A DNA stretch of 64,000 bases from NCBI RefSeq assembly GCF_030145145.1, contig NZ_JAQYWD010000025.1, forward strand, positions 1 through 64,000. The letters run 5' to 3'. The translations under genes and the position numbers were made by a program. Source of the DNA: Desulfobacula sp. (lineage in GTDB: Bacteria > Desulfobacterota > Desulfobacteria > Desulfobacterales > Desulfobacteraceae). Under the pieces are notes generated by a model. It saw only the letters and a list, made by a program, of their open reading frames with translations, made no database searches and was not told the DNA's origin. How positions within the stretch are numbered: position 1 is the stretch's first letter; the number at the start of each line of letters is the position of its first letter. Shown piece by piece: positions 1 through 64,000 of the stretch.

Positions 1-70
1 CTTCGTATACGCCACGTGTTTTCTCAATGCTTTTTTCGTCTTGTTTTGCGATTTCCTGGGCCTTGTCCAT
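1..70 (-). CDS. Hsp20 family small heat-shock protein (5' end only)
   Basis: Only the first 23 codons are inside the window; the gene runs off the left edge. The start ATG (68-70) follows a good GGAGG ribosome site at about 76-80. The visible N-terminus (MDKAQEIAKQDEKSIEKTR) matches the N-terminus of the complete Hsp20 gene at 1500-1886 (MSDRKEIAKKEDKSIEKTR), so it is very probably its paralogue. Known role of the family: ATP-independent holdase that binds unfolding proteins. It lies 34 bp downstream of the Hsp20 gene at 105-545, in the same order as the 1926-2372/1500-1886 pair. Confidence 0.75.
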   Translation of the reverse strand, partial: MDKAQEIAKQDEKSIEKTRGVYE

Positions 71-104
71 GGTAAACCTCCTTTTTCTGACTTTATCTTG
101 AAGT

Positions 105-545
105 TTAACTGATGCTGATTTTCTTGGGTTTTGCCGCCTCATGCTTGGGAAGAATGAGATAAAGCACACCGTCTTTCAATGTGGCCTCAACTTTTGTGGA
201 GTCCACATCTGCAGGCAGGGTAAAGCTTCGAGAAAAAGATCCAATCCCTCGTTCTGTCTTGTGGGTCTTATAGCCTTCGGGGGCATCCGATTCTCTGGTG
301 CCGCTGATTTCAAGATAGTTCCCTTGAATCTTAACATTAAGATCATTCTTTTCAAGCCGGGGCACTTCAGCCCTGATTTCAAAACTATCGCCGTTTTCAT
401 AGAAATTCGTCCGGGGAAAGGTTTGTTCTAATTCCCACCTGTAACCGGATGATCTTCCATAATCACTGTAGAGATTGTCCAGTTTCTTTTGGAGAAAATT
501 CATGGTCCCGAACAATCTGTCTATGTCACTGATTCTTGTAAACAT
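105..545 (-). CDS. Hsp20 family small heat-shock protein
   Basis: A 146-residue alpha-crystallin-domain protein. The start at 545 (MFTRISDIDRLF) is chosen over an upstream in-frame ATG because AGGAGGA lies just before it and because the paralogue at 1926-2372 begins the same way (MFTGISEIDRMF). The alpha-crystallin core spans about residues 45-140 (PRTNFYENGDSFEIRAEVP, then GVLYLILPK near the end, the site of the family's IXI-type C-terminal motif). The usual PG after AEVP is RL here. Role from the family: chaperone holdase in the cytoplasm. Its own sigma70-like promoter is likely at 692-719. Confidence 0.9.
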   Translation of the reverse strand: MFTRISDIDRLFGTMNFLQKKLDNLYSDYGRSSGYRWELEQTFPRTNFYENGDSFEIRAEVPRLEKNDLNVKIQGNYLEISGTRESDAPEGYKTHKTERGIGSFSRSFTLPADVDSTKVEATLKDGVLYLILPKHEAAKPKKISIS

Positions 546-691
546 AAGTCTTCCTCCTGTGATAGGGTGTTTTAAATTGTTGCGGGAACCTTTTAAGGAA
601 AGTAGAGTCAACGTTTTCATGAAAGAGTTAAGGTGCCGTCTATTCTACCTGTAAAGCCGATACTCCCACAAAACCATCTGTATTTGAGCCT

Positions 692-719
692 AAATTAATT
701 CCGCTTTTTTTCATGTCAA
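692..719 (-). promoter_or_regulatory. Probable sigma70-type promoter for the hsp20 gene at 105-545
   Basis: On the minus strand TTGACA (719-714) is followed after 16 bp by TAATTT (697-692). It sits in an AT-rich 283-bp gap and would leave a leader of about 140 nt. No sigma32-type box (CTTGAA...CCCCAT with proper spacing) was recognised. Downstream of the preceding gene, CCCC-N7-GGGG (about 813-827) is a weak hairpin. Confidence 0.45.
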
Positions 720-828
720 TACAGTTTTATTATTTTTTTAAAAAATTTTTCTTCAGTAATGAATAATAGCCTGCTTTTCACTTTGATATTCCTGACTTCA
801 GCATGAAATTACACCCCATATCAAGGGG

Positions 829-1395
829 TTAGGCATATTTAATTTCAATCTGCTTGGCCCGGCTTCCGGGAAGTTCCATTCTAGGGATAATAATATTTAA
901 TACACCGTTTTTAAAATCCGCCTTAACATCGTCTCTATTGGCATCTTCCGGCAATGACAAGGTGCGTTGGAAAGAGCCATAGGATCTTTCCAGCCTGTAA
1001 AAATTCTTATTTTTTTCTTCATTTTCCTGTTTTTTCTCTCCACGGATGATCAGAGTGTCATGAACAAGTTCAAGACTCACATCCTTTTCACTGACGCCGG
1101 GGATCTCCACAGAAACCGTATATTCTTTTTCTGTCGCACCCAGATCAAGCCTTGGTTTTAATACACTGCCTGTAATTCCCTCAAGCATGCGTGAACGGTC
1201 TCTGAGGGGGGACCATCCAAAACCGTTGAGAAAATCATCAAACATTCGGTCTACTTCATCGCGGGATCCGCTCAATAATCGGGGTGAGTGGCCTTTGTTT
1301 GATTTATTCCTGTTGTACGCTACAGGAATAGCGTGGCCATTGTCGTCGTTTTCCCGTTTAAACCAATTCCATGGTGCAAATTTTTTAATATCCAT
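829..1395 (-). CDS. Hsp20 family small heat-shock protein, longer divergent type
   Basis: A 188-residue alpha-crystallin-domain protein with a long, basic N-terminal arm (MDIKKFAPWNWFKREND) that the neighbouring Hsp20 proteins lack. The core lies at about residues 75-185, with VEIPGVSEKDVSLEL and GVLNIIIPR motifs. A strong site (GGAGGTG) precedes the ATG at 1395. It resembles the class of Hsp20 with the DEVDRMFDDF segment and is the odd one out between two similar gene pairs. Function from the family: holdase chaperone; clients cannot be inferred. Confidence 0.9.
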   Translation of the reverse strand: MDIKKFAPWNWFKRENDDNGHAIPVAYNRNKSNKGHSPRLLSGSRDEVDRMFDDFLNGFGWSPLRDRSRMLEGITGSVLKPRLDLGATEKEYTVSVEIPGVSEKDVSLELVHDTLIIRGEKKQENEEKNKNFYRLERSYGSFQRTLSLPEDANRDDVKADFKNGVLNIIIPRMELPGSRAKQIEIKYA

Positions 1396-1499
1396 TTGTC
1401 ACCTCCTTTTTTGTTTTTGCTTAAGGTGGCTGCGATGAGACGTATTAGATTATCCCCGCAGCCACCTTGCAATTAGAGATGGTGTCCTGACCGTAAATC

Positions 1500-1886
1500 C
1501 TATACAGTTTTTATCTCGATCATCTTGGGTTTGGCCACTTCAGATTTGGGAAGGTGCAGTTTGAGCACACCGTCTTTAAGTTCAGCTTCCACCTGTTCGA
1601 CATCAATGCTCTGGGGAACAGAAAAGCTTCTGACATATTCAACATCCGAAAACTCCTCCCATTTGGAAACCCCTTTATTGTCAAACCGCCGAACACCGGA
1701 AAGGGAAAGCGTTCCATTGTCGATATTCACAGAGATATCCTCTTTTTTAACACCTGGCATGTCTGCATGCAGCAGGATTTCATCATCATTTTCGTAGATA
1801 TCAACAGTGGGTATTGCTGATCTCAACGCTCTGGTTTTCTCGATAGATTTGTCTTCTTTTTTGGCAATTTCTTTTCTGTCGCTCAT
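1500..1886 (-). CDS. Hsp20 family small heat-shock protein, short type
   Basis: A 128-residue protein. After a charged N-terminus (MSDRKEIAKKEDKSIEKT) the alpha-crystallin domain covers about residues 25-120 (IPTVDIYENDDEILLHADMPG through GVLKLHLPK). The start ATG at 1886 has a GGAGG-type site (AGGAGGTTATC). It is 39 bp downstream of the 1926-2372 gene and probably co-transcribed with it. The N-terminus is nearly the same as that of the cut gene at 1-70. Function from the family: holdase chaperone. Confidence 0.9.
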   Translation of the reverse strand: MSDRKEIAKKEDKSIEKTRALRSAIPTVDIYENDDEILLHADMPGVKKEDISVNIDNGTLSLSGVRRFDNKGVSKWEEFSDVEYVRSFSVPQSIDVEQVEAELKDGVLKLHLPKSEVAKPKMIEIKTV

Positions 1887-1925
1887 GATAACCTCCTAAT
1901 CAATTTTATACTATTCCTTCATCGA

Positions 1926-2372
1926 TTAATTGATAGTGATCTGTTTGGGCTTGGCAGTTTCTGATTTCGGCAGTTTAAGATACAGGATGCCGTCTTTCAT
2001 CATTGCTTCAACTTTTTCCGCATCTACGTCAGCGGGCAGAGTGAAACTGCGTGAAAATGTACTGCCGCCGGTTTCATTCCTATGGATGTTGTAACCATCA
2101 GGGGTATCCACGATTCGTTTGCCGCTGATTTCCAGGTAGTTGCCCTGGATTTTGATATTCAGGTCCTGTTTTGAGATTCCTGGAACTTCCGCCTGTACTT
2201 CAAAGTTGTCACCATTTTCCAGAAGGTTGGTTCTGGGTGAATTAGACGTCAGCCTGAAAGCAGGATCATAGAGATAGGACCCGTCAAAATCATTGAAGAG
2301 TCTGTCCATTCTGTTCCGGAACAGATTCATGGCCCCGAACATTCTGTCGATTTCACTGATTCCTGTAAACAT
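1926..2372 (-). CDS. Hsp20 family small heat-shock protein, first gene of the cluster
   Basis: A 148-residue alpha-crystallin-domain protein with MFTGISEIDRMFGAMN at the start, AEVPGISKQDLNIKIQG in the core and GILYLKLPK near the end. Close paralogue of the gene at 105-545 (same start motif, ENGD-FE, IQGNYLEISG, FSRSFTLPADVD). It is the promoter-proximal gene of a minus-strand hsp20 series and is divergent from the 2558-3139 gene. A GGAGA site precedes the ATG. Family function: holdase chaperone. Confidence 0.92.
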   Translation of the reverse strand: MFTGISEIDRMFGAMNLFRNRMDRLFNDFDGSYLYDPAFRLTSNSPRTNLLENGDNFEVQAEVPGISKQDLNIKIQGNYLEISGKRIVDTPDGYNIHRNETGGSTFSRSFTLPADVDAEKVEAMMKDGILYLKLPKSETAKPKQITIN

Positions 2373-2448
2373 AGTTCCGTCTCCTTTTCTGTTATTGTTT
2401 TGGTTTGTGAGGCTTAGGTTTAATTCGACCTCACTTTGAATTTGACGC

Positions 2449-2535
2449 TAAAATAAACATAAAAAATTGTATGTCAATAAAATTTTCATTATGAATTACA
2501 TTTTTATTGACAAAGTAATGCGTATAGATTATTTT
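2449..2535. promoter_or_regulatory. Divergent promoter pair with an 11-bp inverted repeat holding both -35 boxes
   Basis: Plus strand: TTGACA at 2507-2512, 17-bp spacer, TATTTT at 2530-2535, leading to the gene at 2558. Minus strand: TTGACA at 2477-2472 and TATTTT at 2455-2450 (16-bp spacer), leading to hsp20 at 2372. The arms TGTCAATAAAA (2472-2482) and TTTTATTGACA (2502-2512) are perfect inverted repeats, so one dimeric regulator could cover both -35 boxes. A further GTGAGG/CCTCAC repeat (2407-2412/2429-2434) lies in the hsp20 leader and could fold as a hairpin. Confidence 0.55.
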
Positions 2536-2557
2536 TCCTTTTAAAAGGAGGCCCGAA

Positions 2558-3139
2558 ATGATGAATGAATCGAAATTAAAAAAAACAACTCTTTCTTTCG
2601 ATGCACTAAAAGGGATGCAATCGGTTCGGGCAACGTTTACACTTCCCAAACATACCATCAACTTGCTTAGCGCCGTTGCAAACCAACTTGGTGTAAAACA
2701 AAAATCAATCTTTGATAGTCTGGTTGAAGACAAGAACTTTTTGGTTAAAATAGCTGACGAGGCCAAGAATTATCAACCCAAGCGGAGTCAGCGGAGGCAA
2801 AAAACATTTGTTTTAAGCAGAAATTGTTTAAGTGCACTGGATACCTTTGCCAGGGAATACGAGCTGCCAAGGGATGTCCTTGTAGAGTTTTCCATAAACC
2901 AATTACATCCGGTAATTGCCCAGGAAAAGGAAAGGCATGAAAACCGCAAAACACTGTTAAAGGAAATGGAAGATTTCCAGGAATTGGGCTGTCGATTAAT
3001 GGAAAAAACCAGACGTCTTGTTGGTGAAGATGACAATATTTTCCAAAAGCTTGAATATGTTTTCAACCTGTACGATAAAAACATAACCGACCTTAAAACC
3101 ACTATTGAAAAAGGGAAATGTATGGAGGCATTTCAATAA
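2558..3139 (+). CDS. Unknown protein with two ribbon-helix-helix-like segments
   Basis: A 193-residue protein without a recognised name. Two segments resemble each other and the ribbon-helix-helix DNA-binding fold (short beta strand, two helices): residues about 25-55 (RATFTLPKHTINLLSAVAN, then LGVKQKSIFDSLVED) and about 82-115 (KTFVLSRNCLSALDTFAREY, then ELPRDVLVEFSINQL). The C-terminal third is helical and charged, likely coiled coil. A GGAGG site precedes the start. It is divergent from the hsp20 cluster across a promoter with an inverted repeat, so I infer it could be a repressor of that locus. Alternative: a coiled-coil stress protein without DNA binding. Confidence 0.7.
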   Translation: MMNESKLKKTTLSFDALKGMQSVRATFTLPKHTINLLSAVANQLGVKQKSIFDSLVEDKNFLVKIADEAKNYQPKRSQRRQKTFVLSRNCLSALDTFAREYELPRDVLVEFSINQLHPVIAQEKERHENRKTLLKEMEDFQELGCRLMEKTRRLVGEDDNIFQKLEYVFNLYDKNITDLKTTIEKGKCMEAFQ

Positions 3140-3245
3140 CAGCAGTTTTCTATAAAAGGCAGTTAGTTAACTTTTCAAGATATTCATCATACAATATGAA
3201 TCTTGATATTGTTCAATTGAAGAATTTTTATCAAGGGGTGATATT

Positions 3246-3959
3246 ATGCCCAAGGATTATTATCTTGTTTTAGGAATTACTTCAGAGGCGACACTGGATG
3301 ATATCAAAGACGCATACCGAAGACTTGCCAAAGAGTATCATCCAGATCATTACGGGAAAAACCATTCTCCGTTTCTTGCGATTCAGGAGGCATATTCTGT
3401 ACTCTCAGATCCGATTAAACGGCAGACCCATGACCTTGAGGTTTTGAATCAAAAAAAAAAGTTGAAACCCCGGTATGGGGAAAGCATACGTTTTGGCCGT
3501 AAGGGACATGTCGAGCCGATGATACCTAACCAGGAAGCACCTATGGATCTGGGAACTGCAAGTCTTGCACGATCTTTTCATTCTTGTCGGCCGTCATTTG
3601 ATGAATTGTTTGACAGAATATTCAGTAATTTCAGGCAGACATCCCGACCTGGGAGTGAACAGAAAGAAAATTTCAATGTTGTCATAACATTAACACCGGA
3701 GCAGGCGTTTTGGGGTGGACAAATTAAAGTTGCACTGCCTGCGCAACTGACTTGCCCTTCCTGTTTTGGGCAAGGGCGGGTCGGTGTTTACGAATGCCGG
3801 CGTTGCAATGGTGACGGTATTTTGTCAGGAGAGTATCCGGTCATGATAAGTTATCCCGCTGGCATATCGGATAATCATGTTGTTCGAATGCAGCTGGACA
3901 CCTATGGGATTAAAAACCTTTATCTTACAGTACATTTTCGTGTCAGTAAATTATTTTAG
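3246..3959 (+). CDS. Short DnaJ-like co-chaperone
   Basis: A 237-residue protein. The J domain is at residues 4-65 with the HPD triad at H32-P33-D34, which stimulates DnaK ATPase. A linker follows, then a reduced zinc finger with only two Cys motifs (CPSCFGQG and CRRCNGDG, about residues 173-195) where full DnaJ has four, then a short C-terminal substrate domain. Full DnaJ has about 370 residues, so this is a specialised or shortened form rather than the housekeeping DnaJ. The start follows AAGGGGTG. The neighbouring hsp20 genes support a role in protein quality control. Confidence 0.85.
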   Translation: MPKDYYLVLGITSEATLDDIKDAYRRLAKEYHPDHYGKNHSPFLAIQEAYSVLSDPIKRQTHDLEVLNQKKKLKPRYGESIRFGRKGHVEPMIPNQEAPMDLGTASLARSFHSCRPSFDELFDRIFSNFRQTSRPGSEQKENFNVVITLTPEQAFWGGQIKVALPAQLTCPSCFGQGRVGVYECRRCNGDGILSGEYPVMISYPAGISDNHVVRMQLDTYGIKNLYLTVHFRVSKLF

Positions 3960-4099
3960 GATTAGGCTTCAGATTTAGGGCGTTTTCACTCTTGACACAA
4001 TAAAATGTGAATTTATATTTTTTTTAAATTCTTAAGGATTTGACATTTTTAATTGTGCAAATCCGATTCAAATATAAATTTCTTGTTAAGGAGGAAACA

Positions 4100-4273
4100 A
4101 TGTCCAAAGACTTTTGTATGGATTGCGGAATGTTGTTATCTCCCCACACAAGCGTCTGTTCTGTTTGTGGGTATGATAACAATTATGATGACTTTTCTGA
4201 TATCACACTGGATATAGATCAACTGCTATATTCAAATGATGAATTTGTCCCTGACCATTACCCGGGATTTTAG
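4100..4273 (+). CDS. Small zinc-ribbon protein
   Basis: A 57-residue acidic protein. Two CxxC pairs (CMDCG at about 6-10 and CSVCG at about 19-23) form a probable zinc ribbon; the rest is Asp-rich and may be disordered. The ATG at 4100 is chosen over an upstream in-frame ATG because AAGGAGG lies directly before it. Function unknown. It is last in the plus-strand series after the DnaJ-like gene. The 228-bp gap to the convergent giant gene shows nothing recognisable. Confidence 0.7.
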   Translation: MSKDFCMDCGMLLSPHTSVCSVCGYDNNYDDFSDITLDIDQLLYSNDEFVPDHYPGF

Positions 4274-4501
4274 CATATTGAACACTATAGTTCCAATGGA
4301 CATGCAAAATTTTACCGCAGGGAATAGATCCTTTTGCTTAAAAGCGGTATCTGCCCTGCAGGACAGCAACGCCAGCTCCATGCCGGGCTCCAACAGGCAG
4401 ATCCCGTCCGAAGGGCATCTTTACCAGGTCCATAGCCTCGGCTCCGATAAAGGATTTTAAAAGGTTGGGTGTGATCTTCCCTATTCAAGATTCGATCTGC
4501 A

Positions 4502-7500
4502 TCAGCGAATGGCCTTGAGAATATACAGGACATCCATCATCTCCGCCTGGCCGTTGTTGTTGGTATCGCCGTCCATATTGACGGTTGAAGACGGTTGACC
4601 ATGAGTCATAACGCGGTTGCAAAGGATCGCATCGTCCAGCATCACCCGTGAGTCTCCGTTTAGATCCCCGGGAATGGACGCAACAATTATGGTCACGGTT
4701 AGCGTTTCACGTTCCGGTACCAGTTCATCAGAGATACGAATGGTAACCGTTCCCTCGGTTCCTGTGGAGGCCAACCGGCAGCCGGCTCCGGACTGAGTTA
4801 GCGTGGCTGCATCTGTTTTCAAAAGGGTCCAGGTGTAGAACCCGCTTCCCCCCGCAACCGTTAGATCCAGATATCCGTTTTTCTGGAGCGTATACGGCCC
4901 GGACGGACGGATATCAAAACTCTCGGATACCACATTGATGTTAACGTCATTAGACACCAGGGTGGGGAACAGGGTGTCCTGTGCCGTAAGGGTTACCGTT
5001 CCCTTAGATACCCCGGTCACCTGCCCTTGCGAACCAACTGTGGCGACCCGTGTGTCATTCACCGTGTAGCTGTATGATCCAGACCCGCCGCTGGTGCTCA
5101 GGGTCATGATTTGATCCACGGCCACATCCGCACCCGGAGCCGTCAAAACAATGGGCATTACATCTTTGACGTTTGGATCCATGCCAAGATCGACTTCCAC
5201 ACCATCCGGGGCCAAATCGCCATCTGTATCAGCCATAGTGGGATTGGTTCCCTTGACAGCCTCCTGGGCATTGGTGAGGGTATCGTTATCCGGGTCATCA
5301 TCTGCGGTCTGGTCAAGAGAGGAAAAATACAAATATTCCCATGCGTCGTTCAAACCATCCTGGTCATCCACGCTCACCGGGCCAAAAGGTTCAACAAGAA
5401 TGCTTTCAGTACCGCCCGCCAATACGGGGGTAACCGCATAATAAGCGGCAACACCAAAATTCAGGGAGGTATCTGCATAGGTCTTGCCGGTAAGCGTTGC
5501 GATGGGTGTCATCCCGTTGACCGTAAAAAACGGATGGTCAGACGTATATACCCGGAAGCTGGCAGCAGCAGTGTCCGCATAGGAAGACCAGTCCAGGGTG
5601 ACAGATGCTGCATTGCCCGAGGAGATGTTGGTCACCTGAATCGCTACCGGATCGGGCGATGCTGAACCCGGATTTTCCAGAAAATCCATGGGCATGGCCG
5701 GCATGCCGCCATCAATGGACGTCATGGTAGAAACAGAACGATTGGCAATGTTCACTGCATAGGCACCGATGGTGTTCTGGCTCTCAACGCCCATGGCAGG
5801 TATCAGAACGTGTGTTTCATCAGATGTCCAGAACAGACGTACTGTCCCCATATTCGCCGGGGTGCAGGCCAGAACATCTACCTGACTGCCCGAGGACAAG
5901 CTCACCACAGACAGGCCATTGTTTGAAAAATACGTCAGAAACCGTCCTGTGGGAGAGACTGCTGACGATGAAGCACCATCCACCCTGGCAATAAAGGTGG
6001 CAGAAGACAGATCCGGCAGCAGGCTGACAACAGCCCATTCAAATGCCGTATCCGCAGAATTGGCAAAGGCATAAATTTTATCGCCGCTGGGTGACCAATG
6101 GGGGATGTCACCGCCGATATAGACTGCCATCTGCTGGGTCGCCAGGGTAAACACCCGGACTTCCGGGGGCTTGGAAAACCCCATGTTGACGGCAAAGGCA
6201 ATTTGAGTCCCGCTGGGCGACACCGCAACAGAGGTCACGGTTCCATCCGGAACGGCAACGATCACCTGGGGATTATCCCCGGCCAGGGAGTTGCTGATTA
6301 TTTCCGTGCCGGCTAAACCGCTGCGGTTTCTCGCATAAATGATCCGGCTTCCGTCAGGAAGAAAATCCGGCGTAAAACGATAGAGAAAATCATTTTCCGA
6401 CGCAGAGATGACCTGGGTCTGACGGTTCCAGACCTGCAGGTTTCCGGACATAAAATACAGGTACGCGCCGTCCGGACTGGCAACCACATCCTGGACATAG
6501 CTGCCATCAAGTTGCTCGCTGCTCCCTCCGGGCAATGCGGTTTCGTAAATCCCGCCCATCATCTGGTCAGCCGTTATTAATTTTCCGTTCACAGACAGCG
6601 GTGCATGGCTCACCGTGGTAAAGGAGAGGGTAACAGGGTGGGTCAGGGTGTTACCTGCCATATCAGTGATACCGGTGTTGATCGCAATGGTATAGGTTGT
6701 GCCGGGATCCAACGGACTTACTGGCATGAGCGAAACAGTATGACTCCCCCCACCGGAAAATGTAAAGTCGATGGGCGATGAACCCTTATTAAGAAGCACG
6801 TTGCCGACAATGGAATCGCTGTCAATGAGATCATCAAAAATCAACTGAATACGTCCCCCTTGCGGCAGGACCGTTGTGTTGGACGCCGGCACGGAATTCA
6901 CCAGGGTCGGACCGTCCACGTCCTGGGTTGTAAATCCCCAGTAGTAGGAAGCACCAAGCACAGCACCGCCGGCATCCTGCACATTGCCGGAAATCGTAAC
7001 CCGGTAGTCAGCTCCCGAAGCCAGGATTCCCGGATCAAGGCTCAGCGTCCGGGTGGCAGCATCATACGACATAACCACCGGATCCCGGGCGATAAAATTC
7101 TTGTCTTTGTCAAGACGTGTCAGGGCAATCCACTCGCTGGTCAGGGTATCTGGATTCATGTCATCAGAGAAAACAGCCGTGATACGGGTGGATACCGGAA
7201 CATCCAGGGTCCCGTCTGCAGGCTGGGTGTTGGATATGGAGACACTGCTGGTTGACGGCCCCAGAGCCACCACCCGGGGGGTATCATCATCACTGATCAG
7301 AGAATCGCCGAACAGAGCGAAATGCCCGGACGCCGCCCCTAAATCCACTGGATAGGTCCGATGGGTAAACAAATCATAGGCTGTGGGGGTCATGTCGCTT
7401 GTCAGCTGAATACCGGACAGGGAATATGGCGGTGCGTTGTTCCGTTCCATATAGTACACCAGACTTTCAGAAATTTGGAAGTGCCAGACCTGGGGTTTGG

Positions 7501-10500
7501 TACTCACTGTGAAAACCGCCTGGGAATCCAGATGAAACACCCTTAGTTTGCTATCATCACAGGTGTCGTTCCAGAAATTGCCAACGACATTACCGTGCAT
7601 GGCATAGACCAGGGCCACCGCCCTCCCTTGAACCGTCGCGGCGTTATGGATGCGAACCGGCGCCTGGGGATCATGGCTCACCAGATCGGACACGTTTCCG
7701 GTCCGGGTATCCAGAACATGAAGACTTTCCCCCTTAGGCTCCCGGTAATCCACACCATTAACCCCATCGGTATCAATGGCCGTATAGTTCTCGCCGTCAC
7801 TGATTTCAAAAACAAGGTGGTCACCGGTAAAACCCTGTATCAATGGCTTCTGCCAATATTCAAGGCCGGTAATTGTGTGAAGCACCAGGGGCTGGGATGC
7901 CCCGATTTTCCAGGATCGAATAACCGGGGCTGCACCGGTTGAATCCAGCCACACAACGGTTTCACGGTGAATCAGGCCGGACGTAATGCTGGCGGAACCG
8001 GTTGGCACTGCTGTGCTGGCCTGTGTATCAGTGTTGTACAGAAACAGGGAAAATGTTTTGTCGGCCGGGTCCACTCCTGGGCCTTCGATTCCGGTATTTT
8101 TGACGTACAGTACCCAGGGTTCAGCCACGTCCAGAAAAGAGCACCGGGTGGAAGGCGCTCCGTTTATTCCGCCGATGGTGGTGTAATAATCGTCCGCATC
8201 AAACAGGTAGATGTCCTGGCCCGTGAGCATGTCAAAACGGTATACCTTGCCGCCCGAACTGTAGTAATAATGTGTCCCCTCAACCAGGTACCGGAGACCT
8301 ATCCCCAGGTATTCGTCGCTTACAACGCTCCTTGGTCTTGTGGGTGCTGCGTATTCATTGGCCACGTCCATGGCGGCGTCTTCCAAGGGGATGCCCATGA
8401 TAAACGAGAGCCTGCGATTCCCCTGGGGAGTTTCCACCTGCAGGTCATACCGGCCCCGTGCTGATACCACAGCGCCGTCGATGACTGGTTGAGGGCTCTG
8501 GCCATCACGCCATACCGTGGCCTGGTACCCGCCGCTCGAGACCTGTATCCCGATGGTAACCGGCTCAGCATAGGTTCCACCGTCTGCCACACCGGTGATG
8601 TCAATGACCACCGGTTGTGTGCCCAGGTCAAAAGATTCTGTGGTAAACGACCAGGATTCTTCAACCAGAGCATTGCCGGCAAGGTCTGTGCACCCCTCAT
8701 TCAGGGTGAGGGTGTACGTGGTGTCGGGCAGCAAGTGACCGGGCGTCACAAAAAGGGTACGAGAAGCTGTATCGTAACGATCCTGATACGACTTCTCAAC
8801 ACCGTTGGCCTTGAGAGTTACGAAGGGAGACACCAGGGTGGCTTCGTCCATGGGCTCATTGAATCCAACGCGGATGGTCTGGTACACTGACACATTCTCG
8901 CTGTTCATACCCGGGGTGTGGTGAATCACGTTGGGCCGGATATCGTCACCAGAGGTCACGGGCCAATACGTGTTTAATGTTTTCCGGGCCCCGGCTGCCC
9001 AACCGGGAAAGCCGTCCAGAGCATCTTGCACGTAAAGATCGCTATAGAGGCCAACCGCATCAATCAAGGCATTGAAAACATCTAAATTTTCAGGCATGAC
9101 GCAGTATGGATTATCCCGGTTTATCCAGCTATTGAGAGAAGATGCTTCGGCAAAAACCTGTTGGAAAAGTGCTTTGGCTTCGGCTCGCAGATCCATGACC
9201 CGTTCAAGGTCGCTCAGGTTATAAAAAGCGGCCAGGTATTCAAGTTGTTTTAAAAAATCAAGATACCCCTGCTCCGACGGCATAGCCGGCAAGACGGTAT
9301 AGTCTCCGATAATAAACTGGACCAGGGTCCGGAGTGTCTGATCATTTTGCAGGCGCTGCAGCAGCACCCCAGAGATCGCAAGATCCTGGTTAAAGGCCGC
9401 TTGCCCATCAATGTATTCCACTGCCGAATCAATCTTCCGCCGGGCCAGGGTGGCACTAAAATCGGAATCCGCATCTGCCAGGACCACATCCAGATGAATG
9501 GCATCCCAGAAAATTTCAGCATTCCCCCGTATGGTATCGCCCCTGGTACACAGAGAAATCCAATTGTCATCTGCGTGGCTGGCCAGTGCTTCCACAGCGA
9601 TTTCCCATGCAGTTCGTGTGTTTTCAATTTCCATCAGGATGTCGTGTTTACTGGCCATAAAGGTTTCGTAATGGTCTACCTGGGTTGCCAGGACGTCCAG
9701 GTTGGACCCGACAGCGTCCATGAGAGGTTGTGAAAGGGGACTTGCGGCAAACTGGGCAACGGGATTGCCCGATCCGGAATAGGTCCGGGTGGAATCTGTT
9801 GTCAGGCCGGCCTGACCCATGGTCAGGTAAGCACCAGCCAGCCGGTTCAGGGCATCTGGATATGTCCGGAATGAGTAGTCGTTGATATCCGGGGTCGTAT
9901 CCGGCATTTCAAAGGATGCTCTCAACTCGGACAGGGGAAACGTGGGGTCATATTCCCGCATCAGGTAATACGGGTTGTTTCCGGAAAAAGAAGGAAGATT
10001 GGTCTGAATGATCCCGTTGAACGCCTCGTCAAAGGTGTCCAGGCTTTCCCGGACAAAGCCCTGGGTGTCCCAATAAGAACTCTCCAGGGCCATAATCTGT
10101 GTTTCCAGACCATCAACTGCATCGGACAGGGTGTCATAGGTATTCCAGGCCACCAGCCGGGCTGTGTCAAACTCGTCCCACATGTTTTGGGCATGGTCTG
10201 ACAGCCACCCCCAGTTGGCCGTTACATCATTCAGATAACCTGTCTTGTTCTCCTGGGGCTCTGGTGAGGTATTGATATTTTCAACCACCTGATTTTTTTC
10301 TTCCAGGGCCTCGGCCATGATGCCGGAATAAATCTTGACGAACTGGCTCCAACAGAATTCTTCTGCCAAAAAGTTTGCAGACAGCCGGTCCAATGCTTCT
10401 TTATAGGGTTCTGGATTAAACGTATAGTCCTGGTTGTTGAAATCCAGCGGCCAGACCGGGTTTTTCACAGCACTGTCAGTATAGTGGGCAATATTGCGCA

Positions 10501-11230
10501 AATGGCAGTCGAAAAGAGCGATGTCATACCGGTACTTGAGGTAACTGCTTTTTGCATCCCGCATCAGTTCAAGGGTTTTTTTGGCCTTTCTGATGAGGGT
10601 TTCGATTTCCATCTTGAACAGATTGGTGTTGACGGCCTGCAGGTTAGCATCTTCAATGGCCGTGTAATCATCAATAAAACCGTTGAGCGCTTCCCAGGTG
10701 TCTTTCGTGAGGCCGACAAGATTTAGGGAGGCCACGTCCTCAACCACACTTTTTACATTGGAGAAGGTGTTTTTCAAAGCCTTGAGCACGACAAAAGTCT
10801 TGTTATGAAAATCAAGCGTCTTCATGGCCGGGATGCCCTTGAGCGCGCCTGTTGCATCCTTAAGAGACTTCGTGGCCTGTTCGATTCTTCCATCCCAGTA
10901 CTCTGTGGTGAATTCCACCCCCAGGTCTATCTGGATTTGGGGAGGCGTATACGTTGGATCTTCTCGACGAACCACCTGAATCTTATCATAAAAGGTATTT
11001 TGAAGATTATTTTCAATATAGGTATTCAAGTCTTCCAGTTTATCAAAGGCCTGTTGGAGATTTTTTGCATGTTTCAGACTTTTGATCTCAGCAACGCGCG
11101 TGTCGATTTCTTCACAGACGGCATTGATCTGGGTACGGGCCAAAACAGCATCAGCAAATACAGGTTGAAACAAAGTCATCACCAGGGCGGCGCCAACCAC
11201 TATGGCAAACAGCAGAGAACGAGTTGTCAC
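4502..11230 (-). CDS. Giant secreted multidomain protein with Ig-like, propeller, calcium-repeat and dockerin-like modules
   Basis: About 2242 residues from a GTG start at 11230, which follows AAGGTGG and directly precedes a signal peptide (TTRSLLFAIVVGAALVMTLF, cleavage near VFADA). The first ~770 residues are helical without a known domain. Then come SbsA-type Ig-like repeats (Pxx-G-xxVxxxxxIxVxFxxPM pattern, three copies, each ending in WxFTT or SFTT), a TolB-like propeller (SPDGAYLYFMSG, SPSGTQIAFAV, WSPSGDKIYAF), an FN3-like segment, Asp-rich calcium repeats (DQDGLNDAWE, DTDGDLAPDG), a bacterial Ig-like domain (VTGVSKGTVTLTAQD) and a C-terminal dockerin-like pair (GDLNGDSRVMLDDA, DTNNNGQAEMMD). 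Likely extracellular, calcium-dependent, possibly anchored to a cohesin partner; ligand unknown. A start 25 codons upstream is possible but less likely. Confidence 0.85.
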   Translation of the reverse strand: MTTRSLLFAIVVGAALVMTLFQPVFADAVLARTQINAVCEEIDTRVAEIKSLKHAKNLQQAFDKLEDLNTYIENNLQNTFYDKIQVVRREDPTYTPPQIQIDLGVEFTTEYWDGRIEQATKSLKDATGALKGIPAMKTLDFHNKTFVVLKALKNTFSNVKSVVEDVASLNLVGLTKDTWEALNGFIDDYTAIEDANLQAVNTNLFKMEIETLIRKAKKTLELMRDAKSSYLKYRYDIALFDCHLRNIAHYTDSAVKNPVWPLDFNNQDYTFNPEPYKEALDRLSANFLAEEFCWSQFVKIYSGIMAEALEEKNQVVENINTSPEPQENKTGYLNDVTANWGWLSDHAQNMWDEFDTARLVAWNTYDTLSDAVDGLETQIMALESSYWDTQGFVRESLDTFDEAFNGIIQTNLPSFSGNNPYYLMREYDPTFPLSELRASFEMPDTTPDINDYSFRTYPDALNRLAGAYLTMGQAGLTTDSTRTYSGSGNPVAQFAASPLSQPLMDAVGSNLDVLATQVDHYETFMASKHDILMEIENTRTAWEIAVEALASHADDNWISLCTRGDTIRGNAEIFWDAIHLDVVLADADSDFSATLARRKIDSAVEYIDGQAAFNQDLAISGVLLQRLQNDQTLRTLVQFIIGDYTVLPAMPSEQGYLDFLKQLEYLAAFYNLSDLERVMDLRAEAKALFQQVFAEASSLNSWINRDNPYCVMPENLDVFNALIDAVGLYSDLYVQDALDGFPGWAAGARKTLNTYWPVTSGDDIRPNVIHHTPGMNSENVSVYQTIRVGFNEPMDEATLVSPFVTLKANGVEKSYQDRYDTASRTLFVTPGHLLPDTTYTLTLNEGCTDLAGNALVEESWSFTTESFDLGTQPVVIDITGVADGGTYAEPVTIGIQVSSGGYQATVWRDGQSPQPVIDGAVVSARGRYDLQVETPQGNRRLSFIMGIPLEDAAMDVANEYAAPTRPRSVVSDEYLGIGLRYLVEGTHYYYSSGGKVYRFDMLTGQDIYLFDADDYYTTIGGINGAPSTRCSFLDVAEPWVLYVKNTGIEGPGVDPADKTFSLFLYNTDTQASTAVPTGSASITSGLIHRETVVWLDSTGAAPVIRSWKIGASQPLVLHTITGLEYWQKPLIQGFTGDHLVFEISDGENYTAIDTDGVNGVDYREPKGESLHVLDTRTGNVSDLVSHDPQAPVRIHNAATVQGRAVALVYAMHGNVVGNFWNDTCDDSKLRVFHLDSQAVFTVSTKPQVWHFQISESLVYYMERNNAPPYSLSGIQLTSDMTPTAYDLFTHRTYPVDLGAASGHFALFGDSLISDDDTPRVVALGPSTSSVSISNTQPADGTLDVPVSTRITAVFSDDMNPDTLTSEWIALTRLDKDKNFIARDPVVMSYDAATRTLSLDPGILASGADYRVTISGNVQDAGGAVLGASYYWGFTTQDVDGPTLVNSVPASNTTVLPQGGRIQLIFDDLIDSDSIVGNVLLNKGSSPIDFTFSGGGSHTVSLMPVSPLDPGTTYTIAINTGITDMAGNTLTHPVTLSFTTVSHAPLSVNGKLITADQMMGGIYETALPGGSSEQLDGSYVQDVVASPDGAYLYFMSGNLQVWNRQTQVISASENDFLYRFTPDFLPDGSRIIYARNRSGLAGTEIISNSLAGDNPQVIVAVPDGTVTSVAVSPSGTQIAFAVNMGFSKPPEVRVFTLATQQMAVYIGGDIPHWSPSGDKIYAFANSADTAFEWAVVSLLPDLSSATFIARVDGASSSAVSPTGRFLTYFSNNGLSVVSLSSGSQVDVLACTPANMGTVRLFWTSDETHVLIPAMGVESQNTIGAYAVNIANRSVSTMTSIDGGMPAMPMDFLENPGSASPDPVAIQVTNISSGNAASVTLDWSSYADTAAASFRVYTSDHPFFTVNGMTPIATLTGKTYADTSLNFGVAAYYAVTPVLAGGTESILVEPFGPVSVDDQDGLNDAWEYLYFSSLDQTADDDPDNDTLTNAQEAVKGTNPTMADTDGDLAPDGVEVDLGMDPNVKDVMPIVLTAPGADVAVDQIMTLSTSGGSGSYSYTVNDTRVATVGSQGQVTGVSKGTVTLTAQDTLFPTLVSNDVNINVVSESFDIRPSGPYTLQKNGYLDLTVAGGSGFYTWTLLKTDAATLTQSGAGCRLASTGTEGTVTIRISDELVPERETLTVTIIVASIPGDLNGDSRVMLDDAILCNRVMTHGQPSSTVNMDGDTNNNGQAEMMDVLYILKAIR

Positions 11231-11557
11231 TATTCCACCTTTCAAAATCACAGATAAATGGAACCCTATTATGATTCCAAGTCCTTTGTCCTTGTGAGAT
11301 TCCACACAATCTCAAGCCATCATAACACCTTGAACTTAACACCATTTTCTCTCAATTGAGAAAAACCATCCCTATTAATGAAGAGGAAGTTCCTTTTTGT
11401 CAAGAAAAGTATGACTCCCCAAATCAACCACCTGATTTTTTGTAACCCCCGCCAAAGAAAATTATTTGATTATACGGTTCTCTGAGTTTCAATTCCTCTA
11501 TATGATCCAAGGATAGTATCCTCGGCCATGTTTCCATATTCAACTCCAATATATAGA
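11231..11557 (-). promoter_or_regulatory. 327-bp gap with a possible promoter for the giant protein gene
   Basis: No gene is supported here. On the minus strand TTGACA (11403-11398) lies 17 bp before CATTAA, a modest sigma70-type promoter. Just downstream is a perfect 12-bp palindrome TCTCAATTGAGA (11350-11361), a possible operator. The remainder toward the efflux gene stop is AT-rich and shows nothing else I recognise. Confidence 0.35.
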
Positions 11558-13183
11558 TCACATTTTAACAGGGCTGTGGCCATGGGCATTTATACCCCTG
11601 CGTTCTAGAAGAGAGCCTTCCATCCGGTAGAAATGTACGGTCGCTTTAAGGTAGTTAACTACAGCCCGAACTTCGTTAATACGGCTTACGAGAAGATCAC
11701 GCTGGACCTGAGCCACAAACAAATTAGTGGAGCGGCCCACCCTGAATTTTTCGGTTTCAATCCGCAGTTTTTCTTCCTGAAACTTTCTTGTTGCAGTGCT
11801 GGCGGAAATTTGTTCTTTTGTGCGATTAATTTCAATATAAGCATTTCGGACATCAAGCGCTATTATCTGCTTGAGATTGTCTAAAGCCATCTCAGCCCTG
11901 TCTTTACTAAGAAGAACTCTTCTTTGTTGCGCACTGGCATTGCGGTTGAAAATTGGGTATTCAAAATTGAGCCCCACCATCATATCATAGCTGTCATCTT
12001 TAATGTCATTCACAGACCCTGAAAAGGAGTTGGCATATCCGGTTTTCCCAAGGGTAATAAAAAGATCCATTTGGGGAAGCAGTCCGTTTTTGGTTCGAAC
12101 GATTTCAATGTCATTTTTTTGAATATCTATCCTTGCCTGGTTCATCTCCGGTCGCATCCTCATAGCTACCGCCACATGCGCCCCTACTTCATCATATTTT
12201 ATTTCCGGCAATGTTGGTGGATGCACCAGAATGATATCTCTTTCCCAGGGATTATCCCCTGAAGGGTTAAGCAACCGGATAAGCCGGAGCCGGTTAGATT
12301 CCAAAGTACTTTTTGCATCGATCAGCCCCTGCTGCTGTGCGGCAACTTCGGCCTGTACTGCAGCAAGCTCTGCTTCTGCTGTGGCCCCCACCCGGATCAT
12401 CTCTTCGGTCTCTGTTATCTGCTGCCTGGCAAGCTTAAGTGATTCCTCTACAATTTCCATCTGCCGCAGGGAAAGTGCATAATCCCAATAGGTGGTTTCA
12501 ACCTGTGCCAATAACGATTCGCTAAATCCACGAAGCTCATATTGGGTAATGTCTGTTTCGAGTTGTGATTGACGAAGTCGGGCCAGGTTCACATCCGTTC
12601 CATACCCTTGCAGAATTGACTGTGTTACCGATAGCCCCAAGCGGGTGGAGGCGTATTGTGTACTATATTGGTCTGAGTCTGTTGTTTTTGTGACGGTGGC
12701 AACTTCCACAAATGTACCAGTGGGGAAGAATTGTTTAAGAGAGATGCTTCCGGCAAAGACATCGTTTACCGAACTATCAGAATAGCTTCCTGACGGGTTC
12801 AATGTCTTGCTATCGTCTCGCCGGATAGAGGCCCCTGCGTTTACAATCGGGTCAAACACAGCCAGTTCCTGATCCTCAAAAGTTTTTTGAATAAAAGGAT
12901 TGATCCGCTCCACTAACAACGAACGGTTGTTCTCAAGAGCCATAAGAATGGCATCTTCTACAGTGATTTTAAGCGGACCTTTTTCAGGAAGATTTATGAT
13001 TTGTTTGGATATGGGCTTGATGTCAACTGCTGCTGGCATATTCTTTTTACTGTAAACGTCTGCCAGGATTTGATCCTCTGCGATCCATACGTCTTTAGAA
13101 ATCACACAGGATATCGGCAAAAGAAAAAAGGTCAAAATAAACAGCCTTACAAATAATTTTCGAAAGCAAGAAATTGCCATCAT
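11558..13183 (-). CDS. TolC-family outer-membrane efflux protein
   Basis: A 541-residue protein with a signal peptide (residues about 1-30, ending near LPISC, which might be a weak lipobox). Two long helical repeats typical of outer-membrane efflux proteins follow (AVQAEVAAQQQGLIDAKSTL and ALDVRNAYIEINRTKEQISA regions). It should form the outer-membrane channel of the RND pump encoded just upstream; the reading frames overlap by 4 bp (13180-13183), which supports translational coupling. Substrate cannot be read from sequence. Confidence 0.9.
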   Translation of the reverse strand: MMAISCFRKLFVRLFILTFFLLPISCVISKDVWIAEDQILADVYSKKNMPAAVDIKPISKQIINLPEKGPLKITVEDAILMALENNRSLLVERINPFIQKTFEDQELAVFDPIVNAGASIRRDDSKTLNPSGSYSDSSVNDVFAGSISLKQFFPTGTFVEVATVTKTTDSDQYSTQYASTRLGLSVTQSILQGYGTDVNLARLRQSQLETDITQYELRGFSESLLAQVETTYWDYALSLRQMEIVEESLKLARQQITETEEMIRVGATAEAELAAVQAEVAAQQQGLIDAKSTLESNRLRLIRLLNPSGDNPWERDIILVHPPTLPEIKYDEVGAHVAVAMRMRPEMNQARIDIQKNDIEIVRTKNGLLPQMDLFITLGKTGYANSFSGSVNDIKDDSYDMMVGLNFEYPIFNRNASAQQRRVLLSKDRAEMALDNLKQIIALDVRNAYIEINRTKEQISASTATRKFQEEKLRIETEKFRVGRSTNLFVAQVQRDLLVSRINEVRAVVNYLKATVHFYRMEGSLLERRGINAHGHSPVKM

Positions 13184-16100
13184 GTCAGCTCCTCGTTAAT
13201 AGTCTCCCGGAGTTTGGGCTCAGCTGGCGCTATAACGCCATAGGTCTGGGATTTCATCTTCTTTCGTTCAAAGAGCGCATAGATTGTTGGTACCACAATA
13301 AGCGTAATCAGATTCGAGCTGATCAGTCCGCCTATGATGGCTCTGGCCATTGGTGCCTGGGCTTCGCCGCCCTCGCCTATACCGACAGCCAAAGGCGTCA
13401 TGGCCAAGATAGTGGTTGTAGCTGTCATAAGAATAGGTCTGAGACGTCTTTTACCGGCTTCTATAATGGCTGCTTGAACCGGCATATCTCGCAGACGCAG
13501 CAAATTGATGTGATCCACAAGCAATATAGCATTATTCACCGCAATACCCCCCAGCATGATACAACCGATATAGGATTGAACGTTAAAAGTGGTATCTGTA
13601 AAAAATAACATGAGGATCACTCCAATAGCGGCAAGGGGCACGGAAAACATTACCACAAAGGGATATCGCATTGACTCATAGAGTGATGCCAGTACCATAT
13701 ATACCAGCAACAGTGCCAGCACAAAACTCATCAAAAGCTCGCGAAAGGATTTCTGCTGTTCTTCATAATCTCCCGCCAAAAAGATGTTGAAATCTCTGGG
13801 GACAGGTACCGATTGCAAGCCCTCCCGTACATCTGCCAAAATAGAGCCCATATCACGGCCGCTGATATTGGCTGTTACATAGACCACGCGTTCCTGGTCT
13901 TTGCGCTGGATAAGTACAGGTCCGCGCCTGGAACGAACATCAACGACGTTTCTAAGTACCACCGGCTCTCCATCTGTATTGATGATGGGAAGGTCCAGAA
14001 TATCTCGCAGCTTTTTTTTCTCAGCACCCTCAATTTTTACCCGAATTCTATATTCGTTTCCCCCTTCCCTATAGTTGCCGGCAGAAGTCCCGGAAAGCAC
14101 TGTTTGCAGCATATTGGCAATCCTGGATACCGAAAGCTTCATGTCCGCTGCCTTTTGCCTGTCCACGACAATAAGCTCTTCCGGATTTCCGGTCTCCCTG
14201 CTTATTCTGGTATCTGTTATACCGGCCACATTCCCTATGATCTCTTCAACCTTATGGGCCAGAGCGTCGGATGTTTCAAGATCATGCCCGCGCACTTCCA
14301 CCTGAACTTTTTCATCTCCCCCCGTGCCTATTTTAAGCAAAAATAGTCCCTGGCCGGCACGTGTACGTATTGTAACTCCCGGCATAAAAACAAGTTTTTT
14401 GCGAAGGGCTGCTGCTATTTCCTCGCTGGATCGGTTTCGTTCTTTGACGGGTTTCAGCGCAATTCGCATCTCACCGGTATTGGTTCCCTGTGCCCGCCAG
14501 GAGGAACCTCCGATATAAGATACTGTGTTTTTGATCTCCGGCACCTCTTGTCTCACGATAGCTTCAATCTTTTGAAAGGTTTTGTCTACCAAAGACAGCT
14601 TTGTGCCGACTGCCATCTCTGCATTAACCCGTACTTCGCTCTCATCAGCCGCTGGCATCAACTCAACACCCACCAGCGGAATCAAAAAAAGACTTCCTGA
14701 AAACACCAGCAATACGCTTCCTAATATCAACCCTCGATGGTTGATAGCAAAACTAAGTAAATTGATGTAATTATTTTCCATACCGGTAAAAAACCGATCC
14801 GATAGATGAAATATCTTCCAGCCTTGAGCAGTGCCGACCCCTTTCCTAAGGGTAACTGAAGTGCCTATCCTGGCTGCCAGCATGGGCACCAGCGTCAGAG
14901 CTACTGCCAGGGAGCAACCCAGTGAAAAAGTCACAACGTATGCAAGTTGTTTAAACATAATTCCGGACATGCCTTGCACAAAAATAAGCGGTAAAAATAC
15001 GACAAGCGTGGTCAATGTGCTTGCAATAACCGCAGCCACAACTTCCTGGCTGCCCTTTATTGCTGCTGATTCAGGCTCCTGACCCGATTCCCTGAGCCGA
15101 AAGATATTTTCCAGCACCACAATGGCATTGTCCACCAGCATTCCGATACCAAGCGCGAGACCGCCGAGGGTCATCAGATTCAACGTAAACCCATTGAAAT
15201 ACATTAAAGAAAAGGTGGCAATCATCGATATTGGAATCGTGGTGGCAATAATGGCAGTGCTGGAAATATTACGGAGAAAAAACAACAGCACGAATATAGC
15301 CAGCACTCCGCCATAGAGGATGGTTGTGCCCACATTGGTTATAGAGCGTTTGATATAATCTGAAGAATCGATAATGGGGATGATATGAAGCTGGGGGATG
15401 TCTTGGTTGATCTGTTCGATCTCTTTGAGGACCCCGGTTGCTACCTCCACAGTGTTTTTCCCCGATTGTTTGTTGATCGAAATACGCACACCCGGCTTGC
15501 CGTTTATCCGTACAATCCGGGTTACTTTCTCCCAGGCATCTTCTACGGTAGCTATTTCTTTTAACTGTATGGGTACCCCTTCCCGTATGGCAACTACCGT
15601 ATTTTTCAACTCAATTAAATGGGTGTAAATCCCAGGCGTTCTGATGGTAACATCCAGCATCTCCTGTTCAATGGTACCGGCCGGAAGATTGATATTTTCT
15701 TCCTTGAGTCGGCTGATAAGTTGATCGATGGGAAGCCCCAGGGCTTTTATCTTTTCGGCATTCAGATTGACATGGATTTCCCGGTCCAATCCACCTCGAA
15801 TATCCAACGAAGCCACCCCGGGGATACGTTCAATTCGATTTTTCACCTGATTGTCAATAATTTCTCTTATCTGTATTGGTTCCAGATCACTGGATACTCC
15901 CATAATTAAAATCGGGAAAGATGCAAGATCGAACTTTCGCAGGCTTGGTCGTTCGGTATCTTCCGGAAGGCGTGGAATAACGCGATCCAGACGTTCTCGA
16001 ATATCGTTGGCCGCTTCATCAAGGTTAGTACCCCATGAGAAAGTAACCCGAACGCTGCTTCGCCCTTCAGCAGAAACCGAAGTAACCTCTTCTACTCCGG

Positions 16101-16323
16101 GTACTGCACTCATTGCCTCCTCAACCGGTCGGGTGATCAACTCTTCGACTTCCTCGGAACTGGCGTTTTCGTATTCAGTGGAAACGCTGAGCGTCGGGTA
16201 TGTGATATCGGGCATCAGGTCGATGGAAAGTCTGAACAAGGAAACCACGCCGAGAATGATGACGATCAAACACGCCATGACGGTCAATACGGGGCGTTGT
16301 ACGGAAAATTGAGAGACGTTCAC
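13180..16323 (-). CDS. RND-family inner-membrane efflux transporter (HAE1-like)
   Basis: A 1047-residue protein of normal length for the AcrB/MexB superfamily. It begins MNVSQFSVQRPVLTVMACL (first membrane helix), has the large periplasmic loops, the central membrane block with GLALGIGMLVDNAIVVLENI (the acidic residues used in proton relay are in this helix) and the second block with GGIAVNNAILLVDHI. It pumps small molecules out using the proton gradient. The HAE1-like core and the lack of heavy-metal RND signatures favour hydrophobic drugs, lipids or signal molecules as substrates. It overlaps both neighbours by 4 bp. Confidence 0.93.
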   Translation of the reverse strand: MNVSQFSVQRPVLTVMACLIVIILGVVSLFRLSIDLMPDITYPTLSVSTEYENASSEEVEELITRPVEEAMSAVPGVEEVTSVSAEGRSSVRVTFSWGTNLDEAANDIRERLDRVIPRLPEDTERPSLRKFDLASFPILIMGVSSDLEPIQIREIIDNQVKNRIERIPGVASLDIRGGLDREIHVNLNAEKIKALGLPIDQLISRLKEENINLPAGTIEQEMLDVTIRTPGIYTHLIELKNTVVAIREGVPIQLKEIATVEDAWEKVTRIVRINGKPGVRISINKQSGKNTVEVATGVLKEIEQINQDIPQLHIIPIIDSSDYIKRSITNVGTTILYGGVLAIFVLLFFLRNISSTAIIATTIPISMIATFSLMYFNGFTLNLMTLGGLALGIGMLVDNAIVVLENIFRLRESGQEPESAAIKGSQEVVAAVIASTLTTLVVFLPLIFVQGMSGIMFKQLAYVVTFSLGCSLAVALTLVPMLAARIGTSVTLRKGVGTAQGWKIFHLSDRFFTGMENNYINLLSFAINHRGLILGSVLLVFSGSLFLIPLVGVELMPAADESEVRVNAEMAVGTKLSLVDKTFQKIEAIVRQEVPEIKNTVSYIGGSSWRAQGTNTGEMRIALKPVKERNRSSEEIAAALRKKLVFMPGVTIRTRAGQGLFLLKIGTGGDEKVQVEVRGHDLETSDALAHKVEEIIGNVAGITDTRISRETGNPEELIVVDRQKAADMKLSVSRIANMLQTVLSGTSAGNYREGGNEYRIRVKIEGAEKKKLRDILDLPIINTDGEPVVLRNVVDVRSRRGPVLIQRKDQERVVYVTANISGRDMGSILADVREGLQSVPVPRDFNIFLAGDYEEQQKSFRELLMSFVLALLLVYMVLASLYESMRYPFVVMFSVPLAAIGVILMLFFTDTTFNVQSYIGCIMLGGIAVNNAILLVDHINLLRLRDMPVQAAIIEAGKRRLRPILMTATTTILAMTPLAVGIGEGGEAQAPMARAIIGGLISSNLITLIVVPTIYALFERKKMKSQTYGVIAPAEPKLRETINEELT

Positions 16324-17561
16324 GATTTTTCTTTCCCCTTGGTAGAATCGATTATCTTGGCATCATGCTCCCCACTTTCCCGCTGCTCATCGGATGCTTT
16401 TTTATTTTCTGGCAGAATAATCGAATTTCCATCTTCCAGCAGATGATGTCCCAGAGTCACCACCGCACCGGTGATGACTGGATTTAACACCTCCGCCTGG
16501 ATGCCGTTCACAATACCGAGGGTAACCGGAATAAACCTGGCTTTTTGTTCCTGGAGATCGACTACAAAAACCCCTTGTACACCATTTCTCTTGACAAGGG
16601 ATGCTATCGGAACCACGGTGGCGTTATCATTCTCATTAAATTGTATTTGAACCCTCACAAACATACCTGGTTTTAAAAGTTTTTGTTCATTGGGTATTTC
16701 GATTTCCACACGGGCCTCCCGGGATTTTTCTTTCAGAATAGGGGCTAAGCGAATCACCTTTCCTCTGAAGGTGATTCCCGGAAACGCATCAGTTGAAATG
16801 ACCGCTTCCTGCCCTGCCTGAATTTTAGGATAGTCCCGTCCGATTACATGTATGGCTACAATGAGCTTTCCGATATCGAGAATAGAAACTATCGGAGTGT
16901 TTGGCTCCAGCAATGCCCCTTCGTCCACAAAGCGTTCCCCCACTACTTTGTAGCCTGTGGTGGTGTATAGAGGGATTTTAATCATAGCATAAGAAACGCG
17001 TATTTCAGCCATTTTCAGGGCTGCTTCTTTTTGAGATATCTGGGCAATAGCAACTTTCAGCTTTGCCTGCTGGGTCATAAATTCGGATCCTGCAATATCA
17101 AGCTGGGATTCAGAGGCTATCTTCTTTTCCCTCAATACTTTGGTTCGTTTATACTCTCTTTTTGCGTTTTCTATCGTACTTCTTCGTTCCTCAAGATTTG
17201 CCCGGGCAACCGCCAGTTCTGCCTTTGCCTGGATGACCTGTTGATAATATTCATCGTTGTCCAGTACGGCCACAAGCTGTCCGCTTTTGACAGTATCACC
17301 TATATTAACCAATAGCTTTTCGATACGCCCGGCGATTTTCGGCGCCATAATGAACTCAGATAGCGGATGCAAAGATCCGGTAAAGTCCCCCACTTCCCGT
17401 ATGGAAGCTTTTTTTACGAACGCAACCTCAACGGCAACGGGTATGTTTTGACGTTGGCGCTTAAAATGCTTTGTGGAATCAGAAACTTTTTGATAAATCT
17501 GCCAGCCTAAAATACTGATTCCAGATAAGATAATAATGGTAATAATTAATTTTTTCTTCAT
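16320..17561 (-). CDS. RND efflux periplasmic adaptor (membrane fusion protein)
   Basis: A 413-residue protein with an N-terminal membrane anchor (KKLIITIIILSGISILGW), a biotinyl-lipoyl-like domain (IAGRIEKLLVNIGDTVKSGQ), an alpha-helical hairpin (about residues 110-200) and beta-barrel domains. It links the RND pump to the TolC-like channel. It is the first gene of the three-gene efflux unit, 34 bp after the LysE-type gene on the same strand, so all four may be one transcript. Confidence 0.9.
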   Translation of the reverse strand: MKKKLIITIIILSGISILGWQIYQKVSDSTKHFKRQRQNIPVAVEVAFVKKASIREVGDFTGSLHPLSEFIMAPKIAGRIEKLLVNIGDTVKSGQLVAVLDNDEYYQQVIQAKAELAVARANLEERRSTIENAKREYKRTKVLREKKIASESQLDIAGSEFMTQQAKLKVAIAQISQKEAALKMAEIRVSYAMIKIPLYTTTGYKVVGERFVDEGALLEPNTPIVSILDIGKLIVAIHVIGRDYPKIQAGQEAVISTDAFPGITFRGKVIRLAPILKEKSREARVEIEIPNEQKLLKPGMFVRVQIQFNENDNATVVPIASLVKRNGVQGVFVVDLQEQKARFIPVTLGIVNGIQAEVLNPVITGAVVTLGHHLLEDGNSIILPENKKASDEQRESGEHDAKIIDSTKGKEKS

Positions 17562-17595
17562 TCGAGAAACCCATAAGATCGTTTAAAAATAATGT

Positions 17596-18222
17596 TTAAA
17601 TTCTTAAATATCGGATCACACCAAAGAATAGGTAAACGGAAAACAATATCAGGAAACCGGCACAGCACCCGATAATCCCTCTATAAATCTTGTCACTGAA
17701 AAAGGAACGACCTTTTCCCACGGCTGTTGAAATTATGGTATACCAGGTCAGGTCAGCCAGAATATGGCCGCTGAAAAAACTTAGGATCCCCGCAAGGCCG
17801 TATTCACTTGACTGAAGGATATAACCAAGACCAATGGTCGCCCACCAGATAATAAAGTAGGGATTGGCTGCGCTCATGAGTATGCCGGTCAAAATAATAT
17901 TGCCGCTTTTTTCATCGCCCGGTTCAAGGGACAGGGTCAAGAAAGGTAGGGATCGAAACATCCCTGCTGCCATCCACAGCAATATGCTGCCACCAGCTAT
18001 TGAAATGAAGATAAAAAACCACTCTTCTTTGAATAAAGGTGCCATGCCCATGAAGAGTGCCGCCAGCAATATCACCTCAAGGATACCATGACCCAGAATC
18101 AGTAAAGGACCAGCCAAAACCCCCCTTTTACTGCTCTCGCTGATGGCGACGGTGAGAAGCGTACCCGGCATCATGGCCCCGGAAAGTGCAATAACAAAAG
18201 ATGAGGCAAAAATAGTTATCAA
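17596..18222 (-). CDS. LysE/RhtB-family exporter
   Basis: A 208-residue membrane protein with about six hydrophobic helices. The first helix carries the family pattern (ALSGAMMPGTLLTVAISES) and the second GHGILEVILLAALF. The family exports amino acids or related small molecules. The start is uncertain: the frame opens with TTG at 18222 and no good ribosome site is visible. It may be co-transcribed with the RND operon. The 248 bp upstream show no further gene. Confidence 0.8.
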   Translation of the reverse strand: MITIFASSFVIALSGAMMPGTLLTVAISESSKRGVLAGPLLILGHGILEVILLAALFMGMAPLFKEEWFFIFISIAGGSILLWMAAGMFRSLPFLTLSLEPGDEKSGNIILTGILMSAANPYFIIWWATIGLGYILQSSEYGLAGILSFFSGHILADLTWYTIISTAVGKGRSFFSDKIYRGIIGCCAGFLILFSVYLFFGVIRYLRI

Positions 18223-18470
18223 AATTATTATAATATCAAGTTCCTTCTTCTAAAATCCTTGAAACGGACCAGAGTATATGTCTGCTGGTGTATTTAGTCG
18301 CTAAACCCTTTTATTGTCAATACCTTCTACTATAATATGCGGGTTAGAACTTGAGCCTCCGCCGATATTTGGGACTCTCCGTTAAGTCACTTTTTTATCA
18401 TATCGAAGTATTTCTTTAATCAAGGATTATTACCCTCGTTTCACATTCCATTCTTTGATCCTTTATCAAA

Positions 18471-18713
18471 TTATTCAGAAAACCCGATAAGATCATCAAT
18501 AGATTCCCCTGCAAGCTTCCTTGCAATAACTCGAAGGGGAATATCAGAAATATCACCAGGCTCATCACCCATGTCTTTCACTATCTGGCTAAACCTGACG
18601 ATTACCTCATCTCTATTTAGAGCGTTTGATTCGATAAGCATATTAATAATTGTTTCTTGGGCCAGTATAATTCCTGCTATCAGTTGTGAATTCGGAACTG
18701 TATCTTTGCTCAT
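18471..18713 (-). CDS. Small unknown protein
   Basis: An 80-residue protein starting MSKDTVPNSQLIAGIILAQE; the start at 18713 follows TAGGAGAA. It is mostly helical, acidic, with no Cys and no membrane segment. I do not recognise the family. It stands alone, downstream of an insertion-sequence remnant. Confidence 0.55.
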   Translation of the reverse strand: MSKDTVPNSQLIAGIILAQETIINMLIESNALNRDEVIVRFSQIVKDMGDEPGDISDIPLRVIARKLAGESIDDLIGFSE

Positions 18714-18839
18714 GATCCGTTCTCCTATTTTACCCCGATTCATCATCAAAAAAAATAAAAACCCCGTTGCGCTTGATGGCTCAAGCAGATAGAGTATTTG
18801 TGCCAACAAAAAACTATCATCAGCGGGGTGAAACAAATT

Positions 18840-18935
18840 ATGACACAAGGCGTGCTACCATTCAAGTATGATGCAATGCCCTTTATTATATTTCCACAAA
18901 AATTGATCCGTCGAAATGCCTTTACAGGCATTTGA
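18840..18935 (+). pseudogene. Probable remnant of an IS1380-type transposase N-terminus
   Basis: A 31-codon frame starting MTQGVLPFKYDAMPF. From memory, IS1380-family transposases begin MTQG(I/V)LPFKYE; the match is lost after about ten residues and the frame ends with TGA. An upstream stretch (about 18761-18836) is bounded by CCCCG and CGGGG and may be the element's end. No remaining transposase is found. A 7-bp hairpin (AAATGCC/GGCATTT) overlaps the stop. Low certainty, because the match is short and recalled, not searched. Confidence 0.35.
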
Positions 18936-19135
18936 AATATTGATACGGAAATCTTAATTTAAATTTTTGAACTTATAGGGTAGCATATCATCAAACTTCA
19001 CAAAATATGACGTTCGGTTGATCAGCCCGTTAGAAATAAAGGGGGAATATCCTTCTCATCCCATCCGCCAAACTGGAATTAAATATTTTGTATACACCGC
19101 TATGTAGACAATTTCCGGCCAGGGGTGTTACACCA

Positions 19136-19840
19136 TTAATTAAAAAAAGGTGTCACAACAAAGTAAATCCCCAAAAGGACAATCGTTGAACCGGCAATTT
19201 TTCTAAACCACTGACCGGCCCCGTTCCATGCGCTGTTTTCAAGTAGGCGTTTTACGGCAGCGGTTGAACTACCTGCAATCACAATGGGAAAACAGTGTCC
19301 AGTGGCAAAAAGAATAATAAAGAGTATGCCGGTAGCCACTTTTTCTTGAACCGTAATAATTGCCAGAATCGGTGCAATAAATCCAAAGGTGCATGAGCCG
19401 GAAAGAATTCCATAGGCGAGCCCCAGCACAAAAGCCCCGAATGTTCCCTTTAAATTTAATTTATATAAGAGGCTCCCAGACAAAGAACATTTTTCAACCC
19501 CCAACATTCCCAAAGCAACCCAGATGAGAATAATACCCACAAGAATCTGCCAATAATTCCCCACATCCCCAAGCATTCTACCGAGTAATGCACAAAGAAT
19601 ACCGATGAATGCAATGGTAAGAAAAAGCCCCGAAGTAAAGAGAACAGAATACAATCCTGCCTGCCGCGGATTGACCATCTTGTCCTGCCCCCCAACATAC
19701 CCGACAATCAGTGGAATAGAGGCAAGGTGGCATGGGCTGAACAATACACTTATCATTCCCCAAATAAAGCAGCCAATTGCGGCAAAATAACTCCCACCTG
19801 CCATCCATTGGTTGACGGTCAAAAAAAGTGTGTCCAGCAT
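19136..19840 (-). CDS. CcdA-like cytochrome c biogenesis/thiol-redox membrane protein
   Basis: A 234-residue protein with six or more membrane helices. FSPCHLASIPLIVGYVGG in the first helix and SGSCTFGFIAPIL in the middle place two Cys in the membrane as in CcdA/DsbD-beta, which carry electrons from cytoplasmic thioredoxin to periplasmic partners. It is 5 bp downstream of the exported thioredoxin gene (19846-20286), the natural partner. Last gene of the ArsR-controlled series. Confidence 0.85.
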   Translation of the reverse strand: MLDTLFLTVNQWMAGGSYFAAIGCFIWGMISVLFSPCHLASIPLIVGYVGGQDKMVNPRQAGLYSVLFTSGLFLTIAFIGILCALLGRMLGDVGNYWQILVGIILIWVALGMLGVEKCSLSGSLLYKLNLKGTFGAFVLGLAYGILSGSCTFGFIAPILAIITVQEKVATGILFIILFATGHCFPIVIAGSSTAAVKRLLENSAWNGAGQWFRKIAGSTIVLLGIYFVVTPFFN

Positions 19841-19845
19841 TGCAC

Positions 19846-20286
19846 CTATCCTTTACTACCCAGGTTTGGAGCCGCAACCCCCATTTTTGTCATCTGTTCA
19901 ATAATGGATTTTTCATCTAGAAAACCCACATGCCGATACATTTCTTCTCCAAGTTCATTAAAGAAAATCTGAGTTGGAATAGCCCTAATTTTAAACCGTT
20001 TTACGGGTTGTCGATTTTCCCATACATCAATAAAGATAATATCGGCTTTCCCTTTGTATGCCTTTTCCATCTTTTCCATGATCGGTGCCATCATTTTGCA
20101 GGGGATGCATTTTTTTGCCCCCAGATCAATCATGGTCACTCTTCCTTTGATCGGAATGTTTGAATAATCTTCTGCAAAAGCACCTGTCATGAAAAAAAGC
20201 ATCAAGATTACAGCCAGCACACTGATTATTTTTACTTTATCCAGTGCCAGCATTCCCAGTAGCACAATAATTTTATTGTTGTTCAT
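19846..20286 (-). CDS. Exported or membrane-anchored thioredoxin-fold protein
   Basis: A 146-residue protein. A hydrophobic N-terminal segment (KVKIISVLAVILMLFFM, then GAFAED) looks like a signal peptide. The thioredoxin fold has an active site KKCIPCKM (CxxC) and the conserved cis-proline loop (RAIPTQIFF). It should act in the periplasm and receive electrons from the adjacent CcdA-like protein. Start follows AAGGA at a somewhat long distance. Confidence 0.85.
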   Translation of the reverse strand: MNNNKIIVLLGMLALDKVKIISVLAVILMLFFMTGAFAEDYSNIPIKGRVTMIDLGAKKCIPCKMMAPIMEKMEKAYKGKADIIFIDVWENRQPVKRFKIRAIPTQIFFNELGEEMYRHVGFLDEKSIIEQMTKMGVAAPNLGSKG

Positions 20287-20328
20287 AAATTCACAATCCT
20301 TCTCAATAATTAATTTTATTGCATAAAC

Positions 20329-21123
20329 TCAAACATGAAATGCGTTTGTCACCATAAACAAAGCAGCCAGCCAATTGGTATAAGCAAACAGTTTTTTCAA
20401 GTGTCTGGGTTTTGTTTTAAGAGCAAATTTGCCACCGATCACCCCACCTGCAATGGTTACGATTGCCAAAGGAACAGCCCATGCAGGATTAAAATCCCCT
20501 TGAATGGCATGTCCGGAAAAACCCATAAAGGCTGTGGCAGCAATCAGGGTAGATGCTGTTCCAACTGCCATATGCATGGGAATTTTGCAAGCAATAACCA
20601 TGAGAGGGACCAGGAAGGACCCGCCGGATACACCGACCATGCCGGAACCGAAACCTGTCAGAATAGTTACAGGGAGTGCAATCCACAAGTTAACACCATA
20701 TATTTGACCCACGGATTTGATTTTCATGGTTCCAAACCTGTTCTTTACGCCTCCCTCTGTTTCTTTCTTGATCGGTGCAAGCATAACAGCCCCGGCAGCA
20801 AAAAGCATAAAAGCAAAAATCAGTTTCAACATAAATCCGCTAAAAAGATGGGAAAAATATCCACCCCCAAGGGCAGCAATCGATGTCGTACCACCGATTA
20901 ACACTGCAAGACTCCAGGATACGGATTTGTTCTTCTGGAAAATCACCATTGCTGCAATTGAAGCCGCAAACAAAATAAATTGCCCCGTTGTTGCTGCCTG
21001 ATGCATTGGAATCCCTGCCATTGCCAGGATAACAACATAAAAATTACCCCCCCCTTTGCCGACCATGGTCATCAATATGGCCACCAGGAAAATAAGGATA
21101 CTGACGATAATATGCTGACCCAT
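20329..21123 (-). CDS. TauE/SafE-family membrane exporter
   Basis: A 264-residue protein with about eight hydrophobic helices. Family signs are the two internally similar glycine-rich helices (GKGGGNFYVVILAMAGIP and GVSGGSFLVPLMVI). The family moves sulfite, sulfonates or related sulfur anions across the inner membrane. It sits between the rhodanese gene (6 bp away) and the exported thioredoxin gene, so sulfur-anion export is plausible. Confidence 0.85.
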   Translation of the reverse strand: MGQHIIVSILIFLVAILMTMVGKGGGNFYVVILAMAGIPMHQAATTGQFILFAASIAAMVIFQKNKSVSWSLAVLIGGTTSIAALGGGYFSHLFSGFMLKLIFAFMLFAAGAVMLAPIKKETEGGVKNRFGTMKIKSVGQIYGVNLWIALPVTILTGFGSGMVGVSGGSFLVPLMVIACKIPMHMAVGTASTLIAATAFMGFSGHAIQGDFNPAWAVPLAIVTIAGGVIGGKFALKTKPRHLKKLFAYTNWLAALFMVTNAFHV

Positions 21124-21129
21124 ATGCCT

Positions 21130-21522
21130 CTAAATTTCCTGCAGGGTGAGCTGTAAAACTTTCCCCGGCATTACTTCATCCGTCAATGCAGGATACCCGC
21201 CATGGAGGATACGGACATCAGAAAATCCTTTGGCCAGCAAATAGCTGTAAACAATGGCAGATCGAACACCCGCCGGGCAGAAAACGGCAATGGGTCTGTC
21301 CATGGGAATATCGCTCAACCTGTCCGGTACTTCGTTGATGGGAATATTAAGACACTGCACATTATCATGAAGGGCCAGTTCAATAGATAAAGAAGCCGCC
21401 TCCTCTTTTGATCTGACATCCAGCAGAACCACATCATCCAGTTCAAAAAAAACAGCGGGTAAAACTTTATGTTTTCCCTTTCCGAAGAAATCCAAAGTGA
21501 AATTTTTCAATACCTGTTCCAT
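21130..21522 (-). CDS. Single-domain rhodanese-like protein
   Basis: A 130-residue protein with one rhodanese domain. The LLDVRSKEE motif and the active-site loop with catalytic Cys (FCPAGVRSAIVY) are intact. It should transfer sulfane sulfur in the cytoplasm. Its place in an operon with thioredoxins and a sulfur-anion exporter fits thiol/sulfur handling. Confidence 0.88.
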   Translation of the reverse strand: MEQVLKNFTLDFFGKGKHKVLPAVFFELDDVVLLDVRSKEEAASLSIELALHDNVQCLNIPINEVPDRLSDIPMDRPIAVFCPAGVRSAIVYSYLLAKGFSDVRILHGGYPALTDEVMPGKVLQLTLQEI

Positions 21523-21536
21523 TTTTTTTCCTTATC

Positions 21537-21770
21537 TTATTTTCCCAGCCATTTCTTGATATCGTCTTTTTTAGGCACTTTGCCGGCACATTTAACTTCT
21601 CCGTCCACGATAACAGACGGCGTGCCAAACACACCATATGAAGCAATCTGCATCATATCGCTTACTTTTTCAACTGTAGCTTCAACACCGGTTTCCTTAA
21701 TCACCTCCTGAACCAGTTTTTCAGTCTTTTTGCATTTTGCACACCCAGGTCCCAGAACTTTAATATCCAT
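21537..21770 (-). CDS. Small redox-active thioredoxin-like protein
   Basis: A 77-residue protein with the pattern of the MTH895/TM0996-type thioredoxins: MDIKVLGPGCAKCKKTEKLV with CxxC at residues about 10-13, and the GTPSVIVDG cis-proline loop. This family is commonly found next to ArsR regulators and the permease encoded upstream. Cytoplasmic; exact partner unknown. The ribosome site AAAGGAGA precedes the start. Confidence 0.88.
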   Translation of the reverse strand: MDIKVLGPGCAKCKKTEKLVQEVIKETGVEATVEKVSDMMQIASYGVFGTPSVIVDGEVKCAGKVPKKDDIKKWLGK

Positions 21771-21808
21771 GATATTCTCCTTTAAAATTTATGTTTTTTT
21801 GTATTCTT

Positions 21809-21970
21809 AGGACCGCAGATAAAATAAATTGGACATAAATAGCGCAGACTTTTGGTTCATCTACAAGGCGCATCAAAGGTTTAATAGCAGGTCTATTTAG
21901 GCTTTGATACAACGCAGTATATGGGCCAAAAGGCAAGCTATTATGTTCAATTTATAAAATTTGTGGTCCT
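21809..21970. repeat. MITE-like long imperfect hairpin repeat
   Basis: About 162 bp that fold on themselves almost end to end. The left end AGGACCGCAGATAAAATAAA pairs with the right end (its reverse complement reads AGGACCACAAATTTTATAAA), and inner segments pair too (GCGCATCAAAG with CTTTGATACAACGC; CTTTTGG with CCAAAAG). The flanks TTA/TAA could be a target duplication. It lies between the permease and thioredoxin genes of one operon, and its right end supplies the first base of the permease stop codon. It shares core motifs with the element at 38116-38273. Confidence 0.75.
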
Positions 21971-23037
21971 TAAATAATCATATTAAATAAATATCCCACA
22001 AAAAGGATACCGCAGCCGACAACCCCGATAAAAACAGCAATCAGTTTTGGTTTAAGCACTTTTCGCAAGATCACCATCTCGGGTAAAGATAAGGCAATGA
22101 CACTCATCATGAATGCCAGAACGGTTCCAAGGGCTGCCCCTTTCCCAAGCAAGGCCTCTACAACCGGAATAATACCAGCAGCATTAGAATACATGGGAAT
22201 ACCAATGATGACTGAAAGGGGGACCGACCACCAGGACCCTTTGCCCATGATGGACGCCATGACCCCTTCCGGTACAAATCCATGGATACCGGCACCCACT
22301 GCAATACCGAGGATCACGTAAATCCAGACTTTTCCGATGATTTCTTTAACCGCATCCCACCCGTATACGATACGGTCATTCCACGTTAGTTTTTCTTCTT
22401 CCATGTCTATGGCTGCCACATTTGTCTGGGTTACCCAATCTTCTATCTGGCCTTCCAGTTTTAATCGGCCGATGACCCAGCCGGCGGAAATCGCAATAAA
22501 AAGACCTGTTCCCATATAAATGGCAGCCACTTTCCATCCCAGCAGACCATAAAGCAACCCCAGGGCAATTTCATTGACCATGGGGGCTGCGATCAAAAAT
22601 GAAAACGTCACGCCAAGGGGAACACCGGTTGTGACAAACCCGATAAACAGTGGTACGGCTGAACAGGAACAAAAGGGAGTGATAATTCCCAGAAGTGCAG
22701 CTAAAACATTTCCGGCAAATTCACTTTTCCCAGATAAAAAAGCCCGGGTTTTTTCAGGCGTAAAAAAGCTCCTGATGATGCCAACTCCAAAAACAACAAG
22801 GAACAACAGCATCATGACCTTTGGTGTATCATACAGAAAAAATTCAATTGAGGAACCCAGGTGAGATCCTTCTTGAATGGGTAAAAGTTTATATGTGAGC
22901 CATTTTGATAGATTTGGCAGCACCCGGTAAAGGGTCCACCACAGATACACACCAATGGCTGCTATCAACAAATTTAAGGCCATCATCTTGTTTATTTTTC
23001 CCCCACCTTGAATGGGTTGGGTTATTTTTGATACCAT
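21970..23037 (-). CDS. YraQ/DUF318-type permease (ArsP-related)
   Basis: A 355-residue protein with about eight membrane helices and the family's conserved Cys-rich helix (FCSCSAVPLFIGFVTTGVPL) followed by SFLIAAPMVNEIAL. Related permeases export trivalent organoarsenicals (ArsP) or act on unknown substrates. Directly downstream of the ArsR-family gene, which supports metal(loid)-induced expression. The final codon abuts the MITE-like repeat. Confidence 0.85.
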   Translation of the reverse strand: MVSKITQPIQGGGKINKMMALNLLIAAIGVYLWWTLYRVLPNLSKWLTYKLLPIQEGSHLGSSIEFFLYDTPKVMMLLFLVVFGVGIIRSFFTPEKTRAFLSGKSEFAGNVLAALLGIITPFCSCSAVPLFIGFVTTGVPLGVTFSFLIAAPMVNEIALGLLYGLLGWKVAAIYMGTGLFIAISAGWVIGRLKLEGQIEDWVTQTNVAAIDMEEEKLTWNDRIVYGWDAVKEIIGKVWIYVILGIAVGAGIHGFVPEGVMASIMGKGSWWSVPLSVIIGIPMYSNAAGIIPVVEALLGKGAALGTVLAFMMSVIALSLPEMVILRKVLKPKLIAVFIGVVGCGILFVGYLFNMII

Positions 23038-23102
23038 GACATCTCCTGTTATAAATTATATATGGTCATTTAACGATGTTTTAACGTAAATTTTTTTTCC
23101 TG

Positions 23103-23447
23103 TTATTTTCCAACAATATCATGACGGTCAATACCCGGAAGTATTTGATTCAGCTCGCGGATCTCAGATTCATTATCCAGCCAGTGCTTCAGATTTCCGA
23201 TCATGCTGGCAGAATATGGGGAACCGCTGCCGTCGGAAATAGAATAGTTGACCCATAATCCATCTTTGAAGCTTCTTACCAGCTCCGCATCTTCAAGAAT
23301 TTTCAAATGCTTGCTGGCAGTCGATTGGGCAATCCCCAGAACTGTTTTAATTTCACAGACACACAGAGGACGAGATTGCAGCATCTTTATCATTTTGACC
23401 CGATTTGGATCGGACAATGCTTTCATCACTCGAATAAATGCTTTCAT
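23103..23447 (-). CDS. ArsR/SmtB-family transcriptional regulator
   Basis: A 114-residue winged-helix protein with the recognition region GIAQSTASKHLKILEDAELV. The sequence PLCVCEIK (C29, C31) matches the ELCVCDL metal-sensing motif for As(III)/Sb(III), although the third typical Cys is not visible. As a member of this family it should repress the downstream permease-thioredoxin-rhodanese-exporter operon until the ligand binds. Confidence 0.92.
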   Translation of the reverse strand: MKAFIRVMKALSDPNRVKMIKMLQSRPLCVCEIKTVLGIAQSTASKHLKILEDAELVRSFKDGLWVNYSISDGSGSPYSASMIGNLKHWLDNESEIRELNQILPGIDRHDIVGK

Positions 23448-23547
23448 ATTTTCCTCATATTATCGCTAGGGTTGTTTGTTTAATTCTGCTTGTGCTTCCC
23501 TGAAGAAGGTTTATCATACTCTCTTCTTTTATATATCGTTAAATCAG

Positions 23548-23576
23548 AATATATTAACATAAACAGTCTTTGTCAA
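23548..23576 (-). promoter_or_regulatory. Promoter of the ArsR operon
   Basis: TTGACA (23576-23571), a 17-bp spacer and TATATT (23553-23548) on the minus strand form a near-ideal sigma70-type promoter about 100 bp before arsR. AT-rich inverted halves (TATAT...ATATA, about 23530-23553) around and after the -10 box are the likely operator. Confidence 0.6.
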
Positions 23577-23591
23577 CATCTAAAATTACAT

Positions 23592-23680
23592 GGGGTCAGG
23601 CTTGCGTTATTGACGCTTTTGCTGAATTTCTTTGCTATTACAGTCTGTTGTCAAAAGCACAATAACACAAGCCTGACTCC
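23592..23680. repeat. MITE/REP-like inverted repeat with GGGGTCAGGC ends
   Basis: The left arm GGGGTCAGGCTTGCGTTATT (23592-) and the right arm, whose reverse complement reads GGAGTCAGGCTTGTGTTATT (to 23680), match over 21 bp, with the pairing continuing inward through GCTTTTG. The GGGGTCAGGC(C/T)T end is, from memory, typical of REP-type elements mobilised by IS200-like (Y1) transposases. No transposase is present nearby. It lies between convergently/tandemly placed minus-strand genes. Confidence 0.65.
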
Positions 23681-23731
23681 GTCGAACCATCAATATGAAA
23701 AGTGGGCGAAGTTAGGACCAAGCCCTAAAGT

Positions 23732-24538
23732 TTATTCAGCACCATGCCGCAAGGCGATCTTCTCAAACATCAAAGCAACACCCTCACAAAGCGTATAGAT
23801 GGATTCAATGTCAAGATTATCATCAGACGTAACATCAAAATAGATGTGAAGACTTGCATCAAGACCATCTTCCGGCTTCCAGTAGCAAACCATTATAGGA
23901 AAAAGAGGCAAGGGATACAAAACAATTGAAATATCTGAATCAATAGGACTGACAATTTGTTTTCCATCAAAGATTTCCAGCATATCTTTAAACAGATCCG
24001 TATACGTATCGGCAACCCGCTTTACCGGCTTTTCACAACGTTGTTGAAAATGAGCATATCGGGAAGGCCCGCCAGCCAACTCCCGAAAGGTTATCCATTT
24101 TCCGTGGGGAGATTTACCCGAGCCGTTCAAAATATAGTTCAATACCGGCACCACCATATATGCATTGATATGAATTTCAGATGATATGTTTCCCTGAGTA
24201 TCAATACTGAAATTCTTACCAAAAATTTTTATGGTAAGTTTATTGTTGGAAAACTTGGCTTTTAGACGGTTTGCTGCTTCGGCAATATCAATTAAAGATA
24301 TCTTTTGTTTGAGTATTTCAATCGCTTCTGCTTTATATTCATCAATAGTATTGGGTTTCTCAATTGCCCCCCCATACCGTTCAACCACTTCTTTTTCCAA
24401 ATAGGGGCACGCATGGATCGGTTTTTTTTCCTTAAACACAGCCACTGCAAATGCCAGACAGGTTTTTTCATTGCATTTTTTACAGTTAGAACCATTCAAC
24501 AACTTAAAGATTTCCATGGGATTATTGATATGTGACAT
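23732..24538 (-). CDS. DUF3786 protein with N-terminal Fe-S cluster motif
   Basis: A 268-residue protein. The N-terminus (NGSNCKKCNEKTCLAFAVAV, later HACPYLEKE) is the four-Cys cluster domain also found in the CO dehydrogenase/acetyl-CoA synthase corrinoid subunits. The rest (from about residue 110) matches what I know of DUF3786, whose function is not known. Such proteins are common in anaerobes with corrinoid or CO metabolism. Soluble, cytoplasmic. Confidence 0.75.
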   Translation of the reverse strand: MSHINNPMEIFKLLNGSNCKKCNEKTCLAFAVAVFKEKKPIHACPYLEKEVVERYGGAIEKPNTIDEYKAEAIEILKQKISLIDIAEAANRLKAKFSNNKLTIKIFGKNFSIDTQGNISSEIHINAYMVVPVLNYILNGSGKSPHGKWITFRELAGGPSRYAHFQQRCEKPVKRVADTYTDLFKDMLEIFDGKQIVSPIDSDISIVLYPLPLFPIMVCYWKPEDGLDASLHIYFDVTSDDNLDIESIYTLCEGVALMFEKIALRHGAE

Positions 24539-24966
24539 TCAAAAAGATTCCTTTTTTTAGATCTCATCTGATTGAATCATTTAAGATTCAGCAACAATTG
24601 TTTGTGTAAACAATAAAGCGGTATTTAAATTTTACAAGGAAAGCATATTCCTTTATGAAGTTTGCACCGGCTGGATTGGATTTTTGGCTGTGGTTGCCCG
24701 CAGTTCCTGCGCTTTAGACCGGTAGGGCAAATGGGCCGCCGACGGTCCGGGGCGGCATAATACCATTTTCGTTATTCGTTGTGTCGGCAGGCCGACATGT
24801 GGGTATAAAAGTTTACAACGCAAAAAAAACATGCCTGGATATCACTAAAACCATAATTAATTGTTACCTTAGCAAGGTTATTATGATAACGATTATATCC
24901 AGGAGTTGATATGGAAAAATGGTTTCTGGTCTTGGCATTTCAATATTAAAACTTGGAGCAAATAAA
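24539..24966. other. 428-bp intergenic region with GC-rich structured segment and inverted repeats
   Basis: No gene longer than 12 codons is supported. At 24660-24800 a GC-rich patch unlike its AT-rich surroundings contains GCCGCC-type pairings and a perfect hairpin TGTCGGC-AG-GCCGACA (24782-24797). At 24834-24842/24895-24903 CCTGGATAT and ATATCCAGG are perfect inverted repeats 52 bp apart, with ACCTT-AGC-AAGGT inside. A 12-codon frame (24911-24949) follows AGGAG. These may be a small mobile-element remnant or a structured leader; I cannot name it. Confidence 0.35.
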
Positions 24967-25848
24967 ATGAAAGTGGAAGAAGAATGCATTCCGTGTATAT
25001 TACAAATGAGTCTAAATGGGTTACGGTCTCTTAACCTTGAACCGGATAAACAAAGAACAATTTATCATGAGTTTGTTAAGTCCATAATGACGCAAAATAA
25101 CATCTGGGACATTACAAGTGCAGAACTCGTTGAAAAAGTATTAATAATATTAATGGATAAAACAGCCATAGCAGACCCTTTTATCACGATAAAAGAAAAA
25201 GCAAACTCACAATTGTTATCCATTTATGACAAATTAAAACATCATGTTTCAAATTGTGATGACCCGATTTTAATGGCCACACAACTTTCAATTTTTGGAA
25301 ATACCATAGATGTCATGTTATCCGGCAACCCGGAAAATAATTTGAAAAAAGTCCTGATGGCTTCCACAAAAGATATTCCGTTACATACTGAAAGTTATCA
25401 ACAATTGTCATCTCAACTTAAAAATTCAAAATCACTTTTAGTGATTGCCGATAATGCAGGTGAAGCGGTCCTGGACAAGCTCTTAATTGAGACCTTATAC
25501 GAAACATATCATATGGAAATGTATTATGCAGTAAGGGAAAACCCGGCCTTAAATGATGTCACATATGATGAAGCCGTCGATATGGGATTACCGGACATTG
25601 CCCAGGTCATTACGAATGGGATAGATGGCCCCCTTCCGGGAACAGTGCTGTCAAGATGCTCTGAAAAATTTTTACACGTACTGAATTCAGTGGATATGGT
25701 CATTGTTAAAGGGGGTGGAAACTTTGAAAGCCTTATAGGAGAACCAAACCTTCCCCTGAATACATTTTTTTTGTTAATGTGTAAATGCGAGGTTCATTCA
25801 AGATTCTTCAATACCCCTGTCGGACAGGCAATTATATGGGTCAATTAA
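24967..25848 (+). CDS. DUF89 (ARMT1-type) metal-dependent phosphatase-like protein
   Basis: A 293-residue protein starting MKVEEECIPC, the usual start of bacterial DUF89 proteins (ECIPCILQMS). IADNAGEAVLDKLLIETL and VDMVIVKGGGNFESL are the conserved active-site Asp/Asn and glycine regions of the damage-control phosphatase fold. Members remove phosphate from damaged sugar phosphates or related metabolites; the substrate is unknown. The next gene starts inside its last codons. An upstream in-frame start at 24919 is less likely. Confidence 0.85.
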   Translation: MKVEEECIPCILQMSLNGLRSLNLEPDKQRTIYHEFVKSIMTQNNIWDITSAELVEKVLIILMDKTAIADPFITIKEKANSQLLSIYDKLKHHVSNCDDPILMATQLSIFGNTIDVMLSGNPENNLKKVLMASTKDIPLHTESYQQLSSQLKNSKSLLVIADNAGEAVLDKLLIETLYETYHMEMYYAVRENPALNDVTYDEAVDMGLPDIAQVITNGIDGPLPGTVLSRCSEKFLHVLNSVDMVIVKGGGNFESLIGEPNLPLNTFFLLMCKCEVHSRFFNTPVGQAIIWVN

Positions 25849-27236
25849 TTAAAAAGGAATTGTCTTTGTCCACCCAGCAGGCACAGGAAAAAGCGACACT
25901 GTTTATCTCCACACTGACATCATTTATGGGGCCGTTTATTATTTCATCTGTCAATGTCGCACTGCCATCTATCCAGAAAGAATTTAACGCTGATGCCGTC
26001 CAGCTCAGTTGGATAGCGACGTCCCTTCTGCTTGCAACGGCAATGATGCTTTTGCCGGCGGGCCGGATTGGAGATATTCACGGGCGCAAGCGCGTGTTTA
26101 AATGGGGGCTTGCCCTTTTTACCATCGCATCTGTTCTTGCCGGCCTTTCAACCTCTGTGGGGATGCTGATTTTTTTCCGAGTGCTCCAGGGGGCTGCCTC
26201 TGCCATGTTCACCGCAACAGGCATCGCTATTTTAACCTCGGTATTTCCGCCGCAAAAAAGAGGACGCGTAATGGGAATTTATGTTTCTGCCGTTTATATT
26301 GGTTTGTCGGCAGGTCCTTTTGTAGGCGGCATACTCACCCAGCACATCGGGTGGCGAAGCCTGTTTTTTCTGGTAGCGCCATTCGGTCTCCTATCGCTTT
26401 ATATCGCCTCAAAATATCTGAAGGGAGAATGGGCTGATGCAAAAGGAGAAACCTTTGATGTGGCCGGCAGTATCCTGTACAGCATTGCCATCCTCTCACT
26501 GATATACGGCGCATCTGTCCTGCCGGATATCAACGCGGTCTATCTGATTATTTTCGGCCTTTTATGCCTGGGATTTTTCATATGGTTTGAGCTGCGCGTT
26601 AAACTCCCGGTTGTTAATATCCGCCTTTTCCGTGAAAATAAACTGTTCGCCTTTTCAAGCATTGCTGCGCTGATCAATTATTCTGCCACATTTGCGGTTG
26701 CATTCCTGCTGAGTCTTTATCTGCAATATATCAAGGGCATGACCCCACAGACCGCAGGGATTGTCCTAATTGCCCAGCCGGTTATGATGGCGGTTTTCTC
26801 CCCTTTAGCCGGTCAGTTGTCAGACCGTATAGAGCCCAGGAAAATAGCCACCTCGGGCATGGCCATAACCGCTATAGGGTTGTTTCTTTTTCAGTTTATA
26901 AACCGGACGACATCAATTCCCTATATTATTGGCACCCTGATTATCCTTGGATTCGGATTTGCCATGTTTTCGTCTCCCAATATGAGCGCTATCATGGGAT
27001 CTGTTGAAAAACGATTTTTAGGTATTGCCTCGGGCACGGTGGGAACGATGCGGCTGCTGGGGCAGATGACCAGTATGGCAGTGGCCATGGTTATTTTTTC
27101 AATTTTCATCGGGCGCGAGGAAATAACACCGGCCAATTATGATCTGTTTTTACACAGTTTACGAATCTGCTTTACCATTTCATCTATTCTCTGTGTCCTG
27201 GGGATCTTCTTTTCTTTTTTTCGGGGGAAGAATTGA
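25836..27236 (+). CDS. Major facilitator drug:H+ antiporter (DHA2-like, 14 helices)
   Basis: About 466 residues from the ATG at 25836, which overlaps the DUF89 stop by 13 bp; a TTG about 30 bp later with AAAAAGGA before it is an alternative start. The pattern of DHA2 antiporters is clear: LPSIQKEFNADAVQLSWIAT in helix 1, RIGDIHGRKRVF as the loop 2-3 motif A and GPFVGGILTQHIGWRSLF as motif C. It should export hydrophobic compounds or metabolites using the proton gradient. Confidence 0.88.
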   Translation: MGQLIKKELSLSTQQAQEKATLFISTLTSFMGPFIISSVNVALPSIQKEFNADAVQLSWIATSLLLATAMMLLPAGRIGDIHGRKRVFKWGLALFTIASVLAGLSTSVGMLIFFRVLQGAASAMFTATGIAILTSVFPPQKRGRVMGIYVSAVYIGLSAGPFVGGILTQHIGWRSLFFLVAPFGLLSLYIASKYLKGEWADAKGETFDVAGSILYSIAILSLIYGASVLPDINAVYLIIFGLLCLGFFIWFELRVKLPVVNIRLFRENKLFAFSSIAALINYSATFAVAFLLSLYLQYIKGMTPQTAGIVLIAQPVMMAVFSPLAGQLSDRIEPRKIATSGMAITAIGLFLFQFINRTTSIPYIIGTLIILGFGFAMFSSPNMSAIMGSVEKRFLGIASGTVGTMRLLGQMTSMAVAMVIFSIFIGREEITPANYDLFLHSLRICFTISSILCVLGIFFSFFRGKN

Positions 27237-27545
27237 CACTTATCGACCTTTTGTGACATATGCAGGGGCCAAAGTGACCGTAAAGAAAGGTGAGGCACAG
27301 ATGACACTGCCGGTAAGAAAAAAATTTCTCAAAACAATTACATTATTTTCATATTTTCCCCGTTTTTAGGTATTGGCTTTCTGTTTAAAATTTCATAACA
27401 CCTGTTATTTTAATCTGTTCCATGACAATGAACGGCCACGGGTCTCCATGGCATGTAATTTGCTGTCTATCATTATCAAACCACCCAGTCTGCAGGTGTT
27501 CATCAGGCTGGACCCATTGATATTAGCGCTTATCAGGAGATTTTA
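27237..27545. other. 309-bp gap without recognised features
   Basis: AT-rich sequence between the MFS gene and a small membrane-protein gene. Short frames exist but none has a coding look. A ribosome site (CAGGAGA) at the right end belongs to the next gene. Confidence 0.5.
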
Positions 27546-27812
27546 ATGAAATATATGTTTTTAGCAGGATCATTTTTTTTCGGGATTACCGGCATCTGCC
27601 AGGCCATGGATATAATGATAAATGAAGGGGTTAAAGCGATGCACACAATGCCGGTTACCATTGATTTACACCCCATTACAATTTATTTTTATCCTGCCCC
27701 GGGGTTTATTCACATCCTTTTATTGAGCCTTGGTTTCTTCAGCCTGTTCCTTATCTGGAAAAAATTAAAGGCACTTAACATTGGCTGGATCTGGGAGTAT
27801 ATCCCAGATTAA
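27546..27812 (+). CDS. Small membrane protein of unknown function
   Basis: An 88-residue protein with an N-terminal hydrophobic segment (MKYMFLAGSFFFGITGICQA, which could be a signal peptide cleaved after QA) and a second membrane helix (GFIHILLLSLGFFSLFLIW). It ends with KLKALNIGWIWEYIPD. TCAGGAGA precedes the ATG. Family not recognised. Confidence 0.65.
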   Translation: MKYMFLAGSFFFGITGICQAMDIMINEGVKAMHTMPVTIDLHPITIYFYPAPGFIHILLLSLGFFSLFLIWKKLKALNIGWIWEYIPD

Positions 27813-28061
27813 GCAGATAAAAATCAGTATATTTATTTTAAGAAATTAAGGGTTAAACCGTCGGTCACGCTATCTAAATTATTTCCATCAATGATAAATG
27901 GGGGGTATATTTTGTTTTTGCCCCCCCTCTCATTCCATCATTTCAAATACCCATTAATCAAAGTATGTGAAACAGGTATAAGTGTATGGTGAACAATTGT
28001 ATCTTTATTTTAACCGGTTAAAACACTATAGTCACCTGACATTAAACAAAGGGAATGCATC

Positions 28062-28961
28062 ATGTCTGAAACGGCCAAAAAACAATCTTTTCTCATCGGT
28101 TACCTGTTTGCCTTTGGTGCAACCGCTATCTGGTCTGGTAATTTTATCATCGCAAGGGGACTCCATGACAACATTCCCCCTGTAAGCCTCGCGTTTTACA
28201 GGTGGTTGGTGGCAGTCATTGTTTTCCTGCCGTTTGCATTAAAATCGTTGATACGCGAGTGGGGCATCATCCAGGAACATCCCACCTATTTTTCAATCAC
28301 AGCGCTTCTGGGTGTTACAACGTTTAACACATTGATATACATTGCCGGACACACGACAACCGCCATGAACCTTTCACTGATTGCCATCACGTTTCCTGTT
28401 TTTATTGTCCTTTTATCCAGGATTCTGTACAAAGACCCCATAACCGCCCAAAAAGGCATCGGCATCACCCTGGTATTAATCGGTGTGGTCACACTCATTA
28501 CAAAAGGCAGCCTCTCGGCCCTTTTAAATATCTCTTTCAACAGGGGTGACGTCTGGATGCTGCTGGCTTCCATTATATTTGCGGTTTACAGTCTTTTTCT
28601 GAGACATAAACCAGCGGCAATCAGTGTTATGGCATTACAACTGTCCATCTTCATATTGGGATTACTTTTTTTATTTCCCTTTTTTTTGTGGGAGCAGACA
28701 ACCATCCAGCACGCTATTTTAACCCGGACCACCATACCGGCAATCCTTTATATCGGTATTTTTGCCTCCCTGGGGGCCTTTGTCTTTTGGACCAAAGCCG
28801 TTGTTATCCTTGGGCCGGCCAAAGCAGGGATGGTGTATTATACACTCCCGCTTTTCAGTGGATTTTTAGCCTATGTCTTTTTGCTTGAAAGTATTAATAT
28901 ACTTTATTTTTTTAGCATGCTGCTTATTTTTATGGGTATTGTAACGACCAATCGCGGGTGA
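28062..28961 (+). CDS. EamA/DMT-family transporter
   Basis: A 299-residue protein with ten hydrophobic helices in two similar halves, as in EamA (drug/metabolite) transporters: FGATAIWSGNFIIARGL in helix 1 and LGAFVFWTKAVVILGPAKAG in the second half. Likely exports a small metabolite. It is 47 bp upstream of the dehydratase-type gene set on the same strand, so its substrate may be linked to that pathway. Confidence 0.88.
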   Translation: MSETAKKQSFLIGYLFAFGATAIWSGNFIIARGLHDNIPPVSLAFYRWLVAVIVFLPFALKSLIREWGIIQEHPTYFSITALLGVTTFNTLIYIAGHTTTAMNLSLIAITFPVFIVLLSRILYKDPITAQKGIGITLVLIGVVTLITKGSLSALLNISFNRGDVWMLLASIIFAVYSLFLRHKPAAISVMALQLSIFILGLLFLFPFFLWEQTTIQHAILTRTTIPAILYIGIFASLGAFVFWTKAVVILGPAKAGMVYYTLPLFSGFLAYVFLLESINILYFFSMLLIFMGIVTTNRG

Positions 28962-29008
28962 AAAAGGGGTTTATGGTATGCGTTTGATACCGATCAGGAG
29001 AAAAAAAT

Positions 29009-30121
29009 ATGAAGGAAATTGAATCTTTTCATGATGCCATTCGAGACGTTTCAGCCATTGCATACACCATCAAAAAAAAGTCCAAGAAAATCATTGGATA
29101 CCTGTGTTCCTATGCACCCGAAGAATTGATCGTTGCCGCCGGATGTCACCCCATGCGGCTGTTTTCTTCTAAATCAGATATTGTCCTGGCCGAGAATCAT
29201 CTCCAGGCCTATTGCTGCTCCCTTGTCAGGGGCGTGCTGGAAGACAGCCTGTCAGGACGACTGGACTTCCTTGACGGCACCGTGTTTCCCCATACCTGTG
29301 ATTCCATCCAGCGATTGAGCGATATCTGGCGCATGAATGGACGATATGAATTCTTTGCTGATGTGGTCTTGCCGGCCAAACTCAACACCCAGAGCGCCAG
29401 GACCTATATGAAGGACGTGCTGACCCGATTTAAAACAGATCTGGAAGCCGCCACCGGTAAAACCATCACTGATGCAGATCTTAGCGATGCCATTAAAAAA
29501 GTCAATCTGATCCGCAACCATCTCTCAACGATCTATACCCTCAACTCCCGGAATCCGGGATTGATCACCGGTGGTGATCTGTACGCCATTGTAAAGGGGT
29601 CCATGGTGATGGACCGGGATATAGTGGCAGATCTGTTACCCGTCATTGTGACTCGGCTTGAACAAACACAGCCGCCGGTAACCAGTGCCAAGCGAATCGT
29701 TGTTTCAGGGTCAATCTGTGATTCCCCTGTATTTTATACGGCAATTGAAGCGGCCGGGGGGGTAATTGTGGGGGATGATCTTTGTACCGGCCAGCGCTGG
29801 TTTGAAGGAAAAATATCCGAAGACATAGACCCTTTGACTGCCATTTCCGAAAGATATATGGACCGTATGAACTGCCCGGCCAAACATACAACACTGACGG
29901 CCCGGGGTGAAAACCTCCTTGCCCTTGCTGAAAAAAACACGGCCCATGGAATTATTTTTATGCTTCAAAAATTCTGTGATCCCCATGCCTTTGATACCCC
30001 CTACCTTAAAAAATTCCTTGATGAGAAAAAAATCAAGCATATGGTCCTTGAAATGGATGATCAGCAGCAAAGATCCGGGCAGTTATCCACCAGAATTGAA
30101 ACCTTTATCCATATGATATAA
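29009..30121 (+). CDS. 2-hydroxyacyl-CoA dehydratase / benzoyl-CoA reductase-type subunit (smaller)
   Basis: A 370-residue member of the HgdB/BcrC-like family. Conserved Cys that ligate the [4Fe-4S] cluster are visible: YLCSYAPEELIVAAG, AYCCSLVRG and FPHTCDSIQRLSDIW. Together with the next gene it should form the Fe-S catalytic heterodimer that performs a radical dehydration or reduction of a CoA thioester after ATP-driven electron input. Substrate cannot be read from sequence. A GGAGA site precedes the start. Confidence 0.85.
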   Translation: MKEIESFHDAIRDVSAIAYTIKKKSKKIIGYLCSYAPEELIVAAGCHPMRLFSSKSDIVLAENHLQAYCCSLVRGVLEDSLSGRLDFLDGTVFPHTCDSIQRLSDIWRMNGRYEFFADVVLPAKLNTQSARTYMKDVLTRFKTDLEAATGKTITDADLSDAIKKVNLIRNHLSTIYTLNSRNPGLITGGDLYAIVKGSMVMDRDIVADLLPVIVTRLEQTQPPVTSAKRIVVSGSICDSPVFYTAIEAAGGVIVGDDLCTGQRWFEGKISEDIDPLTAISERYMDRMNCPAKHTTLTARGENLLALAEKNTAHGIIFMLQKFCDPHAFDTPYLKKFLDEKKIKHMVLEMDDQQQRSGQLSTRIETFIHMI

Positions 30122-30135
30122 AAAAGGACGCTTCC

Positions 30136-31386
30136 ATGCCAGACACGCCTTTGGAAACAAAAAAAATAACCGCTGCAAAAAAAATGCGGGAGTTGATGAC
30201 CCACTATTATATCGATGCGCTGAGCGCTTCCCAGAACAACAAACAGGTGGCCTGGATTACTTCCGGCGGCCCTGTCGAACCATTGCTGGCCATGGACATC
30301 ATCCCGGTTTACCCGGAAAACCACGGGGCCATGATCGGTGCAGCCAAAATGGGTGAAAACCTCTGTGAAAAGGCGGAAAACATGGGCTACAGTTCAGACC
30401 TGTGTGCCTATGCAAGAGCTGATATCGCCTGCTCTGTGTTCAAGGGTGGCCCCCTGGGCGGACTGCCCAAACCGGACATGTTGATCTGCTGCAATAATAT
30501 CTGCGGTACGGTGCTCAAATGGTATGAAGTCCAGGCACGGTTCTATAACGTTCCCCTGTTTATCCTGGACACCCCCGTCTGCCATACCGGATACACGGCT
30601 GAAATCGCCAGGTACGTCCAGGCACAGGTAGATGAATATATTGCCTTTCTTGAAACCCTTACCAAACGAAAATTTAATCGTGATAAAATGGCTCGCATCG
30701 GCAAGCTTTCCATTGACGCACAACGTCTCTGGCAAAAAGTCCTCAACACAACCGCTCACAAACCATCCCCCATGTCGGCATTTGATGCTTTTTTTTTCCT
30801 GGCCCTGATCGTCACCCTTCGGGGGACACAGATCGCTGTTGACTTTTACACAGACCTTTTAGCAGAAATGGAAGAACGGATAAAAAACAATATCAGCAGC
30901 ATTCCCAATGAACGCTACCGGCTGTTGTGGGACAACCTGCCCATCTGGTATCAACTCAAATGGATGTCCGGCAAATTTTCAGAACATCATGCCTGCCTGG
31001 TGGCAGATACCTATACCTCTGCCTGGTGCGGTACCCTGGACTATATTGATGAACATCATTATCTGGATTCCATGGCCCAGGCCTATACCCGGATTTATCT
31101 GAACATCGGTGTTGACCAGATGGCAGACCAGGTGATCGACATGGTTCGCTGGTATGCTGCCGACGGGCTGGTGATGCATTCAAACCGGTCTTGCAAGCCC
31201 TACTCTTTCGGCCAGATGGACATCATGAGAATCGTCCGGGAAAAAACAAATATTCCCGTGCTCATGATAGAGGCAGATATGGTGGACCCTGGAAATTTTT
31301 CGCAATCCCAGGTGGAAACCCGTATTGATGCATTCATGGAAATCGTAAAACACAGGGGGCACGGATATGATGTATGCCGGCATTGA
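30136..31386 (+). CDS. 2-hydroxyacyl-CoA dehydratase / benzoyl-CoA reductase-type subunit (larger)
   Basis: A 416-residue protein of the HgdA/BcrB-like family: WITSGGPVEPLLAMDIIPVY near the start, PDMLICCNNICGTVLKWYEV in the middle (cluster Cys), and NRSCKPYSFGQMDI near the end. It pairs with the preceding gene (14 bp gap). Overlap of 20 bp with the activator gene supports coupled synthesis. Confidence 0.87.
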   Translation: MPDTPLETKKITAAKKMRELMTHYYIDALSASQNNKQVAWITSGGPVEPLLAMDIIPVYPENHGAMIGAAKMGENLCEKAENMGYSSDLCAYARADIACSVFKGGPLGGLPKPDMLICCNNICGTVLKWYEVQARFYNVPLFILDTPVCHTGYTAEIARYVQAQVDEYIAFLETLTKRKFNRDKMARIGKLSIDAQRLWQKVLNTTAHKPSPMSAFDAFFFLALIVTLRGTQIAVDFYTDLLAEMEERIKNNISSIPNERYRLLWDNLPIWYQLKWMSGKFSEHHACLVADTYTSAWCGTLDYIDEHHYLDSMAQAYTRIYLNIGVDQMADQVIDMVRWYAADGLVMHSNRSCKPYSFGQMDIMRIVREKTNIPVLMIEADMVDPGNFSQSQVETRIDAFMEIVKHRGHGYDVCRH

Positions 31387-32143
31387 TATCGGTTCAAATA
31401 CTGCAAAGGCCGCGGTGATAAAAGATGGACAGCTTCTGGGCACCCAGGTCATACCCACGGGATATAATCCTGTAACGGCAGGGATCAAGGTATTTGATCT
31501 GCTGTTGGAAAAAACAGCTCAGGTAAAAACCGAGATTGCCGCCATTGTTGCCACAGGATATGGCCGTGCCAGTGTCGAGTTTGCAGACAAGGCCATGACG
31601 GAAATCATCTGCCATGCAACCGGTGCCTATTTCATGAATCCAACGATCCGGGGAATCATTGATGTTGGCGGTCAGGACAGCAAGGCCATTCTTCTGGATA
31701 CCAGTGGCCGGGTGGAAAACTTTGCCATGAATGACAAATGTGCCGCAGGTACGGGACGATTTCTGGAAGTCATGGCCAATACCCTGGAAGTGACATTAGA
31801 TCAACTGGGAAACTTCAGCCGCCGGGCAGACACCCCCTCAAAAATCAGCAGTATCTGTACCGTATTTGCAGAATCTGAGGTTATTTCCATGATCGCCAAC
31901 CAGCAGCGAAGAGAAAATATTATTGCTGGATTACACGAATCTGCTGCAGCCCGCGTTGCCATCCTTGCCAACAAAATAAACATCCGGGAACCGGTTATGA
32001 TGACAGGGGGGGTGGCAAAAAACAGTGGCATGGTAACGGCCCTTGAGAACCGCCTTGGATTTGAACTCCTGGTGGGTGAACTGGCCCAGGAAAACGGCGC
32101 CATTGGTGCGGCAGTGCTGGCCTCAAATCTGTCAAACAAATAG
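31367..32143 (+). CDS. Acyl-CoA dehydratase activase (ATP-dependent electron donor)
   Basis: A 258-residue ASKHA-fold ATPase. GIDIGSNTAKAAVI is the phosphate loop; DVGGQDSKAI is the second. Two Cys per monomer bridge the dimer's [4Fe-4S] cluster: NDKCAAGTGRFLE and SSICTVFAESE. It injects one electron at low potential into the partner enzyme with ATP hydrolysis. Only one activase gene is present, as for dehydratases (homodimer), while class I benzoyl-CoA reductases have two ATPase subunits; so I favour a dehydratase. Confidence 0.92.
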   Translation: MMYAGIDIGSNTAKAAVIKDGQLLGTQVIPTGYNPVTAGIKVFDLLLEKTAQVKTEIAAIVATGYGRASVEFADKAMTEIICHATGAYFMNPTIRGIIDVGGQDSKAILLDTSGRVENFAMNDKCAAGTGRFLEVMANTLEVTLDQLGNFSRRADTPSKISSICTVFAESEVISMIANQQRRENIIAGLHESAAARVAILANKINIREPVMMTGGVAKNSGMVTALENRLGFELLVGELAQENGAIGAAVLASNLSNK

Positions 32144-32228
32144 GATACATCAAGCAGGCCAAGTGCTTTTAAGACTTTCTTAATTCTTTCGGATGGGTTA
32201 AATAGACAGTTTTAATCCATGGAGGTGT

Positions 32229-33278
32229 ATGGTGGTTTCATCGAGTGCTGTCAGCCGCGGTTGCTGTATCTGCATCATTTTTTGTGGGTTGTTTTTTTCA
32301 CCCAGTGCATGGGCCAGGGAGCCCGCTGACCTCCAGACCATTCAGGTCTTCTTTGAAAATGATCTTTTTGGCGATACAGATAAATATTATACCAATGCCA
32401 TACAAATCACCTGGCTTTCCAAAGACCTGAAAAAATATGCGGATGACGTGCGCCTGCCGGAATGGTCCATTCCCATTATCCGGGCCATCCCCTTTTCAGG
32501 TGATCCGGGAAGTATCCATACGGTGGGTCTGTTGGTAGGACAGCAGATCTTTACCCCATCGGATATCCAGACACCGACATTGCTTGAAAAGGACCGGCCA
32601 TATGCTGGTTTCCTGTATGGTGGACTGGCCCTGCACAGTAAAACCGATGCCGTCCTTGACACCTTGGAAATCACCCTGGGCGTTGTGGGTCCTGGGGCTG
32701 AAGCCAAATTTGCCCAGAACACGGTCCATGAAATAAGAGACATCCCCACGGCAAAAGGGTGGGACAACCAGCTTCACAATGAACCGGCAGTGCGGTTTTC
32801 CTGGCAGCGCAAATGGCGCCGGCACAGCATGGAACTGTCAGACAGCCTGGCGTATGACCTGATTTCCCATGCCGGGATAACCCTGGGCAATGTCAGAACC
32901 TCCGGCAATGCCGGGGGTGAAATCCGTCTCGGATATCATATCCCAAAAGATTTCGGGTCTGATGTGATCCGCGCCGGCGCAGGGGTCAGTGCCCCTGTCA
33001 CTGGCCAGTCAGCATCAGAACCGGCTGCATTTGGCGCACACCTGTTTGCCAGTTCCCAGGTGGAAGCCGTGCTCCATGATATCTTTCTTGACGGTAATAC
33101 CTGGAAACACAGCCACAGCGTTGATAAAAAACTGCTGGTGGCAGACCTTTCTGTGGGACTTGCCGTCAACTTTAACCGGATCAAACTGACCTATCGTCAT
33201 CTTTTCAAGACCAAACAGTTTGACGATCAGCGACAGGGCCAGACCATCGGCTCCCTGACGTTGATCTTTTCCTTTTAG
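32229..33278 (+). CDS. LpxR-like outer-membrane lipid A 3'-O-deacylase family protein
   Basis: A 349-residue protein with a signal peptide ending at SPSAWA. The mature start has the family signature FENDLFGDTDKYYTNAIQIT, in which the Asn-Asp pair and the Thr are catalytic/calcium residues in LpxR; the C-terminus ends in SF, as beta-barrel proteins do. It would remove acyl chains from lipid A in the outer membrane. GGAGG precedes the start (ATG at 32229 or GTG at 32232). Confidence 0.82.
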   Translation: MVVSSSAVSRGCCICIIFCGLFFSPSAWAREPADLQTIQVFFENDLFGDTDKYYTNAIQITWLSKDLKKYADDVRLPEWSIPIIRAIPFSGDPGSIHTVGLLVGQQIFTPSDIQTPTLLEKDRPYAGFLYGGLALHSKTDAVLDTLEITLGVVGPGAEAKFAQNTVHEIRDIPTAKGWDNQLHNEPAVRFSWQRKWRRHSMELSDSLAYDLISHAGITLGNVRTSGNAGGEIRLGYHIPKDFGSDVIRAGAGVSAPVTGQSASEPAAFGAHLFASSQVEAVLHDIFLDGNTWKHSHSVDKKLLVADLSVGLAVNFNRIKLTYRHLFKTKQFDDQRQGQTIGSLTLIFSF

Positions 33279-33309
33279 CTGCAGCCGTCTGGATTTTTTT
33301 AATCCATCT

Positions 33310-33939
33310 CTATGGCTGCTTTTTCATTCTTTGAACCAAGGCATCAACGGATTCACCATTGGGCGCCATGGCCAGGGGGTTTTGTGCAACCAATGCTTCC
33401 CATGCCTCGATACCACCGGCCACATCATTCAGGTCATGCAACAGGACAATGCCTTTGTTAAATCGTGCCGTCTCAAATGAAGGATCGATTGCAATGGCCT
33501 TATCAAAGGCTTCAATGGCCTTTCGAGGCTGGTTATTTCGCCGGTACATGACCCCCAGATCAGTGATCACCCCAATCTTACCCGGCTCAATTGCCAACGA
33601 TTTTTCATACGCATCAATGGCCTCTTTCACTTGATTTGAATCAAAGAAAAGATTGCCCAGCTGGGTCCAGGCCTCGCCATCTTCGGGGTGTTGTTTTAAA
33701 TATTGTTCCAGCGGTAAAATTTTTGCAGAAAACTCGATGGCATTCACCGGTTGCCCCCCTGTCTGATTCGTATTCATTGCAACCTTGCCTTGCGGCTGAA
33801 CCGGTTTGTCAGAAGATAGTTTAAACGAGGCATATATCGTTCCTGCAATAAATCCAATACACAGGGACAGCAGAACTGCAGTGACAAGGGTCTGTTTTTT
33901 TACAGTGTCTGTCTTCGTTGTTTCTGTATTTTTCACCAT
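33310..33939 (-). CDS. Membrane-anchored TPR protein
   Basis: A 209-residue protein: N-terminal membrane helix (TLVTAVLLSLCIGFIAGTIY, about residues 18-37), then about three tetratricopeptide repeats (DGEAWTQLGNLFFDSNQVKE, KIGVITDLGVMYRRNNQPRK, SFETARFNKGIVLLHDLNDV). The repeat part should face the periplasm and bind other proteins. It resembles the TPR part of cytochrome c assembly factors, but no specific role can be assigned. Confidence 0.8.
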   Translation of the reverse strand: MVKNTETTKTDTVKKQTLVTAVLLSLCIGFIAGTIYASFKLSSDKPVQPQGKVAMNTNQTGGQPVNAIEFSAKILPLEQYLKQHPEDGEAWTQLGNLFFDSNQVKEAIDAYEKSLAIEPGKIGVITDLGVMYRRNNQPRKAIEAFDKAIAIDPSFETARFNKGIVLLHDLNDVAGGIEAWEALVAQNPLAMAPNGESVDALVQRMKKQP

Positions 33940-34002
33940 AATAAAAGCCTTTTTGATAAGGGTTGAAATATTATCACTGAAACGATCGAACGGGAAAAAC
34001 TT

Positions 34003-34037
34003 AAAAAGCCCTCAACCAGATCAATGGTTAAGGGCTT
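34003..34037 (-). terminator. Rho-independent terminator of the cold-shock gene
   Basis: AAAAAGCCCTCAACCA and TGGTTAAGGGCTTTTT pair with one mismatch around the loop GATCAA. The T run on the minus strand (complement of 34003-34007) follows the stem, and the cold-shock gene ends 48 bp before it. The plus-strand T run also makes it usable in the other direction. Confidence 0.75.
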
Positions 34038-34084
34038 TTTTTCACGTCATTGAAATGACGATTTTAATCAAACAAAATACTCAC

Positions 34085-34285
34085 TTAGTCAACGGTAACA
34101 TTCGTTGCTGCAGGACCTTTTTGCCCTTGTTCAATATCAAATGTAACATGATCCCCTTCTTTCAGGGATTTAAACCCTGTTGCATTGATACTTGAGTGAT
34201 GTACAAACAAATCATTTCCATCTTCCTGCTCAATAAACCCAAATCCTTTTGCGTCATTAAACCATTTTACGATACCTTTAGCCAT
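34085..34285 (-). CDS. Cold-shock domain protein (CspA family)
   Basis: A 66-residue protein starting [20 protein letters not shown]. The RNP1 (KGFGFIE) and RNP2 (DLFVHHS) nucleic-acid-binding motifs are intact. It is an RNA chaperone/single-strand binding protein. The start at 34285 has AGGAGA at proper distance; the longer frame is the leader. Confidence 0.95.
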
Positions 34286-34436
34286 ACTGGCAATCTCCTG
34301 TAATAAAATAAATAATCGTGTTCCAAACTTGAGGAGTAATGCCATTTTTTTCGGGAATACACCTTGAGAAAGAAACCGTTGCACTGACTAAACTCAGCAC
34401 ACAAATAAATAGTATAACATTGCAGGAGAATGTCAA
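34286..34436 (-). promoter_or_regulatory. Promoter and long leader of the cold-shock gene
   Basis: TTGACA (34436-34431), a 16-bp spacer and TACTAT (34414-34409) on the minus strand form the best promoter; TATACT overlaps the -10. This leaves a leader of roughly 115 nt. Long leaders that refold with temperature are known for cspA-type mRNAs; here the length is seen, the function is inferred. Confidence 0.5.
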
Positions 34437-34533
34437 GGGACAAATCCGCCACACAGCGATCCTCATTAGGGTTGTATTTCAATCCTTCTCCAGCAAACAT
34501 GTCGCAGATTTAACACCGTTTTTGAATGAATAG

Positions 34534-34647
34534 TCGCACGATTGCAATCCTATAAAATAAAACAGGCAATCCCCAAAAACATAACCCTCTAAATTTATAA
34601 GCTTTTTAAAAAAAAGCAATTGACTCCCTTTTTGGCATGCATTGTGC
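34534..34647 (+). promoter_or_regulatory. Sigma54 promoter and upstream activator site for the CGGC/HdrD-like operon
   Basis: TTGGCATGCATTGTGC: GG at 34634-34635 and GC at 34646-34647, with the exact 12-bp register of -24/-12 promoters. The site TCGCACGATTGCAA (34534-34547) holds GCA-N4-TGC; its reverse strand reads GCAATCGTGCGAC, very like the site upstream of the Hdr operon (GCAAAACTGCGAC). A TCGCA half-site sits at 34502-34506. Confidence 0.6.
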
Positions 34648-34704
34648 TTTTCCTATTTAGAATTGCGATGTAAAGATGATTTTAAAGCAAGGAGAGACCT
34701 AAAA

Positions 34705-35049
34705 ATGGAAAACGTAGCGGTTGTCGGATGCGGGTCATACATGGATCAGGGATATGGTTGCCCTGGCGAATGGCGGTGTCTGAAAGCAGCCTCCCAGGGT
34801 GACGGTACATTCCAGAACCCATCACAAGTTGTTGCCTTTATCAAATGCGAATGTCCCGGACGAACGGTTATCCCCAGTATCGGCATGGCAATAAAATTGT
34901 CTGAAATCAAGCCGGATAAAATATATTTGAGTACCTGCCTGGCCAATGCGGTACCGGGATGTCCTTATACCGGCGCAAAAGACCTGGCAGACATCATAGA
35001 AAAGAAGACTGGAATTGAGGTTATTGTCGGTACCCACGATTACCACTAA
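34705..35049 (+). CDS. CGGC-domain protein
   Basis: A 114-residue protein starting MENVAVVGCGSYM. It has the layout of the CGGC family (CPGEWRCLKA, then FIKCECPGRTVIPSIGMAIK, then LSTCLANAVPGCPY). The name-giving CGGC is CEC-P here. The family is thought to bind metal or act in thiol redox chemistry; function is not settled. AGGAGAG precedes the ATG. It is 20 bp upstream of the HdrD-like selenoprotein gene and shares its sigma54 promoter. Confidence 0.7.
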   Translation: MENVAVVGCGSYMDQGYGCPGEWRCLKAASQGDGTFQNPSQVVAFIKCECPGRTVIPSIGMAIKLSEIKPDKIYLSTCLANAVPGCPYTGAKDLADIIEKKTGIEVIVGTHDYH

Positions 35050-35069
35050 ATAATAGAAAGGATAGATCA

Positions 35070-36392
35070 ATGGCAGAAGCTGTCATTAAGCTTGGAAATA
35101 GGAAACGAAGCAGAATTTTTTTAGATAAAGTCAAAGAATTACTGCCGGACGGCGGTAATTTAAACGCCTGTTTAACTTGCGGCGCATGCGCCTCAGGATG
35201 TCCTGCCACAGGACTTGAGAATATGGATCCTAGAAAATTTCTTCGAATGGCTGCGTTAGGTATGGATGAGGAAATTGTCAAATCTAACTGGCCCTGGATG
35301 TGTACGATGTGTCAACGTTGCATTTATGTATGTCCCATGCAGATCGATATCCCCCAATTGATCTTTAATGCAAGAAAATTACGCCCCAGAGAAGAAAGAC
35401 CAACAGGAATTCTCGGGTCCTGTGACATGGCCTTAAGAAATGAAAGTTGCAGTGCCATGGGAGCCACCCCAGAAGATTTTGAGTTTGTTGTCGGAGACGT
35501 ATTGGAAGAGTATCAGGAGGCCCAGCCGGAGTTTGAAGATATGCAGGCACCCATTGACAAAGAAGGTGCCGAATTTTTCTTGAACCAGAACTCCCGGGAA
35601 CCTGTGACAGAACCGGATGAAATGGTACCCCTTTGGAAAATCCTTCACCTGGCAGGCGTTGACTGGACCTATGGCAGTCGTGGCTGGGGGGGTGAAAACT
35701 ATTGCATGTTCCTGGCAGATGATGATGCCTGGAAACAGACGACAGGCACAAGTGTGGATCAGGCCAACAAGCTGGGGGTGAAGACCTTTCTCAATACCGA
35801 GTGAGGTCACGTTACCTTTTCAGTCCGGGCCGGAGTGAAAAAATACAATCTTGAACATAACTTTGAAATCAAAAACATTTATGAATATTATGCAAAATGG
35901 ATTCGTGAAGGAAAATTAAAGGTCAATTCCGACTGGAATAAAGACCTTAAAATAAAATTTACCGTACAGGATCCCTGTCAAATTGTCAGAAAAAGCTATG
36001 GGGACCCCATTGCCGAAGATTTGCGGTTCGTTGTCAAATCCATTGTCGGAGAAGAAAACTTTATCGATATGCAGCCCAACAGATCCAATAATTATTGTTG
36101 CGGTGGCGGCGGCGGTTTCCTTCAATCCGGATTTAAAGACGAACGCCTCGAATACGGAAGATTAAAAGATCAACAGATTAAAGCCACCGGGGCCGATTAT
36201 TGTATTGCAGGCTGTCACAATTGCCATGCTCAGATCCATGAACTGAGTGAGCATTATGGTGGAAATTATCCTGTAGTTCATTTGTGGACTTTAATTTGCC
36301 TTTCATTAGGAATATTGGGACCAAATGAAAGGGAATATCTGGGTGATGACTTAAAAGAAGTAAACGTTTTTCACCCGGAAACGGCCCTTTAA
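35070..36392 (+). CDS. HdrD-like Fe-S oxidoreductase with in-frame UGA (probable selenocysteine)
   Basis: One open frame of 440 residues if TGA at 35802-35804 (codon 245) is read as selenocysteine. Before it: two [4Fe-4S] motifs (CLTCGACASGCP at 34-45 and CTMCQRCIYVCP at 78-89). After it: a full CCG domain (QDPCQIV, NYCCGGGGG, AGCHNCHAQ). The TGA sits where family members related to HdrD, DsrK and TmcB have Cys in an NTECGH motif, so reading it gives NTE-U-GH and a normal-length protein. A hairpin fitting a bacterial SECIS lies just downstream. It probably reduces or forms a disulfide with electrons from ferredoxin or a quinol partner; no membrane helix is present. As two separate genes the halves would each be incomplete. 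Confidence 0.85.
35817..35841 (+). promoter_or_regulatory. Putative bacterial SECIS hairpin
   Basis: Starting 12 nt after the UGA, UUUUCA pairs with UGAAAA, then a G/G mismatch, then UCC/GGA closing the loop GGGCC. The apical loop lies 23-27 nt after UGA with G in the first positions, as required of bacterial SECIS elements that bind SelB. Confidence 0.6.
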
Positions 36393-36403
36393 CCTCCATA
36401 ACC

Positions 36404-36433
36404 GGCTGGAGAATAATTTTCCATTCTCCAGCC
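36404..36433. terminator. Bidirectional terminator hairpin
   Basis: GGCTGGAGAAT (36404-36414) and ATTCTCCAGCC (36423-36433) are a perfect 11-bp stem with an 8-nt loop, between the convergent HdrD-like and selO genes. There is no clear T run on either side. Confidence 0.6.
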
Positions 36434-36481
36434 ACAACTCCCTCTTCCAAATATTTCTTACCTCGGTGTTGCTAAAATGTG

Positions 36482-38089
36482 TCAGGAACTGCAGGACAAC
36501 ATAGAGCAGCCAGGTCTGTGGCGAGCCCATTCAGGCCTTTTTTCTGCAAATTCTTCCCGGTCCGGTTGTTCATCATACGGCTTTCGCATCACATCAAGCA
36601 ATTCCCAAACCCGGGAAAAATCATTTTTTTCAGCCCGGTCAATGGCGGTCTGGGCCAGGTAATTTCTCAAGACATATTTAGGATTTACCCGGTTCATTCG
36701 TTGCCTTCTGTCCCCGGGGGAACCCTTATCCTGGGCTATTCTTTTTTGATAAAGGGCAAGCCAGGCATTCAACCGCATCACCTGGGCCCGGGTGATGCGG
36801 TCCGGGGCATAAAAGGCGGTTTCCAAAAAAGAGGGAACCTTATTTTCAGACAATTCTTCCGGGGCAGTCAAAAGGGAAAGTCCCCGAAAAAAAAGCGTGT
36901 AGTCGGTTTCCACCTGCTGAAGAACCTCAAGCAGGTCTGCGATTATGGCGGCGTCAGAAGCGGGTTCAAAGTGTTGAAATCCCAGCTTTTGAGCCATCAT
37001 GGCATTCTGGCCCTGCTGGACATATGCCAGGGCATCATCAACAGCCGCCTGAATCGGCTCCAGGTGCTTGACCACCGGAAAAATGGCATTGCCCAGCTGC
37101 CCCAGGTTCCACAGCGCTATCTGGGGTTGATTTTTAAAGCAGTATCGGCGGCCGGCGGCATCTGTGGTGTTGGGTGTCCATCCGGGAGTGTAGTCTTCCA
37201 GCCAGCCATAGGGGCCATAATCAATGGTCAGCCCCATAATAGACATATTGTCCGTATTCATTACCCCGTGGACAAATCCCACCCGCATCCAGTGCAGGAT
37301 CATGTCCATGGTCCGTTTACAGACCTCCCGGAACCAGGCTTCATAAACCTCCTGGGATGGCGTTCCCAGGTGAGGAAAATCCGTTGTGATCGTGTAATCC
37401 ATGAGACGTTGCAGAAGGCTGTTTTCCCCCCGGGCCGCCAGGATTTGAAAATTACCGAACCGGGTGAAAGATGGGGAAAGCCGGCAGACAACCGCACCCG
37501 GTTCCAGTTTGGGATGACCATCATAAAACATATCCCGTTCCACGGCTTCTCCTGTAAGGGTCAGGCTCAGGGCCCGGGTCGTGGGTATCCCCAGGTAAAA
37601 CATGGCCTCACTGCACAAAAATTCCCGGATGGAAGAGCGGAGCACGGCCAACCCGTCGGCCGTCCGGGAATAAGGCGTGGGACCGGCGCCTTTCAGCTGC
37701 AACATCCACCGTTCATCCCGCTGATTGATAATCTCTCCCAGGTTGATCGCCCGTCCATCTCCCAGCTGACCGGCCCAGTTGCCGAACTGATGCCCCCCGT
37801 AACACATGGCAAAGGGATCCATCCCCGGCAAGAGATAATTCCCGGTAAAAACCCGGGCAAAAAAATCTGATTGACAGGTTTCATCTTTCAAATCCATGAG
37901 CCGGGCCGCTGCCGGGGAAAACGCAACAAGCCTGGAGTCAGCTGTTGGTGTGGGTGTCACCCGGGAATAGCAGGCCCCTGTCACTTGACGCCGGGTATTG
38001 GCCATATCCGGGTCACCGGGCAACTCCCGGACAAACCGATTGTCAAATGTCAATGTTTCCAGGGTATGATATGTTCTTTTAGGTGTCAT
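36482..38089 (-). CDS. selO: SelO/YdiU-family protein adenylyltransferase (pseudokinase fold)
   Basis: About 535 residues from ATG at 38089 (MTPKRTYHTLETLTFDNRF). A longer frame starts inside the neighbouring repeat and is rejected. Family motifs are complete: GGHQFGNWAGQLGDGRAINL, GAGPTPYSRTADGLAVLRSS, NTDNMSIMGLTIDYGPYGWL. SelO transfers AMP to protein hydroxyls and is linked to redox stress. The C-terminus ends GCSMLSCSS; the last Cys is where the human enzyme has its selenocysteine three residues from the end, so this is the Cys form. Confidence 0.93.
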   Translation of the reverse strand: MTPKRTYHTLETLTFDNRFVRELPGDPDMANTRRQVTGACYSRVTPTPTADSRLVAFSPAAARLMDLKDETCQSDFFARVFTGNYLLPGMDPFAMCYGGHQFGNWAGQLGDGRAINLGEIINQRDERWMLQLKGAGPTPYSRTADGLAVLRSSIREFLCSEAMFYLGIPTTRALSLTLTGEAVERDMFYDGHPKLEPGAVVCRLSPSFTRFGNFQILAARGENSLLQRLMDYTITTDFPHLGTPSQEVYEAWFREVCKRTMDMILHWMRVGFVHGVMNTDNMSIMGLTIDYGPYGWLEDYTPGWTPNTTDAAGRRYCFKNQPQIALWNLGQLGNAIFPVVKHLEPIQAAVDDALAYVQQGQNAMMAQKLGFQHFEPASDAAIIADLLEVLQQVETDYTLFFRGLSLLTAPEELSENKVPSFLETAFYAPDRITRAQVMRLNAWLALYQKRIAQDKGSPGDRRQRMNRVNPKYVLRNYLAQTAIDRAEKNDFSRVWELLDVMRKPYDEQPDREEFAEKRPEWARHRPGCSMLSCSS

Positions 38090-38115
38090 AGGTGTAATGT
38101 CTCCCCTTTTAATCT

Positions 38116-38273
38116 CTAAATAGTGTTTGAACGGAAACTCACCCATCTGCTGCGTTGCTGCAAAACTCTGAAATCCTCATGTACACTAGTACACTCCGGT
38201 TTCAGAATTTCTTGCGCCTTGCATATGGGCAACTTTCCGTCCAAACACGGGTTTCCGTTCAGGCACTAAATAG
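38116..38273. repeat. MITE-like long hairpin repeat upstream of selO
   Basis: Inner arms 38125-38184 and 38188-38246 are imperfect reverse complements over about 58 bp (GTTTGAACGGAAACTCACCC pairs with a right arm whose complement reads GTTTGGACGGAAAGTTGCCC), meeting at GTACACTAGTAC. Outer ends at 38116-38139 and 38250-38273 (GTTTCCGTTCAGGCACTA) also pair. The core words CAAGGCGCA and CTGCGTTG are shared with the element at 21809-21970. Confidence 0.75.
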
Positions 38274-38484
38274 TGGCCGTTCAGTGGTCTTCCCGACCAA
38301 ATTCATACTAGGTTTGACTAACATTGTAATCATTGATTTACAAAATAACAGGTGGAAAAAGATTAAACAGAATATTTGCTGATTTAAAAAACATAAACTT
38401 GACATCTCTATATTTCATCGCAATAGTATACCTAAGCCTGTTCACAAACATTTATAATGAATCACTTAATAAAAGAGGTGACCC

Positions 38485-38715
38485 ATGGCAGAACTTCATA
38501 CCTGCAAAACCTGCGGCAAAGTGGCAAAGGACCAAGGGCATTTGTGCGACCCGGTGAAACTAACAAAAGCATATACCTGTGAAGACTGCGGCGTATCTTC
38601 CACGGATGCCAAACATATCTGTAAACCCATGCTGGGAAAATTAAAATATACCTGTGAGGGGTGCGGTCGGGTGGCGATATCATCAGACAGGTTGTGCAAG
38701 CCCAAAGAAATTTAA
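38485..38715 (+). CDS. Small protein with three tandem zinc-finger-like repeats
   Basis: A 76-residue protein made of three copies of one ~27-residue unit: CKTCGKVAKDQGHLCDP, CEDCGVSSTDAKHICKP and CEGCGRVAISSDRLCKP. The pattern is CxxCG-x7-x-(H/R)-x-C-x-P; the third copy has Arg where the others have His. It should bind two or three metal ions (Zn or Fe). AGAGGTG precedes the ATG. Family known to me only as uncharacterised in anaerobes. Confidence 0.75.
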   Translation: MAELHTCKTCGKVAKDQGHLCDPVKLTKAYTCEDCGVSSTDAKHICKPMLGKLKYTCEGCGRVAISSDRLCKPKEI

Positions 38716-38755
38716 AAACCGAAAAAAATTCCAGATGGATGCTTTAGGATAAACG

Positions 38756-38783
38756 AATACCCCACAGCAAGCCGTGGGGTATT
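38756..38783. terminator. Terminator hairpin between convergent genes
   Basis: AATACCCCAC (38756-38765) and GTGGGGTATT (38774-38783) form a perfect 10-bp stem with an 8-nt loop, 41 bp after the zinc-repeat gene and 32 bp after the ferritin-like gene end. No strong T run. Confidence 0.6.
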
Positions 38784-38814
38784 CCACTCAAAAAAATATT
38801 CAAAAAGGCATTGC

Positions 38815-39276
38815 CTACCAGACTTCGGGATAGGCCACGTCCATAAAGCTTTCTTCCATTTTGAATTTATGATTCCGCTCCATGGCAGCAAGATCCATAA
38901 AAACTGCTTTTAATTCTTGATCATCGCAATTTTCAGCCAGGGCTGTATAATTCTTCATGGCAAGCTCTTCATTTTTCATGGCAATCCCTATGGCACCCTT
39001 AAGGTCCATGTCTTCATTTACTTCAGGCATTTCAATGGTTTCCGACACTTTAAAATCCTTGTCAAAATTAAAGAAAGCAGTGTCCATTTTTTCTCTGTTC
39101 AAGATGCCTGTGAGCATTTTTTCATGTTTTTTTTCTTCCCCGGCAAATTTTTCAAACAACTCTTTGAGATGAGCGTTCTTGATCCTCCTGGCAACCTGTT
39201 CATAAAATTGTTTTGCCGCGATTTCAGCGTCAATGGCATCTGAAATCACTTGTTTATATTTTTCCAAATTCATCAT
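38815..39276 (-). CDS. Ferritin-like/rubrerythrin-type diiron protein
   Basis: About 153 residues; ATG at 39276 or 39273, both behind GGAGGG. A four-helix bundle with paired Glu/ExxH iron ligands: DAEIAAKQFYEQVARR, FAGEEKKHEKMLTG, AMKNEELAMKNYTALAEN and DLAAMERNHKFKMEESF. No rubredoxin domain follows, unlike rubrerythrin. Likely stores iron or removes peroxide in the cytoplasm. Confidence 0.88.
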   Translation of the reverse strand: MMNLEKYKQVISDAIDAEIAAKQFYEQVARRIKNAHLKELFEKFAGEEKKHEKMLTGILNREKMDTAFFNFDKDFKVSETIEMPEVNEDMDLKGAIGIAMKNEELAMKNYTALAENCDDQELKAVFMDLAAMERNHKFKMEESFMDVAYPEVW

Positions 39277-39340
39277 CACCCTCCATATGTACCCATGCAG
39301 TGTTTATAAATCAGTTTAAGCCTGTGGTGCAAAGAAATCA

Positions 39341-39363
39341 TATGGGGTCTATATTACCCCATA
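39341..39363 (-). terminator. Hairpin after the Hdr operon (possible terminator)
   Basis: TATGGGGT (39341-39348) and ACCCCATA (39356-39363) form an 8-bp stem with a 7-nt loop. It lies 58 bp after the last gene of the Hdr operon and 65 bp before the ferritin-like gene start. On the minus strand it is followed by a T-rich stretch. It could instead be an operator for the ferritin-like gene. Confidence 0.4.
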
Positions 39364-39420
39364 AAAATAATGACCGCAAGAAAAACTCAGGATGAACATG
39401 ACCCAATGGAGAATCATTAA

Positions 39421-40551
39421 TCAGGTATCATCCGGCAAGATTATTTTAAAGTCGGTTTCTTTTCCTTTTTTAGACATCACATGGATGGATCCCCCATGCT
39501 GTTTGATAATGGAGTTTGAAATATAAAGGCCAAAGCCGGTTCCTTTTGTCCCTTTTGAAGAAAAGAACAAATTAAATATTTTTTCTTTTGTTTGAGTGTC
39601 CATGCCGCAGCCATTATCGTGAATGTGAAACACCAGTTGATCTGTCTTTTTTAAAATTTCAAACCGGATAACATGCTCTTTTTTATCCCCATCCGCCAGG
39701 CAGGCATCAATGGCATTGTCTAAAATATTAATCAAGGCTGCCATGAAAAATTCTTCGTCCAGGCGCATGGTTTCAGGGCACTGGGTATCATTGCAATGAA
39801 AGGCGATGCCTGTTCCTTTCAGTTTCAATTCAATCGTTTGTTTGATCTGACCCATAAACCCCCTGGTATCAATGACGGTCCGATTGAGTTTTCTTTCCTT
39901 GGAATACAATAAAATATCCATGATCATCTTCTTTATCCGCTCAATGGCCTGTTCGAGCAGGTCCACACCCTCCTGGACAGTATTCGTATCCTTTTTTTTC
40001 AAGCCGGATCGCACCACATACACCCCCCCGTCAAGATTGGTCAACAGCCCCTTGATATTATGCGAGATGGTGCCGATCATCAATCCCAGAGAAGACAAAT
40101 GGTCGGCCATTTTGGACTTTTCAAGGATGAGAAGTTCAAGTTTTTGAGTGTATTCCAAAAGTTTTTGCCGTGAGATAATTTTTTCAACGGCCTTTTCAAC
40201 GGCGATTTCAAGGATATCCACATTGATGGGTTTGGTGATAAAATCGATGGCCTCATATTTGAGACTGCGAATGGTCAGGTCCATGTCCCCATGCCCGGTG
40301 ATCATTAACACTTCTGTTGCCGGATTTTCGCGTTTAATCTGTCGTAACAATTCAATACCGTTCATCACCGGCATTTTAATATCGGTAATGACAATATCCG
40401 GTTGTTTCGATTTGAATATCTCAAACGCCTTTTCACCATTTTCAGCAAGAAAGACGACATATCCGATATCCATCAGTGCAATTTCAAGAATATCCCGGAT
40501 ATCTTCTTCATCATCAACAATTAATATGGACACCTGGCTTCGATCAATCAT
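39421..40551 (-). CDS. Receiver domain-histidine kinase hybrid (last gene of Hdr operon)
   Basis: A 376-residue soluble protein. Residues about 8-120 are a CheY-like receiver (LIVDDEEDIRDIL; phospho-Asp in DIVITDIKMPVMNG). A coiled-coil follows, then a kinase phosphoacceptor box (GLMIGTISHNIKGLLTNLDG) and an ATPase domain (DNAIDACLADG, DNGCGMD, GTGFGLYISNSI). It likely takes a signal from a partner kinase and passes it on. 15 bp downstream of the heme-motif kinase gene. Confidence 0.9.
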   Translation of the reverse strand: MIDRSQVSILIVDDEEDIRDILEIALMDIGYVVFLAENGEKAFEIFKSKQPDIVITDIKMPVMNGIELLRQIKRENPATEVLMITGHGDMDLTIRSLKYEAIDFITKPINVDILEIAVEKAVEKIISRQKLLEYTQKLELLILEKSKMADHLSSLGLMIGTISHNIKGLLTNLDGGVYVVRSGLKKKDTNTVQEGVDLLEQAIERIKKMIMDILLYSKERKLNRTVIDTRGFMGQIKQTIELKLKGTGIAFHCNDTQCPETMRLDEEFFMAALINILDNAIDACLADGDKKEHVIRFEILKKTDQLVFHIHDNGCGMDTQTKEKIFNLFFSSKGTKGTGFGLYISNSIIKQHGGSIHVMSKKGKETDFKIILPDDT

Positions 40552-40566
40552 GTTCCCTCAATTCGG

Positions 40567-42867
40567 TTACGTTTCGTATACAATATCCTCTTCAGATGTA
40601 TCCGGCACGGGAAAGGATAACACGAAGATCGCTCCGCCCTGTTTTCCCTGCTCGACCTGAATTGTACCGGAGCACTCTTTGATAATGCCGTAACTGATGG
40701 ACAGCCCCAGACCGGTCCCCTTTCCCACTTCTTTGGTGGTAAAAAACGGTTCAAACAGCTTATCTGCGGTTGCTTGCTGAATCCCGATACCGGTATCGTG
40801 AATTTCAATGGTAACCATATCCTCAATAATTTTGGTGATGATGGTAATCCTGTCAACACCCCCAGGTCTTATGCCTTCTTTTTTCCATTTTTCTTCAATG
40901 GCATCTTTTGCATTAATCACAAGATTGATAAATACCTGTTCAAGCCGGTCCGGATCGGCCAGTATTTCCGGCAAGTCTTCATTTTTATCCCAGACAACAT
41001 CAATGCCATGAATTTTAAGCTGCTGGTTAAACATTTCAAATGTTCTTTGGAGGACACTATTCACATTCGTTCGAACCAGTTTGATTTCCGATTTCCGTGC
41101 AAACTGGCGCATGTGATGAATGATCTTTTCCGCCCGGTCCACATTGCTGTCAATTTTCAAAATCAGCTTGTGAAAAATATCCTTATCAATTTTCTCATTT
41201 TTCCGCATTTTTTTCATACAAAAACTGCTGGAGGATTTAATCACCGATAAGGGCTGGTTCAATTCATGGGCAATCCCGGTTGACATTTCACCCAGGGTGG
41301 CCATTTTACTGGCGTGCATCATATGCTGTTCTGTTTTAAGCCGCCGGGTAATATCATTTATGGTAACCAGCAGCACTTTCTGGCCGGAATATTTAGACGG
41401 CGATACCCACATATCAACATAGATGAATCGCTCCCGGGCAATGAGGTGTTTCACCTTGTTGATTTCCTGGCCAGACTTCATTTTTTTAATCAGCTCTGCT
41501 TTTTCCTTTTCGATAAAGAATTCGGAAAATATTTTTTTTAATAAGGCATTTTTCGAATACCCATACACTTCAACCGCTTTAATATTGCAATCCAGGACCT
41601 CAAAGGATTGAAACTCGATTACAAACACAGGATTTGAAATATTGTTAAATATGGCATGATACTTTTCCTCAGAGCTTTTAAGCTCTTTTTCAAGCCGTCG
41701 CCTCTGGGTGATATCAATGCTCATCTCCATGGCGGCAATGATATTTCCGTCTGCATCTGTTATGGGAGAGGTAATAAACATCCAGTAATTCTTTTCACCA
41801 TTTTTCCCCATGCCTTCGGCCTGGCCATAATGAGATTTTCCATCCATAAAGGTTTTTTCAACCGGACAATTGATGCATTTTTGTTCCAGGCCTTTATAGG
41901 CATGATAACACAGGGATCCGGGCTTGGGATCAAACCTGTCCTGGAATACCTTATTCCATCTTAACAACCGATAGTCTTTGTCCTGAACCGTAATCATGCA
42001 GGGGGCGGTTTCAAAAAGTGACTGGTATTCGTTTCTCTGCTTTTTTAATTCTGCCTGATCAAGACCGATCCGGGTGCCCATTTTTTTTATGGCCGTACTG
42101 AGAAGACCGATTTCATAATCATTTCCAATATCAATAGCCTGGTTGTAATTCCCTTCCGCAATTTTCTGGGTCCCCTCAATCAGCTTCTTGATCGGCTTTT
42201 TTACAAATTGTAAAATGGAAAAAAAAATGATCACAGATATGATGAAAATAGTCGAAAGCGCCAGCTTGATGATCCCCTTTTCAAGTTTCAACATTTGATG
42301 GTCTGATTGCTCAAGGGAAACCACCACATCAAGTGACCCCAGTATCTTTTGATGCCCGGGATGAAAATGGCACTCCGTGGCACAGCTGGGCTCATTGCAG
42401 ATGGGCTGAACAATCCCCAAAAGCCTGTGGCCCTTTTCAGATCGAAAAAACCGTGTCCGCTGCGCCAGCCCGATTTGATCCGATGGCGGGTTCTGATGAT
42501 GGCAAATCTCACAGGCCACTTCCTTGATATCAACAAATGTATCGATTTCTTCTTCCTGATTGGTAAATTTTATCTGACCCTCTTTATTGTATATTCGAAT
42601 CGTTTCTATTCCCGGCTGGGTGGCAATATTATTAATAATCTGTGTAATGTCATCCCTTGAATTCAGCATCATGGCATAATGGGTGCCAAGCTTGATGGAA
42701 TTTGACAGTCTGTCCGTACTGTCCATAAGGGTTTTCATCATCTGGGTCCGGATATGATTGATATTGAAGTATGCCCAGGCAGAAATGGAAAGAACAACCG
42801 TCAGTCCGACAATAATGATCAGTTTTGATACAAGGCTGTGTCTTAAATATTTAACAAAATCACTCAT
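40567..42867 (-). CDS. Membrane histidine kinase with c-type heme motifs in its sensor domain
   Basis: A 766-residue kinase. Two membrane helices (about 14-34 and 199-222) enclose an exported sensor with CEICHH (C119-C122-H123, a classic CxxCH heme c site) and CATECHFHPGH (C162, C166-H167, a CX3CH variant). Then HAMP, a PAS domain with a CINCP pair, a second PAS, the His box (GEMSTGIAHELNQPLSVI) and the ATPase domain (NLVINAKDAIEE, DTGIGI, GTGLGLSISYGI). It should read redox state or a gas/ligand outside the membrane. Its start overlaps the HdrB stop by 4 bp, tying it to the redox operon. Confidence 0.9.
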   Translation of the reverse strand: MSDFVKYLRHSLVSKLIIIVGLTVVLSISAWAYFNINHIRTQMMKTLMDSTDRLSNSIKLGTHYAMMLNSRDDITQIINNIATQPGIETIRIYNKEGQIKFTNQEEEIDTFVDIKEVACEICHHQNPPSDQIGLAQRTRFFRSEKGHRLLGIVQPICNEPSCATECHFHPGHQKILGSLDVVVSLEQSDHQMLKLEKGIIKLALSTIFIISVIIFFSILQFVKKPIKKLIEGTQKIAEGNYNQAIDIGNDYEIGLLSTAIKKMGTRIGLDQAELKKQRNEYQSLFETAPCMITVQDKDYRLLRWNKVFQDRFDPKPGSLCYHAYKGLEQKCINCPVEKTFMDGKSHYGQAEGMGKNGEKNYWMFITSPITDADGNIIAAMEMSIDITQRRRLEKELKSSEEKYHAIFNNISNPVFVIEFQSFEVLDCNIKAVEVYGYSKNALLKKIFSEFFIEKEKAELIKKMKSGQEINKVKHLIARERFIYVDMWVSPSKYSGQKVLLVTINDITRRLKTEQHMMHASKMATLGEMSTGIAHELNQPLSVIKSSSSFCMKKMRKNEKIDKDIFHKLILKIDSNVDRAEKIIHHMRQFARKSEIKLVRTNVNSVLQRTFEMFNQQLKIHGIDVVWDKNEDLPEILADPDRLEQVFINLVINAKDAIEEKWKKEGIRPGGVDRITIITKIIEDMVTIEIHDTGIGIQQATADKLFEPFFTTKEVGKGTGLGLSISYGIIKECSGTIQVEQGKQGGAIFVLSFPVPDTSEEDIVYET

Positions 42868-43730
42868 ATGGCCTTTTCAGTGAACGCACGGGTATTGGAA
42901 AGATTTAAATCCAGCCGGACATCGGTCAACGTCTTTCCCATGGCAAGACCTAAAAATTGTGGCAGAAATAGAACCGGTATATCAAGATCAAGCCCTTCTT
43001 TATGAGATATCTTTTTCTGGTTGCTTTCAAGGTTCATCTGGCACATGGGGCAGACCGTTAAAATAGCATCAGCCCCATGGGCCGCTTTCAATATATTTCC
43101 CACAAGCGCCATGCCGGCTTCCGGTTTTGTGCTGGTATTGGATGCACCACAGCATTGCCCCCCCATATCCCAATCAAAAACGCTTGCCCCTGTTGCCTGG
43201 ATCAATGCATCCATGGAATGGGGATCTTCCGGATCATCAAAAATCTTGAAAGGCCTTAAGCACTGACATCCATAGTAGGGTGCGACAACAAGATCCTTCA
43301 TTTTATGGTGAGACCCTGCTTTAATTTTTTCGATATCCACATCATTTGAAAGAACATCCAGCAGGTGCCGGACCTTCATCTCCCCTTTTAGAACAAGATC
43401 CTCCTCGGCAAGTACGGTATTAATTTTTTTTAATAGCGGCTTGTCCTTTTTGATGATTGCCTCGGTTTTTTTAAGATTCAGGTAACAGGCACTGCACGGC
43501 ACAAGGATCTCTTTTGAGCGGTTCATTTTTTCTGCCAGGGCCAGATTCCTTGCCGGCAGCACATAGGACAGCAAATGGCTTTGGGACTCCGCTGCAGTCG
43601 CCCCGCAGCAGCTCCAATCCTCAATTTCTTCCAGTTGAACACCGGCCGCTGCCATTAACAGCCTTGTGGAAATATCATATTCAGCTGAAGTGCCTTCCAA
43701 CGAACAGCCCGGGTAATATAGATAGTTCAT
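42864..43730 (-). CDS. hdrB: HdrB-like heterodisulfide reductase subunit
   Basis: A 288-residue protein starting MNYLYYPGCSLEGTSAEYDI; this start follows GAGGG and begins one base after the HdrC stop. Two CCG domains are complete: YPGCSLEG / DWSCCGATAAES / PCSACYLNL and YYGCQCLRPF / GGQCCGASN / CPMCQMNLES. In the family these hold non-cubane [4Fe-4S] clusters that cleave a disulfide. Partner of HdrC and the HdrA proteins. Confidence 0.93.
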   Translation of the reverse strand: MNYLYYPGCSLEGTSAEYDISTRLLMAAAGVQLEEIEDWSCCGATAAESQSHLLSYVLPARNLALAEKMNRSKEILVPCSACYLNLKKTEAIIKKDKPLLKKINTVLAEEDLVLKGEMKVRHLLDVLSNDVDIEKIKAGSHHKMKDLVVAPYYGCQCLRPFKIFDDPEDPHSMDALIQATGASVFDWDMGGQCCGASNTSTKPEAGMALVGNILKAAHGADAILTVCPMCQMNLESNQKKISHKEGLDLDIPVLFLPQFLGLAMGKTLTDVRLDLNLSNTRAFTEKAI

Positions 43731-43731
43731 C

Positions 43732-44277
43732 TCATCCCTCCAGTTCGGCAACTTTATTGAACAATGCAGTTAATTTCCCCTTGCTGCCGAAGGGAAATTC
43801 AGGGTGGACCTTTCCTTTGGACAACAGTTTAAGTCCCAAAACGGCGTAGGCGAACGGCAACACAGGATTTTTCATTGCCATAAAATACTGGGTCATAAAT
43901 TCCATTTCCTTGACCCTTCCATGTTTTTTAACACTGTCCAGAAAAGATTTATAGAAAAGGGAAGATCGTCGGAACTGCTTTAATTCCAATTTTGATGCTG
44001 CTTGTTTCAACAGGCTCATGGCAGCGGTCAGCTCAAGCCCCCGGGGACATCTTAATGTGCAATAATAGCAGGAGGAACACATAATAAAGGATTTGCTTGA
44101 AAAAATTGCGTCCATATGATCTGTCAGCAGCAACCGCCACATATGCCTGGGGGTGATGTCCATGAATTCAGTATTCGGACAGGATGCTGTGCAGGTACCG
44201 CATTGAATGCAGGTGCCGACCATTTCCTTGGCCGTTTCAGTCATTGCCAACAGACGATCATTCGTTGTCTGCCCCAT
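43732..44277 (-). CDS. hdrC: HdrC-like heterodisulfide reductase subunit
   Basis: A 181-residue protein starting MGQTTNDRLLAMTETAKEMV. Two [4Fe-4S] motifs: CIQCGTCTASCPN and CSSCYYCTLRCPR. It should pass electrons from HdrA to HdrB. AAAGGGG precedes the start at fair distance. Adjacent to HdrB as in known HdrABC sets. Confidence 0.92.
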   Translation of the reverse strand: MGQTTNDRLLAMTETAKEMVGTCIQCGTCTASCPNTEFMDITPRHMWRLLLTDHMDAIFSSKSFIMCSSCYYCTLRCPRGLELTAAMSLLKQAASKLELKQFRRSSLFYKSFLDSVKKHGRVKEMEFMTQYFMAMKNPVLPFAYAVLGLKLLSKGKVHPEFPFGSKGKLTALFNKVAELEG

Positions 44278-44357
44278 AATATTTCCCCTTTTTATTTTTA
44301 TGATCACCTCATCACTTGATCTTCTCTACAACACGCCGGCCCGGGTCACTGAACATA

Positions 44358-47300
44358 TCACGACAAAGCCATATCAATAGCATCCAGCATCTGTTGACTG
44401 CCAAGCCCCTCTAAAACAGCAGAACCGCTGGGACAGACAGCCGCACACACGCCACATCCCTGGCAGGCAGCCGGGTCGATCACAATTTTTTCTTCCAGGC
44501 TGTCAACAAACCGGGCACCATAGGGACACGTATCCACACACATCTCACACAGACTGCAGGTCGCGGTACGGGTCGTTGCCACGGTTTTCCCGGACACCAG
44601 CCGTTCATGGGCAAGCACCCGGACAGCCCTTATGGCTGCAGCTTCGGCTGAAGAAACAGCTTCTTCAATGGTACATGGTTTTAATGACAACCCACAGGAA
44701 AAAACCCGGTAATTCATGCTGTCCACCGGTCGAAATTTTGAATCCGCTTCCTTAAAAAAATGGAAACCATCCAGTGCTGCACCATATTGATCTGCCAGTG
44801 CTTCGGGAAGATCCGGCAAAATCCCCGTCGCATGGATAACACAATCGGCCTCAATCTCCACAGGCATATCCAGCAGGAGGTCATGGGTTTTAACCAAACA
44901 GTGGCCGTCCGTAAATTCCGTCACGGGTTTGTTTTCCAAATCATACTGGAAGAAAATCACCCCAAGGGTTTTTGCCCGGGTATAATAGTCTTCAAAGAAT
45001 CCATAGCTCATCATGTCTCTGTAAAGGATATAGACCTGGGTATCCGAATTTTTTTCTTTCAGGAAAAGCGCATTTTTCAATGCCCTGATGCAGCAGATCC
45101 TGGAGCAGTAATTCCGTCGTTCATCCCTTGTTCCGGAACACTGGATCATGACAACACTGTTCAATTGTTCCGGATGTATGGTTTGATCCTGAATGGCCAT
45201 CTCAAATTCTTTCTGGGTGAACACGTTGTACTGGGAATCCCCCACAGCCGGTTCAAGGGGGGCTTGATTTCCCCCTGTGGCCAGAATGGTCACCCCGTGT
45301 AAAAGTGTTTGGTGCCCTTTGTCCTCATGTTGTAACACAGTGGCAAATTCTCCCGGACGCTGGGCAGTGCTCGCCACCCTTGTCTGTTTGTGAATCGTAA
45401 TCTGCTCGTGGGACTCAAGTCGTTTGACGCATTCGTCCAGATACGCCTGGATATCCAGGCCGTCAACGGTCTTGTCCATCCACAAGAGATTCCCGCCAAT
45501 GGACTCCCCTTTTTCGATCAGGTCCACATGGTATCCGCAATCCGCGATGGACAGGGCCGACGTGATACCTGCGATCCCCCCCCCAATGACCAGGGCGGCC
45601 TGATTGGATGCAACCCGTTCCATTGGCACGGGATTTTTAAACCGGGACTTTGATATCAAAATCTTCAACTCTCTTTCAATCCCCTGGGTGGCCTCCCGGA
45701 TGTGTGACCCGGGATATCGTTTTAAAACAGACACCATATCCATTGTTTCAATAAGGTTTGAAGCGAGTCCTGTTGATGTTTCAAGTTGTTTGATTTTTTG
45801 TTTGTGACTGCAGGACAGACATGATCCCAGGACAAGCCGGTTGGGCATTTTTTTTTCAATCATCTCTATTAAAGTTGTCCATCCTTCTTCTGTGCAGAGG
45901 TTATCCATTATTTCCAGGGATTCGATTTCCGGAATTCTGGCCAGACCCGCCTCTAGAACTTCAACATCAAGCTTTTTAGAAAAATCACTGCCGCAACGGC
46001 ACAGCACCGTTAAAATTCTTGGCGTTTCCCTGGCCAAATCCACTGGTATTTCCCCATCACTTTCAGGACGTCTCCGTTTCCCGGCAGCGTGCATGACTTT
46101 ACAGGCACCTAACGCTGCAGCAGACGAACAGGTAACCGATTCACTGATATCCTTCAGTCCGGAAAGAGATCCGCCGGATAAAATCCCTGCCCTTGATGTC
46201 CGGGTCATTGAAAACGGCTGGGTTTCAATAAATCCCCAGGCGTTCGTGCCGATACTGTTTTTTGCGGCAAGGTCTGCCATCTGTTGATTCGGTCGCTGGC
46301 CGGTGGCCAGAACCACCAGATCAAAATCCTCTTCATGCACAATGCCCCCAAGATCTACATATCGGGCATGGAGACCTTTGTCTGCATGTTGACTGTCCTG
46401 AGAAAGGGAGTGGATCCTTGCCCTGACAAACCTGACCCCCTTTTCTTCCTGGGCAGTCAGCCGATAGCCGTCAAACGTCTTGCCAATGGTTCTCATATCC
46501 ATGTAAAAAATCGTGGTTTCAAGATCCCGGCCAAACTTTTCTTTGGCCAGGATGGCTTCTTTTATGGAAATCATGCAGCAGACAGAGGAACAAAAAGATG
46601 CCCCGGAATGGACATCCCGGGATCCCACACATTGAATCCAAGCCATTTTTCGCACGGGTTTGCCGGTTTGTGGATGCAGCAGCCTGCCACTACCGGGGTC
46701 TAAACCAGGCCCGGTACCGCTGATGAGCCGTTCAAACTCCAGTCCGGTTATCACCCCCGGCAGAACACCATATCCATAAGAATTTTTTCCCAGTTCAGGA
46801 CGAAAAAATTGTGTCCCCCCGGAAAGAATAAGGGCATCGACCTTTTCAACCCGTGCTTCAGCAATTTCAAATTCATGATAAATTTTCACCACCATGGAAA
46901 TCAGCACATCCGGATCAAACGGCTTGGTCAAATAATCCAGCGCGCCCTGCTTCATGGCGCCCACAGCGGAATCAACCTCGGCATACGCGGTCATCATGAT
47001 AACACAGAGATCCTCGTTGATCTGTTTTGCCTTGGTCAAAAGCGCCACCCCGTCCATACCCGGCATCTTGATATCGGTGAGCATCATATTGAACGATTGG
47101 GAACCCATCAGGTCAAGGGCTGTTTGTCCTGAATCCGCGGTTGAAACGGAAAATCCCTCTTCCTTGAGCCATTCTTTCATGGAGTCCCGAACGATTTTTT
47201 CATCATCCACCACCAGGATCTTAAACGTTTCCCTGTCCTGTTCTATAAACTTGACAGCCCCTGTGGGACATATTTTTTCACACTCCCCACACCGGGTGCA

Positions 47301-47792
47301 TGCTGCGTAATCAATGGTGTAGGCATTGGCAAAAGACTGGGGACTTGGCAGATAAATCGCCTTTCTTTTTGTCAATCCTTCATTAAATGCATCATTGACA
47401 AAAACAGGACAAACCGTTTCACATTCTCCGCACCCCGTGCACAAGTCCGGATCAATCAAGGAAGGGGTTTGCTTGAGGGTTACGGTTAAATCACCCGGTT
47501 CTCCTTCAACAGATATCAGTTCCGTTGACAAAAGAATGTCAATATTTTCATGGACAAGCCCCTTTCTCAAACAATGCTGGGAAGACCTGTCCCTGTCAAA
47601 CATGGGCAGCATACGGCAATATCCGCAGGTGGATGTGGGAAACTGGTGATCAAGCTGACACAGAAGACCACCAATGTGATCTGATGTGTCAATGAGGAGA
47701 ACCTTATAACCGGTTTCAGCCAGATCCAGTGCAGACCTGATACCGCTCAACCCCGCCCCGGCAACCACTGTTCTGCCAATTGCTTTATTCAT
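44358..47792 (-). CDS. Double HdrA-like flavoprotein with inserted CheY-type receiver domain
   Basis: 1144 residues. N-terminal FAD-binding part (VVAGAGLSGIRSALDLAETG), two [4Fe-4S] motifs (CTGCGECETVCP, CTRCGECEKICP), then at about residues 191-305 a full response-regulator receiver: ILVVDDEKIVRDS, phospho-Asp D240 in LTDIKMPGMDG, MMTAYAE, and DYLTKPFDP with the conserved Lys. HdrA sequence resumes at once (ILSGGTQFF, GLEFERLISGTGP, CVGSRDVHSGASFCSSVCCM). A second HdrA half follows from about 720 (IGGGIAGITSALSIADCGYH, CSGTRDERRNYCSRICCI) and ends with two clusters (CSLCEMCVDTCP, CQGCGVCAAVCP). It likely forms the flavin core of an HdrABC complex whose activity could be set by phosphorylation. 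Confidence 0.92.
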   Translation of the reverse strand: MNKAIGRTVVAGAGLSGIRSALDLAETGYKVLLIDTSDHIGGLLCQLDHQFPTSTCGYCRMLPMFDRDRSSQHCLRKGLVHENIDILLSTELISVEGEPGDLTVTLKQTPSLIDPDLCTGCGECETVCPVFVNDAFNEGLTKRKAIYLPSPQSFANAYTIDYAACTRCGECEKICPTGAVKFIEQDRETFKILVVDDEKIVRDSMKEWLKEEGFSVSTADSGQTALDLMGSQSFNMMLTDIKMPGMDGVALLTKAKQINEDLCVIMMTAYAEVDSAVGAMKQGALDYLTKPFDPDVLISMVVKIYHEFEIAEARVEKVDALILSGGTQFFRPELGKNSYGYGVLPGVITGLEFERLISGTGPGLDPGSGRLLHPQTGKPVRKMAWIQCVGSRDVHSGASFCSSVCCMISIKEAILAKEKFGRDLETTIFYMDMRTIGKTFDGYRLTAQEEKGVRFVRARIHSLSQDSQHADKGLHARYVDLGGIVHEEDFDLVVLATGQRPNQQMADLAAKNSIGTNAWGFIETQPFSMTRTSRAGILSGGSLSGLKDISESVTCSSAAALGACKVMHAAGKRRRPESDGEIPVDLARETPRILTVLCRCGSDFSKKLDVEVLEAGLARIPEIESLEIMDNLCTEEGWTTLIEMIEKKMPNRLVLGSCLSCSHKQKIKQLETSTGLASNLIETMDMVSVLKRYPGSHIREATQGIERELKILISKSRFKNPVPMERVASNQAALVIGGGIAGITSALSIADCGYHVDLIEKGESIGGNLLWMDKTVDGLDIQAYLDECVKRLESHEQITIHKQTRVASTAQRPGEFATVLQHEDKGHQTLLHGVTILATGGNQAPLEPAVGDSQYNVFTQKEFEMAIQDQTIHPEQLNSVVMIQCSGTRDERRNYCSRICCIRALKNALFLKEKNSDTQVYILYRDMMSYGFFEDYYTRAKTLGVIFFQYDLENKPVTEFTDGHCLVKTHDLLLDMPVEIEADCVIHATGILPDLPEALADQYGAALDGFHFFKEADSKFRPVDSMNYRVFSCGLSLKPCTIEEAVSSAEAAAIRAVRVLAHERLVSGKTVATTRTATCSLCEMCVDTCPYGARFVDSLEEKIVIDPAACQGCGVCAAVCPSGSAVLEGLGSQQMLDAIDMALS

Positions 47793-47839
47793 TTTACCCC
47801 CCGAAAATTTTTTTCATAACGATTCAACGTAATGTTATT

Positions 47840-48982
47840 CTATTCTTCCCTTGCAATACCCACGGTATTCTCAAACTCTCGCTCATAAAAAACAGACAAC
47901 GGAGGCGATTCATTCTCATCTGTTCCCGGTGAATATTCAAAAGCTGCCTGGGTCAGCCGGGCCACGCTCTTAAACAATTGGAAAACATTTATATCGCTGG
48001 GGCAGGCATTGGAACACTGACCGCATCCGACACAGGCATGACTCATGTGGGCCATTCGGGTGAGATGATAAAAGGTCGTATCCGTGGGCAGCTTGATGCT
48101 GCCTTTTTTTTCTGCCCACTGATGATATTGAACCGGCTGATGATGAAACACATCGGTATTAAAGACACACTCTTTACAATAGCAGACCGGGCACATGTTC
48201 CGGCAGTTATAGCAATTGATGCACCGATCAAAAAAAGCATTGAGCTTCACAATACTGTCTGTCCTGTCTGTGATATCTTCAATCATTGCCGTGTTGGCCG
48301 TTGAATTCCCCTCTTTTATCTGCTGTATCCTCTCCTCCCGCCTGGCCGGGGCTGTGGCTTCCGGCAGGTTCAGACGTCCCAGGACCTGTTGACCGGCTTC
48401 AGTCTCAGCTGTCACCACCATACCATCTGAAAGGTCAACACCATGCAGCAGGATATTGATATCCGTGTTAACGGGAAACGGATGCTCACAGGTATTACAG
48501 GCACTGCTGAATTCAAACCCGTTCAGCGTATCATTGTTGTCTGAAAAAACCGTTTCAATATAGGCATCATCCGCCAGGGGTGCTTGTTTGGCATACGCCG
48601 CATAATCTGACGAGGTCAGTGCTTTAGGACAATCCATGCCGATCAGGATCAACTCCTGGCGGGAGCCTTGTTTGAGCTTTATCAGTTCAATAAACGCACG
48701 GGTTTCACAAGGCCGCAGCAATACCGCTGTTTTCCGTCCCGATGCCTTATATGAAAGACGGGATACCATCCTTGCCGAATTAAGGGGAAACGACGGGCTT
48801 AACGGCACGGCATTTTCCAGTTGAGCCGGATCTGTCACCAGGGACGGCATAATGGACGTTGACGCATTTAATCTGACCGGCAGAAAAAGGGCATCAATCT
48901 CCTGCATTTCCAGGAGCTGTTTAAAAAACTGCTGCAACCCTTTGGCAGAACTGTTATCCTCACGCTCTATTTTAGTCATCAT
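47840..48982 (-). CDS. FrhB/FdhB-like Fe-S flavoprotein with dicluster ferredoxin domain
   Basis: A 380-residue protein. The core has the pattern of the F420-hydrogenase/formate-dehydrogenase beta family (AVLLRPCETRAFIELIKLKQ, LILIGMDCPKAL, EFSSACNTCEHPF). Two [4Fe-4S] motifs follow (CINCYNCRNMCPVCYCKECV and CVGCGQCSNACPSD). Such proteins bring electrons from NAD(P)H, F420 or formate systems to partner enzymes. Between mvhD and the receiver-bearing HdrA; it may serve as the complex's electron entry or exit point. Confidence 0.82.
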   Translation of the reverse strand: MMTKIEREDNSSAKGLQQFFKQLLEMQEIDALFLPVRLNASTSIMPSLVTDPAQLENAVPLSPSFPLNSARMVSRLSYKASGRKTAVLLRPCETRAFIELIKLKQGSRQELILIGMDCPKALTSSDYAAYAKQAPLADDAYIETVFSDNNDTLNGFEFSSACNTCEHPFPVNTDINILLHGVDLSDGMVVTAETEAGQQVLGRLNLPEATAPARREERIQQIKEGNSTANTAMIEDITDRTDSIVKLNAFFDRCINCYNCRNMCPVCYCKECVFNTDVFHHQPVQYHQWAEKKGSIKLPTDTTFYHLTRMAHMSHACVGCGQCSNACPSDINVFQLFKSVARLTQAAFEYSPGTDENESPPLSVFYEREFENTVGIAREE

Positions 48983-49001
48983 GGCAATGATTTCCTTTCC
49001 A

Positions 49002-49424
49002 TCATATGGCCTTGTTCAATCTTGTCTGAGAAGGCCCCATTTCAATTATTTGATCATTTATCTGCGTCATGATTTCGGCAAATTCGATACCATCGCTTGC
49101 CCCGATCCATGTCAGCCGCAACCGATCCTTTTCAATGCCAAACCGGGGAAGGATTTCTTTTAATAATTTAATCCGGCGTCTTGCCTTGTAGTTACCATTG
49201 ATGTAGTGACAGTCGCCCGGATGGCAACCGCTTATCAAAACGCCATCTGCGCCTTCAAGAAATGCCTTGATCACATATTGCGGATCGACCATTCCCGTGC
49301 ACATGACCCGGATCAGGCGGATGTTTGTGGGGTAAGACAATCGTGACGTCCCTGCAAGATCCGCAGCCGTATACGTACACCAGTTGCAGACAAAAGCGAT
49401 GATAACAGGTTCAAATGGTTCCAT
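49002..49424 (-). CDS. mvhD: MvhD/FlpD-like [2Fe-2S] electron-transfer subunit
   Basis: A 140-residue protein starting MEPFEPVIIAFVCNWCTYTA, with AAGGAGA before it; a frame reaching 69 codons further upstream overlaps the preceding gene and is rejected. Conserved Cys: CNWCTYTAADLAG, RVMCTGMVDP, SGCHPGDCHY. In methanogens MvhD passes electrons from hydrogenase or formate dehydrogenase to HdrA. No hydrogenase gene is in this window, so another donor is implied. Confidence 0.93.
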   Translation of the reverse strand: MEPFEPVIIAFVCNWCTYTAADLAGTSRLSYPTNIRLIRVMCTGMVDPQYVIKAFLEGADGVLISGCHPGDCHYINGNYKARRRIKLLKEILPRFGIEKDRLRLTWIGASDGIEFAEIMTQINDQIIEMGPSQTRLNKAI

Positions 49425-49434
49425 TTTATTCTCC

Positions 49435-52400
49435 TTAAAAAATACCGCTGATTTCGGCAAAAATCTGTTTTGGGGTAAAATGTCTGCTGGATGCGGCGCC
49501 ACTGGGGCAAAACCCGGAACAGCTCCCGCATCCCTTGCAGATGGCTTCATTGACAACCGACACCTGCCGTCTGTCGTCAAACTCAATGGCTGAATACGGA
49601 CAAAGGCTGATACAGGTTTTACACCCCACACAGATATCAGGATCTATATAAGAAATGGTGGGCGAGATATCAACCTGGCCCCTGGCCGCAAGGGACAAGG
49701 CTTTTGCAGCCGCTCCCGATGCCTGGGACACCGTATCCGGTATGTCCATGGGCTTCTGGCAGCATCCGCAGAGGAAAACCCCTTCTGTTGCCGTATTCAA
49801 GGGGCCCAGCTTGGGATGTTCTTCAAGAAAGAACCCGTCTGCCCCCTGGTTGACGCCAAACACCCGTCCCACATCTCCGGTATCTTCTCTGGCCTGGATG
49901 GCGGTGCAGAGAATCACCATGTCCACGGGGACCCGAAGCAGTTCCCCTAAAAGGGTATCTTCTGCAATGGCGATCAATTTCCCCTGTTCCGAAGGATTAC
50001 GGGCTTTATCGGTTATCTGGGCCACTTTTCCCCGGATAAAAATTGTTCCCTCTTCCTGGCACCGTTTATAAAATTCTTCATACCCTTCACCAAAGCACCG
50101 CATATCAATGTAAAAGTCATAGACCTTGGTGTCATGTCCCACTTTTTCTTTGATCAAATGGGTATATTTTAAGGCATACATGCAGCAGACCCGGGAGCAG
50201 TATTCGTGAAAATTCACATCCCGGCTCCCGACACAATGAACAATGGCCACACTTTTCGGTGATTTTGTAAACGCATTATTCTCATCCCGGATCAAAATTT
50301 TACCGCCGGTGGGACCGGTGGCATTGCTTAACCGTTCAAATTCCAGGGCAGAAAACACATTGGCAAACCGGCCGTACCCGAATTGTTTCAGGGGGGTGGG
50401 TTCCAAAGCGTCATAACCGGTGGCAAGGATGATACTGCCGGCATGTACCTGGATGGTTTCTTCTTTCATAAAATGATCAATGGCTTTGGCCTCGCAGACA
50501 CTGACACATTCCATACATTCACAGCAGGTCGCACAATTCAGGCACCGCTGCGCTTCTTTTACGGCCTGTTCTTCCGTCAGGGTTGCTTCAACTTCTTCAA
50601 ACGACTGAACCCGGTGTTGCGGATCAACCGAAAGAACCTGCACCCGGTGTTCAACCGCCGTATCTAAGGGGATGTCCGCATAATTTTCAGGTGTCACCCC
50701 CGGATGGAACATATCGTCCGCTTGATCCATTTCAACCTTGTTAATATAATTATCAATACCAACGGCTGCTTTTCTTCCCTGGGCAATGGCCTCTATGACC
50801 GTTGCAGGTCCTGTGACCATATCGCCGCCTGCAAAAACCGTTTCCAGGGAGGTTTGCAGGGTCACCGGATGGGTCTTTATCCGGTTGTAGGGGGTGATCT
50901 CAAGGTCGGGCATTGAATCCGCCCAGGACAGATCTGTTCGCTGACCAATGGCCGGAATCAGGGTGTCACAGTCAATAACAAATTCAGAGCCGGGAATATT
51001 GACCGGTCGCCTGCGCCCGGAGGCATCTGCTTCACCCAATTGATTTTTTATACATTCAATGCCTTGAATCCTGCCATCCCTGCTGATAATGCCGATGGGT
51101 GCCGTCAAGGTTAAAATATGAATGTTTTCCTCCATGGCCCCGATAATTTCTTCCTCATATGCCGGCATTTCCTCCCGGGTTCTCCGATAGAGAATGGAAA
51201 CATCACAGTCGCCGGTCCTTTTGGCACACCTTGCCGCATCTATGGCCACATTACCGCCGCCGACGATCATCACCTTTCGTCCACAATCTGTCTGGCGGCC
51301 CAGGTTCACATCCCGTAAAAAGGTCACGGCATCCATCACCCCTTTTGTCGATGCTTCTCCATCAAGGCCGAGGGAGAGAGATTCATGGGCACCGGAACTT
51401 AAAAAAATGGCAGAAAAGCCCGCCTTTGTCAGGCTCGCATATGTCACATCCGTTCCAAAAGCCGTGTCGGTGACAAGGGTGATCCCGTGGGCCAGAATAA
51501 AGTTAATTTCTCTGTCAAGCACTGCTGCCGGAAGTCTGTAATCCGGTATCCCGGTTTTCAGCATCCCGCCGGGAACCGGCAATCGCTCAAAAACCGTCAC
51601 CCGGTATCCCTTGAGACGCAGGAAATAAGCAGCCGTCAACCCGGCGGGCCCTGCACCGATGACGGCAACGGTTTCTTCCCGATCCATAATATCAGGGATG
51701 TCTGCAGTCTCAAAGGCTGCCCTGTCAGCAGCAAATCGTTTCAGCTCTTTGATGGCAATGGGTGCATCCACTGATTTTCGCCGGCATTCGGCTTCGCAGG
51801 GATGGGGGCAAACCCTTCCCAACACACCAGGGAACGGGGCTTTCTCCATAATCAGCCGGGCGGCCTTATCATATTTCTTCTGACCGATCAGTTGAATATA
51901 TCCCTGGACATTAATCCCGGCAGGACAGGTTAACCGACAAGGGGCAAGATCTCGTTTCTCAATGTTATAGGTAATGGGGATTGCCTGGGGAAACGACCGG
52001 CCAATGGCCTTTCTTGATGCCATACCCACATCCCAGGGGTTGGGGATGGAAACAGGGCACACAGTGGCACATTCACCACAGCCCGTGCACAGGTCCTGTT
52101 TAATGTATCGTGATTTTCGCCTGACATCCAATGTAAAGTTACCGATAAACCCTGAAACATTGGTGACCTCACTAAAGCTGAGCAGCTCGATATTCGGATC
52201 TTGACCCACTTCCACCATTTTGGGGGTGCCGATGCAGGCGGCACAATCAAGGGTGGGAAATGTTTTGTCAAATTGAAGCATATGACCGCCAATGGTGGTC
52301 TCGCGTTCAATCAAATATGCTTTGTGACCTGAATTCCCGATATCAATGGCCGCCTGCATGCCCGCAATCCCGCCCCCAATGATCACCACGTTGGGATTTA

Positions 52401-52863
52401 CACCGGATGTTTTTGTTTCAAGATGGGTATGAAACTTCACCCGTTGAATGGCAGCCGTCACCAGGTGCTTTGCCTTTTGGGTGGCCAGGGATTCATCCTC
52501 AGTCACCCAGGAGACCTGTTCTCTGACAGAAGACATTTGGAAATAATACGGATTGAGCCCTGCCCGTCGGCAGGTTTCCATGAAGGTTTTTCCGTGAAGT
52601 CTGGGCGAACACGATGCCACCACCACACGATTCAGTCCCAGTTCCCGGATATCTTTTTCAATCATGGCCTGACCCGGTTCTGAACACATAAATTTATAAT
52701 CCCTTGATACCGTAATCCCTTCCAGGGTCTTCACATAATCTCTGACAGATTCAACATCCACCTTGCTGGCGATATTCAACCCGCAATGGCAGATATAAAA
52801 ACCGATCTTGCAGGGTTGAACGGTCAAACGGGCAGTCTTTCCAGGGGCAAACTTTCCAGACAT
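49435..52863 (-). CDS. HdrA-like flavoprotein with inserted GltD/NfnB-type NAD(P)H oxidoreductase module
   Basis: 1142 residues. The N-terminal HdrA part has CHCGLNIASKVD, IGGGIAGMQAAIDIGNSG (FAD site) and CTGCGECATVCP. At about 305-785 there is a complete glutamate-synthase-small-subunit-like module: Cys-rich start (CRLTCPAGINVQGY, CPHPCEAEC), FAD site GAGPAGLTAAYFLRLKGY, NAD(P)H site GGGNVAIDAARCAKR, and GGDMVTGPATVIEAI. HdrA then resumes (CCECMECVSVC, IILATGYDALEP, CVGSRDVNFHEYCSRVCCM) and ends with two [4Fe-4S] motifs (CVGCKTCISLCP, CKGCGSCSGFCP). I infer a flavin-based bifurcating core that can use NAD(P)H directly. Confidence 0.93.
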   Translation of the reverse strand: MSGKFAPGKTARLTVQPCKIGFYICHCGLNIASKVDVESVRDYVKTLEGITVSRDYKFMCSEPGQAMIEKDIRELGLNRVVVASCSPRLHGKTFMETCRRAGLNPYYFQMSSVREQVSWVTEDESLATQKAKHLVTAAIQRVKFHTHLETKTSGVNPNVVIIGGGIAGMQAAIDIGNSGHKAYLIERETTIGGHMLQFDKTFPTLDCAACIGTPKMVEVGQDPNIELLSFSEVTNVSGFIGNFTLDVRRKSRYIKQDLCTGCGECATVCPVSIPNPWDVGMASRKAIGRSFPQAIPITYNIEKRDLAPCRLTCPAGINVQGYIQLIGQKKYDKAARLIMEKAPFPGVLGRVCPHPCEAECRRKSVDAPIAIKELKRFAADRAAFETADIPDIMDREETVAVIGAGPAGLTAAYFLRLKGYRVTVFERLPVPGGMLKTGIPDYRLPAAVLDREINFILAHGITLVTDTAFGTDVTYASLTKAGFSAIFLSSGAHESLSLGLDGEASTKGVMDAVTFLRDVNLGRQTDCGRKVMIVGGGNVAIDAARCAKRTGDCDVSILYRRTREEMPAYEEEIIGAMEENIHILTLTAPIGIISRDGRIQGIECIKNQLGEADASGRRRPVNIPGSEFVIDCDTLIPAIGQRTDLSWADSMPDLEITPYNRIKTHPVTLQTSLETVFAGGDMVTGPATVIEAIAQGRKAAVGIDNYINKVEMDQADDMFHPGVTPENYADIPLDTAVEHRVQVLSVDPQHRVQSFEEVEATLTEEQAVKEAQRCLNCATCCECMECVSVCEAKAIDHFMKEETIQVHAGSIILATGYDALEPTPLKQFGYGRFANVFSALEFERLSNATGPTGGKILIRDENNAFTKSPKSVAIVHCVGSRDVNFHEYCSRVCCMYALKYTHLIKEKVGHDTKVYDFYIDMRCFGEGYEEFYKRCQEEGTIFIRGKVAQITDKARNPSEQGKLIAIAEDTLLGELLRVPVDMVILCTAIQAREDTGDVGRVFGVNQGADGFFLEEHPKLGPLNTATEGVFLCGCCQKPMDIPDTVSQASGAAAKALSLAARGQVDISPTISYIDPDICVGCKTCISLCPYSAIEFDDRRQVSVVNEAICKGCGSCSGFCPSGAASSRHFTPKQIFAEISGIF

Positions 52864-52891
52864 GGTACCTCCAATATGATTGATATTGTTT

Positions 52892-54481
52892 TTAGTCTCG
52901 TTTACTTTTATCTTCCGATTCCTTTGGGGGAAGCTTAATCATAAATTCAGAACCGGCATTCAGACGACTCTCCACCACAATCGTTCCTTTATGCTTTTCA
53001 ATGATGCCATAGGCCGAGGACAGACCCAGTCCCACGCCATACCCTTCATTTTTTGTGGTAAAAAAAGGCTCGAAAATAAAATTCAAATCTTCTTCTGAAA
53101 TCCCCTTTCCATTATCTTTTATGGAAATAAAAACCAGGTTTTCTTTCCGGTTAAACCCTGTCCGGATTTCCAGTGCCCCCCCATTTTTCATGGCATCAAT
53201 GGCATTAAAAATCAGGTTGATGATACACTGCTCCAGCTGATTAAAATCTCCGCATATGGGGGGAATTTCAGGGTCGCAATGCTCGCTTAAAACAATATTG
53301 CTCAAAGCAAGCTTATGGTTGCACAACAAAAGGCTGTGGTGAATCAGGTCTGCGACATCAATACTGTTTTGTTCCAGTTTTGTTCGCCTTGAAAATTTCA
53401 ACAGTCCCGACACAAGATCAGAACATCTCTGGGTCTCAGATTCTATAATTTTCAGATAAGACGCGAACTTGTTGAGTTTATCCGGTGTCAAATCCTTTGC
53501 CATGTTACCGTCTTTGCCGCTGATTCTAATCATCAGCCGGATATAATTCAAAATCCCGGACAAGGGGTTGTTAATTTCATGGACCATGCTTGCTGCAAGC
53601 CGTCCCAAAGATATCAATTTTTCCCGGTGAAGCAGCTTTGCCTGATCCGTCACTTGCTGTTCCAGGGTTCTCAGGTCCCGCAAATCACTGATAAACAGCA
53701 CCATGCTGTTTTGGACCGTATCCCGGGAGAGGATAAAGCCGGAAACTTGAACCGGAATATCCTTTTTTTCCATTGAAAGCAGGGCGGTTTCATAGAGAAA
53801 CAACCGATTTTCGCCACCGAAATGGCTGCCGGACAGATCTTGTTTTAATTTTAAAAACCGTTCGGGTTTAAAAAAGTCCTTTGCCCTCATTTTTTTCAAT
53901 ACCAGGGCTTTTGGATACCCCACCAGTTTTTCCATGCTCCTGTTATAGGTCAAAACAGTATCGTTTTCATCGCATCCAAGGATGCCATCCATTGAATTTT
54001 CAATGAGACTGCTTTGAAAATTCACATTCTTTACCAGTTCAGCACTGGTTTTCAAATTTTCGTTCTCAAGCAGGGAGGTATAGTCCGACAATTGTTTTCG
54101 ATCAACATATCGTTGCATGGCCCGTTTCAAAGCCATGTGCAGGGCACCGTCATCAATGGGTTTTGAAATAAAATCCGATGCATCATACTGCAGGGCTTTG
54201 ACCGCCTGTTTAATATCGCCAAACCCCGTGGTAACAATGACCTCTGTTTCAGGTTTTATTTTTTTTATTTTTTCAAGGACTTCAAGACCGTTCAGGCCGG
54301 GCATTTTAATATCGGTGATGACGATCTGGGGTTCTTCCCGTGTGGCAAGCATCAGGCCCGCATAGCCATCCGGCGCGCAAATGACTGAATATCCGGCATC
54401 TTTCAGGGTAATTGCCATAATATCCCGAATATCTTCGTCGTCATCGATTAAAAGTATCTTCCAATTTATGGGCAACGCCAC
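52892..54481 (-). CDS. Receiver-PAS-histidine kinase hybrid (first gene of Hdr operon)
   Basis: About 529 residues from GTG at 54481, which follows AGGAG; the ATG at 54523 lies upstream of the sigma54 transcription start and cannot be used. Order: receiver (KILLIDDDEDIRDIM; phospho-Asp in VITDIKMPGLNG), PAS (SSLIENSMDGILGCDENDTV), His box (RLAASMVHEINNPLSGIL), ATPase domain (NLIFNAIDAMKNG, DNGKGIS, GVGLGLSSAYGI). Soluble. With the second receiver-kinase and the receiver inside HdrA it offers a phosphorelay within one operon. Confidence 0.9.
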   Translation of the reverse strand: MALPINWKILLIDDDEDIRDIMAITLKDAGYSVICAPDGYAGLMLATREEPQIVITDIKMPGLNGLEVLEKIKKIKPETEVIVTTGFGDIKQAVKALQYDASDFISKPIDDGALHMALKRAMQRYVDRKQLSDYTSLLENENLKTSAELVKNVNFQSSLIENSMDGILGCDENDTVLTYNRSMEKLVGYPKALVLKKMRAKDFFKPERFLKLKQDLSGSHFGGENRLFLYETALLSMEKKDIPVQVSGFILSRDTVQNSMVLFISDLRDLRTLEQQVTDQAKLLHREKLISLGRLAASMVHEINNPLSGILNYIRLMIRISGKDGNMAKDLTPDKLNKFASYLKIIESETQRCSDLVSGLLKFSRRTKLEQNSIDVADLIHHSLLLCNHKLALSNIVLSEHCDPEIPPICGDFNQLEQCIINLIFNAIDAMKNGGALEIRTGFNRKENLVFISIKDNGKGISEEDLNFIFEPFFTTKNEGYGVGLGLSSAYGIIEKHKGTIVVESRLNAGSEFMIKLPPKESEDKSKRD

Positions 54482-54512
54482 GATATCTCCTTCCCCTGTT
54501 GCATTATATATT

Positions 54513-54665
54513 GCAAACAACATGCCAGTAGGAGACTATTTCTGAACCTGCACCAACCCCTTTATATTTAAAGGGATTGAGACGGTATTGAACCCAAGCT
54601 AAAAAAACAAAAAAAAAGCAGGAAGCAAAACTGCGACCTTATAACAAGGTATAATGCAATAGTGC
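54513..54665 (-). promoter_or_regulatory. Sigma54 promoter with two upstream activator sites for the Hdr operon
   Basis: Minus strand TGGCATGTTGTTTGCA: GG at 54526-54525, GC at 54514-54513, exact register and consensus TTTGCA. Expected start near 54502, 21 nt before the GTG. Upstream sites GCAAAACTGC (54625-54634) and GCAATAGTGC (54656-54665) share GCA-N4-TGC; their centres are 31 bp (three turns) apart, and the first is 116 bp from the -12 element. Confidence 0.78.
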
Positions 54666-54688
54666 AACCCAACCCCAGGCAATCCCCT

Positions 54689-55042
54689 TCACAGGGAAGG
54701 ACTATCCGCCCGGCATCCCGGCATTAAAAACGTCGGGGCAAGTGGATTGCCTTTGGCATAGGTTTCAATAATCTGGGTTACATTGCCGCCGATAAAGGGG
54801 ATCAACTGAATGGAACTGGCTTCAATCAGTGTCGAATGCGTTTCGGAAATAGCGCCACAGATAAGGACCTCAACCCCCAGATGACCTAACTCCTCTGTAA
54901 GGCGCGCTTCGAATTTCGGCTCAAATGAATGATACGATATATTCTTTATTTGTTCATTTTTGATATCCACAATCAAAAGCGTGTGAGCGGAATCAAAAAC
55001 AGGAGAAATTTTTTCATCCCAGATCGTAACTGCAACTTTCAT
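54689..55042 (-). CDS. NifX/dinitrogenase cofactor-like protein
   Basis: A 117-residue protein starting MKVAVTIWDEKISPVFDSAH, one NifX/NifB-C-type domain (EVLICGAISETHSTLIEASS, NVTQIIETYAKG). The family binds iron-molybdenum cofactor or related Fe-S clusters, yet many anaerobes have it without nitrogenase; no nif genes are in this window. The start at 55042 is chosen because the upstream extension is the antiparallel reading of the Gly repeat of its neighbour. Confidence 0.85.
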   Translation of the reverse strand: MKVAVTIWDEKISPVFDSAHTLLIVDIKNEQIKNISYHSFEPKFEARLTEELGHLGVEVLICGAISETHSTLIEASSIQLIPFIGGNVTQIIETYAKGNPLAPTFLMPGCRADSPSL

Positions 55043-55104
55043 ATCATTGTTCCTCAAAGAGTTGCCATGGTATAACGATGCGATTTCACGACACGGCCCT
55101 ATGG

Positions 55105-55656
55105 TTAAGCCCGCCTGCCGCCCATGCCCTGGCCGCCGCCGCCCCCCATGCCGCGACCACCGCCGCCGCCCATGCCTCTTCCACCGCCGCCGCCCATGCC
55201 GCGACCACCGCCGCCGCCCATGCCCCGGCCGCCGCCACACCCTATTCCGCGTCCCTGGCCCTGGAGGATAGGGTTCCCCTGACCTGGTGCAGATGCCAAT
55301 CCAGCCTTTTCATTCACCGTTGGATGATCAGAAGGTGTCAAACCGCCCGCTTTGAATCGCGCCACTGCGTCCTTGATCGAACCTGCCTGTCCCGTAACAA
55401 CCGGAATATTGCATTCTGCAAAGACATTCATGGCATTGGGTCCGCAATTGCCTGTCAAAACGGTTTGAACATCTTTTGAGTGAATAAAGTTTGCCGCCTG
55501 AATACCGGCCCCCCCTCCAAGGGATTGATAGGTATTCTCAAGGGCTTCAAAGCGCATATCATCTGTCTGAACAATGATAAAATACGCGCATCTGCCAAAT
55601 CGGGGGTCTATCTGGGAATTCATATCTTTTCCAGTTGAACTGATGCAAATTTTCAT
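55105..55656 (-). CDS. NifX/dinitrogenase cofactor-like protein with Gly-Met-Arg repeat tail
   Basis: A 183-residue protein starting MKICISSTGKDMNSQIDPRF after GGAGA. Residues 1-110 are the NifX-type domain (RFGRCAYFIIVQ, TGNCGPNAMNVFAE). After a linker the C-terminus is a low-complexity tail of GRGMGGGG units (about residues 138-183). The tail may be a disordered metal- or partner-binding arm. First gene behind a sigma54 promoter; likely co-transcribed with the 54689-55042 gene. Confidence 0.87.
   Translation of the reverse strand: MKICISSTGKDMNSQIDPRFGRCAYFIIVQTDDMRFEALENTYQSLGGGAGIQAANFIHSKDVQTVLTGNCGPNAMNVFAECNIPVVTGQAGSIKDAVARFKAGGLTPSDHPTVNEKAGLASAPGQGNPILQGQGRGIGCGGGRGMGGGGGRGMGGGGGRGMGGGGGRGMGGGGGQGMGGRRA
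55123..55242. repeat. Five tandem 24-bp repeats coding the GRGMGGGG tail
   Basis: Units start with CATG at 55123, 55147, 55171, 55195 and 55219; the three central copies (55147-55218) differ at only a few bases. Each codes eight residues on the minus strand. Length is likely to vary between strains by slippage. Confidence 0.85.
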
Positions 55657-55720
55657 GGTGTTCTCCATTCTTAGGGTTAAAAAAAGGTATGGGTGCCATA
55701 CGTTCTTTTGATAAGGTATT

Positions 55721-55842
55721 GCAAGGAGAATGCCAGGTGCCATCTGTCATCCCAGTTAAAAAAAATAGACTTAAAATCAAATAGTTATAAAATAAACAAA
55801 TAAAACAGGGCGTTGAAAGGCGGTACACAAACGCAGAACTGC
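55721..55842 (-). promoter_or_regulatory. Sigma54 promoter and upstream activator site for the NifX-like genes
   Basis: Minus strand TGGCATTCTCCTTGCA: GG at 55734-55733 and GC at 55722-55721 in exact register. The site GCAGAACTGC (55833-55842), followed by AAC, is centred 116 bp from the -12 element, the same distance as in the Hdr operon. The activator gene ends 39 bp further upstream. Confidence 0.78.
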
Positions 55843-55880
55843 AACGGTATAGTGACGTAACATTGCAGCACACCTGTCCG

Positions 55881-57278
55881 TTACACGCGTTTGGACCGCC
55901 CGTCGATTTTAGGCAGTTGGATTCCGAGTTTGTCAATTTTCCTGAACAAGGTACTTTTGTGGATACCCAGGTCCCTGGCAGTGGCTTTGCGATCATAATT
56001 ATTTTTTTTCAGGTAGGTTTTTATCACTTTGATTTCTGCCGATTTCAAGGGAAATGGTGATGGGTCATCCTCTATTTCCATCATGGATTGCCGGGTAAGC
56101 GCAGATGGAAGGACGTCCGGGGTGATATCCCCTTCAGAGCACAGGACAAAGGCATGTTCAATAATATTTTCCAATTCGCGTATGTTTCCCGGGTAATCAT
56201 GGGCCATCAGGATGCCAAGTGCTGTTGGATCGATCCCGCTGATGGATTTTCCCCGTATTTTATTCCGGCTGGCAATAAAATGATCCACAAGAAGGGGAAT
56301 ATCCTCCATCCGTTGTCTGAGGGGCGGCAGTTTTATCTGTATGACGTTGATGCGGTAATAAAGGTCCTGCCGGAAGGTATGCTCCGCCACCATTTTCGCC
56401 AGGTTTCTGTTTGTAGCGGCAATGACCCGTATATTTAATTTTTCCTTTTTAACAGCCCCCAGGGGCAACACTTTCTTTTCTTCCAGAACCCGAAGGAGCT
56501 TGACCTGAAAAGACGGGCTCGTATCGCCGATTTCATCCAGTAAAATCGTCCCTTCATTTGCAAGGGAAAGTTGCCCCTGTTTATCTTTGGTTGCATGGGT
56601 AAACGCACCTGCTTTATATCCAAACAATTCAGATTCCAGAAGGGTATCAGGGAGTGCGCCGCAATTAATCGCAATAAACGGATCCCCTTTTCTGGGGCTC
56701 AAATTGTGAATGGCCCTTGCCATTAATTCTTTACCCGTACCGGTTTCTCCCTGGATCAGTACGGTACTGTCACTTTGAGAAATTTTCGGCAAAATCTTAA
56801 AGATATTCCGCATCTCCTGGCCGCGGCTGATCATATCCCCCATTTGAAAACTGTCATACAGTTTTTTCCGAAGCTCTTCCACAAGGCTGTGATCCCTGAA
56901 GGTCTCAACCCCACCGATAATCTTTCCATTTTTGTCTTTTAACAAAGACGTGAAAACGATGGTGGGAATCCGTTTTTTCCTGCTGTTAATGATATAAGTG
57001 GAACTGCTGAAGAAGGACTTGCCTTCCTGCATGGTTTTTTTTAATGCGCACTCGTTCTGGCACATATTTGATCGAAAAACATTCCAGCAATGCCTGCCAA
57101 TCGCCTCTTCCCGTGATATACCGGTAATTTTTTCAGCGGCACGGTTAAAGGACATAATCTTCCACTCATGGTCAACTGTAAAAACACCATCAGATATGCT
57201 TTCAAGAATGATTTCCGTCGCATTCTGGGATAATGTATCCAATAGGGGCCTTTTTTTCTTCATTGGTGTTTGCACCAT
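55881..57278 (-). CDS. NtrC-type sigma54-dependent activator with Cys-bearing PAS domain
   Basis: 465 residues: PAS domain (about 20-130) with C64, C73 and C77 (HCWNVFRSNMCQNECALKK), AAA+ domain (Walker A GETGTGKE at 177-184, Walker B ILLDEIGD), Fis-type helix-turn-helix (KATARDLGIHKSTLFRKIDK). The sigma54-contact loop is GAFTHA (224-229) where most have GAFTGA. The PAS Cys suggest redox or Fe-S sensing. It lies beside two sigma54 promoters and I infer that it controls them. The start has no clear ribosome site. Confidence 0.92.
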   Translation of the reverse strand: MVQTPMKKKRPLLDTLSQNATEIILESISDGVFTVDHEWKIMSFNRAAEKITGISREEAIGRHCWNVFRSNMCQNECALKKTMQEGKSFFSSSTYIINSRKKRIPTIVFTSLLKDKNGKIIGGVETFRDHSLVEELRKKLYDSFQMGDMISRGQEMRNIFKILPKISQSDSTVLIQGETGTGKELMARAIHNLSPRKGDPFIAINCGALPDTLLESELFGYKAGAFTHATKDKQGQLSLANEGTILLDEIGDTSPSFQVKLLRVLEEKKVLPLGAVKKEKLNIRVIAATNRNLAKMVAEHTFRQDLYYRINVIQIKLPPLRQRMEDIPLLVDHFIASRNKIRGKSISGIDPTALGILMAHDYPGNIRELENIIEHAFVLCSEGDITPDVLPSALTRQSMMEIEDDPSPFPLKSAEIKVIKTYLKKNNYDRKATARDLGIHKSTLFRKIDKLGIQLPKIDGRSKRV

Positions 57279-57380
57279 AAAAAATGGGTTGAATGACCCG
57301 CTTTAGACTGCCGGAGTTCTGTCATGAAGCTTAAACGGGATCACGTTATTTTAGGATTTTTTTTGTTGCATATCATTCGT

Positions 57381-58646
57381 TTAAAAATTTCGTTTTGACA
57401 AATCGGGCTTGGTAATGGGATGAAGTTTGTTTGCTGTATAAAGACTGACAATTTCTTTTACCGTCATTTCTCCATCAACGTTGACGATATCCACAAAATT
57501 ATTTTTTAAATAATGGAATGAAATTTCGCCAATACTTGAAACAAATAACAGGTGAATCTTGTATTCAATCATTGATTTTACAACATTAAGTCCAACATGC
57601 CCTTTTTTATCCAGAAACGCATTGTCCAGATAGGAATCAATCTCAACACCGCCCTGGCTGAGATTCAACATAATAAAATAGGGAGCCCGGCCGAACTGCG
57701 GATGCAGTCTGGAATCAAGACCGTTTTTATCGTGAACGGGAATCACGACTTTTTTGAGCCGCTCTTTTTCCGGTTCTACATGAATAAAAACAGATTCAAT
57801 CGTCTGATATTCCAACAACAGCATATTTTCAGCAATATCCGCCAACTCATGGGATTTGTACAATATCAGGGAGGGGGTTGTTTTAATGATGCAATTAACG
57901 ATTTTAAATGGTCCCGATTGCCGTATTTTAACGTCTTCAACACCTGTAACCCCCTGCAGCTGCCTTAATTTTCCTTCTATTTCCATCTTCAAATCCGTGT
58001 CCATGTCTGCATCCATTAAAACCATGATGGATTTCCAGGCGGTTTCAATCCCCAGTTTCAGGATCAATACGGCAATGATGACAATAATCCCCCCTTCCAC
58101 ATAGGGGACCTGTGCATAGACACAAAGAATACCAACCAAAACAAACAAGGAGGTGAAGATATCAAAAAACGCTTCTTTAGCTGTTGCCAAAAGGGCCTGG
58201 GAGCCAATTGCCTTTCCCACAGCCCGCTGTTTAACCGCTAAAACAGTTGCGACAATGCAGGAAACAACAGACGCGCCAATGGGAAATATTGGAAACCCAT
58301 CCTGGGCATCCATCAGAAACAGCTTGTGCCAGCCTTCTTTAAACAACTCCGTGCCGATAAAAAAAATCAGGGCACCAATCAGGAGACAGGCAATGGTTTC
58401 CGCCCGGTAAAGCCCGTATGGGAATTTGTTGGATTTCTTCTTTGACGCAAATTTAAGGCCCACAAGTGAGGAAAGATTGATTAAAATATCCGAGCCGCTG
58501 TGCCAGGCATCTGCAACCAGCAGAGGAGAGTTAAACTGATGGCCGACAAATGCTTTCAGCAAAGCCAAAGCGAATATTAACAGCGTAGAAAATAATGCAA
58601 TCCGCTGCCCTTTCTTCAATTGTTCTCTTTTATCGATACGTTTCAA
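57381..58646 (-). CDS. Cation diffusion facilitator fused to a NifX-like domain
   Basis: 421 residues. Residues 1-210 are a six-helix CDF transporter; helix 2 has H49-xxx-D53 (DAWHSGSD), helix 5 has E158-xxx-D162 (KEAFFD) where most have HxxxD. A cytoplasmic metal-binding domain follows (to about 295), then a NifX-type domain from about 305 (VVIPVHDKNGLDSRLHPQFG). It should export a divalent metal such as iron, zinc or manganese. The fusion suggests that metal transport is tied to a cofactor-binding domain like those encoded nearby. Confidence 0.87.
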   Translation of the reverse strand: MKRIDKREQLKKGQRIALFSTLLIFALALLKAFVGHQFNSPLLVADAWHSGSDILINLSSLVGLKFASKKKSNKFPYGLYRAETIACLLIGALIFFIGTELFKEGWHKLFLMDAQDGFPIFPIGASVVSCIVATVLAVKQRAVGKAIGSQALLATAKEAFFDIFTSLFVLVGILCVYAQVPYVEGGIIVIIAVLILKLGIETAWKSIMVLMDADMDTDLKMEIEGKLRQLQGVTGVEDVKIRQSGPFKIVNCIIKTTPSLILYKSHELADIAENMLLLEYQTIESVFIHVEPEKERLKKVVIPVHDKNGLDSRLHPQFGRAPYFIMLNLSQGGVEIDSYLDNAFLDKKGHVGLNVVKSMIEYKIHLLFVSSIGEISFHYLKNNFVDIVNVDGEMTVKEIVSLYTANKLHPITKPDLSKRNF

Positions 58647-58714
58647 CCTTTCAATTTTGTCAAAACAGACGTCATCCAGCTATTGCCATACGGGCCGTCC
58701 ACCGATCAAGACAA

Positions 58715-59590
58715 TTATAACAGGTTTTCCTGTCTTAATTGCTGAACAATCGCAACCGTGGATTTACTTCGATCCATCGTATAAAAGTGAAGCCCTGGAA
58801 CGCCTTTTTTCAAAAGCCCCCGGCACTGTTCTGTGGCAAATTCTATCCCCAGTTTCAAAACACTGTCCGTGTCATCCGGATTGACGGCATTTAATTGGGT
58901 GTCCAATGCTTTTGTTATAGTGGACCCGCAGACTTTTGACAGCATCCGGGTCATGTTAACCGTATAGACAGGCATTATTCCCGGAATAATGGGAACGTCA
59001 ATGCCCTGTGCTTTGCATTTTTCAACGAAATTAAAAAAATAGGCATTGTCATAAAAATATTGTGTCACAACATATTCCGCACCATTCTCCACTTTCTGCT
59101 TCAGGTAATGGATATCCATATCAAGGCTTTCAGCCTCAATATGACCTTCCGGATAACCGGCACACCCCAGTGTAAAATCATAATGAGACTTGATAAAGGC
59201 TATCAAATCAGATGCATATAAAAAACTGTCCGGATGGAGTGCCGCATCATCTGTCTTTGGTTTATCGCCTCGTATAACAAAGATGGTTTCAACCCCGATC
59301 TCCTTGTATTTATCCAGGACCTCCCGGATATCATCCGGGCCGAGCCCGTACCCGGCAATATAGGCAACCGTGGGTAATTTTTTATTAACGATCAACACTT
59401 TAACGGCCTGATACGATCCATCCCTTGTGGACCCGCCTGCGCCGAACGTAATGGATAAATAGTCGGGATCAAGAGCAGACAGGGTATCGATCACGCCGTT
59501 AAATGTCTCAGATGCGGCCTGATTTCTTGGGGGGAAAAACTCCATTGAAAGAACCGGTTGATTGTTTTTATATAATGTGCTCACGCGCAT
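58715..59590 (-). CDS. metF: 5,10-methylenetetrahydrofolate reductase
   Basis: 291 residues, normal for MetF: VLSMEFFPPRNQAA at the start, SITFGAGGSTRDGSYQAVK, and the flavin region (GCAGYPEGHIEAESLDMDIH). It reduces methylene-H4folate to methyl-H4folate for methionine synthesis or the Wood-Ljungdahl pathway. It has its own sigma54 promoter and precedes the CDF and activator genes on the same strand; in some acetogens MetF works with Hdr/MvhD proteins, which are 5-15 kb away here. Confidence 0.93.
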   Translation of the reverse strand: MRVSTLYKNNQPVLSMEFFPPRNQAASETFNGVIDTLSALDPDYLSITFGAGGSTRDGSYQAVKVLIVNKKLPTVAYIAGYGLGPDDIREVLDKYKEIGVETIFVIRGDKPKTDDAALHPDSFLYASDLIAFIKSHYDFTLGCAGYPEGHIEAESLDMDIHYLKQKVENGAEYVVTQYFYDNAYFFNFVEKCKAQGIDVPIIPGIMPVYTVNMTRMLSKVCGSTITKALDTQLNAVNPDDTDSVLKLGIEFATEQCRGLLKKGVPGLHFYTMDRSKSTVAIVQQLRQENLL

Positions 59591-59697
59591 GTAGATCTCC
59601 TTGATAATGGTTTTATCGTCGTCATTGCAATTTTTCAGTCAATCCGTCACTTTGATTTTCATCACACAATTGCAGTTCACAATTGCAATTCATAAAT

Positions 59698-59820
59698 GCA
59701 ATCCATGTGCCAGAAAAAAATATTTTCTAAATAAGATTTTTTTTGATTAAATTACAAAGAGTTACGAAAAAAAACATGGCATTGGTCTGGGGGACACAAC
59801 AAAAAGGATCGCAGTTTTGC
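59698..59820 (-). promoter_or_regulatory. Sigma54 promoter and upstream activator site for metF
   Basis: Minus strand TGGCACATGGATTGCA: GG at 59711-59710 and GC at 59699-59698, a near-perfect consensus. Start expected near 59687, a leader of ~97 nt with ATTGCA/TGCAAT repeats. GCAGTTTTGC at 59811-59820 (reverse GCAAAACTGC, identical to the Hdr operon site) is centred 117 bp from the -12 element. The remainder up to 60009 shows no gene, only a terminator hairpin. Confidence 0.78.
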
Positions 59821-59968
59821 ACCTTTTTGTTTCCGGGGGTATTCACCCCGGTGCACGAATAAACCACCCCATACGTCAGCGGATCTGACAATACCGAAAG
59901 GCGACAATCGTTGTATATAATTTTGGAAGAAAGGGCGGTAACGCTGTAACCCAATACCGGTAAAATTT

Positions 59969-59999
59969 CCGGGCAGGAAAAAAGAGGGATCCTGCCCGG
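59969..59999 (-). terminator. Terminator hairpin after apt
   Basis: CCGGGCAGGA (59969-59978) and TCCTGCCCGG (59990-59999) form a perfect 10-bp stem with an 11-nt loop, 11 bp after the apt stop; on the minus strand AAATTTT follows. Confidence 0.65.
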
Positions 60000-60009
60000 T
60001 GATAAACGA

Positions 60010-60531
60010 TTATTCGCCTTCAAATTCTGTGACGGCAAATACCTTGCAGTCTGGAATTTGATCCCGGCCTTTCAAATCCGGAAGTTCAATGATAAATGCA
60101 CATTCAAGAATCTGGGCGCCGGCTTTTCTTGCCAGTTTGACCGTGGCCCCGACAGTGCCGCCGGTGGCGATCAAATCATCTACAATGACAACCTTTTCAC
60201 CTTTTTCAAAGGCATCTTCATGGATTTCAAGGATATCTGTTCCATATTCCAGACTATAAACTTCCTGGATGGTTTTCGAGGGCAGTTTGCCGTTTTTCCG
60301 GACCGGAACAAACCCGATCCCCAGTTTATAGGCCAGGACAGCGCCAAAGACAAACCCTCTGGCATCAATCCCCACAATTTTTTCAACCCCCATGTCTTTA
60401 TATCGTTCATACAGGATATCGCAGGATTCCCGGAACGCCTGGGGGTTGTTCATCAATGTGGTCAGGTCTCTGAAAATTACGCCATCGATGGGCCAGTCTG
60501 GAATACTTCGGATGGTTTCTTTTAAATCCAT
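60010..60531 (-). CDS. apt: Adenine phosphoribosyltransferase
   Basis: 173 residues with the full family layout: MDLKETIRSIPDWPIDGVIF, VGIDARGFVFGAVLAY, and the PRPP loop VVIVDDLIATGGTVGATVKL. It converts adenine and PRPP to AMP. 11 bp downstream of mtaP, so adenine freed by that enzyme is recycled. Confidence 0.95.
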   Translation of the reverse strand: MDLKETIRSIPDWPIDGVIFRDLTTLMNNPQAFRESCDILYERYKDMGVEKIVGIDARGFVFGAVLAYKLGIGFVPVRKNGKLPSKTIQEVYSLEYGTDILEIHEDAFEKGEKVVIVDDLIATGGTVGATVKLARKAGAQILECAFIIELPDLKGRDQIPDCKVFAVTEFEGE

Positions 60532-60542
60532 TTCTCTTTCCT

Positions 60543-61316
60543 TTACATGTTATGTTTTCTCTGGGCTGAGGCTTTTAATTCCTGTATCACCCTTACAAGC
60601 AATGTCTTTACATTATCGGCATTCCGGTTGAATACGGCCAGGATCTCATCCCAGGTAACCGGTTCTTCATCTTCTTTCCAGCAGTCATAATCGGTTGACA
60701 TGGCCACCGCAGCATAGGGGATACCGGCTTCATTTGCCAGCATGGCTTCCGGGGCAATGGACATATTGATCACATCCGCCCCCCAGATCCTGAACATTTT
60801 GGATTCAGCAACCGTGGAGAACCTCGGACCTTCAATGGTGACAACACACCCTTTGTCATGGACATTCAGATCCAGTTGTTTTGCCGTTTCATAGAGTTGT
60901 TTTCTTAAACCCTCATCAAACGGTTGGGCAATGTCATTATGGACGGCACCATTTTCAAACGAGTCTGCAAAGGTCGTCTTCCGGAATCGTGTAAAATCAA
61001 TAAATTGATCCAAAACCACCAGGTGCCCCCGGTCTATCTCCCGGCGCAAACTGCCGCAGGCTGTGGTGGCAATGATATGGGTAACCCCTGCCTGTTGAAG
61101 GGCTTTGATATTGGCGCGATTATTGACCTGGGTGGGGCTGTACTGGTGACGTCGGCCATGCCGGGCAAGGATGACCGTTTCCACCTCTCCTATCTTCCCG
61201 GACAATAGAAGGGAAGACGGCTTGCCATATTCCGTTGAGAGGTCAAGTTCTTCCGGATCTTTTAAAAGGCCGGGGTCATCCAGTCCTGATCCACCGATAA
61301 TCCCTATTTTCAACAT
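60543..61316 (-). CDS. mtaP: S-methyl-5'-thioadenosine phosphorylase
   Basis: 257 residues of the purine nucleoside phosphorylase class II type: GIIGGSGLDDPGLL, RHGRRHQYSPTQVNNRANI, TTACGSLRREIDRGHLVVLD, and the MTA-type substrate loop INMSIAPEAMLANEAGI. It splits methylthioadenosine to adenine and methylthioribose-1-phosphate. The start follows GAGAAA. The preceding 258 bp show no gene. Confidence 0.92.
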   Translation of the reverse strand: MLKIGIIGGSGLDDPGLLKDPEELDLSTEYGKPSSLLLSGKIGEVETVILARHGRRHQYSPTQVNNRANIKALQQAGVTHIIATTACGSLRREIDRGHLVVLDQFIDFTRFRKTTFADSFENGAVHNDIAQPFDEGLRKQLYETAKQLDLNVHDKGCVVTIEGPRFSTVAESKMFRIWGADVINMSIAPEAMLANEAGIPYAAVAMSTDYDCWKEDEEPVTWDEILAVFNRNADNVKTLLVRVIQELKASAQRKHNM

Positions 61317-61575
61317 TTTTCTCTCCTATCCATTTTCTTTTCCAGTTTTCATCATTTTTTTTATAATCATAAAAGCGCCTAACATAATTGGATTAACTTA
61401 TCAAGGATGATCCGTCATCGGCCGGCGATTCTCATTATAAGACGTAATCGTCGCCGGACAATGGGTTTGTGTTATAGATTTATAATGAGATCATATGAGA
61501 AGGCTGATCCCCCCCGACGAGAATTGCTGGTGATCGGCACCATGGGAAAAACCGGGTTAAAACCATAAAAGAAGG

Positions 61576-61642
61576 TTGACATCAAAATATGGGTTGGATA
61601 AATTTACCTAACATGTTAAGAATAGATACCTAACATGTTAGG
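61576..61642 (+). promoter_or_regulatory. Promoter with two palindromic operators for the TRAP-type gene
   Basis: TTGACA (61576-61581), 17-bp spacer, TAAATT (61599-61604). Right after the -10 box are two copies of CCTAACATGTTA (61607-61618 and 61629-61640), each with the perfect palindrome TAACATGTTA, 22 bp apart centre to centre (two helical turns). A repressor dimer pair bound there would block transcription. The regulator is not encoded in the window. Confidence 0.75.
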
Positions 61643-61693
61643 GTATTTGAGAATCAACATTGTATCAAACTTAAACAAAAGGAGATCTTGAAA

Positions 61694-62782
61694 ATGAAAA
61701 AAAGATGGAGATTGTTTGTTCTGGTCCTATTATCAATGGCGTTTGTATTTTCCATTGGTGGTCCGCAAGTCTATGCAGCAGATACGTTCAATTTTAGATT
61801 TGCCCATATTTTTCCCGGCCCGGCCAAACAATCAAAAATTTGTGAGGCATTTGTTCAAGAACTGGAAGAACGCTCCGGCGGCAGAATCAAAACCCAGTAT
61901 CTGGGCGGCGGCTCCCTTCTCAAGCCACCCGGCATGTACAAAGGCATCGAACTCGGAGTTGCCGATATGGGGTTTGCCCATGTTGAATATACACCCGGTC
62001 GTTTTCCTGTAACCGAAGCCTGTGACCTGCCCCTGGGTTATCCCAGCGGATGGGTGTCCAACATGGTGGTCAATGATTTTTACAACAAATTCAAACCCAA
62101 GGAATGGAAAAAGGTCAAGGTTCTGTGGATGCATGCCAGCACCCCAAATGTCATGATCACCACCAAACCGGTTAATACGCTGGAAGACTTTAAAGGATTG
62201 ACCATCAGAGGACCCGGCCGTGTGGGGGATACCGTGAAAGCACTAGGCGCATCGCCGGCTCCCATGCCCATCATGGAGGTGTATGACGGCATGTCCAAGG
62301 GTGTCATTCAAGGGGTGAACACCCCTTTTGAAACCCTCAAGACATTTCGGTTCGCCGAGGTGGCCAATTATGTGACATCCAGCTGGCAGGTGGGCAATAT
62401 CTATACCTTTTATGTTATCATGAACAAAAGAAGCTATGATAAATTACCGGCGGATCTGAAAGAGATTCTTGACGAGCTGGCTGGCGAATACAAAGAAAAA
62501 TTTGCCCTGATGTGGAATTCAATTGATTCCGTCGGCAAAGATTATGCAGCAGAAGCAGGTGTCAAGTTCATTGATCTGGATGCCGCGCAGATTGAGCAGT
62601 GGAAAAAGAAGACCGACGTAGTGATTGATAATTACATCAAAGACATGATTTCCAAAGGCCATCCTGAAACTGAGGTTAAGGGCTGGATTTCCTATCTCCG
62701 GGAACGGATTGCTTTCTGGACTGAAAAACAGATGGAATATCGGATTATGTCAGCAACCGGACCCGAAGGAATAAAACGATAA
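61694..62782 (+). CDS. TRAP transporter solute-binding protein (DctP family)
   Basis: 362 residues from ATG at 61694 (AAAGGAGA upstream). Signal peptide (LFVLVLLSMAFVFSIGG, cleavage near VYAADT). DctP pattern: FAHIFPGPAKQSK, LGGGSLLKPPGMYKGIELG, LTIRGPGRVGDTVKALG and QGVNTPFETLKTF. It should bind an organic acid or similar solute in the periplasm. No membrane DctQ/DctM genes follow, so its transporter must be elsewhere. Confidence 0.92.
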   Translation: MKKRWRLFVLVLLSMAFVFSIGGPQVYAADTFNFRFAHIFPGPAKQSKICEAFVQELEERSGGRIKTQYLGGGSLLKPPGMYKGIELGVADMGFAHVEYTPGRFPVTEACDLPLGYPSGWVSNMVVNDFYNKFKPKEWKKVKVLWMHASTPNVMITTKPVNTLEDFKGLTIRGPGRVGDTVKALGASPAPMPIMEVYDGMSKGVIQGVNTPFETLKTFRFAEVANYVTSSWQVGNIYTFYVIMNKRSYDKLPADLKEILDELAGEYKEKFALMWNSIDSVGKDYAAEAGVKFIDLDAAQIEQWKKKTDVVIDNYIKDMISKGHPETEVKGWISYLRERIAFWTEKQMEYRIMSATGPEGIKR

Positions 62783-62845
62783 CCCCTGGTTTGTTTTATC
62801 TGAAACAGCGGTCAAACACGGTTGATCCATTCAACTCTTTATTGC

Positions 62846-62880
62846 TGCCCCGGCGTCAGGTACCCCCCGGCGCCGGGGCA
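62846..62880 (+). terminator. GC-rich hairpin after the TRAP-type gene
   Basis: TGCCCCGGCG (62846-62855) and CGCCGGGGCA (62871-62880) form a perfect 10-bp stem 63 bp after the stop. No T run, so termination is probable, not sure. Confidence 0.5.
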
Positions 62881-62975
62881 CGATGTCCCGCAGCAACAAA
62901 TCGAAACAAATCAATACCCAGTGCATGGCACCCTTGATCTTACCGGCACCCGCCTGAACGTTCTTTTGCCGGGAA

Positions 62976-63785
62976 TTAAAACACGGTCAATATGCACTTG
63001 TCCCTGCAGGTCACGCCAAGCCGGTCTGCCGCATTCGCATTTTTCAATGCAACCTCCATATATCCGGAAGAGGATTCGATCAGAAACAATTCACCGGCCA
63101 GGGCCTGGGAATAAAAGGTAACGATTCTGTTAATCCGGGTTCCCATGATGGCCAGGGAAAACCGCTTGTTGTGCACAAATTGTTTAAATTCTGTTCCTTC
63201 AATATTTAAGGTCACATTTCCAAACCGGTCGATATGAACAATAGTCAACCCCAGTGAATCAACCGTTCTTTGTATGTCGGGAAGGGAATATTCAACACAT
63301 TTTTTCAACGGTTTCCCCAGGCGTGCGATATCTTCGAGCCCTTTTGAGATATGGGCTGCCACAGGCGCAAAAATATCTCTTCCCTGGAATGTATGGGACA
63401 CGGAATCAAGAAAATAGGCGGGATTGGTCAGATGGATAATGCGCTTGATCCTGTTTTCTGAAGCCGCTTTCCAGAGCAGGCCATTATCCGGACCCACAAA
63501 ATAATAATCCCGGGTCTGGATACAGATGCCTTTTCTGTCCGACCCCACCCCCGGATCAACAATCGCACAGAACACACTTCCCCTGGGAAAATAGGGACAG
63601 GCGGCAGCCAATAAAAACGCCCCCTGCAGGATATCCTGGGGATCCACCCCATGGGTCAGGTCAATCACGTTTGATTCCGGACTGATGGCCGCGATGACCC
63701 CTTTTAGAATCCCTGTAAATGCATCCTGTTGACCAAAATCCGTCAGCAGGACAATCGGCCGGGGTTGAATATGTGTCACTGTCAA
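62976..63785 (-). CDS. SAM hydroxide adenosyltransferase (DUF62) family protein
   Basis: 269 residues: PIVLLTDFGQQDAFTGILKG (substrate Asp), VIDLTHGVDPQDILQGAFLL (His), VFCAIVDPGVGSDRKGI and YYFVGPDNGLLW. The family splits S-adenosylmethionine to adenosine and methionine with water as nucleophile. Separated from mtaP/apt by the TRAP-type gene, yet related in SAM by-product metabolism. Confidence 0.9.
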   Translation of the reverse strand: MTVTHIQPRPIVLLTDFGQQDAFTGILKGVIAAISPESNVIDLTHGVDPQDILQGAFLLAAACPYFPRGSVFCAIVDPGVGSDRKGICIQTRDYYFVGPDNGLLWKAASENRIKRIIHLTNPAYFLDSVSHTFQGRDIFAPVAAHISKGLEDIARLGKPLKKCVEYSLPDIQRTVDSLGLTIVHIDRFGNVTLNIEGTEFKQFVHNKRFSLAIMGTRINRIVTFYSQALAGELFLIESSSGYMEVALKNANAADRLGVTCRDKCILTVF

Positions 63786-63861
63786 TCTCCCATTGATTTG
63801 AATGGATATTTACATTATGACGATACTATACCAATAACGTGACTGGAGATGAACATTTTTT

Positions 63862-64000
63862 ATGGCCATTGAAACAGAAAAAAAATTCCTTTTAGCTTAC
63901 CGTCCAACCGCTCTGATGAACTGCGGCACCCTTATCCGCCAGGGGTATATGGTCAACGAAAAAAACAGGGTGGTCCGGGTTCGCCTTTCAGGGGACGCGG
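63862..64000 (+). CDS. CYTH-domain protein (5' end only)
   Basis: The first 46 codons are visible; the gene leaves the window. MAIETEKKFLL is the ExExK motif of CYTH proteins (class IV adenylate cyclases and triphosphatases), and RQGYMV...RVVRVRLSGD fits the next strands. The substrate, likely an inorganic or organic triphosphate, is bound by these Glu/Lys/Arg residues. Start at 63862. Confidence 0.8.
   Translation, partial: MAIETEKKFLLAYRPTALMNCGTLIRQGYMVNEKNRVVRVRLSGDA

Follow-up and report, generated by a model that had tools for sequence, protein, structure and literature searches.

Can a two-component system act directly on the electron-bifurcating machinery of an anaerobe through a receiver domain built into HdrA? 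Discussions of how anaerobes control bifurcation usually turn on thermodynamics or transcription. The question is raised by a gene on the minus strand (44358..47792) of a 64,000-nucleotide stretch of Desulfobacula sp. DNA, called the window below. It encodes a 1144-aa double HdrA with an inserted response-regulator receiver, named here HdrA(REC), as judged from a stop-free reading frame, Pfam matches and comparison with solved HdrA structures.

Half 1 of HdrA(REC) is a FAD domain with an inserted ferredoxin domain. The first part of its FAD/TrxR-like fold (residues 1-112; 47457..47792, minus strand, as are all domains and operon genes below; domain search and comparison with HdrA structures) is followed by the ferredoxin domain with two CxxCxxCxxxC motifs (residues ~113-183; 47244..47456), the receiver (residues ~188-311; 46860..47231; Pfam match and AlphaFold2 (beta-alpha)5 fold) and the second part of the FAD/TrxR-like domain (residues ~317-570; 46083..46844; comparison with HdrA structures). 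Half 2 is formed by an Fe-S domain of the HdrA N-terminal type (residues ~589-720; 45633..46028; alignment to the N-terminal part of 5odc), a second FAD/TrxR-like domain (residues ~730-1060; 44613..45605; domain search and structure comparison) and a C-terminal 2x[4Fe-4S] ferredoxin domain (44403..44570; domain search, alignment and structure comparison). The TrxR-like GxGxxG motif is present twice, and its glycines (G12/14/17 and G737/739/742) are invariant among the aligned homologues. Eight cysteines of the C-terminal ferredoxin domain are found in 39/39 homologues and eight of the inserted one in 37/39.

Pfam Response_reg covers residues 192-301 (E=6.7e-31), with HdrA-type 4Fe-4S and FAD domains on either side. 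Residues 9-188 match HdrA 147-316 of 9sfi and residues 309-505 match 315-501 of 5odc; the receiver directly follows the inserted ferredoxin domain, at 5odc position about 313-315. The preliminary description of this DNA had placed it inside HdrA, after the ferredoxin part and before the rest of the FAD domain, and both Pfam and the solved structures agree with this location; its borders are corrected slightly, to about 46860-47231. A structure prediction had also been proposed there. The AlphaFold2 model (mean pLDDT 81.4) returns a receiver fold at residues 191-311, with five alternating strands and helices in the (beta-alpha)5 order and pLDDT per ten residues of about 63-91, mostly 75-91. The best Foldseek matches of HdrA(REC) are HdrA chains.

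The insertion is not a product of assembly. Homologues with 48-87% identity span both receiver junctions in many assemblies made independently, several of which are single-contig genomes, so that we give practically no credence to a misassembly at 46880-47225 or to a chance fusion of reading frames. A query covering both junctions was matched in 26 genomes of 58 relatives. A search for the HdrA-receiver architecture, suggested at the outset, found matches in 153 of the 389 genomes sampled from the class. Ten of them, with E of about 1e-41 to 1e-50, were removed; those examined among the ten were short Usp-REC proteins. Thus, 143 of the 389 genomes, about a third, carry the HdrA form, and it also occurs in members of the phylum outside the class. 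Among the carriers are Desulfonema magnum 4be13, Desulfotignum MAGs, Desulfoferrobacter suflitae, an Olavius algarvensis symbiont and Candidatus Desulfatibia vada. Of about eight double HdrA proteins in the window's own genome only one bears a receiver, and no receiver-bearing HdrA is present among the matches listed from a plasmid collection. Many marine sulfate-reducing bacteria possess an HdrA with a complete receiver that is predicted to be phosphorylatable.

The receiver has the full active site. The preliminary description had named the phospho-acceptor D240 with the conserved Thr and Lys, and D196, D197, D240, T268 and K290 are indeed all there, intact in 39/39 aligned homologues (the predicted phospho-Asp codon of D240 lies at 47073..47075). 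In a second, partly overlapping set of 61 loci the five catalytic residues are intact in all 59 that are fully readable; of the remaining two, one contains a position that could not be read and the other does not extend over this region. Overall identity of most intact-site homologues is about 41-60%. In contrast, a sister clade from another order of the phylum, probably Desulfovibrionales, has kept the receiver domain with an intact active site in 0/30 proteins. The insertion is at the same site (L188-L190, L199-L228) and all eight ferredoxin cysteines are retained.

The two clades also differ in which faces of the receiver are preserved. In the intact clade alpha5 varies, and conservation is seen in the kinase-facing alpha1, in alpha4 and in the active-site loops (conservation scores 0.76, 0.88 and 0.50 for helices 1, 4 and 5), whereas in the pseudo-receiver clade the pattern is reversed (0.44, 0.59 and 0.74), with W300, D302, K303 and R307 of the strongly conserved helix 5 nearly or fully invariant. 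From this we infer that helix 5 fastens the receiver to HdrA; in the intact clade, phosphorylation and switching would be the task of helices 1 and 4 and the loops. Since the domain persists without its active site in another order, part of its role is structural. The alignments indicate that the intact receiver is selected for phosphorylation chemistry, and in our reading HdrA of the intact form is controlled by phosphorylation, with the other form as its pseudo-receiver sister clade.

Candidate kinases are encoded next to HdrA(REC). The conserved operon order is HdrL-MvhD-FdhB-like-HdrA(REC)-HdrC-HdrB-haem-motif kinase-receiver kinase. Upstream of HdrA(REC) are the genes of HdrL, an HdrA with an inserted GltD/NfnB-like NAD(P)H-binding domain (49435..52863), an MvhD-like protein (49002..49424; reading frame and conserved position, with the start codon chosen in this analysis) and an FdhB/FrhB-like 4Fe-4S protein (47840..48982), named from the gene order and the paper on Desulfobacterium autotrophicum HRM2. 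Downstream are those of an HdrC-like 4Fe-4S protein (43732..44307; domain search and synteny) and an HdrB-like CCG-domain protein (42864..43751; PF02754, E=1.1e-21). They are followed by HK766, a HAMP-PAS-PAS histidine kinase (40567..42867), and RRHK376, a receiver with a histidine kinase (39421..40551); a second receiver-kinase, RRHK_up, is located at 52892..54523. Thus, the two receiver-kinases and the heme-motif kinase noted at first sight are borne out by domain search and alignments, in which the catalytic residues of the kinases are conserved. An NtrC-type activator gene is found near the operon, and positions 55105-55743 of the window encode a protein that by eye is NifX/MRP-like and has a long Gly-Met-Gly-rich repeat tail.

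HK766, with HAMP and two PAS domains, is a predicted membrane kinase. Its extracytoplasmic part carries two conserved motifs of the cytochrome-c type, an invariant CxxCH (119-123) and CxxxCH (162-167), and from these motifs it is inferred to bind haem. HdrL, MvhD and the FdhB-like gene adjoin HdrA(REC) in 38/40 loci with enough flank, and HdrC and HdrB each do so in 34/39. HK766 or RRHK376 adjoins it in 34/39 such loci, and in 31/42 of a second set of named loci. Beside the HdrA of the pseudo-receiver clade, HK766, RRHK376 or RRHK_up is found in 0/9 loci. A working phospho-switch in HdrA is supported by these patterns, because the active site is conserved and is lost in the clade without the adjacent kinases.

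Genome-wide, HK766 co-occurs with HdrA(REC) in 115/143 genomes versus 44/246 others, in raw counts that ignore kinship; a strict orthologue is missing from 28 of the 143. Simple absence of HK766 does not explain the decay of the pseudo-receiver, as 18 of 31 pseudo-receiver genomes still hold a more distant homologue. What is lost in these genomes is the linkage of the kinase to HdrA. Covariation of the receiver with the three kinases, with few variable specificity columns, gave p of about 0.28-0.37 and singled out none of them as the partner. We suggest that the adjacent kinases probably set the HdrA receiver. In one genome (L233:5870-16363) the neighbours of HK766/RRHK376 homologues look like genes for a Usp protein and for a Tmc-type membrane complex, and the Hdr genes of that genome lie far away; looking for the Tmc kinases of D. 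vulgaris gave no match.

How did the receiver enter HdrA? In a tree of the shared backbone the intact, pseudo-receiver and receiver-less proteins form separate groups with support of 96, 99 and 100. With the root, not established by the tree, assumed on the receiver-less branch, this fits one insertion, after which one clade lost the active site. HdrL has its GltD/NfnB-like insertion within the HdrA ferredoxin region, so this region has accepted domain insertions more than once. An origin of the HdrA receiver from the neighbouring receiver-kinases is not supported, as their receivers form separate groups in the receiver tree. Receivers of Usp-REC-Usp proteins branch within those of HdrA with moderate support. 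These proteins, of about 437-474 aa (L080-L083, L091, L092), belong to the same receiver subfamily, but their flanks are Usp-like by eye and not HdrA; some are encoded in the same operon as HdrA(REC). In two related genomes (L089:8406-11216 and L090:6844-9654) the inserted ferredoxin domain is gone with all eight cysteines and the receiver is intact, thus gating through this domain cannot be the general mechanism; that the intact receiver was kept after this loss counts in favour of phosphorylation control.

HdrA(REC) shares with HdrA of the methanogen HdrABC-Mvh/Fdh/Elp complexes (5odc, 7bkb, 8rvu) the FAD/TrxR fold, the inserted ferredoxin, the N-terminal Fe-S and the C-terminal ferredoxin domains, as well as the neighbourhood of HdrB, HdrC and MvhD genes. 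However, unlike in the methanogen protein, two HdrA units are fused in one chain with the domains divided between the halves, and a receiver of ~123 residues is added behind the ferredoxin domain. The other double HdrA proteins of this genome that were compared (L002-L008) are paralogues with the same backbone, 33-36% identical to HdrA(REC), but are without a receiver and form a separate clade on a long branch. In three of them (L005, L006, L008) an in-frame TGA, possibly encoding selenocysteine, is located in or before the N-terminal part.

The preliminary description knew of no enzyme of this kind, and this holds in part. A literature search, incomplete for subscription papers, found no description of a receiver inside HdrA or heterodisulfide reductase. 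Response regulators with metabolic-enzyme domains are nevertheless a described class, including predicted thioredoxin-reductase-type fusions (PMC5847659). They have in common with HdrA(REC) a receiver and an enzyme domain in one chain; unlike in the archaeal fusions of that study, which are described as narrow in distribution, in HdrA(REC) the receiver is within the enzyme chain and the form is found across a class. The gene itself was probably catalogued in 2009: locus VIII of D. autotrophicum HRM2 has tandem hdrL/hdrA4 with fdhB-like, hdrB and hdrC genes in PMC2702500, where HdrL was also defined. The locus of one sampled genome with the receiver form of HdrA (G195, L088) fits this description. 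In that paper hdrA4, probably the HdrA(REC) orthologue, was listed as hdrA, apparently without remark on a receiver.

On balance we favour, by a modest degree of belief, HdrA(REC) as the HdrA subunit in a soluble complex of the Hdr type, with activity set by phosphorylation of the built-in receiver. The complex would comprise NAD(P)H-linked HdrL, MvhD, the FdhB-like protein, HdrA, HdrC and HdrB of sulfate reducers; its ability to bifurcate is assumed from homology. D240 would be phosphorylated by HK766, a soluble receiver-kinase, or both. The switch helices (alpha4 face) may then alter how the receiver, together with the ferredoxin domain beside it, docks on the FAD domain or a partner. Depending on redox state, the ferredoxin branch of low potential, or else the entire enzyme, would be opened or closed, and phosphorylation may turn it either on or off. 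Domain motion is used for gating in HdrA complexes (PMC12350162).

A bolder form of this proposal is possible, though we hold it only tentatively: two-component phosphorylation would switch flavin-based electron bifurcation directly, as the preliminary description had supposed, in the first such enzyme. The periplasmic haem-sensing kinase would report the redox state, and phospho-HdrA would shift how electrons are shared between ferredoxin and the disulfide/DsrC branch without new gene expression; the sister clade that lost the switch would be a natural control.

Phosphorylation might instead govern assembly or location, for instance binding of the Hdr complex to membrane HK766 or a partner complex, and not catalysis. 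Receivers often switch protein contacts, the alpha4 face is conserved, HK766 is membrane-bound, judging by its HAMP domain, and the kinase pair by Tmc-type-like and Usp genes in one genome points the same way. We regard this as rather unlikely: the receiver adjoins redox centres instead of a terminus, which favours a direct effect on catalysis.

It is improbable that the signal flows in reverse, with HdrA as the input, its flavin or Fe-S redox state altering receiver phosphorylation and the receiver acting as a phosphate sink that depends on redox state, or as a brake on the operon kinases. Receivers without DNA-binding output can serve as sinks, and several receivers and kinases are gathered in one operon with the NtrC-type activator nearby. 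But a sink has no need of a place inside HdrA, and the catalytic cysteines of HdrA are all preserved, as are HdrBC and MvhD, so that HdrA(REC) looks like a working enzyme subunit. Quite improbable is a mainly structural receiver, a spacer or docking domain with incidental phosphorylation: the other order keeps the domain and its alpha5 residues with no intact site, but the window's clade strictly conserves the five catalytic residues and the kinase face and keeps the kinases alongside.

Last but not least, the favoured reading, phosphorylation control of HdrA(REC), implies that energy metabolism may be under the control of a sensor that acts on the enzyme directly and not on its genes. Intact and dead receivers in the same enzyme of two clades make the question accessible to comparison and to a single point mutation of D240. 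If the receiver in HdrA controls it, signalling would act on an enzyme that helps to set the ferredoxin supply in abundant sulfate reducers.
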